From: Notamacropus eugenii
Taxonomy: Eukaryota > Chordata > Mammalia > Diprotodontia > Macropodidae
Direction: 5' to 3'
NCBI RefSeq assembly: GCF_028372415.1
Contig: NC_092879.1
Span: 70,352,412 to 70,416,411, forward strand
Length of the DNA: 64,000 bases
Below, one piece after another: positions 1 through 64,000 of the stretch. Under the pieces are notes generated by a model that was not told the DNA's origin, searched no databases, and saw only the letters and a program-made list of their open reading frames with translations. Position 1 is the first letter of the stretch. Each line of letters opens with the position of its first letter. The position numbers and the translations under genes are program-made.

Positions 1-254
1 CCCTGGCAAAGATTGTGGAACAGGCAGATGATAACAAGAAAGCAAAGGGGTACCTGGTACACTGGCATATACCTTAGAAGGAAGGAAAAAAAAGGGCTGC
101 TGATCCACCAAAGACAAATGACCTATTTTAGTTTGCCACTGAACAGTCTGAGAGATGGCATTCAGTCACCATCATCACTCAGACCACTCCCCATTCTATC
201 CAAGACCCTAATTCTAAAAGGAGAAGAACCCAGGCCCCAGTGTGGCATGTAAAG
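1..254. other. Unassigned single-copy-looking DNA
   Basis: No repeat family, splice-flanked reading frame or RNA gene was recognised here. If the exon at 21694-21763 is read correctly, this is deep intronic sequence of that minus-strand gene. Confidence 0.4.
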
Positions 255-432
255 AGAATGTTGGATTTGGAGTCTGAGGACCCAGATGCTAGTCTAAACT
301 CTAATACTTACTGCTTGTGTGATCTTATCCAAGTGCCTTCTTTTCTTTAAGCCTCTGTTTCCTCAACCATAAAATCAGTGAACTGGAAGAGAAAGCCTCC
401 TGGGTCCCTTCCAAATCTGACCGTCTATAACT
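255..432 (+). repeat. MIR-like SINE
   Basis: Shows the MIR order in sense: a body resembling 'cttactgcttgtgtgatctt', then 'tgtttcctcaaccataaaat', then a tail giving 'cttccaaatctgaccgtcta'. Old and diverged. Confidence 0.7.
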
Positions 433-849
433 TGCCTATCAAGTTGGTAGGAGACAGCTAATGGCAGAGTTATGACCAGAACTAGGCTCCTAGCTCCCAG
501 GACTGAGTTCTAGCCTCTAATACTCCCCTATCTTTTCCACAGAAGAAACAGACCAAAGCTGCCTACCTAAAACCAGTTGCTCAGAGGTTTAGGGGGAGGG
601 GTTACCTCAATTGAGTGTCATTTAGCTAGTCATTCCTAACAGGATAAAAGAGGAGAAAATCATCCAATCAAGAACCATCTCCTGCTCTGTGCAAGGTCTC
701 AAGCACTAAGAACCTAAAAAAGCCAGACCTGACCACTAAGCATCTAAAATCAACACACCATCAGCCTAGGCTTTATTCTTTTAAATCACCAACATCATGC
801 ATCCTTTCATATGCTATTTGCCCACTGTAAGAACTGGAAGGGGCTTTAG
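433..849. other. Unassigned intervening DNA
   Basis: No recognisable repeat or gene. Contains short MIR-like words near 440-520 that are too decayed to call. Confidence 0.35.
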
Positions 850-1046
850 CAGTAGTTTGGAAGAGTGGAAATAGTACTGGCCCAGGATTCAGGAGAGGAC
901 CCTTTCTGCTCCATATTAGCCATTTGCCTATGGAAAACCACTGTACCTCTCTCTGACCCTCCATTTCCACTTGTGCAAAATGGAAATGATAATACCTAAA
1001 TGACCTTCCTCACAGGATGGCTATGGAAAAAGCACCCTTTAAACAA
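850..1046 (+). repeat. MIR-like SINE
   Basis: Sense MIR body: 'agtactggcccaggattcag' through 'ccatttccacttgtgcaaaa' to 'cctcacaggatggctatgga'. It is followed closely by a second sense copy. Confidence 0.7.
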
Positions 1047-1073
1047 CAAATTTGAGACTCCAGGTCATCTTAT

Positions 1074-1230
1074 TATGGCTAGAAAGAGCACAGGATTTGG
1101 CATCGGAGGACCTGGCTCTACTACTTACTATGACCTTGGGCAAGTTCCCTCCCCTTTCTGGGCCTCACCTTCCTTATCTGTAAAAAAGGGCGGAGAGGTC
1201 CATTCCAATTCTAAATCTATGATCTTATTA
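1074..1230 (+). repeat. MIR-like SINE
   Basis: Sense copy with 'tggctagaaagagcacagga', 'gaccttgggcaagttccctc' and a 'ttatctgtaaaaaagggcgg' segment. Confidence 0.75.
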
Positions 1231-1237
1231 TTGCACA

Positions 1238-1368
1238 CCCAGTCCAGTTCCTTCATTTTATAAAGGAGGAGACTAAGGCCCAGAGAGAGGAAGTGACTTG
1301 CCTACATAACAAGTCAATGGCAGAACCAGGATTAGAACCCAGGTCCCTTTCTTTATACAAATTGTATC
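1238..1368 (-). repeat. MIR-like SINE
   Basis: Antisense copy: 'ttcattttataaaggaggag', 'gaagtgacttgcctacataa' and 'agaaccaggattagaaccca'. It faces the preceding sense copy. Confidence 0.75.
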
Positions 1369-1812
1369 TACATTTCTCAGCCTCTCCAAAATTCCAGGAC
1401 AGAGCTAATTGTCAAACATGGGCATGCAGCCTTTCTTCAGTTCCAGACACTGCACACACAAAAAGTAGTGAGCTGAGATGCAGGTGCCTCATCTTTACAA
1501 ACTATGAAAATCTTTTTTCCTTGAATTACACTACGGTAAAGTGACCCTAGTTTCATGAGCTCCATCCAAGGAAGGGTTCTATTTCATAGGTCAAAAAACA
1601 AGATAAAAAACCTGATGCTCTCAAGAGTAACACAGCTTTATCTATGTAAGGAAAACTCAAACTATCTTCTTCCATTCCATCAAGACACATTCACCTACCC
1701 AAATTAGAAGTGTCTGCACCTCAACTCCCAGGCCATTTTCCTCTGCTGGTTCTGTACTGTGCCTTATAGGCAAAGACATTAACTCTGTACAGCACCAAGC
1801 TAGAAGTCCTTA
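1369..1812. other. Unassigned intervening DNA
   Basis: No gene or repeat recognised in this stretch. Confidence 0.35.
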
Positions 1813-1825
1813 AAGTTGGAGTCTA

Positions 1826-2122
1826 AATGCCTTCCACATCCAGAGAAAGAACTATGGAACTAGATCGCAGAATGAAGCAGATGATTTTCTTTTGTGTTAT
1901 GTTTTTTTTTTATGATTTCTACCATTCATTTTAACTCTTCTATGCAACATGACTAAAGTGAAAATGTATTTAATAGGAATGTATGTGTAGAACCTATATA
2001 AAATTGTATGCTGTCTCGGTGAGGGAAGGAGGAGAGAAGGAGGGGGAGGGAGGGGAAAAAAATCTAAGAGATATGGAAGTGATTGTAGAACACTGAAAAC
2101 AAATAATTTAATTCTTAAAAAA
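1826..2122 (+). mobile_element. L1 3' end, 5'-truncated, with 13-bp target-site duplication
   Basis: Starts in the '...ccacatccagagaaagaact' segment of marsupial-type L1 3' ends, runs through a G-rich purine tract and ends in an A-run. The 13-mer AAGTTGGAGTCTA flanks it exactly at 1813-1825 and 2123-2135, so this is one target-primed insertion. It landed in a MIR-like SINE that continues on the right. Confidence 0.8.
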
Positions 2123-2250
2123 AAGTTGGAGTCTATAGGCAAGTCACCATCTCTTTGAGTCTCAACTTCCTCATCATCAATAAGTGAACCCACCTCCTAG
2201 GGTTATTGTGAGGGTCAAATAAAATCATGACAATGAAAGAACTTGAGAAA
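2123..2250 (+). repeat. MIR-like SINE, 3' part split by the L1 at 1826-2122
   Basis: 'ggcaagtcaccatctctttg', 'tcaacttcctcatcatcaat' and 'ttattgtgagggtcaaataa' follow MIR sense order. A later MIR piece at 2396-2478 continues it. Confidence 0.65.
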
Positions 2251-2395
2251 AGCTACAAGCAGTAGACATGTAAAAGGTATAATTATCAGGATGCCTCAAT
2301 AACTGAGTAACAATAAGATACATGGGGTGAAGAAGGCAGGGATAGAACCCAGGGGGAAAACTGGGAGAAGAGACTAGGAGATGGTAATCACACCA

Positions 2396-2478
2396 TCTAC
2401 TTTCATGGCTCAAATGAGCTAATGTATGCAAAGCTCTTTGTAAACCATAAAACACTCTATAAATGTCAACTATGATAA
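2396..2478 (+). repeat. MIR 3' tail fragment
   Basis: 'gagctaatgtatgcaaagct' and 'actctataaatgtcaactat' match the MIR 3' tail. It is separated from the body at 2123-2250 by about 145 bp of unassigned sequence. Confidence 0.55.
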
Positions 2479-2549
2479 CAATCCTTTAAATCATCTGGGA
2501 ATTCATCAGTGGGGGGCACCAATGCAGATCACAACTACACATCTTATTA

Positions 2550-2817
2550 TAGTTATCTCTTATACACTGCAGGAGTTAGGGGTGCATCACACTCCCCCAC
2601 CCCCATGATCTGGAAAATCTGAGTAAAAAGTTTTGGCCCTCCCTTTGTACCAGAGAAGTCTGAATTGTTATGGCATTATTCTGTGTCATCTGTTGGTCTT
2701 TGCATGTTGTCTGTGACTTCCACAGAACTCCCAAAAAATTCCCATTTAATTTCTTACACCAACATGCGGTCCATCAAAACAGCAATGGGGAAAGTTGCAA
2801 GATGAAAGGGATAACTG
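2550..2817. mobile_element. Tc1/mariner-like MITE, copy 1
   Basis: Begins TAGTTATCTCTTA and ends AAAGGGATAACTG, which are inverted versions of each other. It shares TIRs and an internal segment ('ccctccctttgta..agaagtctga') with the element at 16028-16341. No transposase is encoded. The superfamily is inferred from TIR style and possible TA target only. Confidence 0.5.
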
Positions 2818-3306
2818 AACATGGCTGGTTCTTCACGAATTAATATACCTTTTTTTTTTTAATCATTCTCTGGCAGCTAACCTTTTTGTGGTGTCTTTTT
2901 TAACTGAGGTAAGCTGGTCCTTAGACGTTGGATCGATACCACCACTGGGATAGAAGCTGAAGCCTTTCTAGCTCTAGGAGAAGCTACCAGAAATTGTACT
3001 CTGATGGCATTTCCTTCAAGTACCCAAAATCACTTCCACACAACAATGAGGTGTTAACTGTGAATAATGATAATAATTAACATTAACAAAACAAGGAAAA
3101 CTCCCAGAGAAGTAGAAGAGAAGCAATGAGCTTTAATATGCTAGAAAAGGGGAGGATGGAAGGAATTATCACTAGTTAGCTCCCCAGAACCCACCCCCAG
3201 CTTTGTAAATTTAGAGATAAAGGGTCTTCAAAATCCAGTTGGAGCATTTTTACATGAAGTCTTAAAAATCAGATCCTGGCTATGAGTTAAAATCATCTGT
3301 TTTGTA
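2818..3306. other. Unassigned intervening DNA
   Basis: A/T-rich sequence with no recognised repeat or gene. Confidence 0.35.
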
Positions 3307-3704
3307 CAGAGGTTCCCAAAGTGGGCAATACTACCCCCTGGGAGCACTGGAACAATGGAGTGGGGGTGGTAGTGGCCAAGTCCACTGACAGGTCTTAACA
3401 AGCAAGTATTGGCAGGCTAGCTGGGGAAGTCCAGCATACATCAGCAGGAATATGTGAATATTACTTGTCTACAATAGGATACCACTGCATCATCAAAATT
3501 TCAATGTAGGGAAAAAAACACAAATTTACAATAAATTATTACATTTAAGATGTGTCATTTTAAAAAACATATTTTATATTTTTTTGAAATTATGTTAATT
3601 TCAAAAAAAAGTTAGAGTTAAAGAAAGTAGATTACCAGGGGGCACTGATTAATTTTTTTTTTTTTAAAAGAAGGCAGTAGGCCAAATAAGTTTGAGAACC
3701 TCTG
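3307..3704. mobile_element. hAT-type non-autonomous DNA element
   Basis: Left end CAGAGGTTCCCAAAG and right end GTTTGAGAACCTCTG are inverted repeats with only a few mismatches, the style of hAT (Charlie-like) MITEs. About 398 bp, A/T-rich inside, no reading frame. An 8-bp target duplication is not clearly preserved. Confidence 0.65.
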
Positions 3705-3719
3705 GTACAGGAGAAAATA

Positions 3720-3890
3720 CTGGCCTACAGGTCAAGTGGGATGGATTATAGTTTTAACTCTTCCACAAACTTTCGACATAACCTTGGTCAAGGCACTTCC
3801 TCTCTACGGCCTCAGATTCCTCATATGCACAATGCTGGGTTTGGGGTCAAATCTCTAAAGATCTTTTCAAATCAGATCTTTGTGAAGCTC
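3720..3890 (+). repeat. MIR-like SINE
   Basis: 'aaccttggtcaaggcacttc', 'cagattcctcatatgcacaa' and 'ctttgtgaagctctaggcac' follow MIR sense order. Next to the right end of the hAT element. Confidence 0.6.
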
Positions 3891-4314
3891 TAGGCACACA
3901 GTATGTACTATAGAAATGATTCTTCCCTTCCCTTCTTTCCCTTCCCTTTCAGGTACAACAATCTATGTCTCTGATTATACTTCAGGTACAGAAAGGCAGA
4001 GCAAATTTGGAGGAACAAATTTGCCTAAAACCCAGAAGCAAGCTCTAATTAAGGAGGGATAAGAAGCCCTCTTCCTGAGGCTAAATGGTTGGGGAAGAGA
4101 AGGGGGGCAGGATATAGCTTTCTTGAGGAGTAAATGCTATTGGAAGAGTTCAACAAGGAGATGACACACACCTTAAGCTCAGAGCCAGGAAGCATGTCAT
4201 CAGATAAAGAGAAAGCACAACTGAGGCAGTAAAATTCATTGTCTTGTTCAGGTAACATCATCCTCCCGAGGCCAAGTAAAAACAGGAAAAACCCAATTTT
4301 CCTTTAAAGAATAA
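3891..4314. other. Unassigned intervening DNA
   Basis: Contains a short CTTCC-rich pyrimidine tract near 3926-3950; otherwise nothing recognised. Confidence 0.3.
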
Positions 4315-4460
4315 GCATTTCACAGAACCAGAGTTTCAGAGTTGGAAGAGACTTCAGTGGCCAAACTCTACACCAAAAAGAATCCCAACTACAATCTCTC
4401 TGATAAGTGACCATCCAGCCTCTTGTTGAAGTCCCCTTCAGTGACTGGGAGTCGAATACT
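4315..4460. repeat. CR1/L3-like LINE fragment
   Basis: 'cagagtttcagagttggaag' followed by '...ccatccagcctcttgttgaa' and 'cttcagtgactgggag' resembles the conserved 3' part of CR1/L3 elements. Related fragments occur near 22470, 40816 and 43583. Confidence 0.45.
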
Positions 4461-4735
4461 TCCTGGGCAAACCAGGTACTGGGTCAGCATTTATTCATGA
4501 CAACTAAGTGGAAAGTACCAAAGGTTTATCTTTTACTTTACAGCAGGTAGGAACAGGGAGTTTCATTAAATACACTTGCTGTTCCAGTCAAGGAGATTAG
4601 CACTTTCCATTCCAAGGAAATTCAATCAGTACTCATAAAGGCAGCTGGCTAACTAATCTTGAAACAGTTTAATGACTGAGTAGTTTGGGAGTAGGTCAGA
4701 GAAGGGACATAGAGGACTTTTTCCCCATTTCCATT
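4461..4735. other. Unassigned intervening DNA
   Basis: No feature seen. Confidence 0.3.
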
Positions 4736-5225
4736 GAGGGCACCACCTACCTCTCAGTCACTCAGGTTCACAACTTGAGTCATCCTTGGCTTCTCACTCC
4801 CCTAAACCCATTCAGTTGCCAAATCTTGTCCATTTTAACTCCATAATATATTCCATCCATCCCCTTTTCTCCATTCACACAGCCCCCATTCTAGCTAAGA
4901 AAAGTACAGGTCAACCATATCACTCACCTATTCAGAAGGGACTACTTACTATTACATAAAATATAAACTCCTTGCCCTGGCATTGAGGCCCTCCATGATC
5001 CAGTACCAAACCACTTTTCCAAACTAATTTCATATTATTCCCTTCCCAACCAAATTGCACTATTAGCTGCTCCCTGAACCTGACCTTCCATTTACTACTT
5101 TCCCATTTCCATAGGCCACACCAGGTACCAGAATGCATTCCCATCTTCACCTCCTACTTTGAAAATCCCTGTCTTCCTTCACCTCAGCTCAGGGGTGACC
5201 TCCTTCAGGTAAATTTCTGTGGCGT
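4736..5225 (+). repeat. L2 LINE 3' region
   Basis: Sense L2 3' region: 'gagtcatccttggcttctca', 'cagttgccaaatcttgtcca', 'gaggccctccatgatccagt' and 'ctcaggggtgacctccttca' in consensus order. Heavily decayed. Confidence 0.75.
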
Positions 5226-5284
5226 GCTGCTCTATCTGCAGAAAATACTTAGTAAGTTTCATACTTATCCTACTAGGAGAATGA

Positions 5285-5480
5285 AGGTGGTACCATGTTG
5301 CACTGGAAAGTACACTGGATGTGGAGCAAAGAAGACCTGGGCTTAAATTCCATCTTCCTAATTTGCTAGACAAGTCTCTTGGCCTCCGTGGGTCTCAGTT
5401 TCCTCCTTTGTAAAATGAGACGGTTGGACTAGATGGCCTCCGAGGCCCTGCCAGCTTTAAATCTAGGACGTTACGATCCT
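5285..5480 (+). repeat. MIR-like SINE
   Basis: 'aagaagacctgggcttaaat', 'tcagtttcctcctttgtaaa' and 'tggactagatggcctccgag' in sense order. Confidence 0.8.
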
Positions 5481-5484
5481 TAAA

Positions 5485-5555
5485 TGCAGGGACTACTGTT
5501 TTTTTCCTCTCTGTATTCCCCTCATGTAGCACAGTATCTTGTACATTAAGGGAGT
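5485..5555 (+). repeat. L2 3'-terminal fragment
   Basis: 'tgcagggactactg...gtattcccctcatgtagcacag' resembles the L2 end. It is directly followed by a G homopolymer. Confidence 0.45.
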
Positions 5556-5574
5556 GGGGGGGGGGGGGGGGGGG
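5556..5574 (+). repeat. G homopolymer, about 19 bp
   Basis: An uninterrupted run of G. Such tracts are slippage-prone and can form G-quadruplex structures; its length may be uncertain in the assembly. Confidence 0.9.
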
Positions 5575-5584
5575 ACGAAGCAGG

Positions 5585-5767
5585 ACCTGTGATTTCAGTG
5601 GTATAAGGAACTCCCAAAAGAGCATACTGCCTCAACCAATACAGGTTAGCACCTGCTCAGCAACACATGATTTTAGAGTTACCTGGGTTATTGAAAGGCT
5701 GTGCCTTGCTCAGGGACATAGCCAGTACTGGCAATTTCTTCTCTTCTTGTCTCTCTATCCATTACAC
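5585..5767 (-). repeat. SINE copy carrying a 'caccaatgcaggt...' head, split by a hAT
   Basis: 'ggtataaggaactcccaaaa', 'caaccaatacaggttagcac' and '...gctcagggacatagcc' define a SINE type also seen at 27700-28395 and 55770-55960. The copy is broken at 5767 by the hAT element. Confidence 0.55.
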
Positions 5768-5919
5768 CAGTTGTGTCAAACTCAAAAGGGGGCTCTGCAG
5801 GATGCATATTGACTCAGAAAACCACAAATCAACAATATCTATGTAGTATTTTATTTCTGACATTTCTCAATTACAGGGACCACTAGGGAGTTTTGCAGGC
5901 CTTGAGTTTGACACCTCTG
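5768..5919. mobile_element. hAT-type MITE ('gtgtcaaactc' family)
   Basis: Left end CAGTTGTGTCAAACTCAAA and right end TTGAGTTTGACACCTCTG are inverted repeats. The same family occurs at 18874, 28059, 28984, 31517 and 40352. Non-coding. Target duplication not clear at this copy. Confidence 0.75.
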
Positions 5920-5989
5920 TTCTTTATACTGCCGATCAAACCTAGCACATGATAGGCACTTAAACATCTAATTTAACACAAAACAAACT

Positions 5990-6345
5990 TTGGATCTTCT
6001 GTATAAACTAATGCCAAGTGAAGTAAGCAGAACCAAAACAACATTCACAATGACCACAATAATGGAAATGGAACTAACACTAAAAGACAGTAGATTAATG
6101 CAATAATCAATCTTGCCTCCAGAGGACTGATGGTGAAGCACACAGCTCCTTCCTCTCAGTAAAAAAATGGATGCATGGGTACAGAATGTGAAACATACCA
6201 TTAGACAGGGCCAATGGTTCAGTTTGTTTTGCTTTAAAAAAAAAAGGAGTGCAATATGGAGTATGGGATAATAGGGAAGTGACAGCAATGTTTTTTAAAA
6301 GCAAAGAAGTTTGAGAGAAAAAAATAAACTTTTTAAGGGAAAATT
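5990..6345 (+). mobile_element. L1 3' end fragment
   Basis: 'gccaagtgaagtaagcagaa' followed by 'gcctccagaggactgatggt' are L1 3'-end words. The fragment ends near an A-rich segment. Confidence 0.65.
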
Positions 6346-6800
6346 TTCACTGAAATTAAATAAAAGCTTTCCCTTACTAGGAGACTCCCCCCCAAAAAAG
6401 GGAGATAAGGGTGAAAACCAATTCATTTAAAACAGCAGTTAAAATAAATCACTTCTATTTGGCTTTTCAATGCCTTATTTGGGCGAGGGGGTGACAGAAC
6501 AGATTTTACTTCATATCCCTATTTAGCCTGGGCTAATTCTAAAATAAGTGCACATTCTCTCAGCAGAGCCCAGTCTAAAAACTGCAAAAGATGGGAAACT
6601 CGGGGAAGCAACCCAGGATGCAACAATTTCTGATGAGGCTGTCAGCTCTCAGAATACAAAATACAGTTCTCAAAAGATGAAACTCATGACTTCCAAACAC
6701 AATCTACTGGAAAAGACAGTGGAATCATCAAGATCAAGGACAAATGGAAACCCCATTAGTTCCCACAAGTCAAATGAATGTAGTTGATGATTGGGGCAGA
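6346..6800. other. Unassigned intervening DNA
   Basis: No recognised repeat. An open stretch at 6548-6787 (79 aa) has no domain features or splice context and is treated as chance. Confidence 0.35.
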
Positions 6801-7017
6801 AGGTACGTGGTATGAGGGGTGGGAAAGGAGAGGAAGAGGAAGGTATAAGAGGGAGATGCTAAAGTGGTAAAGGAGAAGAGGTGCTAGAAAGGGAAGGGCA
6901 AAGAAAGAAAGGGAAGGGAAAAAAGAAAGGGAAAGAAGAGGGGAGCATGGGCAGAGAGAAGAATCAAAGAAAGGAGGCAAGGACAGAGAAAGGGATGGGA
7001 GAGAAAAGAAGGGAAGC
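6801..7017 (+). repeat. Polypurine (GA/GGAAA) tract
   Basis: Plus strand is almost only A and G for about 200 bp, with irregular GGGAA/AAAGG units. Degenerate simple sequence; reading frames here on both strands are compositional artefacts. Confidence 0.8.
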
Positions 7018-7279
7018 CTCTTCCCACGTCCTGACTTCCCTCTCTGTCCATCTGTGTTTTGCTCTCTCCTGATTTGTCTCTCTACCCCAGTATCCATCTA
7101 TTTATTGATCTACTAAGGCACCTGGCCAGATCAATGTGTGTGCCATGGGGAGGAAGGATAGAGAATATAACTGCAGCATAGTGACTATTAGAAACACACT
7201 ATGACCAGCCTTAATGAGAATTCTCACTGTTTTGGCTCCATGGACAAACACAGATGGTGAAAGGCTTATAGGAGCTCAC
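7018..7279. other. Unassigned intervening DNA
   Basis: No feature seen. Confidence 0.3.
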
Positions 7280-7445
7280 AGGTTCATACAAAGTGTTCCA
7301 TCGGGTTTTTGGAGGTCATCTAGCCTAACCCCTTATTTTACAGGAGAGGAAACTGAGACTCAGAGAGGGGACAAGATTTGCCCATAGTCACATAGCAACT
7401 AAGTGGCAGAGCTACTAGGATTTAAAGCTAGATGTCCTGGCTCAT
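7280..7445 (-). repeat. SINE (CORE/MIR-like) copy
   Basis: 'gaggtcatctagcctaaccc', 'ggagaggaaactgagactca' and 'catagcaactaagtggcaga' in antisense order. Confidence 0.75.
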
Positions 7446-8004
7446 CCAGTCATATACCTGCTGTTTTCTGGATTGGATCTGACTTAGGCCAGTCCAGGGG
7501 TAGCTTAAGTTCCAAAATCAAACACCTGCAGGTCATTCAACAGTTAATAAAAGGAAATTTGCTTAGACATAGCATTAAGAAGGATAGGCACTAAGAACCC
7601 CTTGAGAACCCAGTTGAGCAAAACTCTCATTACAATCCATGAGCCAGGCATCTAGGAGTCCCTTTAGATAGTGGTGGTAGCTTTGTCCAGAGATGATAAG
7701 GAAGTGACATAAATGGTCTGAGCCCTTAGTTCCCTAAGCCAACCAAGTCCCAAGAAAGGTCACAATACCATTTAAGGAAAAAATAGTCTCATTTGCATTT
7801 GAGAAGGGGTTAGGTCCTAACTGTTCAGATATTGCTTCTACCATCGAGTGTATATGTTCCACCTGAAGCTCAAAGATACTATAGTAGGTGCCCTATCAGC
7901 CAGAGAAGCAGAAATAAGGGACAAAAAGGGAACTATCACATATATGCTAGGTTTTAGGTGATTAGGAAGTCTCCTAAGATTGCTACACCTGGCAAAGAAT
8001 ACAT
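7446..8004. other. Unassigned intervening DNA
   Basis: No recognisable gene or repeat. Confidence 0.35.
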
Positions 8005-8006
8005 AC

Positions 8007-8056
<50 letters not shown>

Positions 8057-8074
8057 TCACTCACTCACTCACTC
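8005..8074 (+). repeat. Compound microsatellite (ACAT)n(AC)n(TCAC)n
   Basis: ACAT units pass into about 15 AC dinucleotides and then six TCAC tetranucleotides. Confidence 0.95.
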
Positions 8075-8571
8075 CAATCTACATTTCCCACTTTCCTGGA
8101 TCCTGTCCCTTCTCCCAGCCCACTAGGCTACCAAAATCTCTGGAGGACAAAAATAATTTCTTCCTCCTGGGCTTATTTTTTTTCTTTATGTGTATGCCTC
8201 TGTGTCTGTGTTTTAATATTAACTACAGCAAAAGCATCATGGGTTCTAATGGATAAAATATTTGTGGCTTGCTGGATAGGTTTCTGGGGCCATAGTAGAG
8301 ACACACAAAAGTAGGTTTTACCACGCTTGTTTTCCCCTAATGGTAGCATCCAGGATCCAACAAAAGCTCCCTCCCTTTCTTCCCACCCCCAATAAACATA
8401 CAGCCCCTTACAGCATGCTACAGTGTCTAGATGGGAACTCTTCATTCAGCAAGGGCTAAGCTGACAGCCCCTAACCCTCTGCAAAGTTGCTGGAGAAATT
8501 ACTGATACGTTGAAATGCCATATTCCACAGAGCCAGATTTCTGATAGAAGATAATCCATTCTGCCTTTACA
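8075..8571. other. Unassigned intervening DNA
   Basis: No gene or repeat recognised; a 90-aa minus frame here has no supporting feature. Confidence 0.3.
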
Positions 8572-8808
8572 TAAGAGCAGCTAGCATTTACACAGGATTT
8601 CTAATCTTATAAGGCAGCTTGATCCCAACAACCCTGAGGCAGGTAGGAAACGTCTTATGTTCATTTTACAGATGAAAACACCAAGGTCTCAAGAGGTGAA
8701 GTGATTTAGTTCAAGTCACACAACTCCAAAGTACTGACATGGGGACTCAAACCCAATTTTTTTTGATTCCAAGTATTCTTCTTTCCACTATTCCACATTG
8801 TCTCATCT
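8572..8808 (-). repeat. MIR, nearly full length
   Basis: Antisense: 'gcagctagcatttacacagg', 'ccctgaggcaggtaggaaac', 'cattttacagatgaaaacac', 'aagtcacacaactccaaagt' and a 'tccactattccaca' end. Confidence 0.85.
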
Positions 8809-8939
8809 AGAGTCAAAGATAAACATTCCAGCATGGCTGAACATCAAATGTTAGGTGAATGGACTTGGTCAACACTGACCAGCACCACCAGAAAAGGCAA
8901 GGTCACATGTGAATGGCAATCACCACAGCTTTATGTAGA

Positions 8940-9060
8940 AATGATTAGGTGAAAAAGCACCTACTAAATTCCAAGCACTGTGTTAAGCACTGGAGATACA
9001 AAGACAAAAACAAAAACAAGTATCTGCCCTCAAGGAGCATAAATTCTAAGAAACACACAA
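8940..9060 (-). repeat. L2 3'-terminal fragment
   Basis: 'aagcacctactaaattccaa', 'gcactgtgttaagcactgga' and 'gccctcaaggagcataaatt' are the antisense end of L2. Confidence 0.8.
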
Positions 9061-9417
9061 AAAGATATGGGGGCCAAGGAGGGGGATTTTGGTTGGGGAA
9101 GTTATGAGGAGTGGAACTGGAGGAAGACATCAACCCACCTTTTCCAGTAGCAACAGCAGTATTGATTTGATTATCGTTCCAAAACTGGAGAGGGGGGGTA
9201 GAAGGTACAGCTGGCAACAAGACGGTTGGTAAGAAAACAGCTGAGGAGCAATGTAAAACACAGCTGGAAGCCAACAGAGACATAAAGGGCCCTGTGAGGC
9301 ACACACCAATCAAGGGAATAGGGAACCCATAGTATTATTTATGGAGCTGGAAGGGCTTGGTCTCTGATACAGGTAGGCAAGAGGAAGCAGTTTGGTGATC
9401 AGAAGTTATCTCTGTAG
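9061..9417. other. Unassigned intervening DNA
   Basis: A 122-aa minus frame spans part of this, but it begins inside the L2 fragment and shows no domain; not a gene. Confidence 0.35.
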
Positions 9418-9601
9418 CAGGGATGGAGAACCTGTGGCCTCAAGGCCCTCAAGTGGGGTCCTTTGACTGAATCCAAGCTTCACAGAACAAATCCCCTTAA
9501 TTAAAGGATTTGTTCTGTAAAACTTGGACTCAGTCAAAAGGCCCCACCTGAGGACCTAGAAGGCCACGTGTGGCCTCCAGACAACAAGTTCCACACCCCT
9601 G
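9418..9601. mobile_element. hAT-type palindromic MITE (OposCharlie/OC1-like)
   Basis: Starts CAGGGATGGAGAACCTG and ends ACAAGTTCCACACCCCTG. The halves are inverted copies meeting near 9505, with a 'caaatccccttaattaaagg' centre. The right flank CTCTAGAA fits the known hAT target preference nTCTAGAn; the left flank CTCTGTAG is a decayed partner. The OC1 name is from memory of the family. Confidence 0.75.
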
Positions 9602-9691
9602 CTCTAGAAACCTTCAAAGATATAGCACGGAATCCCAATCTACTCCACTGGTTCACCCTATAAAGTGATCTCATAGTTCCCTCCATGAAGA

Positions 9692-9925
9692 TACAAGTCA
9701 GCCAGCCAGTCAATAAGCATTTATTTATTAAGTGCCTACTATGTATGTGCTCTGGATTAGGCTAAACGCTGAGAAGACAAAAACAAAAAACAGTCCCTGC
9801 TCTCAAGGAGCTTAGTCTAAAGAAGGAGATAACATTCAAACAACTATGTACAAGCAAGGTCAGACAGGGTAAATTGGGAATAGCTTCAGAGAGCCTCCAA
9901 GAAATGAGAGAGCTACTGGTTATCT
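9692..9925 (-). repeat. L2 3' region
   Basis: 'agtcaataagcatttattta', 'gtgcctactatgtatgtgct', 'cctgctctcaaggagcttag' and 'caactatgtacaagcaaggt' in antisense order. Confidence 0.8.
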
Positions 9926-9994
9926 CCCTAAACTGATCTGGACTAGAAAACTAACTCACTGTATTCCTCCTTGAATACCCAAAACAATTTACAC

Positions 9995-10325
9995 ATCAAC
10001 AGCAACATTATGAAGATAAAATCAACAGTGAAAGATCCACAACAATTACAAAGGACTAACAATGAAAAATGCTATTCACCTCCAGATGGAGAATTGCTAG
10101 GTTTGGAGTGAAGCCTGAAGCATATTTTTTCTCTCTTCTTTTTCTTTCTTTCTTTCTTTTTTTTTTTTTTGAGAACATGGCTAAAGAGGTTATATACTTT
10201 GCATTACTTCATTTGTGTAATGACTATTGTTATTTCTTGCCTTTTCAATGGGTGGGGGAGGAGATGGAAGAAGGGAAAGAATTTGGAACTAAAAATAAGA
10301 ACTAAAAATATAAATGAATAAAAAA
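9995..10325 (+). mobile_element. L1 3' end
   Basis: 'tgaaaaatgctattcacctc', a T-rich tract with TTTC units, 'ggtgggggaggagatggaag' and a decayed A-rich tail match marsupial-type L1 3' ends. 5'-truncated. Confidence 0.75.
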
Positions 10326-10639
10326 AGGAATTCCCAAATTACTACTTGGTTTGGTACTCCCAAAAGTACCAAAGCACTTTGAAGTAGCTGAAGTAGTTTG
10401 AAGTAGTTGTGAAGAAGACTTGGGCTATACTCCTTCCTCTTCCTGCACTATCTTTGGGAGTCTCTTCAAAGTGGGATTTTTTAAAGGAGAACTGGACCAC
10501 AGGATATTGAAGAACTTAGAGACCCCTGTGTTTCTAAAGCACACAAGGAATGGAGCCAAGTCCTAGAAATAAACCATTTAATACACCTTCTCTAACCAAA
10601 GAGAAAGGATTGCTCTTGTAATGAAACCAGGGATTCCTT
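10326..10639. other. Unassigned intervening DNA
   Basis: No repeat family recognised. Local repetition of 'gaagtagttgaagtagtt'-like words near 10385-10410. Confidence 0.35.
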
Positions 10640-10817
10640 GGTACCAAAACACTTAATAGCTATGTGATTCTGGGCAAGTCATTTCACCCCATTTGCTTCC
10701 ATTTCCTCCTCTGTAAAATGAACTAGAGAAGGAAACAGCAAACCACCCCAAGGTCTTTGCCAAGAAAACCCCAAACACGGTCACAAAGAGTTGAGACACA
10801 ACTGAAAGCGACTCAAC
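10640..10817 (+). repeat. MAR1/WSINE-like SINE, 3' part
   Basis: 'gtgattctgggcaagtcatt', 'aatgaactagagaaggaaac', 'aggtctttgccaagaaaacc' and 'caaagagttgagacacaact' in order. Abuts an L1 3' end directly. Confidence 0.85.
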
Positions 10818-10990
10818 AACATGGAAATATGCTTTGCGTGATTGCCCATGCATAATCTACATAAAGTTGCTTACCTTCTCATGGAAGAAGGAGTGAAGGG
10901 GAGGAAGGGGAGAATTTTGAACTCAAAATTTTAAAAAACAAATGTTAAGAAAAAATTTACATGTAATTGAAAAACATAAAATGAGAGGGG
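10818..10990 (+). mobile_element. L1 3'-terminal fragment
   Basis: 'catggaaatatgctttgcgt', a short G-rich segment, 'gaactcaaaattttaaaaaa' and 'tacatgtaattgaaaaacat' are the last ~170 bp of L1. Confidence 0.8.
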
Positions 10991-11064
10991 GAAAAAATAA
11001 TTTGGGGGCACTGAATATGGTGAGCACTAAATAACATCACAAAGAACAAAACTGACTATATTCT

Positions 11065-11378
11065 GTGTGTGTTCGTCCTTCGTTGCTGAAGAAGACCACG
11101 CCATCAGAGAAATAATGATATGACTTGTACTTTGACTTTGTTTTGAGTGAGGGAGGGCTGTGCAGGTCACCAGCCTCACTTCTCCTCCAGAGCCATCTGA
11201 ATCCAGTAACCAGATATTCATCAGGATGACTGGAGATGACCCAGGATGAGGCAATTGGGGTTGACTTGGCCAAGGTCACACAGCTAGTGAGTGTCAAGTG
11301 TCTGAGGTGAGATTTGAACTCAGGTCCTCCTGACTCCTGCACTGGTGCTCTTATCCACTGCACCACCTAGCTGCCCCA
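11065..11378 (-). mobile_element. Full-length composite SINE (MAR1/WSINE-like)
   Basis: Reverse strand begins GGGGCAGCTAGGTGGTGCAGT and ends in the '...gaagaagaccacgccatca' type tail. TGACTATATTCT (11053-11064) and TGACTATATTTT (11379-11390) form an 11/12 target duplication. It inserted at the left edge of the RTE fragment. Confidence 0.9.
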
Positions 11379-11449
11379 TGACTATATTTTAATGCCTGGA
11401 AAAATGGAAATTATCTCTAAGTTAGCTATATGTTTAGAGTCAAACCACT

Positions 11450-13545
11450 GACTTGTCAGAACTAGGATCAGAATTTATAATCAACAATAAGAAAAAATAT
11501 GGTGTAAAATTAAGATCGAACCCTAAATTACTTAAACAAGCTATTAAAATTTAAAATGGGAAATGGATAACAGAAATGATATCTATGCTGATTATAATCT
11601 CATTCAGAAGTTAATGCAAATTAATTGCTACAATAAAGACCCAAAGATATCCAAAAAGTGCTGTGGTCAGCAAACATTTGTTTTCCTTGCTGAATGGAGA
11701 GAGATGGCTACCCAAAGGCAAAACCAGATTAGAATATAAACTCTTCTAAAAAAATCTTATTAAAGACAATAGACAATTATGAGTGGCATTATCTCATAGC
11801 ACAAAGAGAAACAGTGAAGGGTAAAAAACCGTATAAAGAAAGCTTTGGCAAGAACACCAGCTAAGCAAAGACATCATCATAAGGGCATTCAAGGATAAAA
11901 ATGGAAAGGACTACAAAGAAAAGGAAAATGGAAAAAATGTGCAAAAAATCACTTCAACAAGCTTATTATCACACACCCCTAGGTTACTTACAGAGTTAGT
12001 AGAAATGATACTAAAGAGAACAAAGATGGAAGAAGTTAGTAGATTGGATCAAGTACATACAGAAAAGAACATGCAATTGTGAGAGCATTCAGGACCAATA
12101 TACAAGTTATCTGAAGGAGAAAAAAAAACCCTCAGACCTAATTAATGCCCAAAAGGGTGACCAAGGAAACACCAATAACCACCAGCCTGTTTGCCTATTC
12201 TCCCATCTATGAAAAATCTTTTAGGGTCATCTTTACACAAACTGAAGGCATCCTCAGAGGGTATTAGTAGAGGAAAAGTAGGCTTTTGCTGCAAGTGATA
12301 TTCAACAATAGGCCACAACTTGACTATGTCATAATTGATTAAATGATGCAGAGAATAAAAGATATTGTTGTGCTTATTGATGATTATAAAAAAAAGCATT
12401 CAGCTCCATACAACAAAAATATTCATCTTTTAAGACCCCTATAACATATCAAGATCATTCAGAATTTTTACAATTCTTTGGAAGACATAAAGAACAAAAA
12501 TGACCAACAACCCTCTAAAATTAAACATTATTTGAGACATAAAACAGGGAGATGTATGCTTACTAAAATTATTTGCCCCTATGATGAAGATCCGGCGCAG
12601 AGCCAAGATGAAGGAAGGATTCCCTGTGGATGGTGAATTCCTCCAGATGCTTCTGTTTAGAGACAACATTTTGTCAATTGCATCAAGCCCCAAGATCTTA
12701 CAGAGTCTCCTGGAAGAGATCTGTAATCACTCAAAGGAGTTTGGCCTGTCCATCACACAGGAAAGACCAACAAATGAAAAACAACAATTGTCCAAATTTC
12801 AACATGTATCTGTATGGGCATGTTATAATGTGTGTGAGTGTATGTGTGTGTGTGTGTGTGTATGATGCATATGATATATATTTCTATCTCTATATCTATG
12901 ATATACATCATACGCATCATACACATACACACACACACACACACGATAAATAGTACAGACAAGCTAGACTCAGATTTGAAAAAGAGAAGAAAGGGTTGGA
13001 TTACTTTGGGGGGATTGCAGGACATTTTTAATGGTGCCAAGCTTCCCATAACAATAAAGGCCCACCTTTTCAATACAAATATTTTACTGGTAGTGCTCTA
13101 TGGTAGTGAGACCAGAAATGCTTTTGTCTCCAAGGAACTAAAGATAAGCATCACAAAAAGAGCAATAGAAAAGTAGATGAGCAGACAGTAATACATATCT
13201 AACAAGGAACTCTAAAGAGAGCAGGAGTAAATTATATCATCAAGAATAAATGACAAAAAAAGAAGATGAGCTCATCGCATCAAAAAGGTGAAGGATGACA
13301 GGTGGATGACCAGAGTACTCTACTGACAGTCTCAAGATTTGGGGAAAAGAGAGGAAGGCCTCCAGTACAGTGGGTAAGAACCCTGTAGCAAACTTTCAGG
13401 AGGTCATGGAGCGGTGTCACACAGAACAGGCAGGCAAGGATGGCTAGAGTTCTGCATCACAGGAGGGAATTCCTGAAAAGATTAGATCATAGATGCATTG
13501 AGGAAGTGGAGGATCGATTAGAGAAGGTCTAAATTAGAAACACTC
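11450..13545 (+). mobile_element. RTE-clade LINE fragment, decayed
   Basis: Translation shows RTE-type reverse transcriptase landmarks in order: a charged linker ('...IRAFKDKNGK', near 11880), a helix region near 12580-12760 reading '...ILSIASSPKILQSLLEEI...FGLSIT', and the C-terminal 'GWITLGGLQDIF...LYGSET' block near 12990-13110. A related family has 'GWIAFGKLKDVF...TYGAETW' there. Many stops and frameshifts interrupt it. The catalytic YADD-like motif was not found intact. The 3' end is uncertain. An inverted TG/CA tract (12826-12946) sits within it. Confidence 0.65.
12826..12946. repeat. Imperfect inverted repeat of TG/CA with AT-rich loop
   Basis: Left arm '...tgtgtgtgtatgatgcat' and right arm '...catacacatacacacaca' are near complements around a 'tatctctatatctatg' centre. 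It can fold as a hairpin and is both microsatellite and palindrome. Confidence 0.85.
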
Positions 13546-13634
13546 CGACTGGTTTCGAGGCTACTATGAATTTAACAACAATCTCTTACACTGTGACAGC
13601 CAAAGTACTTTCCCAAGCCAGATGAAACCCTAAC

Positions 13635-14000
13635 CTAGCTGGCCTCTTACTGGCTGTATGATGTCAGGCCGAGTCACTTAGTCTCTCTGAGCCCCAATTT
13701 CCTCATCTGTTGAATAAGGAGGTTGGATAACTTCTTGAGTCTGTGTTCTCTTGGCAAAGATACTGGAGTGTATTTGCCATTTCCTTCTCCAGCTCATTTT
13801 ACAGATGAGGAAACTGAGGCAAATAGAGCGGGCAGAAATGACTTGCCCAGGGTCACAGAGCTAGGTAGTGTATGAGGTTGGATTTGAATTTAGGAAAGTG
13901 AGTCTTCCCAATTCTATCCATTGCAGTGCCGCCTAACTGCCCTGGGAGGTTGGATCAGATGACCTCTAAGATCTCTTTCAGACCTAAAGCTGTGAACATT
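13635..14000 (+). repeat. MIR-like SINE interrupted by another SINE
   Basis: Sense MIR from 'tcttactggctgtatgatgt' and 'gccccaatttcctcatctgt' to 'aggttggatcagatgacctc'. The 13729-13944 segment is a later insertion. Confidence 0.75.
13729..13944 (-). mobile_element. MAR1/WSINE-like SINE nested in MIR
   Basis: Antisense '...cttggcaaagatactggagt', 'ccttctccagctcattttac' and '...ccgcctaactgccct'. GGAGGTTGGAT flanks it at 13718-13728 and 13945-13955, a plausible 11-bp target duplication, though part of that word is also MIR sequence. Confidence 0.75.
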
Positions 14001-14017
14001 TGTAAAAGGAAAGAACA

Positions 14018-14165
14018 ACAGAATTAGTCAGAAGACCAACCAAAGCTGTATCACCAGGCCCAAGTCATTTCGCTCTCTGGAACACTGACATCATTACTGA
14101 CACTACCTACATCACAGAGTTCTATGAGGAAAGTTCTTTAAAAGCCATCAAGTCTCAGAAATATA
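14018..14165 (+). repeat. MIR-like SINE fragment
   Basis: 'agtcagaagaccaaccaaag', 'cccaagtcatttcgctctct' and 'atcacagagttctatgagga' in sense order. Confidence 0.6.
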
Positions 14166-14595
14166 AAAAAGTAAGCCTTAAACTGCTACAGAAGTGCCAG
14201 CTGTGAGCTAGTACAGTTTGCTCCTCACATCATTCCAATGAAACAGCAAAATCACCACTGTGGAACCCAAACCTCATTGCTCTGAATCCAGTGTTCTTTT
14301 GCACTATCCTGCACTGACAAGAGTCATCATGATAATGAGTACTTAGCTGGGACTTGGTATTACTTGCATCCTAGTCAATTTTACATCAGAATTATTCTTT
14401 TCATAGAGGGATGGAGCCAATAATCTGGAAAAGTAATTCAGAATAAGGCTACCCAGGAATGCCAAAGATCCATGCTGGTTCATCCCTTTAGAATATATGA
14501 ATGTTACCTGAAGGTGGCATCATGTCTTCAGGATAAGCACAACAGAGGTAATCCAAACACATTCATGCATGTGCCCACCCCATAATGCAAAGTGA
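14166..14595. other. Unassigned intervening DNA
   Basis: Possible MIR remnant near 14225-14310; otherwise no feature. Confidence 0.3.
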
Positions 14596-14815
14596 ATAAA
14601 CTACTAACCAATTCACATTTCTACAGCACTTTAAGAACTGCAAAGCACCTTCCTAATAATCAAATAAAGTAGGTAGGACAAATGATTTACAGGTGTGGAC
14701 AGTAAAGTTCGAGAGGTTGATACTTGCCCTGGTCACACAGCTAAGTATGGTCTTGGTCAGAACTCAAACCCAGATTGCCTGACTCCAAGTTCTGCACTTT
14801 TTCCACTATATAATG
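14596..14815 (-). repeat. MIR, nearly full length
   Basis: 'cacatttctacagcacttta', 'aatgatttacaggtgtggac', 'gccctggtcacacagctaag' and '...ccactatataatgct' in antisense order. Confidence 0.8.
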
Positions 14816-15446
14816 CTACTCACAAGGTACATAAATTGTTGCTCAGCCCACAGACACTTCTCCTAATCTTCAAAAGCCATCTCCCAAATGGGGAATTTTG
14901 GGGCACCAGGGGGATGGCCAAATAAAAACATGAACAGCCTAGGACAAACCCATTCCCACTGTTAGTAACACAACTCAAAGCAGTCCTACTGGGGTTAAGA
15001 ATACGCTGTCAGCTCCTCCAAGAAACAGTACATTCATCACAATCTGGCTCCAGCCTTCTTTTCTGCAAACCACAATGACAGTATCAATCATTGATACTTT
15101 TATAATAATTAACCAATCATGTAAGAGACTGAATTCAGATGATGATGAGAAAAAACCAATTTAAATAAACCCTAAACTCCATCTGGTCCAAAGATATGTG
15201 ATTTATAACATCTGTAACAGGAAATTAGGAAAGAAAGAAAACCAGAGATAGGAAAGACCCAATAGGCCACCTCATGTGCATAGATAAGCCAAGTAACTCT
15301 GCCCTCACTTCGTGGTAGAGCAGAAAACCTGATAAAAATCAATGAACAAATAAGAGAAAAAAAGTGTCTAACAGACCAACAAGGAGTTCAAATACTCAGG
15401 TATTTTGCTTATCTAAAAAGCCTCTCAGGTCCTTGCTCAGAACCTT
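14816..15446. other. Unassigned intervening DNA
   Basis: About 630 bp with no repeat or gene recognised. Confidence 0.35.
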
Positions 15447-15457
15447 ATTTTACACAC

Positions 15458-15757
15458 GGGCAGCTAGGTGGTGCAGTAGATAGAGCACCCATGCAGGAGT
15501 CAGGAGGACCTGAGCTCAAATCTCACCTCAGACACTTGACACTCATTGGGCAAGTCACTTAACCCCAACTGCCTCATCCTGGGTCATCTCCAGTCATCCT
15601 GAGGAATATCTGGTCACTGGATTCAGATGGCTCTGGAGGAGAAGTGAGGCTGGTGACCTGCACAGCCCTCCCTCACTCAAAACAAAGTCAAGTGCAAGTC
15701 ATGTCATCATTTCTCTGATGGCATGGTCTTCTTCGGCAACAAAGGATGAACACACAC
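15458..15757 (+). mobile_element. Full-length composite SINE with perfect 11-bp target duplication
   Basis: Starts GGGCAGCTAGGTGGTGCAGT, with the tRNA-like B-box region near 15510-15530 ('gagctcaaatctcacctcag'), and ends in '...ggcatggtcttcttcggcaa'. ATTTTACACAC is present at 15447-15457 and 15758-15768. Among the better preserved SINE copies in the window. Confidence 0.95.
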
Positions 15758-15789
15758 ATTTTACACACACTTGCAACAATCTTTATTAC

Positions 15790-15925
15790 AGGATCATATT
15801 TTAAAAGTAGGACGGGATCTTAGAAGGGATCTTAGAAGTGATCTTGTGCAACCCCCTCATTTTACAGATGAGGAAATGAGGCCCAGAGATGTGAAGTGAT
15901 TTGCTCAATTTGATTTCTCAGCCCA
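15790..15925 (-). repeat. CORE/MIR-like SINE copy
   Basis: 'cttagaagtgatcttgtgca', 'cctcattttacagatgagga' and 'agatgtgaagtgatttgctc' in antisense order. A small local duplication ('gggatcttagaag' twice) is present at the left. Confidence 0.7.
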
Positions 15926-16027
15926 CAGTAGCAAGAATGAAGACAAAGGAACAAAGTGAAATATGAAAAGATGACAGGAATTGAGTGCAGTAATCTGACG
16001 CCATTTCAGGGTACAGGACAAGGCTAT

Positions 16028-16336
16028 AGTTATCCCTTCCACATCTGAGGGTTAGGGGTGTGGCGACCCCCCCCCCCCCCCAAATCTAGAAAATCTACAG
16101 TCCTCCCTTTGTAGGGGAGAAGTCTGATTTTTTTCTTTTTCTTTTATGGGATGTTTACAGTATCTTACTGTAAAATCTGGGTTAAGTATTTGGTCATAAG
16201 TTACATGTAGGTAAATGTTCAGTAAAAATACTATATGAAAAAGACATTTAAAAAATACAAAATACTATAGTAATTTCTTATGCTAACCCAAGATATATTG
16301 AAGCCACAATGGGAAAAGTTGCAATGTGGAAGGGAT

Positions 16337-16341
<5 letters not shown>
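16028..16341. mobile_element. Tc1/mariner-like MITE, copy 2
   Basis: Left TAGTTATCCCTTCCACAT and right ATGTGGAAGGGATAACTG are inverted repeats of at least 16 bp. Shares ends and internal words with 2550-2817. Contains a C homopolymer (about 16064-16081). No coding capacity. Confidence 0.65.
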
Positions 16342-16376
<35 letters not shown>

Positions 16377-16380
16377 ACAC
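16338..16380 (+). repeat. (GT)n microsatellite
   Basis: About 17 GT units immediately outside the MITE right end, followed by ACAC/ACAT units. Confidence 0.95.
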
Positions 16381-16504
16381 ATACACACATATGAATACAT
16401 ACATACCTCCACAGCCCCATGAGACATTATATTATAACAAACTACTGAAGTTCCTAACAATAGCTCTGAGATACCAAGAAAAAAAGGTTGGTTTCAATTC
16501 AAGA

Positions 16505-16560
16505 TTTCAAAGCCATATATATATCTATGTATATGGATACATACATACATACACATGTAC
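16505..16560 (+). repeat. AT/ACAT-rich simple sequence
   Basis: 'atatatatctatgtatatgg' followed by ACAT units. Confidence 0.8.
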
Positions 16561-16705
16561 TCATAGCAACACTTTTTGTAGTAACAGAGAACTGGAAACA
16601 AAGTAGCTACCAATTGGTTGGGAAATGCTGAATACACTGTGCTCTATGCATGTAATAGATTATTGTTCAATAAGAAATACGGAATACAAGGAATTTGCAG
16701 AGAAC
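16561..16705 (+). mobile_element. L1 3'-region fragment
   Basis: 'agagaactggaaacaaagta', 'attggttgggaaatgctgaa' and 'caataagaaatacggaatac' match the segment of L1 after ORF2. Confidence 0.65.
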
Positions 16706-18060
16706 CTCCATATCTCTATATCTAGCCCTCTTCTCTCTCCTGAGCTCCAATCCCACATCTCCAACATCCTGCTGAACAGCTCTACCTAAATGTTCCATAA
16801 GCATTTCAGACTCAACATGTCCAAAAAAACAGAACACATGACCTTTCCCCCTAAACCTAGCCCTTCGCCTCCCCCCCATTCTCTATTTCTGTTGAGGGCA
16901 GGGATATTCTTTATTCATTCAACAAACATTAAGTACCCACGTGCCAGGTACTATGCCAGGTATACAGAGACAAAAACCAAATAATCCCTACTCTAAAAGA
17001 GTTTACATTTTACTGGGGGAGGGGGGAGAATAACATAAGCATATATAAGGAAATATGAAATATGTACAAAAAAATATGAAGTAGAGAGAGTACTCTATTG
17101 TCACTAACCCACTCCAATATAACAACAGATGCCAAATCTACTGATTCTGCATCAGCATCTCTTACATCCAACCCCTTTTATACCCTCACTGAGCCAATTC
17201 AGGTGGTTCATCACCTCTCACCTAACTACTGCATTAGCTTTTTAATTGATCTCTCTGCAGCCAATCTTTTCTCTTTTCAAAGGCTACTACTCCCTGTAGC
17301 TGCCAAATTGAAATTCCTAAAGCATGTGTCTAAATAGGTTACTTTTTCCTGCTCAAAACGTTCTAGTGGCTCCCTACCTGCAACTAGGATAAAATGTGAA
17401 GTACTTTCTTTAGCAAGAAAAGCCTTTCCCAGTCTGGCTCCAAACTACCTTTCCAGACTGATTACACAGTATTCTCCCCAAGAACTCTATGCTTCTGTCT
17501 ATTTGTTCCCAGTACACAATTCCATTTCCTGCCTCCATGACTTTGCACAGCCTGTATCCCCATGCTGGGAATGTAAGCCCTTCCTCACCTTTACCTTGTG
17601 AAACTCCTAGCTCCCTTCAAGGATGAGCTTAAGAGCCATCTTCTACAAGAGGCTTTTCCGGATTCTTTCCATCGTCAACACTCCACTTCCTCACCCCTAA
17701 TGACTCTACTATTTATTTTGCATGTATTCTAGATTATTTATATGTGTACACGTTATTCCCTCCTACCCAAATAGAATGTAAGCTCTTTGAGATCAAGAGC
17801 TTTTTCTTCTTTGTAAACTCAGAGCCCAGAGACCCAGTATGACACTGCATAGTCTATCAAGAAGTAGGCACGGTACCATCTCTCAGTCGCCCTAGTAAAC
17901 TCTCTAAGACTTTAAGCTTCATGAATGTGCCAATCTGCCTTGGCAAGGGAAGTTCCTCACCAAGATCTCTAGGAAATTACAGATACAACAACAACAACAA
18001 TTCCCCAAGGTCTAACACAAGGCCTAGTTCATAGCTGATGCTTAATCAATACTTCCTGAA
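16706..18060 (+). repeat. L2 LINE 3' region, long but decayed
   Basis: Sense L2 from 'ctcaacatgtccaaaaaaac' through 'gatgccaaatctactgattc', 'tttcccagtctggctccaaa' and 'gactttgcacagcctgtatc' to 'taatcaatacttcctgaa'. Interrupted at about 16906-17085 by an antisense L2 piece. Confidence 0.75.
16906..17085 (-). repeat. Antisense L2 3' end nested in sense L2
   Basis: 'cattcaacaaacattaagta', 'gtgccaggtactatgccagg' and 'ctctaaaagagtttacattt' are L2 3' end in antisense. A younger L2 copy inside an older one. Confidence 0.65.
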
Positions 18061-18061
18061 G

Positions 18062-18345
18062 TAAATTAGGAGAAACAGGAGAAGATTTGTCTGAACTGAT
18101 GTAAAGTACAATCAGAACCAAAACAATAATATACATAATCACTATAATACAGTAAATGAAAAGAACATTTAAAAAGTCATGCTCTGAATAATCATAATAG
18201 CCAATTTTGATCCTAAAGAACAGATAATGAAACATACATGCCTCCTTTCAGCAAAGAGACAGGATGTGGGATGAGGAAAAAATGCCATTATACATTTTCT
18301 ACATCAGTTATTTTTGCTTATATCAATTTTTAAAAATTGTAAATA
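18062..18345 (+). mobile_element. L1 3' end fragment
   Basis: 'gaactgatgtaaagtacaat', 'cagaaccaaaacaataatat' and 'cctcctttcagcaaagagac' in L1 3'-end order. Confidence 0.6.
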
Positions 18346-18865
18346 GCACTCAGCATCCTCTGTTGTACAAGGACTAAGCCAGTGAAGCTCGGAGAGACCA
18401 GGTTAGTCTCCAGAGGACAGATTTTGACTTACAGATCATCAGATTTCCAGTCACTATATTAATATATCAAATTCATATTTTGCTGAATCCAGTTCCCTGG
18501 TTTGCAAAGCCAAAACCAAGACTGAAGTGAAGACAGAAGAGTTTGCCTTTCTCTTCTTGAGCTTTTGGATTATCAACGAATTCTCTTCCACAAACATTAG
18601 GTACCTCTACTTGAAAATACCGGTCACACACCCTTCAGCAGCATACGCTATAGCAGACAAGGAAATGGCACACACAAAACTCCAATATAAAATGACACAT
18701 AACTACACAAACAAAATGCTACACCATGTCCAAGGCAGGAAAAGGCATACCTGACTAGAGTTAGCAGGGAAGACATCATGAAGAATGATTGAATATGAGC
18801 TGGTTCTTCAAGGACAGGTAGGAGGAGAAGGGGGAGGCAGAACATTCCAGGTAGAACAGAGAACA
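18346..18865. other. Unassigned intervening DNA
   Basis: No repeat recognised. Reading frames here (75 aa plus, 94 aa minus) lack domain or splice support. Confidence 0.35.
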
Positions 18866-18873
18866 GACTAAGG

Positions 18874-19052
18874 CAATGCTGGCAAACCCAAATAGAAAAG
18901 AGGGCCACTAGACCATACATAAGGATCCCCATGGGCTACATACTGACTTAGAAAACCACATATTAACATTATCTATGTTCTATTATATTTTTTTATTTTG
19001 TTAATTATTTCCCAATTATATTTTAATCAGGCTGGAATGTCTGACACCTCTG
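18874..19052. mobile_element. hAT-type MITE with perfect 8-bp target duplication
   Basis: Body '...ctacatactgacttagaaaa', 'ttaacattatctatgttcta' and a GTCTGACACCTCTG right end. GACTAAGG is present at 18866-18873 and 19053-19060, the 8-bp duplication expected of hAT transposition. About 179 bp, non-coding. Confidence 0.9.
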
Positions 19053-19114
19053 GACTAAGGCACAGAGGTAGGAAAACCCATATATAGAACAGAGTAGTAT
19101 TAAAATAAAAACTT

Positions 19115-19400
19115 TGAAAAGTTGAAGAACTCTGATCAACGACAATTCATATCTCCAGAGGACTGATGGTGAAGCACATTACCCACCTACTGACAGAAAA
19201 ATGAAAGACCCAAGGTGCAGAGACATAGATTTTGGGACATGGTTTGTTTACGCTTAATTCTTAGGAGGGTTTTTTTTTTCTTCTATAAGTTTTTAATTGG
19301 TGGGAGGAGGGGGGTGGAGTATTACCAATGGGAATTTTTTTAATAATCATTTAAATGGGGATTTTTTTTTTTAATGAACAGAAAAGGACAGAAGAAAGTT
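19115..19400 (+). mobile_element. L1 3' end fragment
   Basis: 'gaactctgatcaacgacaat', 'tctccagaggactgatggtg' and 'ttgggacatggtttgtttac' with G-rich and T-rich stretches near the end. Confidence 0.65.
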
Positions 19401-20567
19401 CTGAAGGAAGCACCAACAAGCAGGAGTTTTGAAAGCAATATTTCAAATGATTACACACTTTTTTAAAAAGCAAGCAGTATGAAATGTAGAGCTAGTTTCG
19501 TATAAAAGACTAAAGCATGAAAGGGGTATAACATGCATTAATAAAATCCTGTATCTTTTAAAGTATTGAAATATGTACACTCTATTTAAGAAAGCAGAGT
19601 ATATCATATATTTTAGAAATGTCTACCCAAAGGAGTTAAAATTTTAGTCCTTAAAAAAAGTATGTAAATCCACAGATTTCTAGATATCTCCTTCATGAGA
19701 AACACTTCATTCTTTCAAAATATGCAATAAATAAAGTAAGCAGGGATACATCCTACATCTGAACTTCAGCTCCCAAAATCCCTAACCAGAACCTGTCCCT
19801 GGTAAATCCTAACCCTAAATGCGCTCAAGGCCTCCACTAGAGCTTGGTAATTTGTCCTCAAAGGACTTCCAAAACTAATAACACAATGAATTGATAATTA
19901 CCATCCATAATTATAGTCCAAAAAAGGAATGGTTTCTCCTTCGCTTTGAAGTCTGAAGAACCTGAAACCGAGTTTCCACATGCTGAGGCCCTGACAGGAT
20001 TTTAAATCGTATGGTTATTCTCTTTGTGACTGGCTTCAGTAATCACTTGAGAATTGAGTCCTATTGGAATTCTCATCTCAACTTCTGAAAATTAGGCCTA
20101 AACATGAAATTACTCTGAGGCACAACAACACAGGCTTCTGGATAATTTTTGTGGTAAACTGAGGTCTTTGCCAAGTCAATTACAAATAAAGTTCACAAAT
20201 CTGATCAAAGATCCTTACAGCTGGACAAAACCTTTAAGATCATTTGATCCAGCAAGCATTTATTAAGCTGCATTTTTATTTCAATAGAGCAGTTTAGAGA
20301 GTTCAAGTTCAAAAACAACCAATAGGAATTCTTTAGCTTCTAATATCTGTGACCTCACTGGGCCCAGAGGAACTTGGCAAAGTCTGACAAGAAAGCCCAA
20401 AACTGAATAGTCTCTGCCTATCTGTACATACATACGAGTCAATCTTTTCTCTACCTAAGGCCACTTTGGCAGACTACTTTAGTAGTATGGTCTCCAATCA
20501 GGAAAAATGCTTTCCAATTGAGTAAAAAGGCAAAAATGATCAGTCCTATTTTTCCTGCAAAGGCACA
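19401..20567. other. Longest repeat-poor stretch near the promoter
   Basis: More than 1.1 kb without a recognised repeat, 1.2-2.3 kb inside intron 1 from the exon at 21694-21763. No reading frame with support. A place where conserved regulatory sequence could lie, but nothing in the bases proves it. Confidence 0.35.
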
Positions 20568-20725
20568 ACAAGCCTTAATATGGAGTCAGGGAACCCAAAT
20601 CTGAATCCTCTACTATGCCACTTATTACCAATGTGACCTTGTGTAAATGACTTCACTTCTCTGGGCCTCCTTAAAATGAGACGACTGAACTAAATGGTCA
20701 TTTGCATCTCTAAACCTATGAACTT
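20568..20725 (+). repeat. MIR-like SINE
   Basis: 'taatatggagtcagggaacc', 'ttaccaatgtgaccttgtgt' and 'tccttaaaatgagacgactg' in sense order. Confidence 0.7.
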
Positions 20726-21299
20726 CTAGTTTAAAACGCCCTGTGCCCGCTTCTCTAGCTCCCAACCCTAATGGTTTAAGCCCTATGGTTATGAAAACCA
20801 GTCTGGAATTTGGTAATTACAGTCCTCAGCCCCTTCTTCAATAGGCTGTATGCATTTAAAACGTGAAAGGGTCGATTTGGCAGGAAAAAAAGCCGTTGGG
20901 TTCCCCGGGATTCCTCCATTCTTCAAACAGCTTTCATCCTGCTGCCATTATGAGCGCAACGACTGAACTTCCACATGTGTGGCACCATAAACAGAAAGGA
21001 CAATGCTTTAGCTCCAGAAAAAGAGCACAGTTCAGTCTGGTGCATTCTCCTCCCATCGGCTAAACAATGACACAAATCTGCTGAAACAGGTGTCCCGAGC
21101 TGCTCAGCAGCAAAAGCATTGACTTTCGCATACAGTGCGCAGGCCATTCCTCTGCAGCTGGGAAAACACCTGGATGCTCAAAGCAAGGGTTTCCAACGTG
21201 GCTACCCCCAAAACCCCTGTTAGCAGGGCAGTGTGGCAAAGCATGGCAAACTTTGAGGAGACAAATAAAAGTCACAGGCATCCCACCCACTCACTCGTT
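20726..21299. other. CpG-island shoulder, no gene recognised
   Basis: Composition rises toward the island. Overlapping frames on both strands (66-76 aa) show no signal peptide or domain. Confidence 0.3.
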
Positions 21300-21599
21300 C
21301 ACTTAGGCCAAAGTACAAGAGTTGGGCTAAGGCAGATCCTCCTCCCGACCCCTCCCTCGAAAACCCCCAGGTGCGATGCCCCAAAGGTGGCTGCCCGACA
21401 ACTTGCCAGGCTAGCTAACTCGTTCCCTCCCTCCTTGCTGGCTAACCAAGTCCGAATTGAGTCTCGCCCTCTGGTAGGGTCTCGGGTCGGGCTGCCAGAA
21501 GTGCCCACGATCTGGAGGGGAAGCTGAGCTGAGCCCAAGGCAGCGGCCCGAACCCGCCCCTCCCCCCTCGGGCCAAGCCCGGCTAGCACCTGCCAAGCC

Positions 21600-21607
21600 G
21601 ACGTCAC
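21600..21607. promoter_or_regulatory. CRE-like site (GACGTCAC)
   Basis: A CRE/ATF half-palindrome, GACGTCAC, about 90 bp inside intron 1. Sequence match only. Confidence 0.4.
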
Positions 21608-21693
21608 GCAGGCCCGGCGGCTGGGGGAAGGGGACACCTCTTTCTCTAGGTCCCCCTTCCCCCCCACCCCAGAAGGCCGCAGGCCAGCCTTAC

Positions 21694-21763
21694 CTCCTCC
21701 GTTCAGCAGGAAGGCCGAGGTGAAAGCTAGGACTAGGAAGCGCGCTGAAGCCCCGCAGAACAT
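21694..21763 (-). CDS. First coding exon of an unrecognised secreted/membrane protein
   Basis: Reading leftward on the minus strand, ATG at 21763-21761 lies in a fair Kozak context (G at -3). It opens MFCGASARFLVLAFTSAFLL then NGG, 23 codons plus one base. The stretch is an uninterrupted hydrophobic core (FLVLAFTSAFLL) after a short N-region with one Arg, as in a signal peptide. The exon ends at GAG|GTAAGG, a strong donor, leaving a phase-1 junction right after the leader. That arrangement is common in genes for receptors with Ig, FN3 or similar extracellular domains. The open frame continues past the donor as proline/glycine-rich sequence, which is most likely intron. The remaining exons must lie at lower coordinates or outside the window; none was seen, implying a first intron of more than 21 kb. 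I do not recognise the gene. A signal anchor instead of a cleaved leader is possible. Confidence 0.65.
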
Positions 21764-21933
21764 GGCTGGAGAGCAAGTGGCGAGGGGCAGATGGAGGAGG
21801 GGGGGGGCCCGAGAGGACCAGGAGGCGCGCTAGGACACGGGAGAGAGGAGAGAGCCGACTCCCAGAGAGGAGGGGGAGGCGCAGGCGGCCGGAGCAGACG
21901 AGATTCCCGAAGAGCAGAGCCAGCCCTCTGCGC

Positions 21934-21960
21934 GCCCACGCGCACGCGCACGCACAGGGC
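21934..21960. promoter_or_regulatory. NRF1-like alternating GCGCACGCGCAC tract
   Basis: Repeated GCGCAC units upstream of the ATG on the minus strand fit NRF1-type promoter motifs. They may equally be a short purine-pyrimidine simple repeat. Confidence 0.35.
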
Positions 21961-21999
21961 AGACGCACACGCAGCGCGCGGCCGGAGCGCGGCAGGCGC

Positions 22000-22090
22000 G
22001 GGGCGGGCCTAGAGAGTGGGTGGCTGGCGCGAGGCGGAGCGGGACAGGAGAGGGGAGGGGTGAGGACGGCACTGATTGGAGATGGGCGGG
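22000..22090 (-). promoter_or_regulatory. GC boxes and CCAAT box of the minus-strand promoter
   Basis: GGGGCGGGC near 22000-22008 and GGGCGGG at 22084-22090 are Sp1-type boxes. ATTGG at 22075-22079 is CCAAT on the minus strand, about 310 bp upstream of the ATG. No TATA box was seen, fitting a CpG-island promoter. Confidence 0.5.
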
Positions 22091-22185
22091 GATGAGAGAA
22101 ATACTGCAAAGAGAAGGCTCCTCAGAGGCTGGGCAGGAGCCGCAACGGGTGGGCTGGAGCTGGGGCCGGGGCCGGGCCGGCCGTG

Positions 22186-22295
22186 ATTGGAGGAGAAGGC
22201 AGTGGCCAGGGCCTGATTCAGCAGTGTGACTTTACTGCGGCAGAGAGCCCGCGGGTGGGGCTGGGGGCAGGGAGAAGGGAGGGAAGGGGCGGGGC
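22186..22295 (-). promoter_or_regulatory. Second CCAAT box and GC box
   Basis: ATTGG at 22186-22190 (CCAAT on minus) lies 111 bp from the first one. GGGGCGGGGC at 22286-22295 is a further Sp1-type box. The paired same-strand CCAAT boxes support transcription toward lower coordinates. Confidence 0.45.
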
Positions 22296-22439
22296 AGCCT
22301 TTGTCTGTTTCACCCTGGGGCGCCTTCCAACCACGCCCCAGCCCCCTGGGAGCCCAGAGTGGGGTGGAGGAGGGGAAGAGAGCAGACCAGTAACAGGGTA
22401 CCCTGAAGGCAGCCCAAGAAGTGTTTGCCAGCGCCCCAA

Positions 22440-22635
22440 TTCTGGTGTCACCCTCTGCCTCCCCAAGCGACAGCCCATTAAGCTTGGGGACAGCTTTCAT
22501 TGCTAGAAAGTTTTCCCTGCAATTAAACATAAATCTGCCTCTCTGCAACTTTCACTCTGGCAGACTCCTAGTTGTCATCTGTTCCAGCCCCTTTGTTTTA
22601 CAGATGAGAAAGCGGAGGGCCAGAGAGGCTTCTTC
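22440..22635. repeat. CR1/L3-like fragment with SINE-like end
   Basis: 'ggggacagctttcattgcta', 'gaaagttttccctgcaatta' and '...ttttacagatgagaaagcg' resemble the L3/CR1 3' segment and its SINE-like continuation. Confidence 0.5.
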
Positions 22636-22639
22636 CCAT

Positions 22640-24050
22640 CTACCTACAAATATTCCCAAATCTCTCCAATCCAAACCTCTGGACCCTTCTAGCCCATCCC
22701 ACCACCATCTCATCTCTATCTTCCCCTTACTGCTATGCTTCTCCAAAAGGCCATCTATGCCCAATATCTTCCTCACAAGCTACTCTCGCTGCCACCCCTT
22801 GGCGACCCCATCACCTTCCTGAAACTGCTCCTTCAAACGACCACTTAACCCAACCTGATGGCCCTTTTTTCATACCTTATCCCCCTTGATCCCTCTTTTG
22901 ACACTTTCAACCACAGTCTCCTGCTAAGTAGGCCCTTCCTTCCTCATTTTCAATGACAGCCAAGTTCTTCTAGACTTATGTGCACCTCTCTCATTGCTCA
23001 TTCTTTCTCAGTTGACTGGTTCTCTCATCTTACTAATCAACTATACATGTCAATCAATGCTCCATTAGGCTCAGGCCTTGTCTCTCCCTTCTTTTTGTTA
23101 AAATGTATGGATTCATTTTGGTTTTGATACAACTGAACCTTCTCAAGCTGGTAAACAAACACAAAGTACATTTCCTCTAAGTTAAAGCATCCTGTGTTTA
23201 CAAAAAGGAGGACTGTGTCCTTTAACTTTGACCTTATAGTACTAACATTGACTGGTGTAATAGACCAGGGTTTTGTTGCCTGGTCCCTTTGACTTTGTTT
23301 ATATGGTTGAGATCATAGTGGAGACTGTTCTTTTTGCTCAGTTCCTTCCCTCCCCATCAGTTCTTGTAAGTTTCCCCAGGTTTGGCTAAGTTCCTCATTC
23401 CTTAGGGCACAACAATATGCCCTTACATTCATATATCCCAATTTGTCCAGCCATTCCTCAGTCTTTAGACTTATATTTTGTTTCCTGCTTTCGTTATCAT
23501 AAACAGTTCTGCTATGAACATTTTTTTTGGACCTATGGGTCCCCTTCCTGCTGTCAAAAACCACCTTAGGATACAGTCCCAATAGTGGGATCTCTGGGTC
23601 AAAGGGTCTGAACAATTCAGTATCTTTTCTTGCATGAAATTGATTTTTAGAATGATTGCACCATTTCACAAACACACCAGCAGTAAATCAGCCTACCCAT
23701 CTTCCCACTGGTGACTTTTGTGACTTCTCATCTCTCTATACTCTGTCCCTTGTCAATTTCATTTATTCCCAATTGCTTAAATTACCACCTCTCTGCAGGT
23801 GACCCCCTAATTTATATCTCCAGTTCTTACTTCACTTCTGAATTTCAGACCACCCCCTCTCTAATTGCCTACGCATCTCAACCTCTCCTACTAGCCCTGA
23901 AACGTTTCAAAATAAGCTTGCTCATCCTTTTGATTTCATTGTTTCTGTACATAGCAACACCACTGATCCACCATACCAGGTTCATAACTTTGGTTTTCTC
24001 TTTGGCATTTCCCTCTCCCTCATAGTTTCAGTCCCTGTGGATCCCTTCTC
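22640..24050 (+). repeat. L2 LINE, coding end and 3' region, split by an L1
   Basis: Pyrimidine-rich sense L2 text from 'ttgacactttcaaccacagt' and 'cattaggctcaggccttgtc' to 'tttatatctccagttcttac' and 'ctttggcatttccctctccc'. The two halves join around the antisense L1 at about 23090-23690. Confidence 0.7.
23090..23690 (-). mobile_element. L1 3' end nested in L2
   Basis: Antisense order: a T-rich start (poly-A on the other strand), 'cattccttagggcacaacaa', 'tttgtccagccattcctcag', 'taggatacagtcccaatagt' and '...tgattgcaccatttcaca'. Confidence 0.75.
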
Positions 24051-24104
24051 TAAAAAAGATAAAATCACAAAGGAGATTGGGGTGGGAGGAGGGATGGGAA
24101 GATA

Positions 24105-24245
24105 GGAAGTACACTGGCCTGGAACGTTCAAGTTTTGCCTTTGTGACCAGCTAGTCACTTCCTCTCTCTGTGCCTCAGTTTTCTCATCTACAAAATGAGG
24201 ATTACACTACATGGTCTCTAAGTTCTCTTCTACCTTTGACAGCGT
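24105..24245 (+). repeat. MIR-like SINE
   Basis: 'gaccagctagtcacttcctc', 'tcagttttctcatctacaaa' and 'ctaagttctcttctaccttt' in sense order. Confidence 0.75.
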
Positions 24246-24459
24246 AGCATTCAACAGCAAGATGATGGAGCAAGAGGAAGAAAAAGATGGATTTTTTTTA
24301 AAGTTTTAGTTGATTGGAAACAAATATTTCTGTAGTCATATGTGCCAGACAACATAGCAACTATGTGCGTGTGCATGTATACACTAGAAGACAATATTTT
24401 TCTAAACTATAAGAAAAAATAGGTAAAAATATAGCTATAATTGGAGATTTAAATCCCCA
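24246..24459. other. Unassigned A/T-rich DNA
   Basis: No feature seen. Confidence 0.3.
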
Positions 24460-25165
24460 GGTATTGTATATTCTTAAGTCACATCTAATTATGTCATTAC
24501 CCTGCTCAAAAAACTTAGTATTCTTAGTTGCCTTCAAGGTAAAATACAAACTACTTTTCTATTTCACATTTCAAGCCCATTACAATCTGGCTCTGATCTA
24601 TCTTTCCAGAATAATTTTCTTTTCAGGTGAGACAGTTGGGAGTAAGTGACTTGCCCAGGGTCACATAATTAAGGTCAAATGTCTAAGGTTGGATTTGAAC
24701 TCAGATCCTCCAGACTCTAGGGCAGGTGCTCTATCCACAGCACCACCTACCTGTGTTTCACATTGTTCCCCTTTCTTGTTCTCCATTCCAGCCAAATTAG
24801 TTTTCATGCTGTTCTCCATATACTACATTCGTTTTCCCACCTTCACGTCTTTGTTCATGCTTGGAGTACCATCCCTTCTCACCTGTGCCTCTTGAAATCC
24901 CTAAATCCCTTCAAAGCTGAACTCAAATGCCTCCTTTCCAAATCATTCCCCACCCCCATCCCCATTTTTAGAGGCGTCTGCCAGCCCAAATGACTTTGTA
25001 TTTATTTTACGCATATTTTGTATTTAGTTATCTATATGCATATCATTCACCCCCTCCTAGTATGATATAAGTTCCTTGAGGGCAGGAATTATTTCATTTT
25101 TGACTTTGTAGACCCAGCAAAGGACCTGGCAGATAGCAGATACATAAAAAATGCTTGCTGCATAA
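24460..25165 (+). repeat. L2 3' end with nested SINE
   Basis: 'cattaccctgctcaaaaaac', 'cattacaatctggctctgat', 'gaactcaaatgcctcctttc', 'tccttgagggcaggaattat' and 'aaatgcttgctgcataa' run in L2 sense order around the SINE. Confidence 0.85.
24624..24757 (-). mobile_element. MAR1/WSINE-like SINE nested in L2
   Basis: Antisense '...agtgacttgcccagggtcac', 'ggatttgaactcagatcctc' and 'ctatccacagcaccaccta'. Confidence 0.85.
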
Positions 25166-25495
25166 AATGGAGTCAGGACTTTTCTCTTTTTCAAGGCCTC
25201 ATTATCATGAAAATGATTCCATTGGCTCAAAAATTTAAATTCAGAACACCTAGTCTCCCTCTGAAGGACTGCGTGTCACCCAGCTAGGGCAATTTTTTTT
25301 TTTTTTTTTTGCCTTGATGGTTTCCCAATGGGATAGGCTGCTCTCTCAAGCTCTTTCATAGGCTCGGCTGAGTTCCTGGGAAATCTGCATAGGAACTTGG
25401 CAAGGAATACGTCTGTCTCAGCTCAATTTCCTCTGCAGCCTTTTTCAAGCAGTGGCACCTGACCCCTGAAAGAACAGGGCCTAACATTTCTGGCT
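25166..25495. other. Unassigned DNA with a T homopolymer
   Basis: Contains about 19-20 T near 25292-25311; otherwise no recognised feature. Confidence 0.35.
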
Positions 25496-25592
25496 CCTGA
25501 ATCCAGGGCCTTGGTTCCTCATCTGCAAAACGAAGGGATTGGACTGGGTAGCCTCTGAGGTTCCTTCCAACCCCAAATCAATGATGCTGTAA
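25496..25592 (+). repeat. MIR-like SINE 3' part
   Basis: 'ttcctcatctgcaaaacgaa', 'ggactgggtagcctctgagg' and 'ttccttccaaccccaaatca'. Confidence 0.75.
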
Positions 25593-25895
25593 TCACTATA
25601 GGGAAACTGCCAGTGTGGGAACTCCCATCACAATGAGCAAACCTCTATTCTTTCCTTCGAGGTGGTGGGAGGAAAGGAGATGGAGAAGGAAGACCAGCAG
25701 TGAGGAAGGCAGCATGCACTGTCACAGAAGGTCATTGTCAATTTGGCTTAAATGTTTTTCTTTGACACAATAGCTTGGTGCGGGGGTAGGAAGAAATATA
25801 AGACTGTGGTATTGAAACAAAAGACACCAATAAAACTTAAAGAGAAAACCCACCAGTACCCTTCACCGTGCAAAGCAGCAATTTTTCTGTAACTT
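25593..25895. other. Unassigned intervening DNA
   Basis: No feature seen. Confidence 0.3.
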
Positions 25896-26040
25896 CTAGT
25901 CTCGAGAATTGGCTAGGTCATTGAGAGGTTAAGTGATGTGTCTGGAGTAACAAAGCCAATATGTTTTAGATCCAGAATTTGAACTCTGGTTTGTGTGAAT
26001 TCAAGGCCAGTACTGTATCCAGCAGGTGGTACTGCTGCTC
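25896..26040 (-). repeat. MIR-like SINE
   Basis: 'cattgagaggttaagtgatg', 'ccagaatttgaactctggtt' and 'agtactgtatccagcaggtg' in antisense order. Confidence 0.65.
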
Positions 26041-26282
26041 TAATGTGGGTCCTTCATATGGCCACCCCTTCCCTCCCCATCCCTTCCGTGACAGAAATCA
26101 GACAGGACAAAAATCATAAAGTTCATCCCCACAATTTTCTATCCTCAGAATATTTAATTCAAAACCTGACCCATCTCTCAGTTTTCCATACACTGAACAA
26201 TTTGCTAAATTCATTAGAAGCCCTTATTGTTATGGCTTGTAGAACCCAGGCCTGAAAGGGTTGGTTGGTCTCCTGAAAAAGA

Positions 26283-26522
26283 GAGAGGCAATATGGTCTA
26301 CAGTTGACAGAACACTGAAATAACAAATCAGCAGACCTGGGTTTGAATTCTGGCTTTACTACTTGTTGAACTTGGTTTTTGTCAATTACTAACTGTGTCT
26401 CAACTTCCTTGAGCTTCAGCTGCCTTCTCTGTGAAATGGAAGCAGTATTACTTGCAAGTGGTGTCAGCCTTAAGGCCTTTGTAAATCTTAAGGCACTACA
26501 GAAATCTGAGCTATTATTATAT
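26283..26522 (+). repeat. MIR, full length
   Basis: 'gaggcaatatggtctacagt', 'cagacctgggtttgaattct', 'ccttctctgtgaaatggaag' and 'cagaaatctgagctattatt' cover the whole consensus in sense order. Confidence 0.85.
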
Positions 26523-27195
26523 AAGTGTTTGCTGACTTGTCTTTTTTTTTTTCCTGTTTGAGGAGTCTATAAGAGGAATTAATAAAAACTAAAGGGCATA
26601 AAGCAGTAGTCAGGGAAATCCCCAGATAGAGATTGGCAAATTTCGGTAATCCTTGCCTGAGGAATGGGAGGTGGGGCCCAAGGCCTGCCAAAAGCAGACA
26701 TAATCCTCAGATCCTAAAGCCTAATTGGGTAGGTAAATTACTAGAGTATTTGAGGTTTACTGAGATCCTAAGGGCTTCAGGGGGAACCTTTCTCCCATAG
26801 TATCTTTAAGCTAAGTGACTCTAGTGGAGGTTAGGAAACCAAAATGCCAGGAGTTTAGGAAGTTGAAACTTTATTTTCCTATCCAAGCCACTTCACTGAA
26901 GCTTAGACCTTTTTCTTGGAGAGGCCTCTTTGCTTGCCCCAACTGATGCTAATCTTCTACATAACCCTGTGTGAGCACCCCTCCACCTCTTCTTTGGCCC
27001 TGAAGACAGAAGTGTGACTACACCATTCCTAGAGTGGAATGCTTCCCAAGGCCTAACAGCCCCTTGGAGTGATAGAAGGCCTCTACAAATTCCAAGTGGC
27101 ACATTCCACACTGGGTCTCATATCCTCTTCTCAGGCCAGTACCCTGTATCTTGCAGGTAGCCCTCTTACCTCAGCAAGTCAAGAATATCCTGTTA
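26523..27195. other. Unassigned intervening DNA
   Basis: No repeat or gene recognised in about 670 bp. Confidence 0.35.
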
Positions 27196-27245
27196 TCTGT
27201 GGTATATCTGTTATCTGTTCAATAACTGTTATCTGTTCAATATAT
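27196..27245 (+). repeat. Short degenerate tandem repeat (CTGTTATCTGTTCAATA-like)
   Basis: The word TGTTATCTG recurs three times and TCTGTTCAATA twice. Confidence 0.7.
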
Positions 27246-27274
27246 TCTTCTTCTCCATCCACCAAAGACTTAAA

Positions 27275-27350
27275 GGTTATAATCTCTTGGAGTCTTCATT
27301 TCCTCATCTGTGCAATAGAGATAATCATATTTGTACTCCCTATCTCAGAG
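27275..27350 (+). repeat. MIR fragment
   Basis: 'tcttcatttcctcatctgtg' then 'aatagagataatcatatttg' and 'ctccctatctcagag'. Confidence 0.55.
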
Positions 27351-27477
27351 TCCAGCTGGGAAGCAAACACTCCGAACCTTAAAGACCAAATATAATGTAC
27401 AATTTGAAATCCTAATAATTCCAATTCTATAGGGCAGAAATTATGAGTACCATGCAATAGAGAGGTTGATTCAAACT

Positions 27478-27660
27478 TTTGATAGAACACTTAGAACGTA
27501 CTCACTATGTGCTAGGAACAGTGTTAAGCATTGGTGATATAAATAAAAGCAAGACATTCATGGCCCTCAAGGAGATTACATGCTAATGGGGGAAGCCAAC
27601 ACATACGGGAGTGCTTTGGAGGATGGGGAAGTTTACATTTATAAATAAAGAACTGAATTT
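27478..27660 (-). repeat. L2 3' end
   Basis: 'gtactcactatgtgctagga', 'cagtgttaagcattggtgat' and 'ggccctcaaggagattacat' in antisense order. Confidence 0.8.
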
Positions 27661-27771
27661 ATTCTAATTTTTTTCCAAATAATAAGTCATAATGTACATA
27701 GATATTGCCTAGGGACTGGATCCCTACTTTCATTGGTATAGAGAATGTCTTTCATAAAGAAATTGTTTCTC

Positions 27772-27995
27772 ATACTATTTTCTTTTTTTGTTTGTTTTTT
27801 CTTTCTCATGGCTTTTCCCTTTTGTTCTGATTCTTTTCACAACATGACTATGTGGAAATATGTTTAATATGATCAGACGCAGAAAGATGATCTCAGATTG
27901 CATCTTGGGAAGAGGGAAGGAGAAAGGGGGGAAAATTTAGAACTCAAAAATCTTATAAAATGAATGTTGAAAACTAAAAATTAATTAATTTTTAA
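27772..27995 (+). mobile_element. L1 3' end nested in SINE, with target duplication
   Basis: 'ttctcatggcttttcccttt', 'caacatgactatgtggaaat' and 'gaactcaaaaatcttataaa'. AAATTGTTTCTC (27760-27771) and AAATTGCTTCTC (27996-28007) form an 11/12 target duplication. Confidence 0.8.
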
Positions 27996-28058
27996 AAATT
28001 GCTTCTCCCAAGACACATCATCATCTTTTCTAGAATTTATAGTCTCCATTGCCTAGAG

Positions 28059-28267
28059 CAGAGGTGTCAAACACTGAACTTGCAACGCTCCCAAGTACAG
28101 CCTCAACCAGATGAAAATGTAATTGGGAAATATTTATCAAAATAAATAAAAATACAATAGATTGTAGATAATGTTAGTATGTGCAGTTTCTAAGTCAATA
28201 TGCCGTGCACAAGGATCCTTAATACACAGTTTTGTGGCCTGGTTTCCATGTCAGCTTGACACCCTTG
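28059..28267. mobile_element. hAT-type MITE with perfect 8-bp target duplication
   Basis: Left CAGAGGTGTCAAACAC and right GTCAGCTTGACACCCTTG ends; middle 'ttctaagtcaatatgccgtg'. GCCTAGAG is present at 28051-28058 and 28268-28275. Confidence 0.9.
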
Positions 28268-28415
28268 GCCTAGAGCACTGAAAGGGTAAGTGATCTGCCC
28301 TAAGGTCATACAGCCAGTATATGACAGAGACTGGGTTTGAATTCAGGTCTTCTAACTCTTTATTCACCATGCCTGTGTTGCCTTTGACAGAAGACAAAGT
28401 AGGTAGTGTTCTCTG

Positions 28416-28590
28416 GCTAGCTAATTCTTTAATGGCAATTGGAAGAAAATTCACAACAGTAGGGATGTGTTAAAACTCAAGTGTGCCCATCAAAACTTTG
28501 CTCTCTGAACCAGCTTTGTACTCCTGTAACTACTATGATCATTGCCATAACACAACTTCAGAATGTATTAATAGATCTAGAAAAATCCAC

Positions 28591-28595
<5 letters not shown>
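28416..28595. other. Unassigned intervening DNA
   Basis: No feature seen. Confidence 0.3.

Positions 28596-28630
<35 letters not shown>
28596..28630 (+). repeat. (TA)n microsatellite
   Basis: About 17 uninterrupted AT/TA units. Confidence 0.95.
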
Positions 28631-28632
<2 letters not shown>

Positions 28633-28983
28633 ATGGTGGCGGACATGTTGAAACATAAAGATTTTAAAATTAAACATGTTAAAACTTGGATAAATTACTC
28701 TCTGGTGCATTTTACTGACTTTCTTTCTCTTAGAAAACTCAAATTCTTAATGTTTTGAATTCCCCATGGCCTTTGGGGGCACCCTATATAAATACAGGTT
28801 ATTATTTCTATGAGGAGAGTGGGAGAAAGAATGGAGAGGGTTGCTAAGGATATAATATCCAAATGGGAGACCCAGATTCCTATTCAAGCATGGAAGAGGA
28901 AGTGAGTTGAAACTTCAGAAGATGTGGGCAGTGTATTGGCAAAAGAACATGAGTACCAAGGAGCAGGATGAAATGTCCTGGAT
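28631..28983. other. Unassigned intervening DNA
   Basis: No feature seen. Confidence 0.3.
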
Positions 28984-29184
28984 CAGAAATGTCAAATACT
29001 TGGTGCTTGGGCAACATACAGCCCCCTTAATGCTCCTGAGTATGGCCCTAAGCAGATTAAAATGTAATTAGGAAATAATTAATTAAATGAATGATAATAC
29101 AATCAAACATACATAATGTTAATGTGTGGTTTTCTAAGTCAATATGAGGTTCCCTCCAGTTTCTATTTGAGTTTGATACCACTG
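28984..29184. mobile_element. hAT-type MITE
   Basis: Left CAGAAATGTCAAATACTTG, right GAGTTTGATACCACTG, middle 'tttctaagtcaatatgaggt'. Same family and orientation as 28059-28267, about 0.9 kb away. Target duplication decayed. Confidence 0.75.
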
Positions 29185-29349
29185 GGCTGGGTGATGAGTA
29201 AACTGGGTTAGAAAGGAACTGAAGAGGAATAAGAATGATCAAAATGGGGTGAGACTGCTATAGGAGGTAACATGAACATACTGCTTGCACCTAAAGCAAT
29301 AAAAGTAGATGACTAGGATTTGGGAGCAAGTACAAAAGAAAATAGATAG

Positions 29350-29600
29350 TTCTGGCTTGCTACTCTTCGTGCTTTGGAATCAGTTCTTGGTTCAAATCTT
29401 GCCTCTGTCACTTACTTAGATGCATGACTTTGGCTACTGGAAAATATACATACCCAAGTGACAGACCTGCCACATAGGTCATGACCCAGCAACCTCAGGA
29501 TTATTCACCTCTCAGGGCCTCAGATTCCTTATCTGAATGATAGAATATACTTCCCATCTCCCAGCAGAAAGGCAATGACAATAGGTGAAACTAAGAGGTC
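29350..29600 (+). repeat. MIR-like SINE interrupted by a 70-bp insert
   Basis: Sense body 'tctgtcacttacttagatgc' at the left and 'ggcctcagattccttatctg' at the right. 29436-29505 does not belong to MIR. Confidence 0.6.
29436..29505 (+). repeat. Unassigned 70-bp segment with a second copy at 30137
   Basis: 'gaaaatatacatacccaagt', 'gacagacctgcc' and '...cagcaacctcaggatta' closely match 30137-30212. The family is unknown to me. Confidence 0.6.
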
Positions 29601-29821
29601 CATATTTTCAGACACAATCAATGTGTGGATTTGTTTAGTTTGATTCTACTTATTGATTACAAGGGAAGACTTCTGTTGCAGTCTATGGGTAGAGGAGTCA
29701 TCAGTGAGTTATGAGAGCAATGCAGAAAGAAAGAGCGGGGAAAAAGAATATCAATGAAACATTTAAAAATACACAAAGAGAGCAGAAAGACAAGAAGGAC
29801 AGACAAGCAGAGCAACCTTTT

Positions 29822-29960
29822 TTCTATGAGGTTAAATGTCATATACTTTGTTTAAAAAGTCAACAATTGTACACAACAGACATTCACAATTTCATATATA
29901 GTCCTCTTTTCTGTTTTTTACTTTGTCGATGTTTAAGTTTATAACAATAATTTTTTAAGA
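29822..29960 (+). mobile_element. L1-like 3' end fragment
   Basis: 'tgtacacaacagacattcac', 'tatatagtcctcttttctgt' and a T/A-rich end resemble the small element at 56260-56457. Confidence 0.5.
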
Positions 29961-29969
29961 AAATGAAAA

Positions 29970-30485
29970 ACCAGGAGAAATAAGGTAAGAATTGGGTTGC
30001 AAAAAAAGAGAGAAATTAATGAAGAAAATGACCAAAATGGAAAACGTAATTTAAAAAAACCCTCAAAAATATTTATGGAAACAATAACAAATCTATTATG
30101 TGCAGTATGAAATGGAATTCCACAGAAAGATGTCCAACTACTAGAAAATACACATACCTAAATGACAGACCTGGAGGAGAGATCAAGACATAGCAACCTT
30201 AGGATTACAGACAATAATATTCCATTCCATTAATTCAAGAGAATTTGGGAAAACCAAAGGATCTGAACATAAATTCTGCAAATTTTCCAAGGTCATTTCC
30301 CAGAATTGGTGACATTTAATCCAAAACAATCTATAAAACCTCAACAAGAAAGAATCCAAGATTTAACAAGTCAAGACATAGTTAAACTCTAAGCCTATAA
30401 AGATAAGGAAAAATACAATGAACTTCCAGAAGAAATAAAGAAATCATTTGTCAAGGAAATACAATTAGGATCAGAACAGACTTTT
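29970..30485 (+). mobile_element. L1/HAL1 ORF1-like fossil
   Basis: A-rich sense text with ORF1-like words ('aaaatgaccaaaatggaaaa', 'gaaatcatttgtcaaggaaa'). No open frame remains. Holds the second copy of the 70-bp segment. Confidence 0.35.
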
Positions 30486-30489
30486 TAAG

Positions 30490-30680
30490 GACAAAAAAAA
30501 TCAATAAGCCTTTATCAAGTGCCTACTATGTCATAGGCATTACACTAAGTGTTAGTAATACAAAGACAAAAATGAAGTAGGCTCTGCCATCAAATAACTA
30601 ATATCCAACTGAGGGAATGGGTAGAAACACTTACTGGGGGAATCAGGAAAGGCCTCAGAAAGCAGGAGACTGTAGTCAAA
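30490..30680 (-). repeat. L2 3' end
   Basis: 'caataagcctttatcaagtg', 'cctactatgtcataggcatt' and 'atcaggaaaggcctcagaaa' in antisense order. Confidence 0.8.
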
Positions 30681-31475
30681 GCCCTTACAGCATAAGAGAA
30701 GGTGCCATACATGAGGCTTGGTCGACATAGCCTTCCAGAACCCAGGGTCACCTTCATGCCATATGACATACTGTAATAGGACTTTTTTGGTTTCAAGTGC
30801 AATGTCTCATTCTAAGCTAGAATAACATTATTTAATAATTATAGGTTGTTAAAAATTAATCCTCTTGGCTTTGTTTACAGTATGAAGACCCCTGTTAATA
30901 AGATCCCTTTGATGCCATGCAGCTAGCTGAAAATATCAGCTGGTGAGATCATAGAAATGCTAATCCTACATTTCTGATTGTTCCCCCCTAAGCCAGACAT
31001 TGTAAGTGATATGCAGTGCTCCAAGCTGCCAAAAAAGAAATAACCAAACATAAGTGCACTTTGCCTGAAGCTACAGGAAGTTTTTGGTTTAAGTCAGAAC
31101 TTGCTTGGCTCTGTGGGAAGAGACTTATGGTTTCCCATCTAGCAGGTGAAATCAAGCCTCTCCAGAGTCAAGGGGTCGCACTAATGATCTTGAATCTCCC
31201 TCCCAGTTCTAACAGTCTCTGCTTAGCAGTCTATGACAAAGGAAGAGTCTAATCAGTCTTGGTTGACCACCTGAGAATGGTAACTATATGGTAAATGGAG
31301 GCCAGTGGTACATTAATCAGAGATTTCTCTTTTGTTCAGGCCATACTGCAAAACCATGAGGACCTGAGAGATTCTTCTTTGCTCACTTAAGCAGAGAAAT
31401 TCATGCTTGAGTGGTCACAGAAGACCAACTTTGCTTCTCTTAACTTCAACATTCTTGAGGCCTGCCAGCAAGGCA
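30681..31475. other. Unassigned intervening DNA
   Basis: Almost 800 bp with no recognised repeat or gene. A 78-aa frame at 31016-31252 has no supporting feature. Confidence 0.35.
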
Positions 31476-31810
31476 TTTACCCCAAGAATGGAATGGACCT
31501 TGGAGATTGTCTGGTCCAATGGTGTCAAACTCAAATAGAAACAGGGGCTACTAAACCATACGTTAGGATCCCTGCAGGCCACATATTGACTTACATAACT
31601 ACAAACTTCATCATATTTCCCAATTATATTTTGATCTGGATCAGGCCCAATTGGGAGTATTGTGAGCTGTCCATATGCTCTATTTGACATCTCTAATCTA
31701 GTCCAACCCCCTCATTTAGCAGAGAGGGCAACTGATAGCTAAGGAATGGTAGAGACTTGCCCAAAGTCACACGGTTCCAGAATTGGAGCTCACTTTTCCT
31801 TTGTGACTTT
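31476..31810 (-). repeat. CORE/MIR-like SINE interrupted by a hAT
   Basis: Left piece 'ggaccttggagattgtctgg', right piece 'atctagtccaaccccctcat' then 'gagacttgcccaaagtcaca'. The break is exactly in the TCTAG word. Confidence 0.75.
31517..31695. mobile_element. hAT-type MITE in a SINE TCTAG site
   Basis: Left CAATGGTGTCAAACTCAAA, right CTATTTGACATCTCTA. Flanks GTCTGGTC (31509-31516) and ATCTAGTC (31696-31703) match 6/8 and lie inside the SINE. Confidence 0.8.
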
Positions 31811-31861
31811 GAACAAGTCACTAACCCTTTCTTTATTCATCTGTAAAATGAAGGGTCCAGT

Positions 31862-32445
31862 ATTCTGGAAAACAATTTGAAACTGGGCAAAAAAAGTCAC
31901 TAAATTGTTCATACTCTTTGACCTGGGGATTCTACTGCTGGGCATATACCCCAAAGGATGTCAAAGACAGAAAGAAAAAACAACATGTACCCAAATATTG
32001 ATAGTAACATTCTCCATGGAAGCAAAGAATTGGAAACAATAGGTGCTCATCGATTGCAGAATGGTTGAACAAGCTGTACTGTAATTGTTACTGGTCCATA
32101 AGAAACAAAGAATATGAGGAATTTAGAGAAGCACAAGAGGACTTACATCAACTGATACAGTGTAATAAGCAGATAATCACATAAACAAAAACAACCCAGC
32201 TTAACTCCAACTGATTGTAATAACCAACGAACAGATAGTGAAACAAGCTTCCCTCCTCCCTATGGAAAAGTAAGGTAGTGCTGTAAAATGTTTCCTGTGC
32301 TCACAGATGGAACTGGTTGATACATCTTAAATTTTGTTTCTTTGTTTCAAGGGAAGTTTCAAAGTATTGGAGCTATGGAGAGGTGTCTATCAGGGAATGA
32401 GTAAGGTACAAAAACAATAGACATCAATAAAATAAAATGAAGGCC
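31862..32445 (+). mobile_element. L1 3' end
   Basis: 'atactctttgacctggggat', 'tgctgggcatataccccaaa', 'gaagcaaagaattggaaaca' and 'ggaatttagagaagcacaag' in L1 post-ORF2 order. A short MIR piece (31790-31862) precedes it. Confidence 0.8.
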
Positions 32446-32780
32446 TTTCCTTTTAAGTCCCAACTCCAAATTCTATCGATATTTAAATAATATATTTATA
32501 GCCACTCACAGTTTCGTTCAGACTCTCAATTCCACCATCCCCACAATGAATCCAATTCCACAATCAAGAATTCTGAAGCTTCAGATTTCCATGATCAAGA
32601 ATCTTCCTCCGACCAGAACTTCCTATCATTATGTGTACATATATAATAGGGAGAGATGGAATATGGCAAGAAATGGAATTCCCACACTTCTCCCTGTTCC
32701 CTGTATAGGTGAGGACCCTGACTTGTACTTACTCTACCTCTCCTATGAGTCCATCTTTCCCATGCCTCACTTCTTCTAAA
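32446..32780. other. Unassigned intervening DNA
   Basis: No feature seen. Confidence 0.3.
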
Positions 32781-33500
32781 CCTGTTTTCTAAAGCTCACT
32801 GTGAGCCCTGGTCCTTGCACCCTTCAATGCCCTTCATAGCCATCACCTGTGCTCTGACATCACTTTTCTCACTTCCCAAACTTGACCTCATATTTGACCA
32901 TTTCAGTGTTACTCTGTCCTCTACTCCTGAATTCTTTGCCCTTTCTACTGTGCTCATGCTTTGCCAGACCCCAGCACTGAATTGCTCCCACAACTGGCTA
33001 CCTCAGTCAGCACATTCATGTGCTTCTGAATGGAGCTGGAGCAAGGCTCAAAGCTAAATTGGTCCCATTGCAAATTTATGTTATCTATTCTCAACTAGGC
33101 CCTCACCATTAGCAAGGTGACTCTCTTAATCCTCCCTAATGGATGCTCAATCCCACTCCCCACAGAGGTTGTTCCAGACCTCTTCTCTTAAATTTCCCAC
33201 ACCTCTTCCTCTTCCTATTGTCATATCTGAGGCCCTAGACTCCTTTACTGAAAAAATAGAGACTATTTAACTTGAGTTTCCTCTTCTCCCTTACTCTACA
33301 TTTCAAAACCCTTTGACTATCCACCATTCTTTCCTCCCTTACTCAGTAGCCCTTTTCTAAACCAAAATCAACCCCTCTGTTCATACTCTTGATCTCATCC
33401 CCCCTAGCAGGTTGCCTCCACAATCATTCCTCCTCTCCCTCAAAAGACTGAAAACACATTCACCATGTCATTCCCCACAAACCCCTCACCTCTGCAAAGG
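32781..33500 (+). repeat. Pyrimidine-rich, probably LINE-derived (L2/CR1-like) DNA
   Basis: C/T-rich plus strand with clause-like segments such as 'catgctttgccagaccccag' and 'ctcttgatctcatccccc'. The style resembles decayed L2/CR1 coding ends. Family assignment weak. Confidence 0.35.
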
Positions 33501-33504
33501 AGTG

Positions 33505-33823
33505 AGACAGAGGGTGAAAGTGCCACAGTAGTTGTATATAGTGTCTTCTTGATTCTGTTTACTTCCCTGTATATCAGTTCAAGTGAAGTCTCTCTGTGCT
33601 TCTCTATTCACCATGATTTTCATTTCTTGCAGCCCACATATTTTCTCTGATATTCATGAACCACAGTGTACTTTGCCATTCCACAGTTGATGGGTATCTA
33701 CCTTGCCAATTTGCTAGGTATAAGATGAAACCTCAGAATTGTCTGTGTTTACATTTATCTTATTATTAGTGATTTTGAGCATTCTTCCATATGGTTGTTC
33801 ATTGTTTGCATTTTTTTCTTTTC
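33505..33823 (-). mobile_element. L1 fragment (antisense), host of the HAL1 insertion
   Basis: 'gccattccacagttgatggg', 'gatgaaacctcagaattgtc' and 'ttgagcattcttccatatgg' match the antisense of the end of L1 ORF2. The HAL1 landed at its right side. Confidence 0.65.
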
Positions 33824-34550
33824 AGAATTCTTTGGACCAAGGGGCAGAGCCAATATGGCAGAGTAGAAAGATGCATATTCTCTAGTGCTTCCCCCACAGC
33901 CCACAAAATAACTGTAAAAAATGACTGTCAACAAATTCTAGAGCAGCAGAAGCCACAGAACAACAGAGTGAAAGAGGTTTCCAGCCAAAGGTAACCTAAA
34001 AGGGCAACATGAAAGGTCTATCTCATGGGATACTGAGTGGAGTGGAGCCCAGCCCTGGCCACACTGCACTGGGAAGAATAGTACCTGAACAGACCTCTGG
34101 GGCAGAGTTCTTAGCAGGGAGGGTCCCAGATACCTCAACCTACAAGCGACAAAGAAAGCTCCAAAGGTCAGTGTGGGAGGGCTTTCTCAACTGGATGAGA
34201 GGGGAAGGGGGTTCATTCAGCAATAGCCCCAGGCAACAGCAGCAACAGCAGCAGCAAACTGCAGGCATCTATGGTGGCCAGAAGCAACCTGGATCCATTG
34301 TCCAGGCAGCTCAGCTTAAAGCCTCTGGCAGTAGAGAGCAGCTGATCTAAACCTCAGCCCTGAATGATGGCCCCGCCCCCATTCAAAGCACCCAGGGAAA
34401 TCAAGCAGCTGAGTCAAATCTCAGCCCTGAACATGATACTGGGAAAAGGAGAGGCAATAGGACCATCCTCTTGACAAAGGATTCAGAAGTCAAGTAGCTG
34501 GCTGGGAAAATGCCCCCAAAAGGGAAAAAAATAAGACCATAGAAGGCTAC

Positions 34551-34683
34551 TTTCTCCTTGACCTGGGAACTCTGAAATTTGGCCACAATATTCTTAGGAG
34601 TTTCTCTTTTCAGGTCTCTTTCAGAGGTGATTGGTGGATTCTTTCAATATTTATTTTGCTCTCTGGTTCTAGAATATCAGGGC
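34551..34683 (-). repeat. Left arm of 133-bp inverted duplication inside HAL1
   Basis: Reverse complement of 35033-35165 with, by eye, a single mismatch apart from edge bases. It sits where the early part of ORF1 should continue after 'tagaaggctac'. Both arms share an ORF1 frameshift, so the source was already broken when copied. Confidence 0.9.
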
Positions 34684-35032
34684 TAACTCAATTGGAAAAA
34701 GAGGTCCAAAAAGCCAATGAGGAGAAGGAGGCTTTAAAAAGCAGAATTAGCCAAATGGAGGAGAAGGTTTAAAAGCTCATTGAACAAAATAGTTCTTTGA
34801 AAGAGAGAATTGAGTTCAGGGAAGCTAATGACTATGACATAAACCAAGCAGTTAAAACACAAAACCAAAAGTTTGAAAAAATAGAAGATAATGTGAAACA
34901 TCTCATTGGAAAAACAACTGACCTGGAAAATAGATCCAGGAGAGACAATTTAAAAATTATAGGACTACTTAAAAGCCATGATCAAAAAAAGGAGCCTAGA
35001 CATTATCTTCCATGAAATTATCAAGGAAAACT

Positions 35033-35165
35033 GCCCTGATATTCTAGAACCAGAGAGCAAAATAAATATTGAAAGAATCCACCAATCACCTCTGAAAGAG
35101 ACCTGAAAAGAGAAACTCCTAGGAATATTGTGGCCAAATTTCAGAGTTCCCAGGTCAAGGAGAAA
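35033..35165 (+). repeat. Right arm of the inverted duplication (ORF1 sense)
   Basis: Sense ORF1 sequence ('gaatccaccaatcacctctg', '...gtggccaaatttcagagttc'). With the left arm it forms a potential hairpin with a 349-bp loop. Confidence 0.9.
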
Positions 35166-35588
35166 ATACTGCAAGCAGCTAGAAATATACAATTCAAGTA
35201 TTGTGGAAATACAATCAGGATAACACAGGATCTAGCAGCTTCAACATTAAGGGATTGAAGGGCTTGGAATAGGATATTCCAGAAATCAAAGGAACTGGGA
35301 TTAAAACCAAGAATCACCTACCCAGCAAAACTCAGTATAATACTTCAAGGGAATAAATGGTCATTCAGTGATATAGAGGACTTTCAAGCATTCATGATGA
35401 AAAGACCAGAACTGAATAAAAAATTTGACATAAGAATTGACATAAGACAAAAGAAGTATGAAAAGGTAAACAGGAAAGAGAAATCATAAAAGAATTTCTA
35501 AAGCTGGACTGTTTATATGCCTACATGGAAAGAAAATATTTGTAACTCTTGATATTTTTCTTAGTATTTGGGTAGGTAGAGGGATTGT

Positions 35589-35591
<3 letters not shown>

Positions 35592-35634
<43 letters not shown>
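35592..35634 (+). repeat. (CA)n microsatellite within HAL1
   Basis: About 21 CA units downstream of ORF1. Confidence 0.95.
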
Positions 35635-35635
<1 letters not shown>

Positions 35636-35739
35636 ACAGAGTACAGGTTGTGTTGAATCAGAAGAGATGGTATCCACAAAAAAATTAAATAAATAAATAA
35701 AATAAAAATTTAGGGGTGAGGGAGGAAAACGCTGGGAGG

Positions 35740-36440
35740 AGAAAGGGAGAAATTGAATGGGGCAGGCTATAACTCATAAAAGAGATAAGAAAAATCTTGT
35801 TCAATGGAGGAGAAAAGGAAGAAGGGCAGAGGGGAAAAGTGAAACTACTCTCTCCACATATGGCTTAAGGAGGGAATAACATGCTCACTAAATTTGGTAT
35901 GAAAATCTATCTTACACTACAGGAAAGTAGGGGAGGAGGCAAGAAGTGGGGTGAGGGGATAATAGAAGGGAGGGCAAATGGGAGAAGGGAGTAACTAGAA
36001 ATAAACACTTTTGGGAAGGGACAAGGTCAAATGAGGGAATAAAAAAAACAAGGGGGGATAGAGTAGGATAGAGGACAATATAGTTAGTACTACACAACAT
36101 GATTATTATGTAAGTGTTTTGCGAAACGACACATATTTAGTCTATATCAAATTGCTTGCCTTCTCAGTGGGGATGGGGAGGGAGGGAGGGAGAGAAGTTG
36201 GAATTCAAAGTATTAGAAATGAATGTTGAGAATTATTATTGAATATAACCGGGAAATAAGAAACACAGGTAATGGAGTATAGAAATTTATCTTACCCTAC
36301 AAGAAAAAAGAGAAGATGGGGATAAGGGAAGGGTGGGGCGTGATAGAAGGGAGGGTACATTGAGGGAAGGAGTAATCAGAATGTGAGGTATTAGGGGGTG
36401 GGGAGAGGAAAAAAATGAGATGGGGAGAAAAATCGGACAT
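35740..36440 (+). repeat. Polypurine, internally duplicated HAL1 3' region
   Basis: Two similar units: 'aatctatcttacactacagg' onward (about 35906-36060) and 'aatttatcttaccctacaag' onward (about 36285-36440), each followed by 'gatagaagggagggta'-type purines. An L1-like 3' terminus ('ttgaatataaccggg') lies between them near 36235-36255. Confidence 0.7.
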
Positions 36441-37570
36441 GTTACAAAGTGATGTAAAAGCAATTAAAATTAAAACAACTGACTCAATTAATTACTGAGA
36501 CTAAATCAGAGGCATTTTTAGTTTGGGGAAAAGAATTTTAGTCTAAGTTTCCTAGAGGCAGATAACCTCGGGTAAAATTTGGCATTGATGGAAAAGTTAA
36601 GATTTTAATGGTAAATTTGATTTCATGATTGCTATTTAATCAGGAACTAGATCATGTATAGAAAGGCATATAAGCCACTTAAGACTTGCCTCAAAAGATG
36701 TTCCTTAGCTAATGTGAAATTATAGTCATATCTGAAACCTGATTATTAGAACTTGCTATTTTAAGGTTCTATGGGACTACTAACTGACTGTTCTTCTGAG
36801 TCTAACTCCAGGTATGGATAGCAAGTAAGGTGATCTGAGCCTCCAATCCATGATGTCAGTAAGCTGGTGAGATGCTGGTATGAACTGCAAAAGGTGATCG
36901 ATCTCATGGGAAGGGTGGGAGAGCAGCTGTTCAGCCTGGGCTCAGATAAGTTTCTCCTGACTCAATTTCCCCACTGACACCTGGCAGACTTTCAGCCTGA
37001 CTGAATGCAAGTGGACAATCTACTCCTGCCTGGAACTGACATGAAGTTGGGGAGATATTGGTTCCCTGCAATGTCCCTACTCTTAGTGGCAATTTCTTAT
37101 AGTCAAAAGGTTTGTAAGCTTAATACCAGATTCATTAAATTATAGATTGTTGGTAGAGGAACATCTGAGGTTAAGTCTCAAATTAAGTTATTAGGCTTAG
37201 GACTTTAGACCAACAACAATAAGTCTTTTAATTCTTAGCAATAGTGTGGAGACAATCAGGTCAAGGGCTTGTGAAGTTAGCACACATAGTTATTATGTGT
37301 GTCTCAGATGGTTAATGTTAAAAAAAAATTCATTTGTGGTCTATATTGTAAATGCTATAAGAGAAGTATCACCTGACCAAAAGTTGGAATTGTTTTATGT
37401 GATATGAACTGTGTTAAAAATGAAAAATGAAAAATAAAAAATAAATTAAAAAAAAAAAAAGAATTCTTTGGACCCAAATGTCTCAAATGACTATTATGGT
37501 CTCTTAGTTGGCCTCCATGCCTTTTATAACCCTGAGGGTCTTCCCCTTCCAGTTCGATTTTTTTTTTTAT

Positions 37571-38450
37571 TAAAGGGGCCAGTCCTTGACTCACTTCTTA
37601 AGGAAGCCTATTCACTGGATGGGCATTGCCTCATTCAAAGTGAACACCTGAAAAGACCTTACCTTAAAAGGGTCCAGGTCTCCCATTGCATCCTGAACCA
37701 TCTCCAGTCGTCCTGATGAATATTTGGCCACTAGACTCAGATGGTTCTCAAGCAGAAAGTGAGGTGGGTGACCTTGCACAGCCCTCCCTCACTCAAATCA
37801 AAGTCAATTGCAAGTCATGTTGATGGTGTACAGACTCTGGAAACCTTCTTGAACTCTCCTTGAATCTTCCCACCTAATCTGACTTTTCACACCCAAATCT
37901 GTTACCCTTAACCTAGCCTGGCCCTCCTCCAGTGTAGTTGCCTCCTTATGGACTCTGGTTAATTCCCATTCTTGATTACTTCCCACTCAAGTCCTCCATT
38001 GTCTGATACCTCCCCATTGCCTCATTTCCCACGCTAGATTTCCCACCCTAGATTACATCACTAGTTACCCCAATCCCATCAAGGCTAGACCATCCCCAGA
38101 TTCCTCCCACAGTCTTTCTGTATGTAAATTCCATCTTGCCCCATGAAGGTGCTCAGATTCAATCCAGCTCTGACTCTGTTCAGCTGAGATTCTATCTGGC
38201 CCGCTTGTCAATATAAGCATCACAAACAGTTAGGCTTCTTAAGAGTCAACCTATTATGATGAATCTTAATAAACTGTGTTTCACTTTGGTTGAAAGAAGG
38301 CTTGAGTCAAATTCATTTGGCAGGACCCTGCATGTCGGTATTTTGGAGTCCCAAGCACCCCAAACCTCAACATTATGGTTCCCTGACCTTAACAATGTCA
38401 TCATCTCCCTGATGTCATGGTCCTCTTTGAGAACAAAGGACAAATCACAG
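37571..38450 (+). mobile_element. SINE with long 5' extension, split by a 577-bp insert
   Basis: 'cctgaaccatctccagtcgt', '...gcacagccctccctcactca' at the left and 'atctccctgatgtcatggtc' plus 'gaacaaaggacaaatcacag' at the right match the SINE at 45768-46040 in opposite orientation. Confidence 0.8.
37818..38394 (+). mobile_element. LTR-like fossil (possible solo LTR), low confidence
   Basis: A 577-bp block interrupts the SINE. It begins TGTTG and can be read to end AACA, contains one AATAAA (38268-38273), and has no coding sequence. Size and ends suit a solo LTR. A clean target duplication could not be made out, so the class is uncertain. Confidence 0.3.
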
Positions 38451-38454
38451 CCAT

Positions 38455-39030
38455 ACAACTTTCCCCACTCCAATTCATGCAGCAAAGTGATTTTCCTAAA
38501 GCACAGATGGATCTGACCATGTCACACTCCTCCATTAATAAATCAAATAAATCAGACTCTAGTGTCTCCTTAAAACCTCCAGGATCAGACACAAATTTCT
38601 GTGTTTGGCTTTTAAACCCTTCCCAAACCTGGCTCTAACATGCTTTTCCAGCCTTATACATTGTTCCCCTTCATGCACTCTTTGGTCCAGGCAGACTGGC
38701 TTTCTTTCCATTGCTCACATATAATATTCCATCTCTGCCTTAACACAGGTTGTGCTGCATACCTAGAATGTTCTCCCCTCTCCCCTTTTCCTTTTAGAAT
38801 CCCTAGTTATCTTCAAAGCTCAGCTCAAGTGCCGCAGACCTTTCCCTGATCCATCTAGCTGCTAATGCCTCCTGCCCCACTTCCAAATCACCTTGCGTAT
38901 ACTTGCATGTGTACATGTCTCTCCCTGTAGAATCTAAACTCCTTGAGAAAAGGGATTATTTCCTTTTTTTTGTCTGTGTCCCCAGTACCTAGCACAGTAC
39001 CTGGCACATAGTAGGCACCTGCTAAATGCT
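38455..39030 (+). repeat. L2 3' end
   Basis: 'gatctgaccatgtcacactc', 'aaacctggctctaacatgct', 'tccctagttatcttcaaagc' and 'tggcacatagtaggcacctg' in sense order. One of the most complete L2 3' ends here. Confidence 0.9.
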
Positions 39031-39044
39031 TGTTGTCTTTTTAA

Positions 39045-39265
39045 AGATTTATATATTGCTTTCTATCTCATCACATCATTCATAACAGTCCCATGAGGTA
39101 GGCAGATAAGAGGTTTTTTTCCCCATTTAGCAAGCCAGGGGGTCCCCAGACTCAGAGAGAGTGAGTAGGTCTGGGTTACTAGACTGGTAAATCATAGAGG
39201 CAGAACTCAATTCAAGGTCTTTGATCTCCAAATCTAGTGCTCCACACCACTGCCCACCCCACCCT
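39045..39265 (-). repeat. MIR
   Basis: 'cagtcccatgaggtaggcag', a T-run, 'cagactcagagagagtgagt' and 'tctagtgctccacaccactg' in antisense order. Confidence 0.75.
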
Positions 39266-40294
39266 TGGCAGTAATTACAAGTTGCTGGATCCAAAAGGCT
39301 AATGTACAATGCCATTCCTTTTCACTAACGGGACAAGTTTCTCTTTCCTCTGAGTTTGAGGGGAGGGGGGGGCGCGGTATGCAGAACTGGAGGGCATGGC
39401 CACCTGGGTTCCAGAAGAACCCTCTTTCAGGACAGACAGCCAGTAGAATTCACAGACACTGAACCAAACCAAGCCATTCACCTTGTCGTGAAGGCCACCC
39501 CAGTATCCCTTATTTACATGCACAAGTGCTAGGTAAAATACCCTGAGAATGAAGAAAGAGTTACATATTGTACTTAGGAAAAGAATCCTAATGGTGAAGT
39601 ATCCTAATCAGAAGATGGGAAGTCTTTAAAAAAGATTTCCATGAACAGAATTAGGTCAAGGAATGTTCAATAACAAGGTAGTTATGTGAACATCAAGTAT
39701 GGGCCACATTCTAACCGTTTGGGGAGACTGATTTGAACTTTTAATGTCTGATTTCTGCAGTCCAGTTTAATGAGCCCAAGACAATTTTTCTCCAGTTAAC
39801 AAAAGCAGATCATGGGTATAATTAATTCCATATTATTCTGAGCAAAATTGGCTCCTATCTTCCCATTTAGTGAATGTGCTGCTTATCCTGCCTGCCCATG
39901 GCCCAGCCCTGGAGAGCCTGGGGAAGGCTGAAGAGCAGGAGGAGGCCACAGAGCTGGGAGGCCTTTGCTGAGAAAGAGCCTGGAATCACCAAGTGAGGTC
40001 AGGCAGGGCCACATGTGGGGCTTCAGACACAGAAGGGCTGGAGATCTGGGAGCAGAGTATGGGAGGTGGGACCAGGAGCCAAGAGCAACAGATAGAGGTA
40101 CCAAGCATAGGGTCAGGAAGAGCTTCCCAGCATCCAAGAGGATCAAAGGAGCCCAAGATTGACAAAGAGTCTCAGACCATTTGTCGCCTTCAGTACCTCA
40201 CTATCAACAGGTGCCATGTGGTTTTTTGCCCTTCCTTCCAGTTTCACCTGAATGAGCTTTAGAAGAACCTGTCTTGGCCATGGGAGAAGTGACC
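39266..40294. other. Repeat-poor kilobase
   Basis: No repeat recognised over about 1 kb. 39890-40160 is relatively G+C-rich, with frames open on both strands, but no start, domain or splice context convincing enough for an exon. Confidence 0.35.
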
Positions 40295-40351
40295 ATCTCA
40301 GCACAAAATCATGGATCCAGGGCTAGAAGAGACCTTGGAGGTCATCTAGTC
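40295..40351 (-). repeat. CORE/CR1-like SINE left piece
   Basis: 'tcatggatccagggctagaa', 'gagaccttggaggtcatcta' then broken by the hAT at 40352. Confidence 0.65.
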
Positions 40352-40571
40352 CAGAAGTATCAAACATGAGGCCCATAGGCCCAATTACATGGCAACACTT
40401 CCCAAGGCTCCTGAACCAGATTCAAAGGTAAATGATTAATATTTAACAGAATAAACAAAAATTCAATAGAACATAGATAATAATATGTGACTTTCTAAGT
40501 CATTATGTGGGCTGCAGGGATCCTAATGTATAATTTAGTGGCCCCTTTATTATTTGAGTTTTATATAACTG
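40352..40571. mobile_element. hAT-type MITE at a TCTAG site
   Basis: Left CAGAAGTATCAAACATGAG, right GTTTTATATAACTG, middle 'tttctaagtcattatgtggg'. Left flank ATCTAGTC; right flank GACTAGAT partly matches. Confidence 0.75.
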
Positions 40572-40815
40572 GACTAGATGTCTCATGGACATTCTCACCT
40601 TCACCTTGGATTATGCTATTTCTCATATGTGGAATGATCTCCCCACTCCCTTATCTGTTTAATTTTACCTTCCAGAACCACACAGAATGAGTCTAAATAT
40701 CCTTGTACACTACAGCTTTTCTGTCTCCCCCTAAATCTTCTCCAGGTTAAACCTGCCCAACTCCTTCCAACCATCCCTCATCTGATATAATTTCCAGTCA
40801 CTTTGCCATCTGCTC
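40572..40815. other. Unassigned DNA, possibly L2-derived
   Basis: Some L2-like words ('tatgtggaatgatctcccca') but too short to call. Confidence 0.3.
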
Positions 40816-41035
40816 TCAGAATCCCAGAATCTTAATGTTATGGAAAGGGTGGGAGAGTCCATGTAGTTCGGCCTAGTCCTCTATAAGAATCCTCTCTACA
40901 AACCTGCCACATGGACATTCAGCCTCCACTCTTTGAGTCCTTGAGACCTCTACTGCTGAGGCTCTCACTACCCTCTTCAAGTAGGCCCTTTCACATCTGG
41001 ATATCTCTTAGGAAGTTATTCCATACATTAAATCT
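40816..41035. repeat. CR1/L3-like fragment
   Basis: 'cagaatcttaatgttatgga' followed by '...acctctactgctgaggctct' and 'ggatatctcttaggaagtta' resembles the CR1/L3 3' segment. Confidence 0.4.
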
Positions 41036-41330
41036 ACCTCAGTTCAACAAACATTTACTAAACACCCATAAAAACAAAAAATTAAAAGTCCCTGTCCTCA
41101 AGGGACTTACATTCTACTGAGGAAACAGGATGTGCACATCAATAAGTAAATACAAAGTACACACGAAGTGATTTTAAAGGGGAGAGTGGGCTAGTGAAGG
41201 TGGGGGTGGTGGAAGGGAGGGGGACCAAGAATCCAGAAAGGTCTGTGTTTGAGGTGTTTTTGGAGAAATCTTGGAATTCCAAGAGGGAGTGGGGAGGAAG
41301 AAGTGCATTCCAGACCCATGGAACCACTCA
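41036..41330 (-). repeat. L2 3' end
   Basis: 'caacaaacatttactaaaca', 'ctgtcctcaagggacttaca' and '...gaagaagtgcattccag' in antisense order. Confidence 0.75.
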
Positions 41331-41469
41331 GACCACCTACCGTTCTTTGTCCTCCTCTGGCAGCTCATCCATTTGTCAATGTCCTCCCTAAAAGGCAGCC
41401 TTCAGATGTGAAGCCTCTACTCTGTTTGGGGAGGCAAGCACATTGCTATTAATAACTGATGACAAGAAG

Positions 41470-41865
41470 ATAGATTCATACGATAACCTAAGATCCCACT
41501 GCCTTTTCTGGCCGCCACATCCCACTTCTGTCTTCATATCCTGGGGTCCCTTCCTTCTGCCTAGAATGCCTTTTCCTATTGAACCTTTGAGGCCCAGCTC
41601 ACATCTTTCATCCTCCATGACTTTTCTGCTTTCCCCCCTCTAGAGTGCTCTCATGCTGCTCTGAAAGACCTCTATTCCTCTACTGTGCACTTAATATATT
41701 CTACTTGGCATTCTAGTTAAGTGTATGGACATGCCCATCTCCCCTACTAGACTCTGTTATGCTTTTGGGGGAAGAGACTTTAATTCTGTTATTTGTCTCT
41801 CTCCCACCCCCTCCATGCCACCCAGAGCTCCCAGAACATTGTAGATCTCACTAACTGTTGAATTC
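41470..41865 (+). repeat. L2 3' end
   Basis: 'tctgcctagaatgccttttc', 'gaggcccagctcacatcttt' and '...gggaagagactttaattctg' in sense order. Confidence 0.7.
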
Positions 41866-42084
41866 TTAAATAGAAACTGTTATTGAGTCAGGCTCTTCCA
41901 TCTGGACTGATGTGGCAAGTTTTGGGAACCTATTCTCAGGACTCTTCTTTATCCCTTTTATGTGATGTCCTCCTTACTTGCTGGCCCATTAGGTGCAGAT
42001 GTGACCTAGCCTATGAAAGAAACTTTCAGAATGTCCCTACTGTGACTCCAAGGCCAAGACCATTCTACTAATGACTCATCATTT
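41866..42084. other. Unassigned intervening DNA
   Basis: No feature seen. Confidence 0.3.
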
Positions 42085-42180
42085 AGTATGGCGTGCTGAA
42101 CTTGGAGTCTAGAGTAGGGGGTTTAACTCCCACTTCAGCAACTAACTACCTGTGCAAGCATAGCCTTCCAAGAGCAGAGT
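42085..42180 (+). repeat. MIR-like fragment
   Basis: 'tgaacttggagtctagagta' and 'caactaactacctgtgcaag' in sense order. Confidence 0.55.
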
Positions 42181-42226
42181 ATTCACTGGCCAACATCATG
42201 CTGTGACCCTCTCCTGACCCAATCTT

Positions 42227-42369
42227 TTTTTTTTTTGGAGGCAATTAGTGTTAAGTGACTTACCCAGGGTCACACAGCTAATACGTGTCAAGTGTTTGAG
42301 GCGGGATTTGAACTCAGGTTCTCCTGATTTCAGGGCTAGTGCTCTATCCACTGGGACACCTAGCTGCCG
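42227..42369 (-). mobile_element. SINE with 14-bp target duplication
   Basis: T-run (tail) then 'gtgttaagtgacttacccag', 'gcgggatttgaactcaggtt' and 'ctgggacacctagctgccg'. CCTGACCCAATCTT (42213-42226) and CCTGACTCAATCTT (42370-42383) match 13/14. Confidence 0.9.
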
Positions 42370-42469
42370 CCTGACTCAATCTTAAAAAACCAACATCTTA
42401 AAAAGGCTATTGTCCTTGTTCCTGGCTATTACTCTGATTGACCCACTTATGCCTTCATGAGCAAAATGA

Positions 42470-42760
42470 GGGCAATTTGTTCTTCATTCAACAGGTAAAA
42501 CTATTAAAGCCCACTATGTGTCTGAGCCTGGGAGATATGCTGCGGGACACAGATGAAGTCCAAGACAAGGCCCCTGGATTCAAGGGCTCACAGTATAACT
42601 TGGAAAGTAATCAAACACATCTGTAATACTCACCAAACTGCCTAAGATTAGACTCACTTAAATTCAAAGGCAGATGGGACAGGCTATAAGGATACAGGAA
42701 GTTAGAAGGGAAGGGAATCACAGAAAGCCACTTTTATAGTTAGGACTTGAAAGACGGTTC
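42470..42760 (-). repeat. L2 3' end
   Basis: 'cttcattcaacaggtaaaac', 'aagcccactatgtgtctgag' and 'tggattcaagggctcacagt' in antisense order. Confidence 0.65.
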
Positions 42761-42764
42761 ATTG

Positions 42765-42935
42765 GATCAGAGATTCAGAACTGGAAAGAATTTTCAAAGG
42801 TCATTTCCTCCAACTGCCCCATTTTACAGATGAGGGAAAGAGGCCCAAAGACAAAAAGTGACTTGCCCAAGGTAACACAGCCAGGATTCAAACTGGGGAC
42901 TTCTAACTCCAGTTTCATTATGCTAGGCCTACTTG
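42765..42935 (-). repeat. CORE/MIR-like SINE
   Basis: 'gattcagaactggaaagaat', 'ccccattttacagatgaggg' and 'aagtgacttgcccaaggtaa' in antisense order. Confidence 0.8.
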
Positions 42936-43029
42936 CCCTTAATGGATTAGGTTAAAAAAAAAAGCATGTTGGAAAACATGAAGGGAGACACAGGGGGTGG
43001 AATGAGCATGGTATGTCCTTGGAACTGCC

Positions 43030-43105
43030 TCTTTCAGTGACTGGAAGGTTGGGTTAGATGACATCTCAGGTCTATGTCAGCTCCTAGATTCTACTTATCT
43101 ATGAT
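43030..43105 (+). repeat. MIR 3' fragment
   Basis: 'gaaggttgggttagatgaca' and 'cagctcctagattctactta'. Confidence 0.55.
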
Positions 43106-43196
43106 TCCTCAGATTATCTCAATTACTAATCAGTTTTCCTGCCATGCACATGATCCTAATGCCACAGAATCTCAGGGTTAAAAGTAATCTTAGAGG

Positions 43197-43582
43197 CAGG
43201 AGTGTACTGGAACTGGCTTGTACAGGCACATGAGAGCTGATTGTTAAATTTTTTATTTTTTTTAGAGGCAATTGGGGTTAAGTGACTTGCCCAGAGTCAC
43301 ACAGCTAGTAAGTGTCAAGTGTCTGAGGTCAAATTTGAACTCAAGTTCTCCTGACTCCAGGGTCAGTGCTGTATCCACTGCACCACCTGATTGTGAAATT
43401 TTCAATGTGAGCATTTATATCTTGGATAACAGCAAATTCTAGAAATCAAAGCTTGATTTATTGTTCATTAATTGCCTAGACTTAAAAAAGTATGGAGAAA
43501 GTGTTTGTAATGCAGATTAAATTTAAAAGTGTGTTGTATATTTTCAGAGAGCTGATTGTTAAGTATTTACCAGTACACCCCA
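43197..43582. mobile_element. hAT-type element of an unnamed family, itself hit by a SINE
   Basis: Left CAGGAGTGTACTGG and right CCAGTACACCCCA ends. CTTAGAGG (43189-43196) and CTTAGGGG (43583-43590) form a 7/8 target duplication. About 236 bp without the SINE and its duplication. A related segment lies at 53150-53345. Confidence 0.75.
43253..43386 (-). mobile_element. SINE nested in the hAT, 16-bp target duplication
   Basis: 'ggcaattggggttaagtgac', 'gtcaaatttgaactcaagtt' and 'ctgtatccactgcaccac'. CTGATTGTTAAATTTT (43237-43252) and CTGATTGTGAAATTTT (43387-43402) match 15/16. Confidence 0.95.
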
Positions 43583-43750
43583 CTTAGGGGTCATTTAATT
43601 CTAGTCTGTCCTTCTCTGTTACGTGACCATTTAGACTTTGTCTGAACACATCCAGTTACAGGGAGCTTCCTCCATCTTAAGACAACCCAGTCTATTTCTG
43701 GGCATTTCTAATTATTGGAAAGTTCTTCTGCGTCCTGAGATGATATTGTC

Positions 43751-44239
43751 CTAATCTCTCTTTAATAGAGTCATGTCCGCTGGGGACCCAGCACAGGATC
43801 CGGCATTCACTGGTCCACAGGTCTGTCCCCCAGACAGAATTTGGGTGATACCATTTGGAAGAATTATAGGGCCATGAGTAATCCCTGGCCCACACTCCTG
43901 AAGGACCCAGAATGCCAAGTGAAGTTCATTGTCATATTGATCAACGAGTATGTATTGAGCTCATCGCTAGGGACAATGGTAGCATGCAAGGGGCTTTGCT
44001 GCTATCTCAGAGGAGTGGCTCAAATGCAGGGTACGTGGCAATTTGTAATATTTGAAAGACATTTAATATGGTGACTCACAGGGTCATGCTTAAAAAGGTA
44101 ATTCAAATTGGCTTGGAGATGAGCCAAGGAAAATTGCCCATAGAGACTGTAAACAAAAAGGTAATATATTGAGTTGAAGGAGGTATCAAGGGGAATGCCT
44201 ATATCAGGAGAGAAGAGGCCAAGCCCACCTAGCTCCTCA
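43751..44239. other. Unassigned intervening DNA
   Basis: No recognised feature in almost 500 bp. Confidence 0.3.
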
Positions 44240-44299
44240 AGTTCATGAGTATTTATTAAAGACCTACTATGTGTTGTGCACTGTGCACACAAGGAAAGG

Positions 44300-44540
44300 A
44301 AGCAAAGATACATGTATCAATGCCCACTCCCTGCCAAGCACTGTGCTAAGCACTTTATGTTGTCTCATTTGATCCTCACAACAATCCTGGAGAGGTAGGT
44401 GATATTATTATCCCCATTTTACAGTTGAGGAAACAGGTCAATTGCCCAGGGTCGCATAGCTAGTAAATGTCTGAAATTGGATTTGTCTTCCTGCTCCAGT
44501 CCCAGAGCTCTATCCACTGCGCCCCCTGGCTGCTTCTTCC
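44300..44540 (-). repeat. MIR, full length, nested in L2
   Basis: 'aagcactgtgctaagcactt', 'tgatcctcacaacaatcctg', 'ccccattttacagttgagga' and 'tctatccactgcgccccctg' in antisense order. Confidence 0.9.
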
Positions 44541-44775
44541 AAGGCTCTCTCATGAAGAAGACTACAAGCAAATGAAAATGGACACGATAAAACGGAGATA
44601 ATGATCTTGGAGGGAAGGCACTGAGTTTAAGGAGGCCTGAGAAAGGCTTATAACAGAAGGTGGGACTTCAGCTAAGACTTGGGGGAATCCAGGAGGCAGA
44701 GATGAGGTAGGACAGAGTTCTAGGCATGGAGGGACAACAAGCGAAAATGCCTAGTCTGGAGATGAAATGTCACGG

Positions 44776-44850
44776 TGTGTGCGTGTGTGTGAGCATGTGT
44801 GTGCATGTGCGTGTGTGCATGTATGTGTGTGCGTGTGTGTGTGTGTGTGA
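44776..44850 (+). repeat. (GT)n microsatellite, interrupted
   Basis: GTGTGT units broken by GC and AT dinucleotides, inside the L2 copy. Confidence 0.9.
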
Positions 44851-45394
44851 TAGCAAGAAGGCCAGTCATTAGATGGCAGAGTTTATGGAGGAAAAGTAAG
44901 ATATAAGAAGATTGGAAAGGTGGTAAGGTTATAGAGGGCTTTGAATGCCAATAGAGGATTTTTTATTTGACCCTGGAGGCAATAGGAAACCACTGGAGTT
45001 TATTGCAGAAAGGGATGGCATGCTCAGACCTGTGCTAGGAAGCTTCATTTGCTAGCTGAGTAAAGGACGGATGGGAGTGGGGAGACCAACCAGCAGGTTA
45101 TGGCAAAAGTCCAAGCAGGTGATAAAGTCTTAGACCAGGGTGGTTGCAGTGTCAGAGAAGGAGCCATATAGGAGAGATATTTTGAAGGGAGAATCCATAG
45201 GATTTGACAACTTGAATGGATATAGAGGGAGAAGGAGAGAAAGTGAAGAGCCAAGAATGACATCTAGTGACTGGTGGTACCCATAAGGCGGTTGTCCACT
45301 GCCCTGATGAACCTATCTGCCCTTTTCTGAGGAGGGTAGGGAGGGACAGTGACCAACACCCCTGGGAACTTTACTAAGTGATCTGGTTTCAGAG

Positions 45395-45535
45395 AGGTGA
45401 ATATAATGGGGAAAGCTCTGGACTGGGACTCAGAAGACCCAAGTTCTTGTCCAGCTCTATGAGTGAGGTTGCTGTGTGACCTTTGGCAGGTCACTTTCCC
45501 TTTATGGACCACAGTTTTCCTCATCAATATGTATC
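45395..45535 (+). repeat. MIR-like SINE
   Basis: 'ggggaaagctctggactggg', 'gaagacccaagttcttgtcc' and 'ttggcaggtcactttccctt' in sense order. Confidence 0.8.
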
Positions 45536-45767
45536 AGATGTGTGTCCAGAGGACTTTCTAGAGCCTCCATCCCTTGAAAAAGGTATGAAGTCTTTTTGTT
45601 CTGCTCAAGTAATGATAGGGTTCACATACTTGACTTGGCCCTTAAAAGGACAAATAGGGCTTCCTGTTGACTTTGAGAAAGATCTGCCCGTTCCTGCAAC
45701 CTCTACAGGGAAACCGATGTACCCAAGAAATAGTGTCTAATGGTGACATGGAAGGAGATTTGTTTTT
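45536..45767. other. Unassigned intervening DNA
   Basis: An 85-aa frame at 45483-45740 overlaps MIR and is not supported. Confidence 0.3.
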
Positions 45768-46040
45768 ATTGTGTTTGTCCTTCATTTTTGAAGAAGACCA
45801 TGACATCAGAGAAATGATGACATGACTTGCACTTGACTTGTTCTGAGTGAGGGAGGGCTGTGCAGGTCACCAGCCTCACTTCTCCTCCTGAGCCATCTGG
45901 ATCCAGTGGCCAGATATTCATCAGGATGACTGGAGATGGCCCAGGATGCAGTGGGAGACCTTGGCCTTTTTAAGGCTGGCCTTTTCAGGTACTCACTTAG
46001 AGGGAGGTAATGTCCATTGAGTGAATAGGCCCTTTAAGAA
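45768..46040 (-). mobile_element. SINE with extended 5' part
   Basis: 'gaagaagaccatgacatcag', 'ttctgagtgagggagggctg', '...gactggagatggcccaggat' then 'tgagtgaataggccctttaa'. Same type as 37571-38450. First of three same-orientation SINEs around the minisatellite. Confidence 0.85.
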
Positions 46041-46199
46041 GTAGTCAGGGAGTGACCCTTTTAATGAACAAAAGAAAAAAATCTAAATCAAGCTGGGAGG
46101 GAAACAGAAACTGTAAGGCAGCTATTAAGTGGATCTTGGGCAGGGAGCTATTGTTGTTGAACCTATGGGCTTCAGAGTGCACTGGGTTTAAGGTTATGG

Positions 46200-46262
46200 G
46201 AAGGAAGGGAAGAAGGGAGGAAGGGAGGAAGGGAGGAAGGGAGGGAGGGAGGGAGGGAGGAT
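46200..46262 (+). repeat. (GGGA/GGAA)n purine microsatellite
   Basis: GGAAGGAAGGGA units resolving into GGGA repeats. Confidence 0.95.
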
Positions 46263-46369
46263 ATCTAGCCAGTAAACCTCAAAGGAAGAGGAGAGAGAGA
46301 CAAAAGAGAGATGAGCTGAGTTACCAAGCTAGCTGGGTCCCCAATCAGGCAGCTCGATCTACTCACAGG

Positions 46370-46490
46370 TTGTGTTCATCCTTTGTTTTCAAAGAAGACC
46401 TTGACATCAGAGAAATGATGACATGACTTGCACTTTACTTTGTTTTGAGTGAGGGAGGGCTGTGCAAGATCTCATCCCGAGCCATCAAAC
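46370..46490 (-). mobile_element. SINE, truncated at the minisatellite edge
   Basis: 'cctttgttttcaaagaagac', 'gaaatgatgacatgacttgc' and 'gagtgagggagggctgtgca'. It then passes through 'gagccatc', a SINE word, directly into the array. Confidence 0.8.
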
Positions 46491-47708
46491 AGACAGATGG
46501 GAACACATGGAAAAACGCATGGGGACACAGAAAGGTAGGAGGCACACAGACAGACACTTGGGGACACACAAAGAGATAGGTGACACATGGACATATGGGG
46601 ACGCACAGACAGATGGGGACACAAGGACAAATAAATAGGGACACACGGACAAATGGGGACACACAGACACATGGGAACACATGGACAGACAGGAGACAAA
46701 TGGGGACACGCAGACAGATAGGAGACACATGGATAGATGGGGAGACACGGACAGACACATGGGAACAAATGGACATATGGGTGACACACAGACAGAAGAG
46801 TCACATTGACAGATGGGGAGACAGACAAATGGGAATATATGGACAGATAAGAGACACAGACAGATGGGGACACAGATAGACAAATGGGGAAACACGTACA
46901 GGTAGGAGACACAGACAGACAGATGAGGACATAAGGACAGATATGGACATACGGACAGACACATGGAGACACATGGACGGATGGAGACAGACAGACAGGC
47001 ACATGAGGACATGTACAGATGGGAGCACATGGACAGATGGGGACACAGGGACAGACATATTGGACACACAGACAAATACATGGGGACACACAGATGGAAG
47101 GGGACACACGGACAGACACATGGGGACACACAGACAGAAGATGACAACTGGACAGTTGGGGACATACAGACAGATAGGGTATACACAGAAAGAGGTGGAA
47201 ACAGGGATAGATGGGGACACAAAGACAGATGAGAACACAGGAATAGACACATGGAGAAAAACGGACAGATGGGAGACATACCGACAAATGGGGACACACA
47301 GAGAGAGGATACACACAGACACATGGGGACACATGGACAGACACATGAGGGCACACAGACAGATACATGTGGACACACGAACAGATCGGAGACATATAGA
47401 GAGATGGGGAAGCATGGAGAGATGGGGAGAAACAGATGAACACACGGGAACACATGGACAGATGGACAGATGGGGACACAGGGACAGACACATGGAGACA
47501 CATGGACAGATGGAGACAGACAGACTTATGGGGACACACAGACAGATGGGAACACACAGAAAGACACATGGAGACACATGGACAGATAGAGACACAGGCA
47601 GACACATGGGGACACACGGACAGATGGAGACAGACAGACACATGGGGACACACGGACAGATGGGAGACATACAGAGAGATGGGGGCATGCAGACAGATAG
47701 GGGACACA
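46490..47708 (+). repeat. Minisatellite array, left block
   Basis: Tandem units of about 18-22 bp built on GGGGACACACAGACAGAT with a longer CAGACACATGG variant; roughly 60 units. The plus strand is purine/A-C rich with almost no CpG. Unit order and length vary, so this is an old, diverged array. Antisense frames of 411, 338 and 332 aa run through it in different frames because the unit lacks antisense stops. They repeat Cys/Val/Ser/Pro patterns and are not proteins. Confidence 0.95.
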
Positions 47709-49093
47709 GGATAATAATGATCCTGATGCCATCTTGATGGTGGCCAGAAAGGCGTTCTTGGTCTCCTGTGGCTGCGAGCTCACAGGAAGAACTTGCCATT
47801 TAGGAAAGGGGGGAAAAGTAATAAAAGAAAAGATTGTTTTTATTATTTTTCTCTCACCAGAAATAGCCAATGTGCTCTGTAACAGAGCCAAGCTGGTTAC
47901 ATGCCTCACCGGATTTTACTCTTTAGTCAGGAGGGTTATAAATCCCAAAACTTTTTCCACTGCTGCATCTTCAGGTTCAGATGAGTCTCATGTGGGTACT
48001 GTGCCCTCAGATATATATTCAAGGACTGTGTGACCAGATGAAACAATGGGACCATTTGGGCTCAAGGATCAAAGATTTCAGCTCCCTGGGAACATAGGTT
48101 TTGACTGTCACCTCAAAGGAACAGTTTTGTAAAAGAAAAGTCCATTTCATAGAACTTTGCCTGATGTCCTAGCAGAGCCTTTATCAAGTGAAAGGCACGA
48201 CTTTGTGATGGCACATTATAGAAGCGAATTTGAGGGCAGTGATGCACTTGTTGAACAACGGGAAATTAACGGGGCAGAAACTTATTTTGAAAATGCTTAA
48301 GTAGAATGTGTAATACAAACATGTCCAAAGCTACTTCGAAAAGCTTTTGAATCAATGTTTCCAGAAGTGAATTCTGGCAAATTAATGGTACTAACTGTAA
48401 CACAGAAAACCAAAAATGATATGACCATATGGAATGAGGAAGTTGAAAATGAAAGAGAAACGCTGTTAGAGACGTTTATAAATTGTGCTAAAGAAATTTG
48501 CTATGCTCTACGTACTGAAGGCTACTGGGCTGACTTTATTGATCCATCCTACGGATTAGCATTTTTTGGATCATATACAAGCAACATTCTTTTTGAAACA
48601 GATGAGCGTTATTGACAATTAGGGTTTTCCGTTGATAATCTTGGCTGCTGCAAATTGATTTGCCAACAACCCATGTGGTTGTTGGAACTATCTTCACAAA
48701 TGCCACAGCTGACAGTCACATTATTAAGAAATTAAGTGGAAACTAGGTGGCAGCTGCATTGTATATATTAGACATTTTGTCTATAAACACTGTAAAAAGT
48801 CTTCGGTTTTTTAAAGTACTGATTTCTAGGTTTAAAAAGTATTTATTTCAACATGTATAAAATTAAGAGTTTGCAGTTTAGGAGATTTTCAGAAAATGAC
48901 AAATGTTCACTCAGATTTCTGTTTAATACATGCTAACCACCTACATTGTATAAAAAGCACCAATTCATATGGTTCCAAGGTTTGATCCCATATTACACCT
49001 TTATGGAGAGTTTTGGCTATTTCTCCTTTATATTTGAAAATTTCAGTTTTACTTAAATCCTTTCAAAAATAAATCAGGTTAAGAAGAAAAAAG
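47709..49093 (+). pseudogene. MMADHC: Processed pseudogene of MMADHC inserted in the minisatellite
   Basis: Full retrocopy of the mRNA for MMADHC, the mitochondrial/cytosolic cobalamin-trafficking protein (cblD). A 5'UTR-like start is followed by a coding region at 47863-48746 with no introns and a 3'UTR with AATAAA (49068-49073) and a short impure A-tail. The translation tracks the human protein from memory: '[14 protein letters not shown]', '[18 protein letters not shown]', '[14 protein letters not shown]', '[17 protein letters not shown]' and a final 'KKLSGN'. It is dead: the start ATG is ATA, TGG has become TGA after 'SRTV', further stops follow 'GTVL', 'ENA' and 'DERY', and there is a small deletion near the end. 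The coding span is 884 bp against 891 expected. GATAGGGGACACA flanks it (47696-47708, 49094-49106), but that word is also array sequence. Confidence 0.93.
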
Positions 49094-50645
49094 GATAGGG
49101 GACACAAGGACAGATGAGACACATGGACAGCTGGGGACATGCAGAAAGATGGGGACACACAGAAAGACACATGGGAACACACAAACAGGAAACACACAGA
49201 CACATGGGGGCACATAGACACATGGGGACACAGAAAGATAGGAGACACACAGACAGAGACATGGGAACACACGGACAGAGAGGTGACACATGGACAAATG
49301 GGGACACACGGACAGATGGGGAGACACAGACAGACACATGGGAACACATGAACAGATAGGAGATACACGGACAGATGGGGACACATGAACAGACACATAG
49401 GGAAACACGGACAAATAGGAGACACACAGGCAGACACATGGGGACACACGGACAGATCAGAGATACATGGAGAGATGGGAACATACAGACAAATGGAGAC
49501 ACACAGGCAGATAGGGGACAAACAGACAGACACATGAGAACACACAGACAGGTAGGAGACACACAGACAAATGGGGACACACAAACAGATGGGGAGAAAC
49601 AGACAGATGGGGACACAGAGAGAGAGAGAGACACACGGACAGACACATCGGGACACATGGACAGATGGGGACATACAGACAGATGGGGACACACGGACAG
49701 ACACCTGGGGACACCCGGACAGATAGGAGACACACAGATACAGGGGGACATACGAACAGATGGGGACACAGACAGCCAAATGGGACACACAGAGAGACAC
49801 ATGGGAACACATGGACAGATAGGAGACAGATGGGGACACACAGACAGATGAGAACACACGGACAGATACATGGGGACACACAGACAGACACATGAGGACA
49901 CACGGACAGATAGGGGACACACAGTCAGATGGGGACACATGGACAGACACATGGGGACACGTGGATAGATGGGGACACACAGAGAGACAAATGGAGACAC
50001 ACGGACAGACACATAAGGACACACAGACAGGAGACACACAGACATACATACGGACACATGGGAACACACAGAGAGACAGATGGGGACACACAGACAGACA
50101 CATGAGGACACATAGACACATGGGGACACACGGACAGATAGGGGATACACAGACAGATGGGGACATATGGACAGGCAAATGGGGATACACAGACAGATGG
50201 GGACACACAGAGAGGCAGATAGAGACACACGGACAGACACATGGAGACGCATGGACAGATGGGGATATATGTACAGCCACAGGGGAACACAGATAAGAGA
50301 CACACAGACAGACCCATGGGGGCACAGACAGATCAGAGACACATGCAGAGGTGGGACACATGGACAGATAGGGGACACATAGACAGATGGGGGCACATGG
50401 AAAGACAGATGGGGACACATGGACAGATAGAAGACACACAGACAGACACATGGGGATACACAGACAAATGGGGACACATGGACAGATGGGACACATAAAC
50501 CAACACATGGGAACATACAGACACATGGGGACACACTGACCAGTGGGTACACAAAGACAGACACGTGGGGATACAGACAGATCGGAGACACGTGGACAGA
50601 TGGGGACACATGGACAGATAGTGGACACACAGACAGATGGGGAAG
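49094..50645 (+). repeat. Minisatellite array, right block
   Basis: Same units as the left block, about 75-80 copies. The text across the pseudogene joins as continuous array once it is removed, so the two blocks were one array. Antisense open frames of 600 and 554 aa are artefacts of the repetition. Confidence 0.95.
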
Positions 50646-50780
50646 AAGGAGGTGGAGAGAAGAGAAAGCAAAGAAAGAGATGCCAACCCTTGAAGAGAGA
50701 AAAGGATGGGAAAAAAGATGGTTCTGGAGGCCAACCATCTACATAGCCGCTAAACGAGAAGAGGAATTGGTACAGCAGGC

Positions 50781-50784
<4 letters not shown>

Positions 50785-50828
<44 letters not shown>

Positions 50829-51146
50829 ATGTGTATGTTCGTCCTTCATTGCCAAAGAAGACCATGCCATCAGAGAAATGATGACATGACTTGCACTTGA
50901 CTTTGTTTTGAGTGAGGGAGGGCTGTGCAGGTCACCAGCCTCACTTTTACTCCAGAACCATCTGAATCCAGTGACCAGATATTCATCAGGACAACTGGAG
51001 ATAGCCCAGGATGAGGCAATTAGGGTTAAGTGACTTGCCCAAGGTCACACAGCTAGTGAGTGTCAAGTGTCTGAGGTGAGATTTGAACTCAGGTCTTCCT
51101 GACTCCTGCACTGGTGCTCTATCCACTGCACCACCTAGCTGTCCCA
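50785..51146 (-). mobile_element. Full-length composite SINE with TG-expanded tail
   Basis: 'ttcattgccaaagaagacca' through 'gttaagtgacttgcccaagg' to 'ctgcaccacctagctgtccc'. A TG tract (about 50788-50821) occupies the tail. ACAGCAGGCATTT (50772-50784) and ACAGCAGACATTT (51147-51159) match 12/13. Confidence 0.95.
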
Positions 51147-51159
51147 ACAGCAGACATTT

Positions 51160-51785
51160 ACATGTATCAAGGAGCAACCTAAACCCTTTGAGAGTCACAT
51201 GGACTAGAGAGCGGTCTAGAGAGAAGTAGGACCCATGACCTTCACAGAATAGAAAACAATAGAGTAGTAGCCTAGATACAAACCAGTTCTACATTTTAAG
51301 TATTTGTTGTGGTTGTATTAAATAAAATCTGTTCTATATTCCTTGTCTCAGCCTGAATTCTTGCAGTTGAGCTAAAGATCATTTGAGAGACAAGCAGAAT
51401 ACTGATGTTCCCAGAGGAAACCCTCCGTAGGCAATAGGACTCAGAGATCATTACTGAGACAATGAGACTCCTCTTCCCAAGGTGAATCTGGTCTATTGTA
51501 GCAGAGATTAAGACCTAAATGACACAAGATTCTGAGTAAACTGAGAAGAGTGGTCTGGATGATATTGAGGTTTCCTTCCATCTGTAAAATTCTAACATTT
51601 GAAGAAAGTGACTAGAAGAGAGCAGAGAGAAAGGGGGACCTTTTCAACTTTTCTTCTACCATTTTGGCACCAAATGAGAGTTACCTGGCTCTCTGGGTAT
51701 CAGTAGTATATCAACGTCATGTTCATTTATGACAGGGCAAGAGCACTACATCTGGTCCCAGCTTCTCTCTCCACCCCTCACCCCC
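51160..51785. other. Unassigned intervening DNA
   Basis: No repeat or gene recognised in about 620 bp. Confidence 0.35.
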
Positions 51786-51893
51786 AACTAAGTGGGTGAC
51801 CTTGGACAAGTCTTTTCCCTCCTCTGGGCCTCAGTTTCCATTTCTGTACAAAGGGAAGTGGCATTGTACAGTAGAAAACACCAGGTCTGGTAT
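51786..51893 (+). repeat. MIR 3' half joined to a second MIR start
   Basis: 'gtgggtgaccttggacaagt', 'cagtttccatttctgtacaa' then 'cattgtacagtagaaaacac'. The same unusual joint occurs at 52664-52755. Confidence 0.7.
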
Positions 51894-52663
51894 AGAAAGC
51901 AGTGTCTAAAGGAAGTGGCAGAAGGAGTGCTTGTCTATACTGATCAACAGGTTCAGAACTGCTCTGGGTCCTTTGAACATTTTCTGGGACAAGAAGCATT
52001 AGCCAACAGGAATTGCCAAGAGATGGGAGAAGGGCTTCTTGGAAAAGAGGCATTTCCTGGAAAGCAAGGAGGAAACCCAGCTAGCTGCCCCCTCCACTCT
52101 CAGGGTCACCTTCTAGCATGGGCAGCTCAGTCTCCAGCTGTCAGTTTACTGAAGGCCATGCATACCAAGAGAGGCCCCTTACACTCTTTGATCAAAGCAG
52201 AGGCTAGTTCCAAGGGGCATGAGTTTGGATACTTTCCTATCTCTCCTTAGAAAGCAAGGCCAGCCAGAGCCTAGCAAGTGGGACTGCTTGCCATGCAATT
52301 TAGTGAGGCCTAGCCCTTCATCAAACATTCACTGGTTGGGAGGCAACAAATGTCTCCCCTCCCTTCTCAAAGAAAATAGCTCTGAGGGAACAACACAGGT
52401 TTCATCCATCAATGACTCTGGGTCAGACTGGGAGGGAAAAAAGATATGCCTGGAGGTGGGGAGTGAAGAAAAGGAGAGACATTTGGGCCTCTGGTTACCA
52501 GTTCTATCCAAACCGGGTCACTTTCCTGAAGAATTCTCAGAATCTGAGCCTGAGATCCTTTTCAGCACGTTGTCTGCTCACTACGGAAAGAGATACCCAG
52601 GGCTAGGGCAGTGTGGCCTGGGTACAAGAGCTCTGCTTCTGGTCTCATCTTTCCTCCACGAAT
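51894..52663. other. Unassigned DNA with long fortuitous frames
   Basis: Frames of 152 and 175 aa overlap here, but both start or end inside MIR copies and show no domain or splice sites. Not called as genes. Confidence 0.4.
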
Positions 52664-52905
52664 TGTGTGACCTCGGACAAGTCTTTTCCCCTCCTCTGGG
52701 CCTCAGTTTCCATTTTTGTACAATGTGCAACAGCATAGTACAGTAGGAAACACCAGGTTTGGAGCCAGAGACCATGGGTTCCAAGCCTGCCTCTGTTACT
52801 TACTATCTGTATGATCTTGGTAAAGTCATTTCATCCTCTCTGAGTCTCAGTTCCCTCATCTTACAAATGACTTTTGAGTTCTCTTCCAGCTCTAGATCAA
52901 TGAAC
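52664..52905 (+). repeat. MIR 3' half followed by a full MIR
   Basis: 'tgacctcggacaagtctttt', 'catagtacagtaggaaacac', 'gggttccaagcctgcctctg' and 'ttcccttcatcttacaa'-like sequence in sense order. Confidence 0.8.
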
Positions 52906-52914
52906 TTAGATGTT

Positions 52915-53005
52915 TCTAGGGGAGGTTCTTAACCTGGGGTCCAATGACTCCCAGCACTCCCAGAGGACTGTGGGACACACAAAAGATTTGAAGCCCCTGG
53001 GTTAC
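52915..53005. mobile_element. Possible hAT-like fragment
   Basis: 'gaggttcttaacctggggtc' resembles the end of an old mammalian hAT-type element; the right end was not found. Confidence 0.35.
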
Positions 53006-53149
53006 AAGATTTTTTCTGATGATCATTGTGGGATTTGTAAAAGGCTAAGGACAGGCCATGCTTTGGGTTACTGCCTGTCCAAGAGTTACTCAGTTTAGGT
53101 TTAGTGAATACAAGAAGGTGAGAAAGATGGAGTTCTGACCAAATTCAGT

Positions 53150-53345
53150 GGGTGACTTGCATCGAGCTGCCTCTGAGCCTTTGCTCAGTGTTCAGTGTAA
53201 GCATTTATAACGCAAATATCAACCAATGCTCATCAGGCTTTGATTTCTTGTTCTGTTGGTTGTCTAGATTTTAGAAAGTGATGGAAAACATGTGAATAAT
53301 GCAGATTAAGCTTTAAATGGTGTCCTGTCAGCCCATCTCTGCCTC
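53150..53345. repeat. Second copy of the unnamed 43197-43582 family
   Basis: Shares 'gtaagcatttata', 'gctttgattt.ttgttc', 'ttgtctagattttagaaagt' and 'aatgcagattaa.ctttaaa' with 43403-43530. Ends not preserved. Confidence 0.6.
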
Positions 53346-53402
53346 CTTCCTTTTGAATCTGACAGGCTCCTCAATTAAAGAGAACTTTCTGGTCCAGGGC
53401 AT

Positions 53403-53525
53403 TAAAAGAGGGATTAGTCTTGGAGTCGGGAGGAGGTGAGTTCAAATCCAGCCTCAGATGCTTACTAGCTATGTGATCCTGGGCAGGTCACTTAATCTGG
53501 ATTACCTCAAAAAAGGAAAAAGGAT
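53403..53525 (+). mobile_element. SINE, 5' part
   Basis: 'ggagtcgggaggaggtgagt', 'tcaaatccagcctcagatgc' and 'tgatcctgggcaggtcactt'. GGGATTAG-type words flank both sides, a possible target duplication. Confidence 0.85.
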
Positions 53526-53539
53526 TAGCAGGTAATTAT

Positions 53540-53845
53540 ATTAGTTCCCAAAGCACAAGTCTGACCTTGTCACTCCCTTGTTTCAGGGGCTCTCTATTAC
53601 CTAGAAGAAAAAAATCCAAACTCTACATTTGGCATTTAAAGCCCTTCACAGCCCAGTTCTGATTTATCTTTCTCTATTGGCTTCCTATTATTCCCCCTCA
53701 GACAGGTCATACTTTCATGTTTTTATTTGCACAAGCTCTTTCCTATGTCTCTGCCTTTTGGAACCCCTGGTTCCCTTCTAGACTAAACTCAAGTCTTGCC
53801 TTCTCTGAAGTTTCCCTCCCCATTATTTTATATATATAGTGTTTT

Positions 53846-53902
<57 letters not shown>

Positions 53903-54016
53903 GTGTGTGTGTGTGTGTGTGTGTGTTCCCCTAGGATTACGTAAGTTTCTTGAGGGTAGGAACTGCTTTGTATCCCCATTGCCTAATAGATGCTTAATAA
54001 ATACTGATTGATTTAG
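53540..54016 (+). repeat. L2 3' end containing an expanded microsatellite
   Basis: 'ctgaccttgtcactcccttg', 'atttaaagcccttcacagcc', 'gaggg.aggaactgctttgt' and 'taatagatgcttaataaata' in sense order. Confidence 0.9.
53850..53926 (+). repeat. (TC)n(TG)n compound microsatellite
   Basis: About 22 CT units followed by about 13 GT units, replacing the T-rich segment of the L2 3' end. Confidence 0.95.
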
Positions 54017-54059
54017 TCATGTTTATATGATATTTTATAATATATTCATGTTTATAAAT

Positions 54060-54240
54060 ATATTTTCCTCACAATAGTCCTATGAAGGAGATGGCACAAA
54101 TATAATCATCCCCATTTTGCAGATGAGGAACCTGAGGCTCAAGGAAATAAAATGACTTGCCCAGGATCACACATCAGAGATGGGATTGCTGACTCCAAGT
54201 TCAGCAGACTTTCTCCTAAATCAAAATACCTCTTCAGCCT
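54060..54240 (-). repeat. MIR
   Basis: 'cctcacaatagtcctatgaa', 'ccccattttgcagatgagga' and 'aatgacttgcccaggatcac' in antisense order. Confidence 0.85.
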
Positions 54241-54689
54241 CAGGCTCCTTTCCTGAAGCAGACAGGTACTCCCTTAGGAGAGAAAATAACTAATGCTGGG
54301 ATCCCCCATCCCCCTCCCCCCCACCCTCAGCCATGCCAAGCTAAAATGGATCCTTTCCCAGAGTCAATATATGGCAGAAGCAAGTCCTTCTGGCTCTACT
54401 CCGCCATTTTACCTTCCATTTGGACATATGGTACTAGAAATGCTAGCTAGTGCTATAATACAAGAAAAAGAAGCGGGAAGGAATAAAGGAAGTCCGGAGA
54501 GAACCACGGTCTCCAAAGCACCATCCAAGGGAGAGCAATCAGTCTCACATGTTAAAACACATGATTAATAAATATTTTTCTTTTTTTTTTACAGAAATTA
54601 TTTTTCACTCTTTCCCATCTCCTCTCTCTTGACAAAAAATGTAGAATAAGACCCTTGTAACAAATATGCACAGTTAAGAAACTCATTCA
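54241..54689. other. Unassigned intervening DNA
   Basis: A 91-aa plus frame lies here without support; otherwise nothing recognised. Confidence 0.3.
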
Positions 54690-54825
54690 CTCGTTAATTC
54701 CTTCAGTGAACATTGGTTGTTTGATAGGCATCCTCTGATAGGCACTGGACAAGACACAGATGAATGCACCCTGGTCTCTGTCTTTAGGGAGCTTATAATC
54801 AAGTTGTAGAAGTAATCTAGGAACT
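54690..54825 (-). repeat. L2 3'-terminal fragment
   Basis: 'cttcagtgaacattggttgt', 'ataggcactggacaagacac' and 'gtctttagggagcttataat' in antisense order. Confidence 0.65.
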
Positions 54826-54857
54826 CAAAGAGGTAAGATAAAAGCTATATAAGTTCC

Positions 54858-54970
54858 AGCTCTGGGATTTCGAGCAAGTCCTTCCTTTCTGTATATCTTA
54901 GTTTCCTGTTATAAAAAAATGAGAGGGTTGAATGAGCGATATCCTCTTCCAGTTTTGCCAGGCCCATGAA
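54858..54970 (+). repeat. MIR 3' part
   Basis: 'gatttcgagcaagtccttcc', 'cttagtttcctgttataaaa' and 'agagggttgaatgagcgata'. Confidence 0.7.
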
Positions 54971-55369
54971 GCCTTTGAATTCAAAGTGGTAGATGAGGAC
55001 AGCTTGCTTCTGGAGGCATTGGGAAGGGGACAGGGAATCAGAGAAAGCTGCAGTTGCTATTTCCTTTGTTTGAGCACCATAGACTAGAAGCCCCCTTCAG
55101 CTCTGGGGCTTCTCCTGAGCTCAGGGAGTAAAGACATCACAGCAAATTTCCCTGATTCCACATCCTCCTTTCACTGTCATAGGAGTTCCAAGTCAGGCTA
55201 GGAAGGACATGAAATGAAGAACAGTGTGTAGGGGCACAGGAGAATCTGAAACACAGGGACATGAGTGTGCACAAGTGGCAGAGATCACCTCTGATGGAGG
55301 GGGCTACAAAAAGGGTAAGGGGTCAGGAAAGATGATGCTTGAAATGGGTCTAGTATTATTGCTAAATAT
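54971..55369. other. Unassigned intervening DNA
   Basis: No feature seen. Confidence 0.3.
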
Positions 55370-55769
55370 CACTAATGAATGCTGATATGAAATTACTGAA
55401 AAAATATCAGCCTAGAAAATATAGCAAAGCAGTCAAAATATTACTCATTATGGCCAGATTGGAATTATACCAGGAATGTTAGGATGGCTGAGCACTGGAA
55501 AAACTATAAACATAAGAGATATATTAATTACAAACATAATAAAAGCCTAACGATATCAATGGATACATAAAAATACTTTGAAAAAGTACAACTCTTGTTT
55601 ATATTAAAACCCACAAAAAGCATAGGAATAAAAGAACCTCTCCATATCAAAAACAGCCATCTGAAGCCAAGTTAGCATGATTTAAAATAGATAAGTACCA
55701 GAAGCTTCTCAACAATACCTGGGTAAAGCAGGAATGTCCAGTTTTCTTTACAATTCAATAGGGATGGGG

Positions 55770-55960
55770 ACAGTCTATATGAGTTCAATGGAGTAGGGAA
55801 CTCCTGGAAGAAGAAACTGACTCTATCAATGTAGGTCACTACCTTCTAATAGAGAGTTCCCTAGGCTCTAGGTCCGAGAGCACTGAAAGGTTAAGTAATT
55901 TGCCCAGGTTGCACTCTGGCTCTGAAATCTTCCATCTCTCTTCTATACCTTTCTACCTTT
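55770..55960 (-). repeat. SINE nested in the L1 fossil
   Basis: 'gagtagggaactcctggaag', 'ctctatcaatgtaggtcact', 'gagagcactgaaaggttaag' and 'taatttgcccaggttgcact'. Same type as 5585-5767 and 27700-28395. Confidence 0.6.
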
Positions 55961-56259
55961 CATTTAAACATACAACTTGATATACTACTAGAAATGCTAG
56001 TTACATCTCTAAGACAAGAAAAAGAAATCGAAGGAACAACCATAGGTAAAGAGAAACGCAAGATTCTCTATGGAATAAAACAATAAAAGTGTTTTGCTTA
56101 GAGAATCCCAGAGATTCAAAGAAAAAAATAATCAAAATAATTAATTCAGAAAAGTAGGATACAAAATAAACTGGTAAAAATTCTCAGCCTTTCTGTACAT
56201 TACTAATGTAATTCAGCAGATAGAGATAGAAAGAAATTCCATTCAAAATAACAGTGTGC

Positions 56260-56457
56260 GGTTTTACGTTTACATTTACTGGGCAGGGGGAAGGAAAAAA
56301 AGGAAGTTATATGATAGCTTTATTATATGTATTTAAAAGGAAAAGCAAGTTGTACATAATAGATTTGCAGTTTCATGTGCAATCATCTTTTTTTCTATTC
56401 TAATGTTACAGAAATGCTTGTTTTATTTCTTAAGTTCAGAATAAAAAGTGTTTTTAA
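56260..56457 (+). mobile_element. Short L1-like 3' end nested in L1, with 17-bp target duplication
   Basis: 'gttgtacataatagatttgc' and 'cagttt.catgtgcaatcatc' then an A/T-rich end. TCAAAATAACAGTGTGC (56243-56259) and TCAAAATAGCAATGCGC (56458-56474) match 14/17 within L1 ORF2 text. Confidence 0.75.
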
Positions 56458-56571
56458 TCAAAATAGCAATGCGCATAAAATATCTGGGAATAAGCCTACT
56501 AAGATACAGACAGGATGTGTGTATCTATATGTATAATATATGTACATACATAACTATGAATCACTCTTTTA

Positions 56572-56777
56572 AAAGATATTATTTATTTATTTTTAGTTTT
56601 CAGCATTCACTACCATAAGATTTTGAGTTCTGAATTTTCTCCCCTTCTTCTCCTCCTCCCTCCCCAAGACAGCATGTAATCTGATGTAGACTCTACTTAT
56701 ACATTCATATTAAACATATTTTCACATTAGTCATGATGTAAAGAAGAATTAGAATGAATGGGAGGAACCACATATAG
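56572..56777 (-). mobile_element. L1 3' end nested in L1, opposite orientation
   Basis: Starts as a poly-A complement ('attatttatttattttt'), then 'gattttgagttctgaatttt', 'aagacagcatgtaatctgat' and 'ttttcacattagtcatgatg'. ATCACTCTTTTA (56560-56571) and ATCACTCTTTAA (56778-56789) flank it. Confidence 0.8.
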
Positions 56778-57525
56778 ATCACTCTTTAAAGAAAGAGAGG
56801 AAGATAAATGGGAAGGATATCCACAGTTCATGGTTAAGCCATTCCAATTAATTAAAAAGGATAATACTACCTAAATTAGTTTATGGATTCATTGCTATGC
56901 CAAACTATTAGTAAAAGTTAAGAATTTCAAGAGAAATGGTGAAATAGAAATGAAGGGGAAATGGCATTTCTAGATGTTAAACTATATTATAAAACAGTAA
57001 TCATCAAAATAGTTTGGTACTGGTTAAAGATTTTTAAAAAATCAATCAGTGGCACAGACAAGACAAGGAAAACTGTGAAATAATTTAAGTCCAATAATCT
57101 CTAAAATAATTTTTTCAAATCTCTTTGCTATCAAACATTTCTGACAATATTTATAACAGGCAACTGAGGCAAGTATGTGACTAAAAGATACCAAAAGTGA
57201 CCAAAGATAAGTAGTTAAATATCAACAGTTTTCAAAAGAAGAAAGACATATTCTTAACAGACATATAAAAGATGCTTCCAATCACTAATAAGAGAAATGC
57301 AAATGAGAACTAAGATTCAAGTTAAACCCCGTCAAAAATAAAAGGTAGAAATAGCGTTCGAGAGGCTGTGAGAAGATTGACTCCTAAATACACAGCAGGT
57401 GGAGCTGTGAATCGGTCTAACTATTCTGGAAACCAATTTGGAACTATGCTAGAAAAGTAACTAAACTGTCCCCATCCTCTTTGACCCAGAAATTCCATCT
57501 CAAGGAAGTCAATGTCAAGAGATGA

Positions 57526-57860
57526 CCCCATCCACTGATAGAGTTTGTCATGTTGCTGTACTCATGGGTAATTACTGCGCTATACTCCCAAGTTCCAGTG
57601 TATCTGCGATTTTACCAATATGGGTACTCCCTCTAATGGAGTAGATCGCAACCCATCAACGACCTGCCCATCCTGACTCTTATCCATGTTTGGCCATAAA
57701 TTCCCAACAGGAGGTCAACTCAGTGTGCTGGGTGATCTATTTCTTTTGCCAGCTGTTATCTACAATCAAATCCAAGCACATTAGAGCAATTTAGACAGTC
57801 CCTTGGAGCTTGGTATGCAGGAAAATGACCTGCTAACTTTTTCCTCCCTTGTAGACTGTT
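57526..57860. other. Unassigned intervening DNA
   Basis: No feature seen. Confidence 0.3.
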
Positions 57861-57861
57861 T

Positions 57862-58030
57862 CCCTATAGGGCAGGTCACTTTCCCTCTCTGAGCCTCAGT
57901 TTTCCCCTCTATAAAGTAGAGATAGTTCTCCTTGTTTCAGCTACTTCATAATGCTCTTAAAAGATCAAATGAGAGTGTTGTAACACTTGATCAATTACGA
58001 AATGTTTTCACATACCGTGACATATTAGGA
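57862..58030 (+). repeat. MIR 3' half
   Basis: 'gcaggtcactttccctctct', 'gcctcagttttcccctctat' and 'cttaaaagatcaaatgagag' in sense order. Confidence 0.8.
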
Positions 58031-58084
58031 GCAGATGGGAAGGAATTCATAAGATCATGCATACCATCATAGTTGGCATGGCCC

Positions 58085-58150
58085 TTCAAGGTCACCTAGC
58101 TCAGCATGACACCCCACGGGGTTGTGACCCACAGTTTAAGAAGTGCTGAG
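58085..58150. mobile_element. hAT-like terminal fragment
   Basis: 'ggggttgtgacccacagttt' with 'aagaagtgctg' resembles the right end of an old hAT element; no left partner seen. Confidence 0.4.
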
Positions 58151-58184
58151 AGATCTTGGATAGAAAAAGTTTAACAAGCTCTAG

Positions 58185-58345
58185 CTAATCTAGTTCAACT
58201 CACTCATTTTAAAGAGGAGAAAATTGAAGCCCAAAGAGTTAGGTGATTTTTTCAAAGACCTGCTGATAGCAGGTAGAAGAACTGGTAGAAGCAGGTAGAG
58301 AGCCAAACTCAGCTCTCTTTCCAGACGTCCTAACGCCTTTATTTT
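58185..58345 (-). repeat. CORE/MIR-like SINE
   Basis: 'aatctagttcaactcactca', 'aaagaggagaaaattgaagc' and 'gagttaggtgattttttcaa' in antisense order. Confidence 0.7.
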
Positions 58346-58924
58346 CTCCTTCACCATAAAAACCAGGATCCTTTGAAATGCTCTAATCCTAAATTAGGAC
58401 TGAAACCAGCAGACAACAGAAAGTCCTCTAGTGTCTCATTGGTTTAGACCACCCAAACAAAGCCAATGGAGGTAGATCATTCCTTTTATCTGGTACAGAT
58501 CTGTTCCGTAGACCATTCCTTTCCATAAAAAAGCAAGTCCTTTGCTAGAAGGCTGAGCATGCAGTCATTTTTTCCCTGAATACAATAAAAACTCATTAAT
58601 TGGCATTCCACTCGTTTGAAATTTGTTGCAAATTCCCCAGGTACTAGACTGAAGTCTACTTTTGTAGAGCAAAACCTTTCTTCAGAGATGCTGCAAACTA
58701 ATAATATAAGTAGAATTGCAAGGTGAATGTTTAAATTGTATAAGAGAACCATCCCTTCGACTACTTTAAGATCATTTATATACAGATTGAAGGACCTCTT
58801 ACAAATTACTCTTGCCCATCAAAGGAAGTCCCTTACAGACCTCTACAAGGAAAGATTTTATTAGTCACCAGGTAGAGTTACACCTTATGAATCAGAAGCT
58901 TTTAAGTACTCTGAAGTGAAGCTA
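58346..58924. other. Unassigned intervening DNA
   Basis: An 88-aa minus frame (58486-58752) begins with hydrophobic residues, but no splice sites, Kozak context or homology are evident; left uncalled. Confidence 0.35.
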
Positions 58925-59125
58925 AAAAAGCATTCAACTTAAAATCTGATGAGTGGGGTTTAAATCTCAGCTCTGACACTTCCCTGGTGATCCTAAGCAA
59001 ATCACATAAACTCTCTGAGAGGGTTCCTCATTTGTAAAATGCAGATAATCCTGGCAAGACCTACCTCGCAAATGAGGAAAGTACTTTGCAAACACAAAGA
59101 TCCTTCAGAAATATGAGTGATCAGT
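58925..59125 (+). repeat. MIR, nearly full length
   Basis: 'tgatgagtggggtttaaatc', 'cctaagcaaatcacataaac', 'ttcctcatttgtaaaatgca' and 'gaaagtactttgcaaacaca' in sense order. Confidence 0.85.
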
Positions 59126-59199
59126 AGAGGGAATATAGTCACTTTTCTTTTTTTTCTTTTTCTTTATGTTTATTAACAAACTCTTTTGTGTGTTCTTCA

Positions 59200-59785
59200 A
59201 AATTTGTTTAGTATTTTATTTTTCCCCAATTACATGTCAAAACAATTTTTAACATTGATTTTTAAAACTTTGAGTTCCAAATTCTTTCCCTTTCTTCCTC
59301 CCAATCCCCTCATTGAGAAGGCAAGCATTCCAATGTAAGTTATACATGTGTAGTCACGCAAAACATTATTTTCACATTAGTCATAATGTGAAAGAAAAAA
59401 CGGATGAAAAAACCTCAAGAAAAATAAAGTTAAAAAAAAGTATGCTTCAATCTGTATTCAGACAACAACAGTTCTTTCTCTGAGAATGGATAGCATTTTT
59501 ATCGTAAGTCCTTCAGAGTTGTCTTGCATCTCTATTGTACTACTGAGAACAGCTAAGTCATTCATAGCTAAAATCATCTTACAATATTGCTGTTACTTTG
59601 TACACAGTACATTTTACTTTGTATCAGCTCGTGTAAGTCTTTCAAGGTTTTTTTCCGAGAATATCCTATTCATCATTTCATGTAGCATAATTCCATCACA
59701 ATCATAGCACAATTTGTTCATTCATTCCCCGGTTGAGAGCATCCCCTCAATTTCCACTTCTTTGCAATAATTGCAAACTGGCCCT
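59200..59785 (-). mobile_element. L1 3' end
   Basis: 'tttttccccaattacatgtc', 'gagttccaaattctttccct', 'cagttctttctctgagaatg', 'gctaagtcattcatagctaa' and 'gagcatcccctcaatttcca' in antisense order. A close relative lies at 60662-61126. Confidence 0.9.
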
Positions 59786-59829
59786 GAGATTCTGTCCTGC
59801 TGCATTAGCTAACTGCTTGCTAGGTATCT

Positions 59830-60205
59830 GGGCATCTGACCTGGAAGCCCCTCAAAAGCAGCATATCCAAAACCAGTCTCATCTTTTGCCCTAAACTTAG
59901 CTCCTCCTTCTAACTTTCCTATTTTTTCCAAGGCATCACCATCTTTCCATCATGACCCAAGAGTCGTCATGGCCTCTTCACTTTCACTCACCCCATCCCC
60001 GCATGGGATAAAGTTGCCAAACTATATTGATTCTAGCTCAACATCTCTCACCTGAGTCCCCATTTCTCTCCTGATGTCACAGTCACCTAAGTTCAGGTCC
60101 TGTCACCTCTTGTCTGAACTATCTAGCCTCCTAGGTGACCTCCATACTTCCAGCCTCTCCTACCTCTAATGCATCTCCCACACAGATACCAAAGTGATAT
60201 TCCTT
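59830..60205 (+). repeat. L2 3' region
   Basis: 'gcagcatatccaaaaccagt', 'catgacccaagagtcgtcat' and 'ctagcctcctaggtgacctc' in sense order. Confidence 0.7.
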
Positions 60206-60494
60206 TTATTTTCGAGAGGATAAAATTTTAACTAAAAAATGAAAATGTGATGCAGAAAACTTAAGATTCTCTGATTCATATTTCCTAGAAAACTCTGGAT
60301 TTCTGAATTTCCTATTAAAAATTTGCAATATTTCAGCAATAACTTTCAAACATTACAATGTTCACAATAATCTGAAACAATAAAGGAAATGAACTGCTAA
60401 ATAGAAGCTCCATCTTTCAATCCTTTATAAGTCATTTACTCCTTCCTTCTGGATATTTACTTCTCTTATATATCAGTGGAAGCTAGCTTAAATC
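60206..60494. other. Unassigned A/T-rich insert
   Basis: A/T-rich sequence between two L2 pieces; family not recognised. Confidence 0.3.
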
Positions 60495-61570
60495 AATCTC
60501 AGAGTGATACTCCTAAAGCACAGGTGTGACCAAACCGCACCAATGTTCTGGAAACTTCCTTAGCCCCCTGTTGTCTCTAGAATAAAATGCAGACTACTCT
60601 GCTTGCCCTTTAAAGCCCTTCACAGTCTGACTCCAACCTGTTTCCAGATCAATTCTCTCTATATTTTTTTTAAATAACATTTTCCCCCAATTACATGTAA
60701 AGACAATTTTTAACATTCGGGTTTCTTTTTTTAAGTTTTGAGTCCCAAATTCATCTTCCTAGCCCTCCCTGAGGTGGTAAGCAATCTGATATAGTTATAC
60801 ATGTGTAATCACGTAAAACATATTTCCATATTAGTCATTTTGTGCAAGAAGAGTCGAATCCCTCCCCCCCAAAAAAGCAAGCAAGCAAGAAAGATAATGA
60901 AAAATAGTCTGCTTCAGTCTGTATTTAGGCAACATCAGTTCTTTCTCTGGAGGCAGATAGCATTTTTTATCACGAGTCTGCTGAGATTGTCTAGGATCAT
61001 CGTATTGCTAAGAATACCTAAGTCATTCACAGTTCTTCAGTGTTACTGTATACAGTGTTTTCCTCATTCTGCTCACTTTCTATCAGTTTATGTAAGTCTT
61101 TCCAGGTTTTTCTGAAATCATCCTGCCTGACAGTTCCATATTCTAATACCTCCTTCACACATTTAGCAGCTCACCCAAATTGGCCCATTTGCTGTTCTCC
61201 ATGCATTACAATATACCTCCTGCCTTTCATATATACTATATAATATACTACCTGTGCCTTTTCACAGGCTATCTCCTATGCTCCCCCTCCAGAATTTTGC
61301 CCTTTGGAACCATGAGCTCCTTTCCAGACTCAGATCAAGTCCCAATCTCCTACACCAAACCTTTCCTGAACTTCCCCCTCCACCCCCACTCATTTAGTGT
61401 TTCTTCTCCCAAACTACTTTGTATATATTTTGTGTTTATTTCTGGATACATGCTATTTTTTCCCAATACAATGTAACTTTATTTTTTATCTTTGTATCCT
61501 CTGCATTGAGCCCAGTGCTTAGCACATAATAGAGGCTTAGTAAACACTTAGTGAATTGAATTACTATTTG
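60495..61570 (+). repeat. L2 3' end split by an L1
   Basis: 'tcagagtgatactcctaaag', 'taaagcccttcacagtctga' at the left; 'tttcacaggctatctcctat', 'tagcacataatagaggctta' and 'aaacacttagtgaattgaat' at the right. Confidence 0.85.
60662..61126 (-). mobile_element. L1 3' end nested in L2
   Basis: 'cccccaattacatgtaaaga', 'tacatgtgtaatcacgtaaa', 'cagttctttctctggaggca', 'gtaagtctttccaggttttt' and 'ctgaaatcatcctgcc' in antisense order. Confidence 0.9.
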
Positions 61571-62265
61571 ATTTCTTTTGAACATGTTTCCTAACATAAT
61601 AAACATCCACAAAACAAGTAAATATGCAAGCAAGCATAGACAATGTTGCCACAAACTCTCATTTTTTAAAGCTTACTTTTTTAAAGCACCTATTCCTTTT
61701 AACTTGATAGCAACAAAAATGTCCAGGTTGCTTCCAAGTCTTCTGCGCATTTTTCTGGGTTTTGGTAATTTATTAATCATTCTTCCATGCTGTGACCATG
61801 ATCATTTTTATCTAGCAAACACTTTTGAGCATCTACTGTCAGTATGTATGTGATCGGTACTCTTGTTCCAAGGAAACACGTGACTTTGAATGAAACTAAC
61901 ACTTTTTCCAGGGCTGAATTTGCAAGCATTCCTGGAGTTTGAAGGATCCTTTCAGCACACATATTTAAAAGACATCAAACTGGGAGCCTTCAAAATTCCT
62001 CCCTCCCTGCCTTCCCTGCTCTCTGACCTTTGTGTTGGGTCTTCAGAGGGAACTGAGTTTATGGGAGAATGTATCAAGTTCATTATCTGCAGGCAGAAGC
62101 AGCTATTTCTATTCTGCCTAGATTATCGGGAGCTATAAAAAGGAATGGGTACAACTAACAGAGGAGGGAATGGCATGGGACAACGGAGCTGGCTCCACGC
62201 AGCTCCGACAGGCTGCTGAGACTTGCTCTCTGTCCAAAGGCTTTTTTGACCTATCGTCAAAGCTC
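61571..62265. other. Repeat-poor stretch with a TATA-like word
   Basis: No clear repeat except a possible L2 scrap near 61810-61850. CTATAAAAAGG near 62135-62145 resembles a TATA box, but no downstream exon was recognised. A 98-aa frame overlapping the preceding L2 is not a gene. Confidence 0.35.
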
Positions 62266-62269
62266 TGTG

Positions 62270-62450
62270 AGTCAAAAGATCATAGAAGCAAAGGATTCTA
62301 TATTGAGAGTTGAAAGAGTTCTTAAGTGTCAACCATTTCCCTCATTTTACAGATGGGGAAACTAAGGCAAGAAAGGCTGTGATTTGACCAGTTTGACCTG
62401 GCAGAGCCAGGATTTGGATCCCATTCCTCTAATGCCAAATGCTCTTTTGA
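62270..62450 (-). repeat. CORE/MIR-like SINE
   Basis: 'tcattttacagatggggaaa', 'ctaaggcaagaaaggctgtg' and 'gccaggatttggatcccatt' in antisense order. Confidence 0.8.
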
Positions 62451-62477
62451 AAGACTGATTATTGTGATTGTCAGCAT

Positions 62478-62715
62478 AGACTAGTAAGGAGAACATTCGA
62501 TTTGAAGTCATGTGAGAGCCCTATTGACATGGATAAAAATTCATCCTCTGGTAACTGATTATTTGCTGTATGACTATAGACAAGTCATTTAACTTATCTG
62601 TGCCTCCGTTTCCTCATTTGTAAAATGGAGATAAGAATGCCTGTAGCATCTACCTCTCCTGGTCGTTGTGAGTCTCAAATGGGATGATGCCTGTAAAGAA
62701 CTTTGCCAACTTGAA
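62478..62715 (+). repeat. MIR, nearly full length
   Basis: 'gtatgactatagacaagtca', 'ccgtttcctcatttgtaaaa' and 'gtcgttgtgagtctcaaatg' in sense order. Confidence 0.85.
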
Positions 62716-62729
62716 CTGAGCCATAAATA

Positions 62730-63135
62730 CTACTCCCCTTCATTAATTCCACATTCCAGCCAAACTAGTCTACCAGCTGTTCCCCAAACTTGCCCCCCTC
62801 TCTCTCTCCTCCGTGAATTCATTCGAACAATCTGCTTCCCATTCCTGGAATGCAAGCACTCCCTCCTTCCCTCCTACTCCCTCCCCTTCCCAGCCCCTCC
62901 CCCACCTCTGTCACTCTCTGTGTCTCTGTCTCAGAATCCTTTTTTTAAGGCTCAACTCAGGTGCTGCCTCGTCATCCCCCAAAGTTGTTAGTGCTCTCCT
63001 CCAAATTTCTTTGTATTCACTTATTGGCTCACCTGCTGCACCCTCCCCCCCTTCCCCAAAGCTATTTCATTGGTTGTCCTACTCAAAACAGTGCTTGTCT
63101 CACAATAGGAATCCATGAAATCCCTACTGGATTGA
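62730..63135 (+). repeat. L2 3' end
   Basis: 'ccacattccagccaaactag', 'gaatgcaagcactccctcct', 'aaggctcaactcaggtgctg' and 'caaatttctttgtattcact' in sense order. Confidence 0.85.
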
Positions 63136-63660
63136 ATGGAGCTAGGTGCTCGAACAGGTCCCAGGGAGTCCCAATCCCAGTGTCTCCCTCTTCCTCTTTG
63201 TCAAGAGGCCAAGACTCTACCATTTGACTATGTGCTTGGCTCAGCAGCTGCCTTCCCCTGCTCTGGAAACCTAAAGGGTAAAATAAATCAGATGTGGTCA
63301 CTACGAAGAAATCCTCTAGTGACATTTGGGGAAACGCTCTTCAGAACAAAGGCCTTAGGTCACCCTGGGACAAACACCTCCTCAGTCACAGCATTATTGC
63401 TGCTGGATAAGCATTCCCTTCCGTCAAAATCATCTTCCTTTGGCATAGATTTTTCTTCCTCTGTTCCCATGAACCTTTAGAGCTCTGCACTGCCAAGGAT
63501 GCTGATCTCTAAGCTTTGATTGCAAACCCATATCAATAATAAAAATGTTTCGAACCCTCCTACATGTATTCATTTACTTGTTTATCCCTTATATAGACAC
63601 ACACTACTATACTAAGAACTTTGAACTTCATAAAACTTACACGAGGTTACACAAGCAGAT
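63136..63660. other. Unassigned intervening DNA
   Basis: A 114-aa plus frame (63136-63480) has no domain features; no repeat recognised. Confidence 0.35.
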
Positions 63661-63925
63661 TGGAAAAGGAAAAGATGAAGTAGCATCTACTCCTGGAATC
63701 AATAAGGAGTTCCTGGACTTTAAGGAGTAGAGGAGTGACACGGTCAGACCTAGATGGGAGGAAAATCACGTTGGCAGCCAAGTGGATGATGGGTTGAAGT
63801 AAAGGGAGGTTTGAGGCAGAGAGACTGGCTAGCAGGCTACTAGAGTAGTTCAAGTGAGAGGTGATAAAGACCTGCTCCAGGATAATGTCAGTGTAAGTAG
63901 AGAGAAGGGGACAGATGCCAGGGGC
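63661..63925 (-). repeat. L2 3' region
   Basis: 'gtagaggagtgacacggtca', 'gaggcagagagactggctag' and 'ggtgataaagacctgctcca' in antisense order. Confidence 0.8.
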
Positions 63926-64000
63926 AGAGGATAGAGTGCTATGAAGACCTGAGTTCAAATCTGGCCTTAGACACTTACCAGCTGTATAACCTCATGCAAG
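63926..64000 (+). mobile_element. SINE, cut by the window edge
   Basis: 'ggatagagtgctatgaagac', 'ctgagttcaaatctggcctt' and 'accagctgtataacctcatg'. Continues beyond 64000. Confidence 0.8.

Follow-up and report, generated by a model that had tools for sequence, protein, structure and literature searches.

Template switching has already been published as a one-step source of hairpins, in the account given by PMC8794818. In great apes, the majority of the switch patterns described in PMC7954356 follow the order 1-4-3-2 or its mirror 3-2-1-4, which generate single inverted repeats, and the copied tracts of the gold-standard events reported there have a median length of 12 nt and a maximum of 128 nt. 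Templated insertions of the MMBIR type occur as human germline variants, according to the survey in PMC8421209. Twin priming of L1 elements, as outlined in PMC2837659, leaves two mutually inverted fragments inside target duplications. HAL1 elements, as characterized in PMC5322556, contain ORF1 only and have a poly(A) tail and target duplications.

The locus described here lies in a window of 64,000 nucleotides (the whole stretch of DNA that was analysed) from Notamacropus eugenii, and belongs to an L1-derived element with the following parts:

33824-33838, no strand: 5' target site duplication, 15 bp, identical to 37460-37474
33839-37459, + strand: HAL1-type (ORF1-only) L1-derived element, 3.6 kb, from the 5' region to the A-rich tail, delimited by the target duplications and the A-tail
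34510-35489, + strand: remains of ORF1, with L1 RBD-like and dsRBD-like domains, stops and frameshifts, recognised from Pfam profiles and reading frames
37460-37474, no strand: 3' target site duplication, 15 bp, identical to 33824-33838

The 5' start of the element is approximate rather than placed to the exact nucleotide, and the ATG at 34510 was chosen by eye as the start of ORF1 from the alignment of relatives. Matches to PF02994 (in 35073-35258, E 3.8e-05) and PF17490 (in 35259-35489, E 6.7e-09) were both above the profile cut-off. The L1-type ORF1, the poly(A) tail and the target duplications expected of a HAL1 are all seen here, and the distance from ORF1 to the tail is <2 kb, insufficient room for a whole ORF2. 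Two relatives (L036 and L037) are colinear with the window over 34681-37460, at 88%. The 5' region of the element also holds a direct repeat of 28 nt (34337-34364 and 34404-34431, 86% alike, 67 bp apart), at which the alignments of several relatives break. A DNA search of the plasmid collection gave no match.

The original prediction was that ORF1 contains a nearly perfect inverted duplication, and alignment of 34551-34683 with 35033-35165 bore this out: the two arms, of 133 nt each, are reverse complements with one mismatch (34594/35122), separated by a spacer of 349 nt. The parts of the repeat are:

34551-34683, - strand: left arm, an inverted copy of 35033-35165, from the arm alignment and comparison with relatives
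34551-34555, + strand: left joint, TTTCT, a 5-bp microhomology present both in the ordinary flank and in the right arm when reverse-complemented
34556-34680, - strand: unambiguous copied tract within the left arm, 125 nt, in place of about 200 bp of ORF1
34681-34683, + strand: right joint, GGC, a 3-bp microhomology
34684-35032, + strand: spacer of ordinary ORF1 sequence, 349 nt
35033-35165, + strand: right arm, the original ORF1 copy and the template, with place and orientation as in relatives

An automated repeat search of the window placed the arms at 34548-34683 and 35033-35168 (136 nt, 99% complementary, 349 nt apart). The 133-nt limits are the better ones, because the second mismatch of the longer version (34550/35166) belongs to the left flank and falls outside the homology. 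The longest strictly exact run between the arms is 89 nt. Among exact inverted pairs no more than 1.5 kb apart, the runner-up in the real window is an AT repeat of 25 nt, and the maximum in 20 mononucleotide shuffles of the window was 12-15 nt. A more distant inverted pair of 214 nt at 93% (15546-15759 and 50829-51042) has further matches near 11132, 45838 and 46371, apparently as part of a dispersed family of short repeats.

The locus was compared with two sets of relatives. The first consisted of 28 loci out of 38 other copies (40 matches listed), chosen by their similarity to the arm; the second consisted of 29 loci out of 39 other copies (41 matches listed), the best-scoring over 877 bp, at 91-93% identity to the window over that length. 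The first look gave 4418 and 9646 candidates, of which the best 40 were scored, so that these figures carry no genome copy number. The 57 relatives (28 + 29) shared no 200-base word between the two sets when sampled every 200 bases. One locus (L024, reverse-complemented) has a long run of N from about 1765, either a gap or withheld sequence, and its comparison was limited to the part before that run.

In the relatives, the ordinary ORF1 continues from the left flank (15 of the 28 first-set copies inspected). The distance from the left to the right flank, measured from local alignments extrapolated to the flank ends, was 193-213 bp in all 29 best-scoring relatives (208 in 12 of them), compared to 133 in the window. 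Therefore, about 200 bp was lost here and about 125 bp was gained in reverse from 35036-35160. This agrees with the earlier suggestion that the early part of ORF1 had been replaced: all 29 best-scoring relatives retain the ordinary stretch that is absent from the window copy. The spacer differs from the majority of the same relatives at 7 of 348 sites.

Over 34461-34772 the ORF1 frame stays open through both joints, and the inverted insert has no in-frame stop. Assuming 208 bp originally, the length changed by -75, a multiple of three. The open frame is apparently due to chance; ORF1 closes shortly downstream of the insert. Near the end of ORF1, about 18 nt (35430-35447) are unlike the relatives and form a tandem-like GACATAAGA repeat, most of the changed letters being present in 0 of the 29 relatives. 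Slippage may account for this cluster, or a further small template switch that perhaps belonged to the same event as the inverted arm.

The inverted arrangement appears to be private and the result of a single event, not part of a spreading hairpin family. With as many as 3 mismatches allowed, a search of the 3.4-Gb genome gave one match for each 30-nt joint and none for the reversed control of each joint. Searching the genome with the joints had been proposed as the way to separate a private event from a mobile, hairpin-bearing HAL1 subfamily, and the single match per joint is the outcome foreseen for the former. None of the 57 fetched relatives matched either joint at the same tolerance, under which the normal junctions were recognised locally in most of them (left, 50/57; right, 47/57). 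A hairpin subfamily of similar age is thus unlikely. Furthermore, inverted pairs of at least 20 nt were absent from the 28 loci (with low-complexity words filtered) and from the 29 loci, except for the N runs of L024. In favour of a mobile subfamily, the predicted fold of a transcript of 34541-35175 is very strong (-312 kcal/mol, compared to a mean of -138 for 20 shuffles; z -27.8), but a strong stem would be expected of any such repeat. For this genome, searched at up to 3 mismatches, we regard the chance of such a subfamily as next to negligible.

The template of the inverted arm can be traced through changes that both arms carry. One base is missing just after 35091 in each arm; the original prediction had recognised the same ORF1 frameshift on both sides. 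The relatives mostly have a C at this position (27 of the 29 best-scoring), and the gap occurs in 0 of these 29. The frameshift is not certainly private, since two of the 28 arm-selected copies have a gap in that column. An A at 35056, also found in both arms, occurs in one of the 29 relatives; a C at 35034, likewise in both, occurs in 12 of 29 and is uninformative. The arms are 99% identical to each other and at most 97% identical to any other copy among the matches listed. Together with the rare variants just after 35091 and at 35056, this indicates that the inverted fragment was copied from its own locus, and shows that the frameshift predates the copying of the arm.

The arrangement of the joints follows the four-point scheme of a template switch: the left flank runs to point 1, the inverted tract from point 2 to point 3, and the right flank resumes at point 4, relative to an ancestral order of 1-4-3-2, and the uninverted arrangement is present in all 29 best-scoring relatives. 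Template switching had been put forward as one candidate, and both the order of the joints and the microhomology at each of them (5 nt, TTTCT; 3 nt, GGC) fit it, even if matches of 3-5 nt could be partly due to chance. In the left-to-right direction, point 2 is ahead of point 1, corresponding to an inter-strand switch by the logic set out in PMC7954356; read from right to left, the nascent strand can have folded back on itself.

With the structure, the coupled loss and inverted copy, the words at the joints and the single match per joint directly observed, our preferred reading, to which we give a probability of roughly 0.7, is a single germline template-switch mutation within a HAL1 copy that had by then been inserted and broken. 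A DNA polymerase, either at a replication fork or in break repair of the MMBIR type, would have quit its template at TTTCT, copied about 125 nt of the opposite strand backwards (35160 to 35036), and rejoined the original template at GGC, skipping about 200 bp of ORF1. The result would have been a pair of inverted arms with 349 nt between them. In the opposite reading direction, fold-back of the nascent strand would give an identical product. The event is placed, provisionally, after insertion.

Twin priming had also been offered as an explanation. In the description of PMC2837659, it yields inverted elements that have lost internal sequence and are enclosed by target duplications, and in that respect it would suit this element. 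However, its product as described there consists of two fragments inverted to each other, whereas this element has an inverted second copy placed between a sense 5' end and a sense 3' part. Here, a 5' region in sense (33841-34555), alignable with relatives, still precedes the inverted block, and the element keeps this orientation all the way to the target duplication; twin priming is therefore unsupported and, in our estimate, highly improbable. A twin-primed L1 insertion was rejected as a candidate on the same ground, since the inverted fragment would have to be on the 5' side.

Hairpin and chimeric-read artefacts are familiar from sequencing libraries and assemblies, and we considered whether the repeat could be one of them. 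However, one site distinguishes the arms (34594/35122), and the joint omits about 200 bp before rejoining the element, a pattern unexpected for a simple fold-back read artefact; in addition, the locus lies within a 103-Mb contig. We consider an artefact very unlikely.

An origin during insertion is harder to set aside. At that stage, an L1 reverse transcriptase could have switched templates, the first-strand cDNA folding back, copying about 125 nt of itself and rejoining the RNA upstream. The geometry would be identical to that of the later event, and mobilisation in trans could have used RNA from a source that was already frameshifted. Such a source frameshift would, however, be expected in relatives, and it was found in none of the 29 best-scoring copies, although two of the 28 arm-selected copies have a gap at that column.

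The number of differences between the arms bears on the timing, since arms made at insertion would have diverged along with the rest of the element. They differ at one site only, 34594/35122. Three estimates of the element's divergence were made from 1976 non-arm sites, with 35425-35454 omitted and with 25 of the 29 relatives in the tail comparison, giving 1.7% (changes in no relative), 2.9% (changes in at most one) and 4.1% (ML terminal branch). From these whole-element values, 4.3, 7.2 and 10.1 differences would be expected for arms that date from the insertion, and the probability of one or fewer would be 0.07, 0.006 and 0.0004, respectively. The omitted stretch holds the cluster of apparent private changes at 35430-35447, which inflated the divergence when it was included; the ML terminal branch was 4.1% with and without 35425-35454 (P 0.0004 in both cases). 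With the estimate confined to the 730 ORF1 sites flanking the arms, the divergence was 1.0% and 1.9%, the expected differences were 2.4 and 4.8, and P was 0.31 and 0.048. Private changes were found at 7 of these 730 sites, compared to 27 of 1246 tail sites; the lower rate beside the arms therefore makes for a weaker test (P 0.31), and at 1.0% a single arm difference is not unusual for an origin at insertion. Among the relatives chosen over 877 bp, the divergence was 4.81% in the arm region and 4.92% and 4.54% in its surroundings.

The changes common to both arms, set against the one that is unshared, suggest that the event came late in the life of the element. The ML fraction of that life elapsed before the event was 0.78-0.86; the flat-prior 95% intervals fell within 0.27-0.97 when the shared changes were counted and within 0.08-0.98 when they were not. 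The divergence of the arm among the 28 first-set copies was tried as a clock and rejected, because these copies had been picked for their likeness to the arm and would understate its divergence; their terminal branch of 5.05% was left out of the final dating. On these sequence comparisons, an origin of the inverted arm after insertion is favoured, weakly to moderately.

Gene conversion between the arms offers a variant of the reverse-transcriptase account. Inverted arms this close can convert, and an inversion made at insertion, followed by conversion that erased the differences, would yield the same picture as a later origin; it requires an extra step, and we consider it quite unlikely. Even with this variant included, an insertion-time switch by the reverse transcriptase seems to us rather unlikely. 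The original prediction had suggested an event during insertion, and this part of it is disfavoured (one arm difference against 2.4-10.1 predicted; P 0.31-0.0004).

No function of the inverted repeat is indicated. One could imagine that the locus is transcribed and the 130-bp stem diced to small RNAs against live HAL1 or L1 ORF1 transcripts, in which case a one-step template switch would have created a natural antisense-silencing hairpin, but we attach very little credence to this idea. Rather, the locus is of interest as a clean case of a long template switch that would have produced a nearly perfect 133-bp stem in one step, and as an example that an inverted block inside an L1 relative need not come from twin priming.

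Compared with the systems described previously, the locus most resembles the short-range template switches of PMC7954356, as they are presented there, with which it shares the order of the switch points, the single inverted repeat and a neighbouring tract copied in reverse. Net shortening, seen here, also accompanies 29.5% of the gold-standard events in that report. The 349-nt spacer and the L1-related host differ from the events it describes, and the tract of 125 nt is far from the median of 12, but close to the largest one reported for great apes (128 nt), and ranks among the longest of the known short-range events. An inverted copy near its template and junction microhomology are likewise seen in MMBIR-type templated insertions (MMB-TI), as surveyed in PMC8421209. 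The templates considered in that survey were those within 100 bp of the insertion; at our locus the template is found further off, past the right joint by about 355-480 bp, and the copy has lost about 200 bp. The twin-primed L1 inversions of PMC2837659, in the form outlined there, also combine an inverted segment with missing L1 sequence between target duplications; unlike them, the locus retains a sense 5' end and carries its inverted block as an additional, centrally placed copy. The inverted repeat is probably a private template-switch scar, likely acquired after insertion by a broken element, and stands out for its size within a kind of mutation that is already known.
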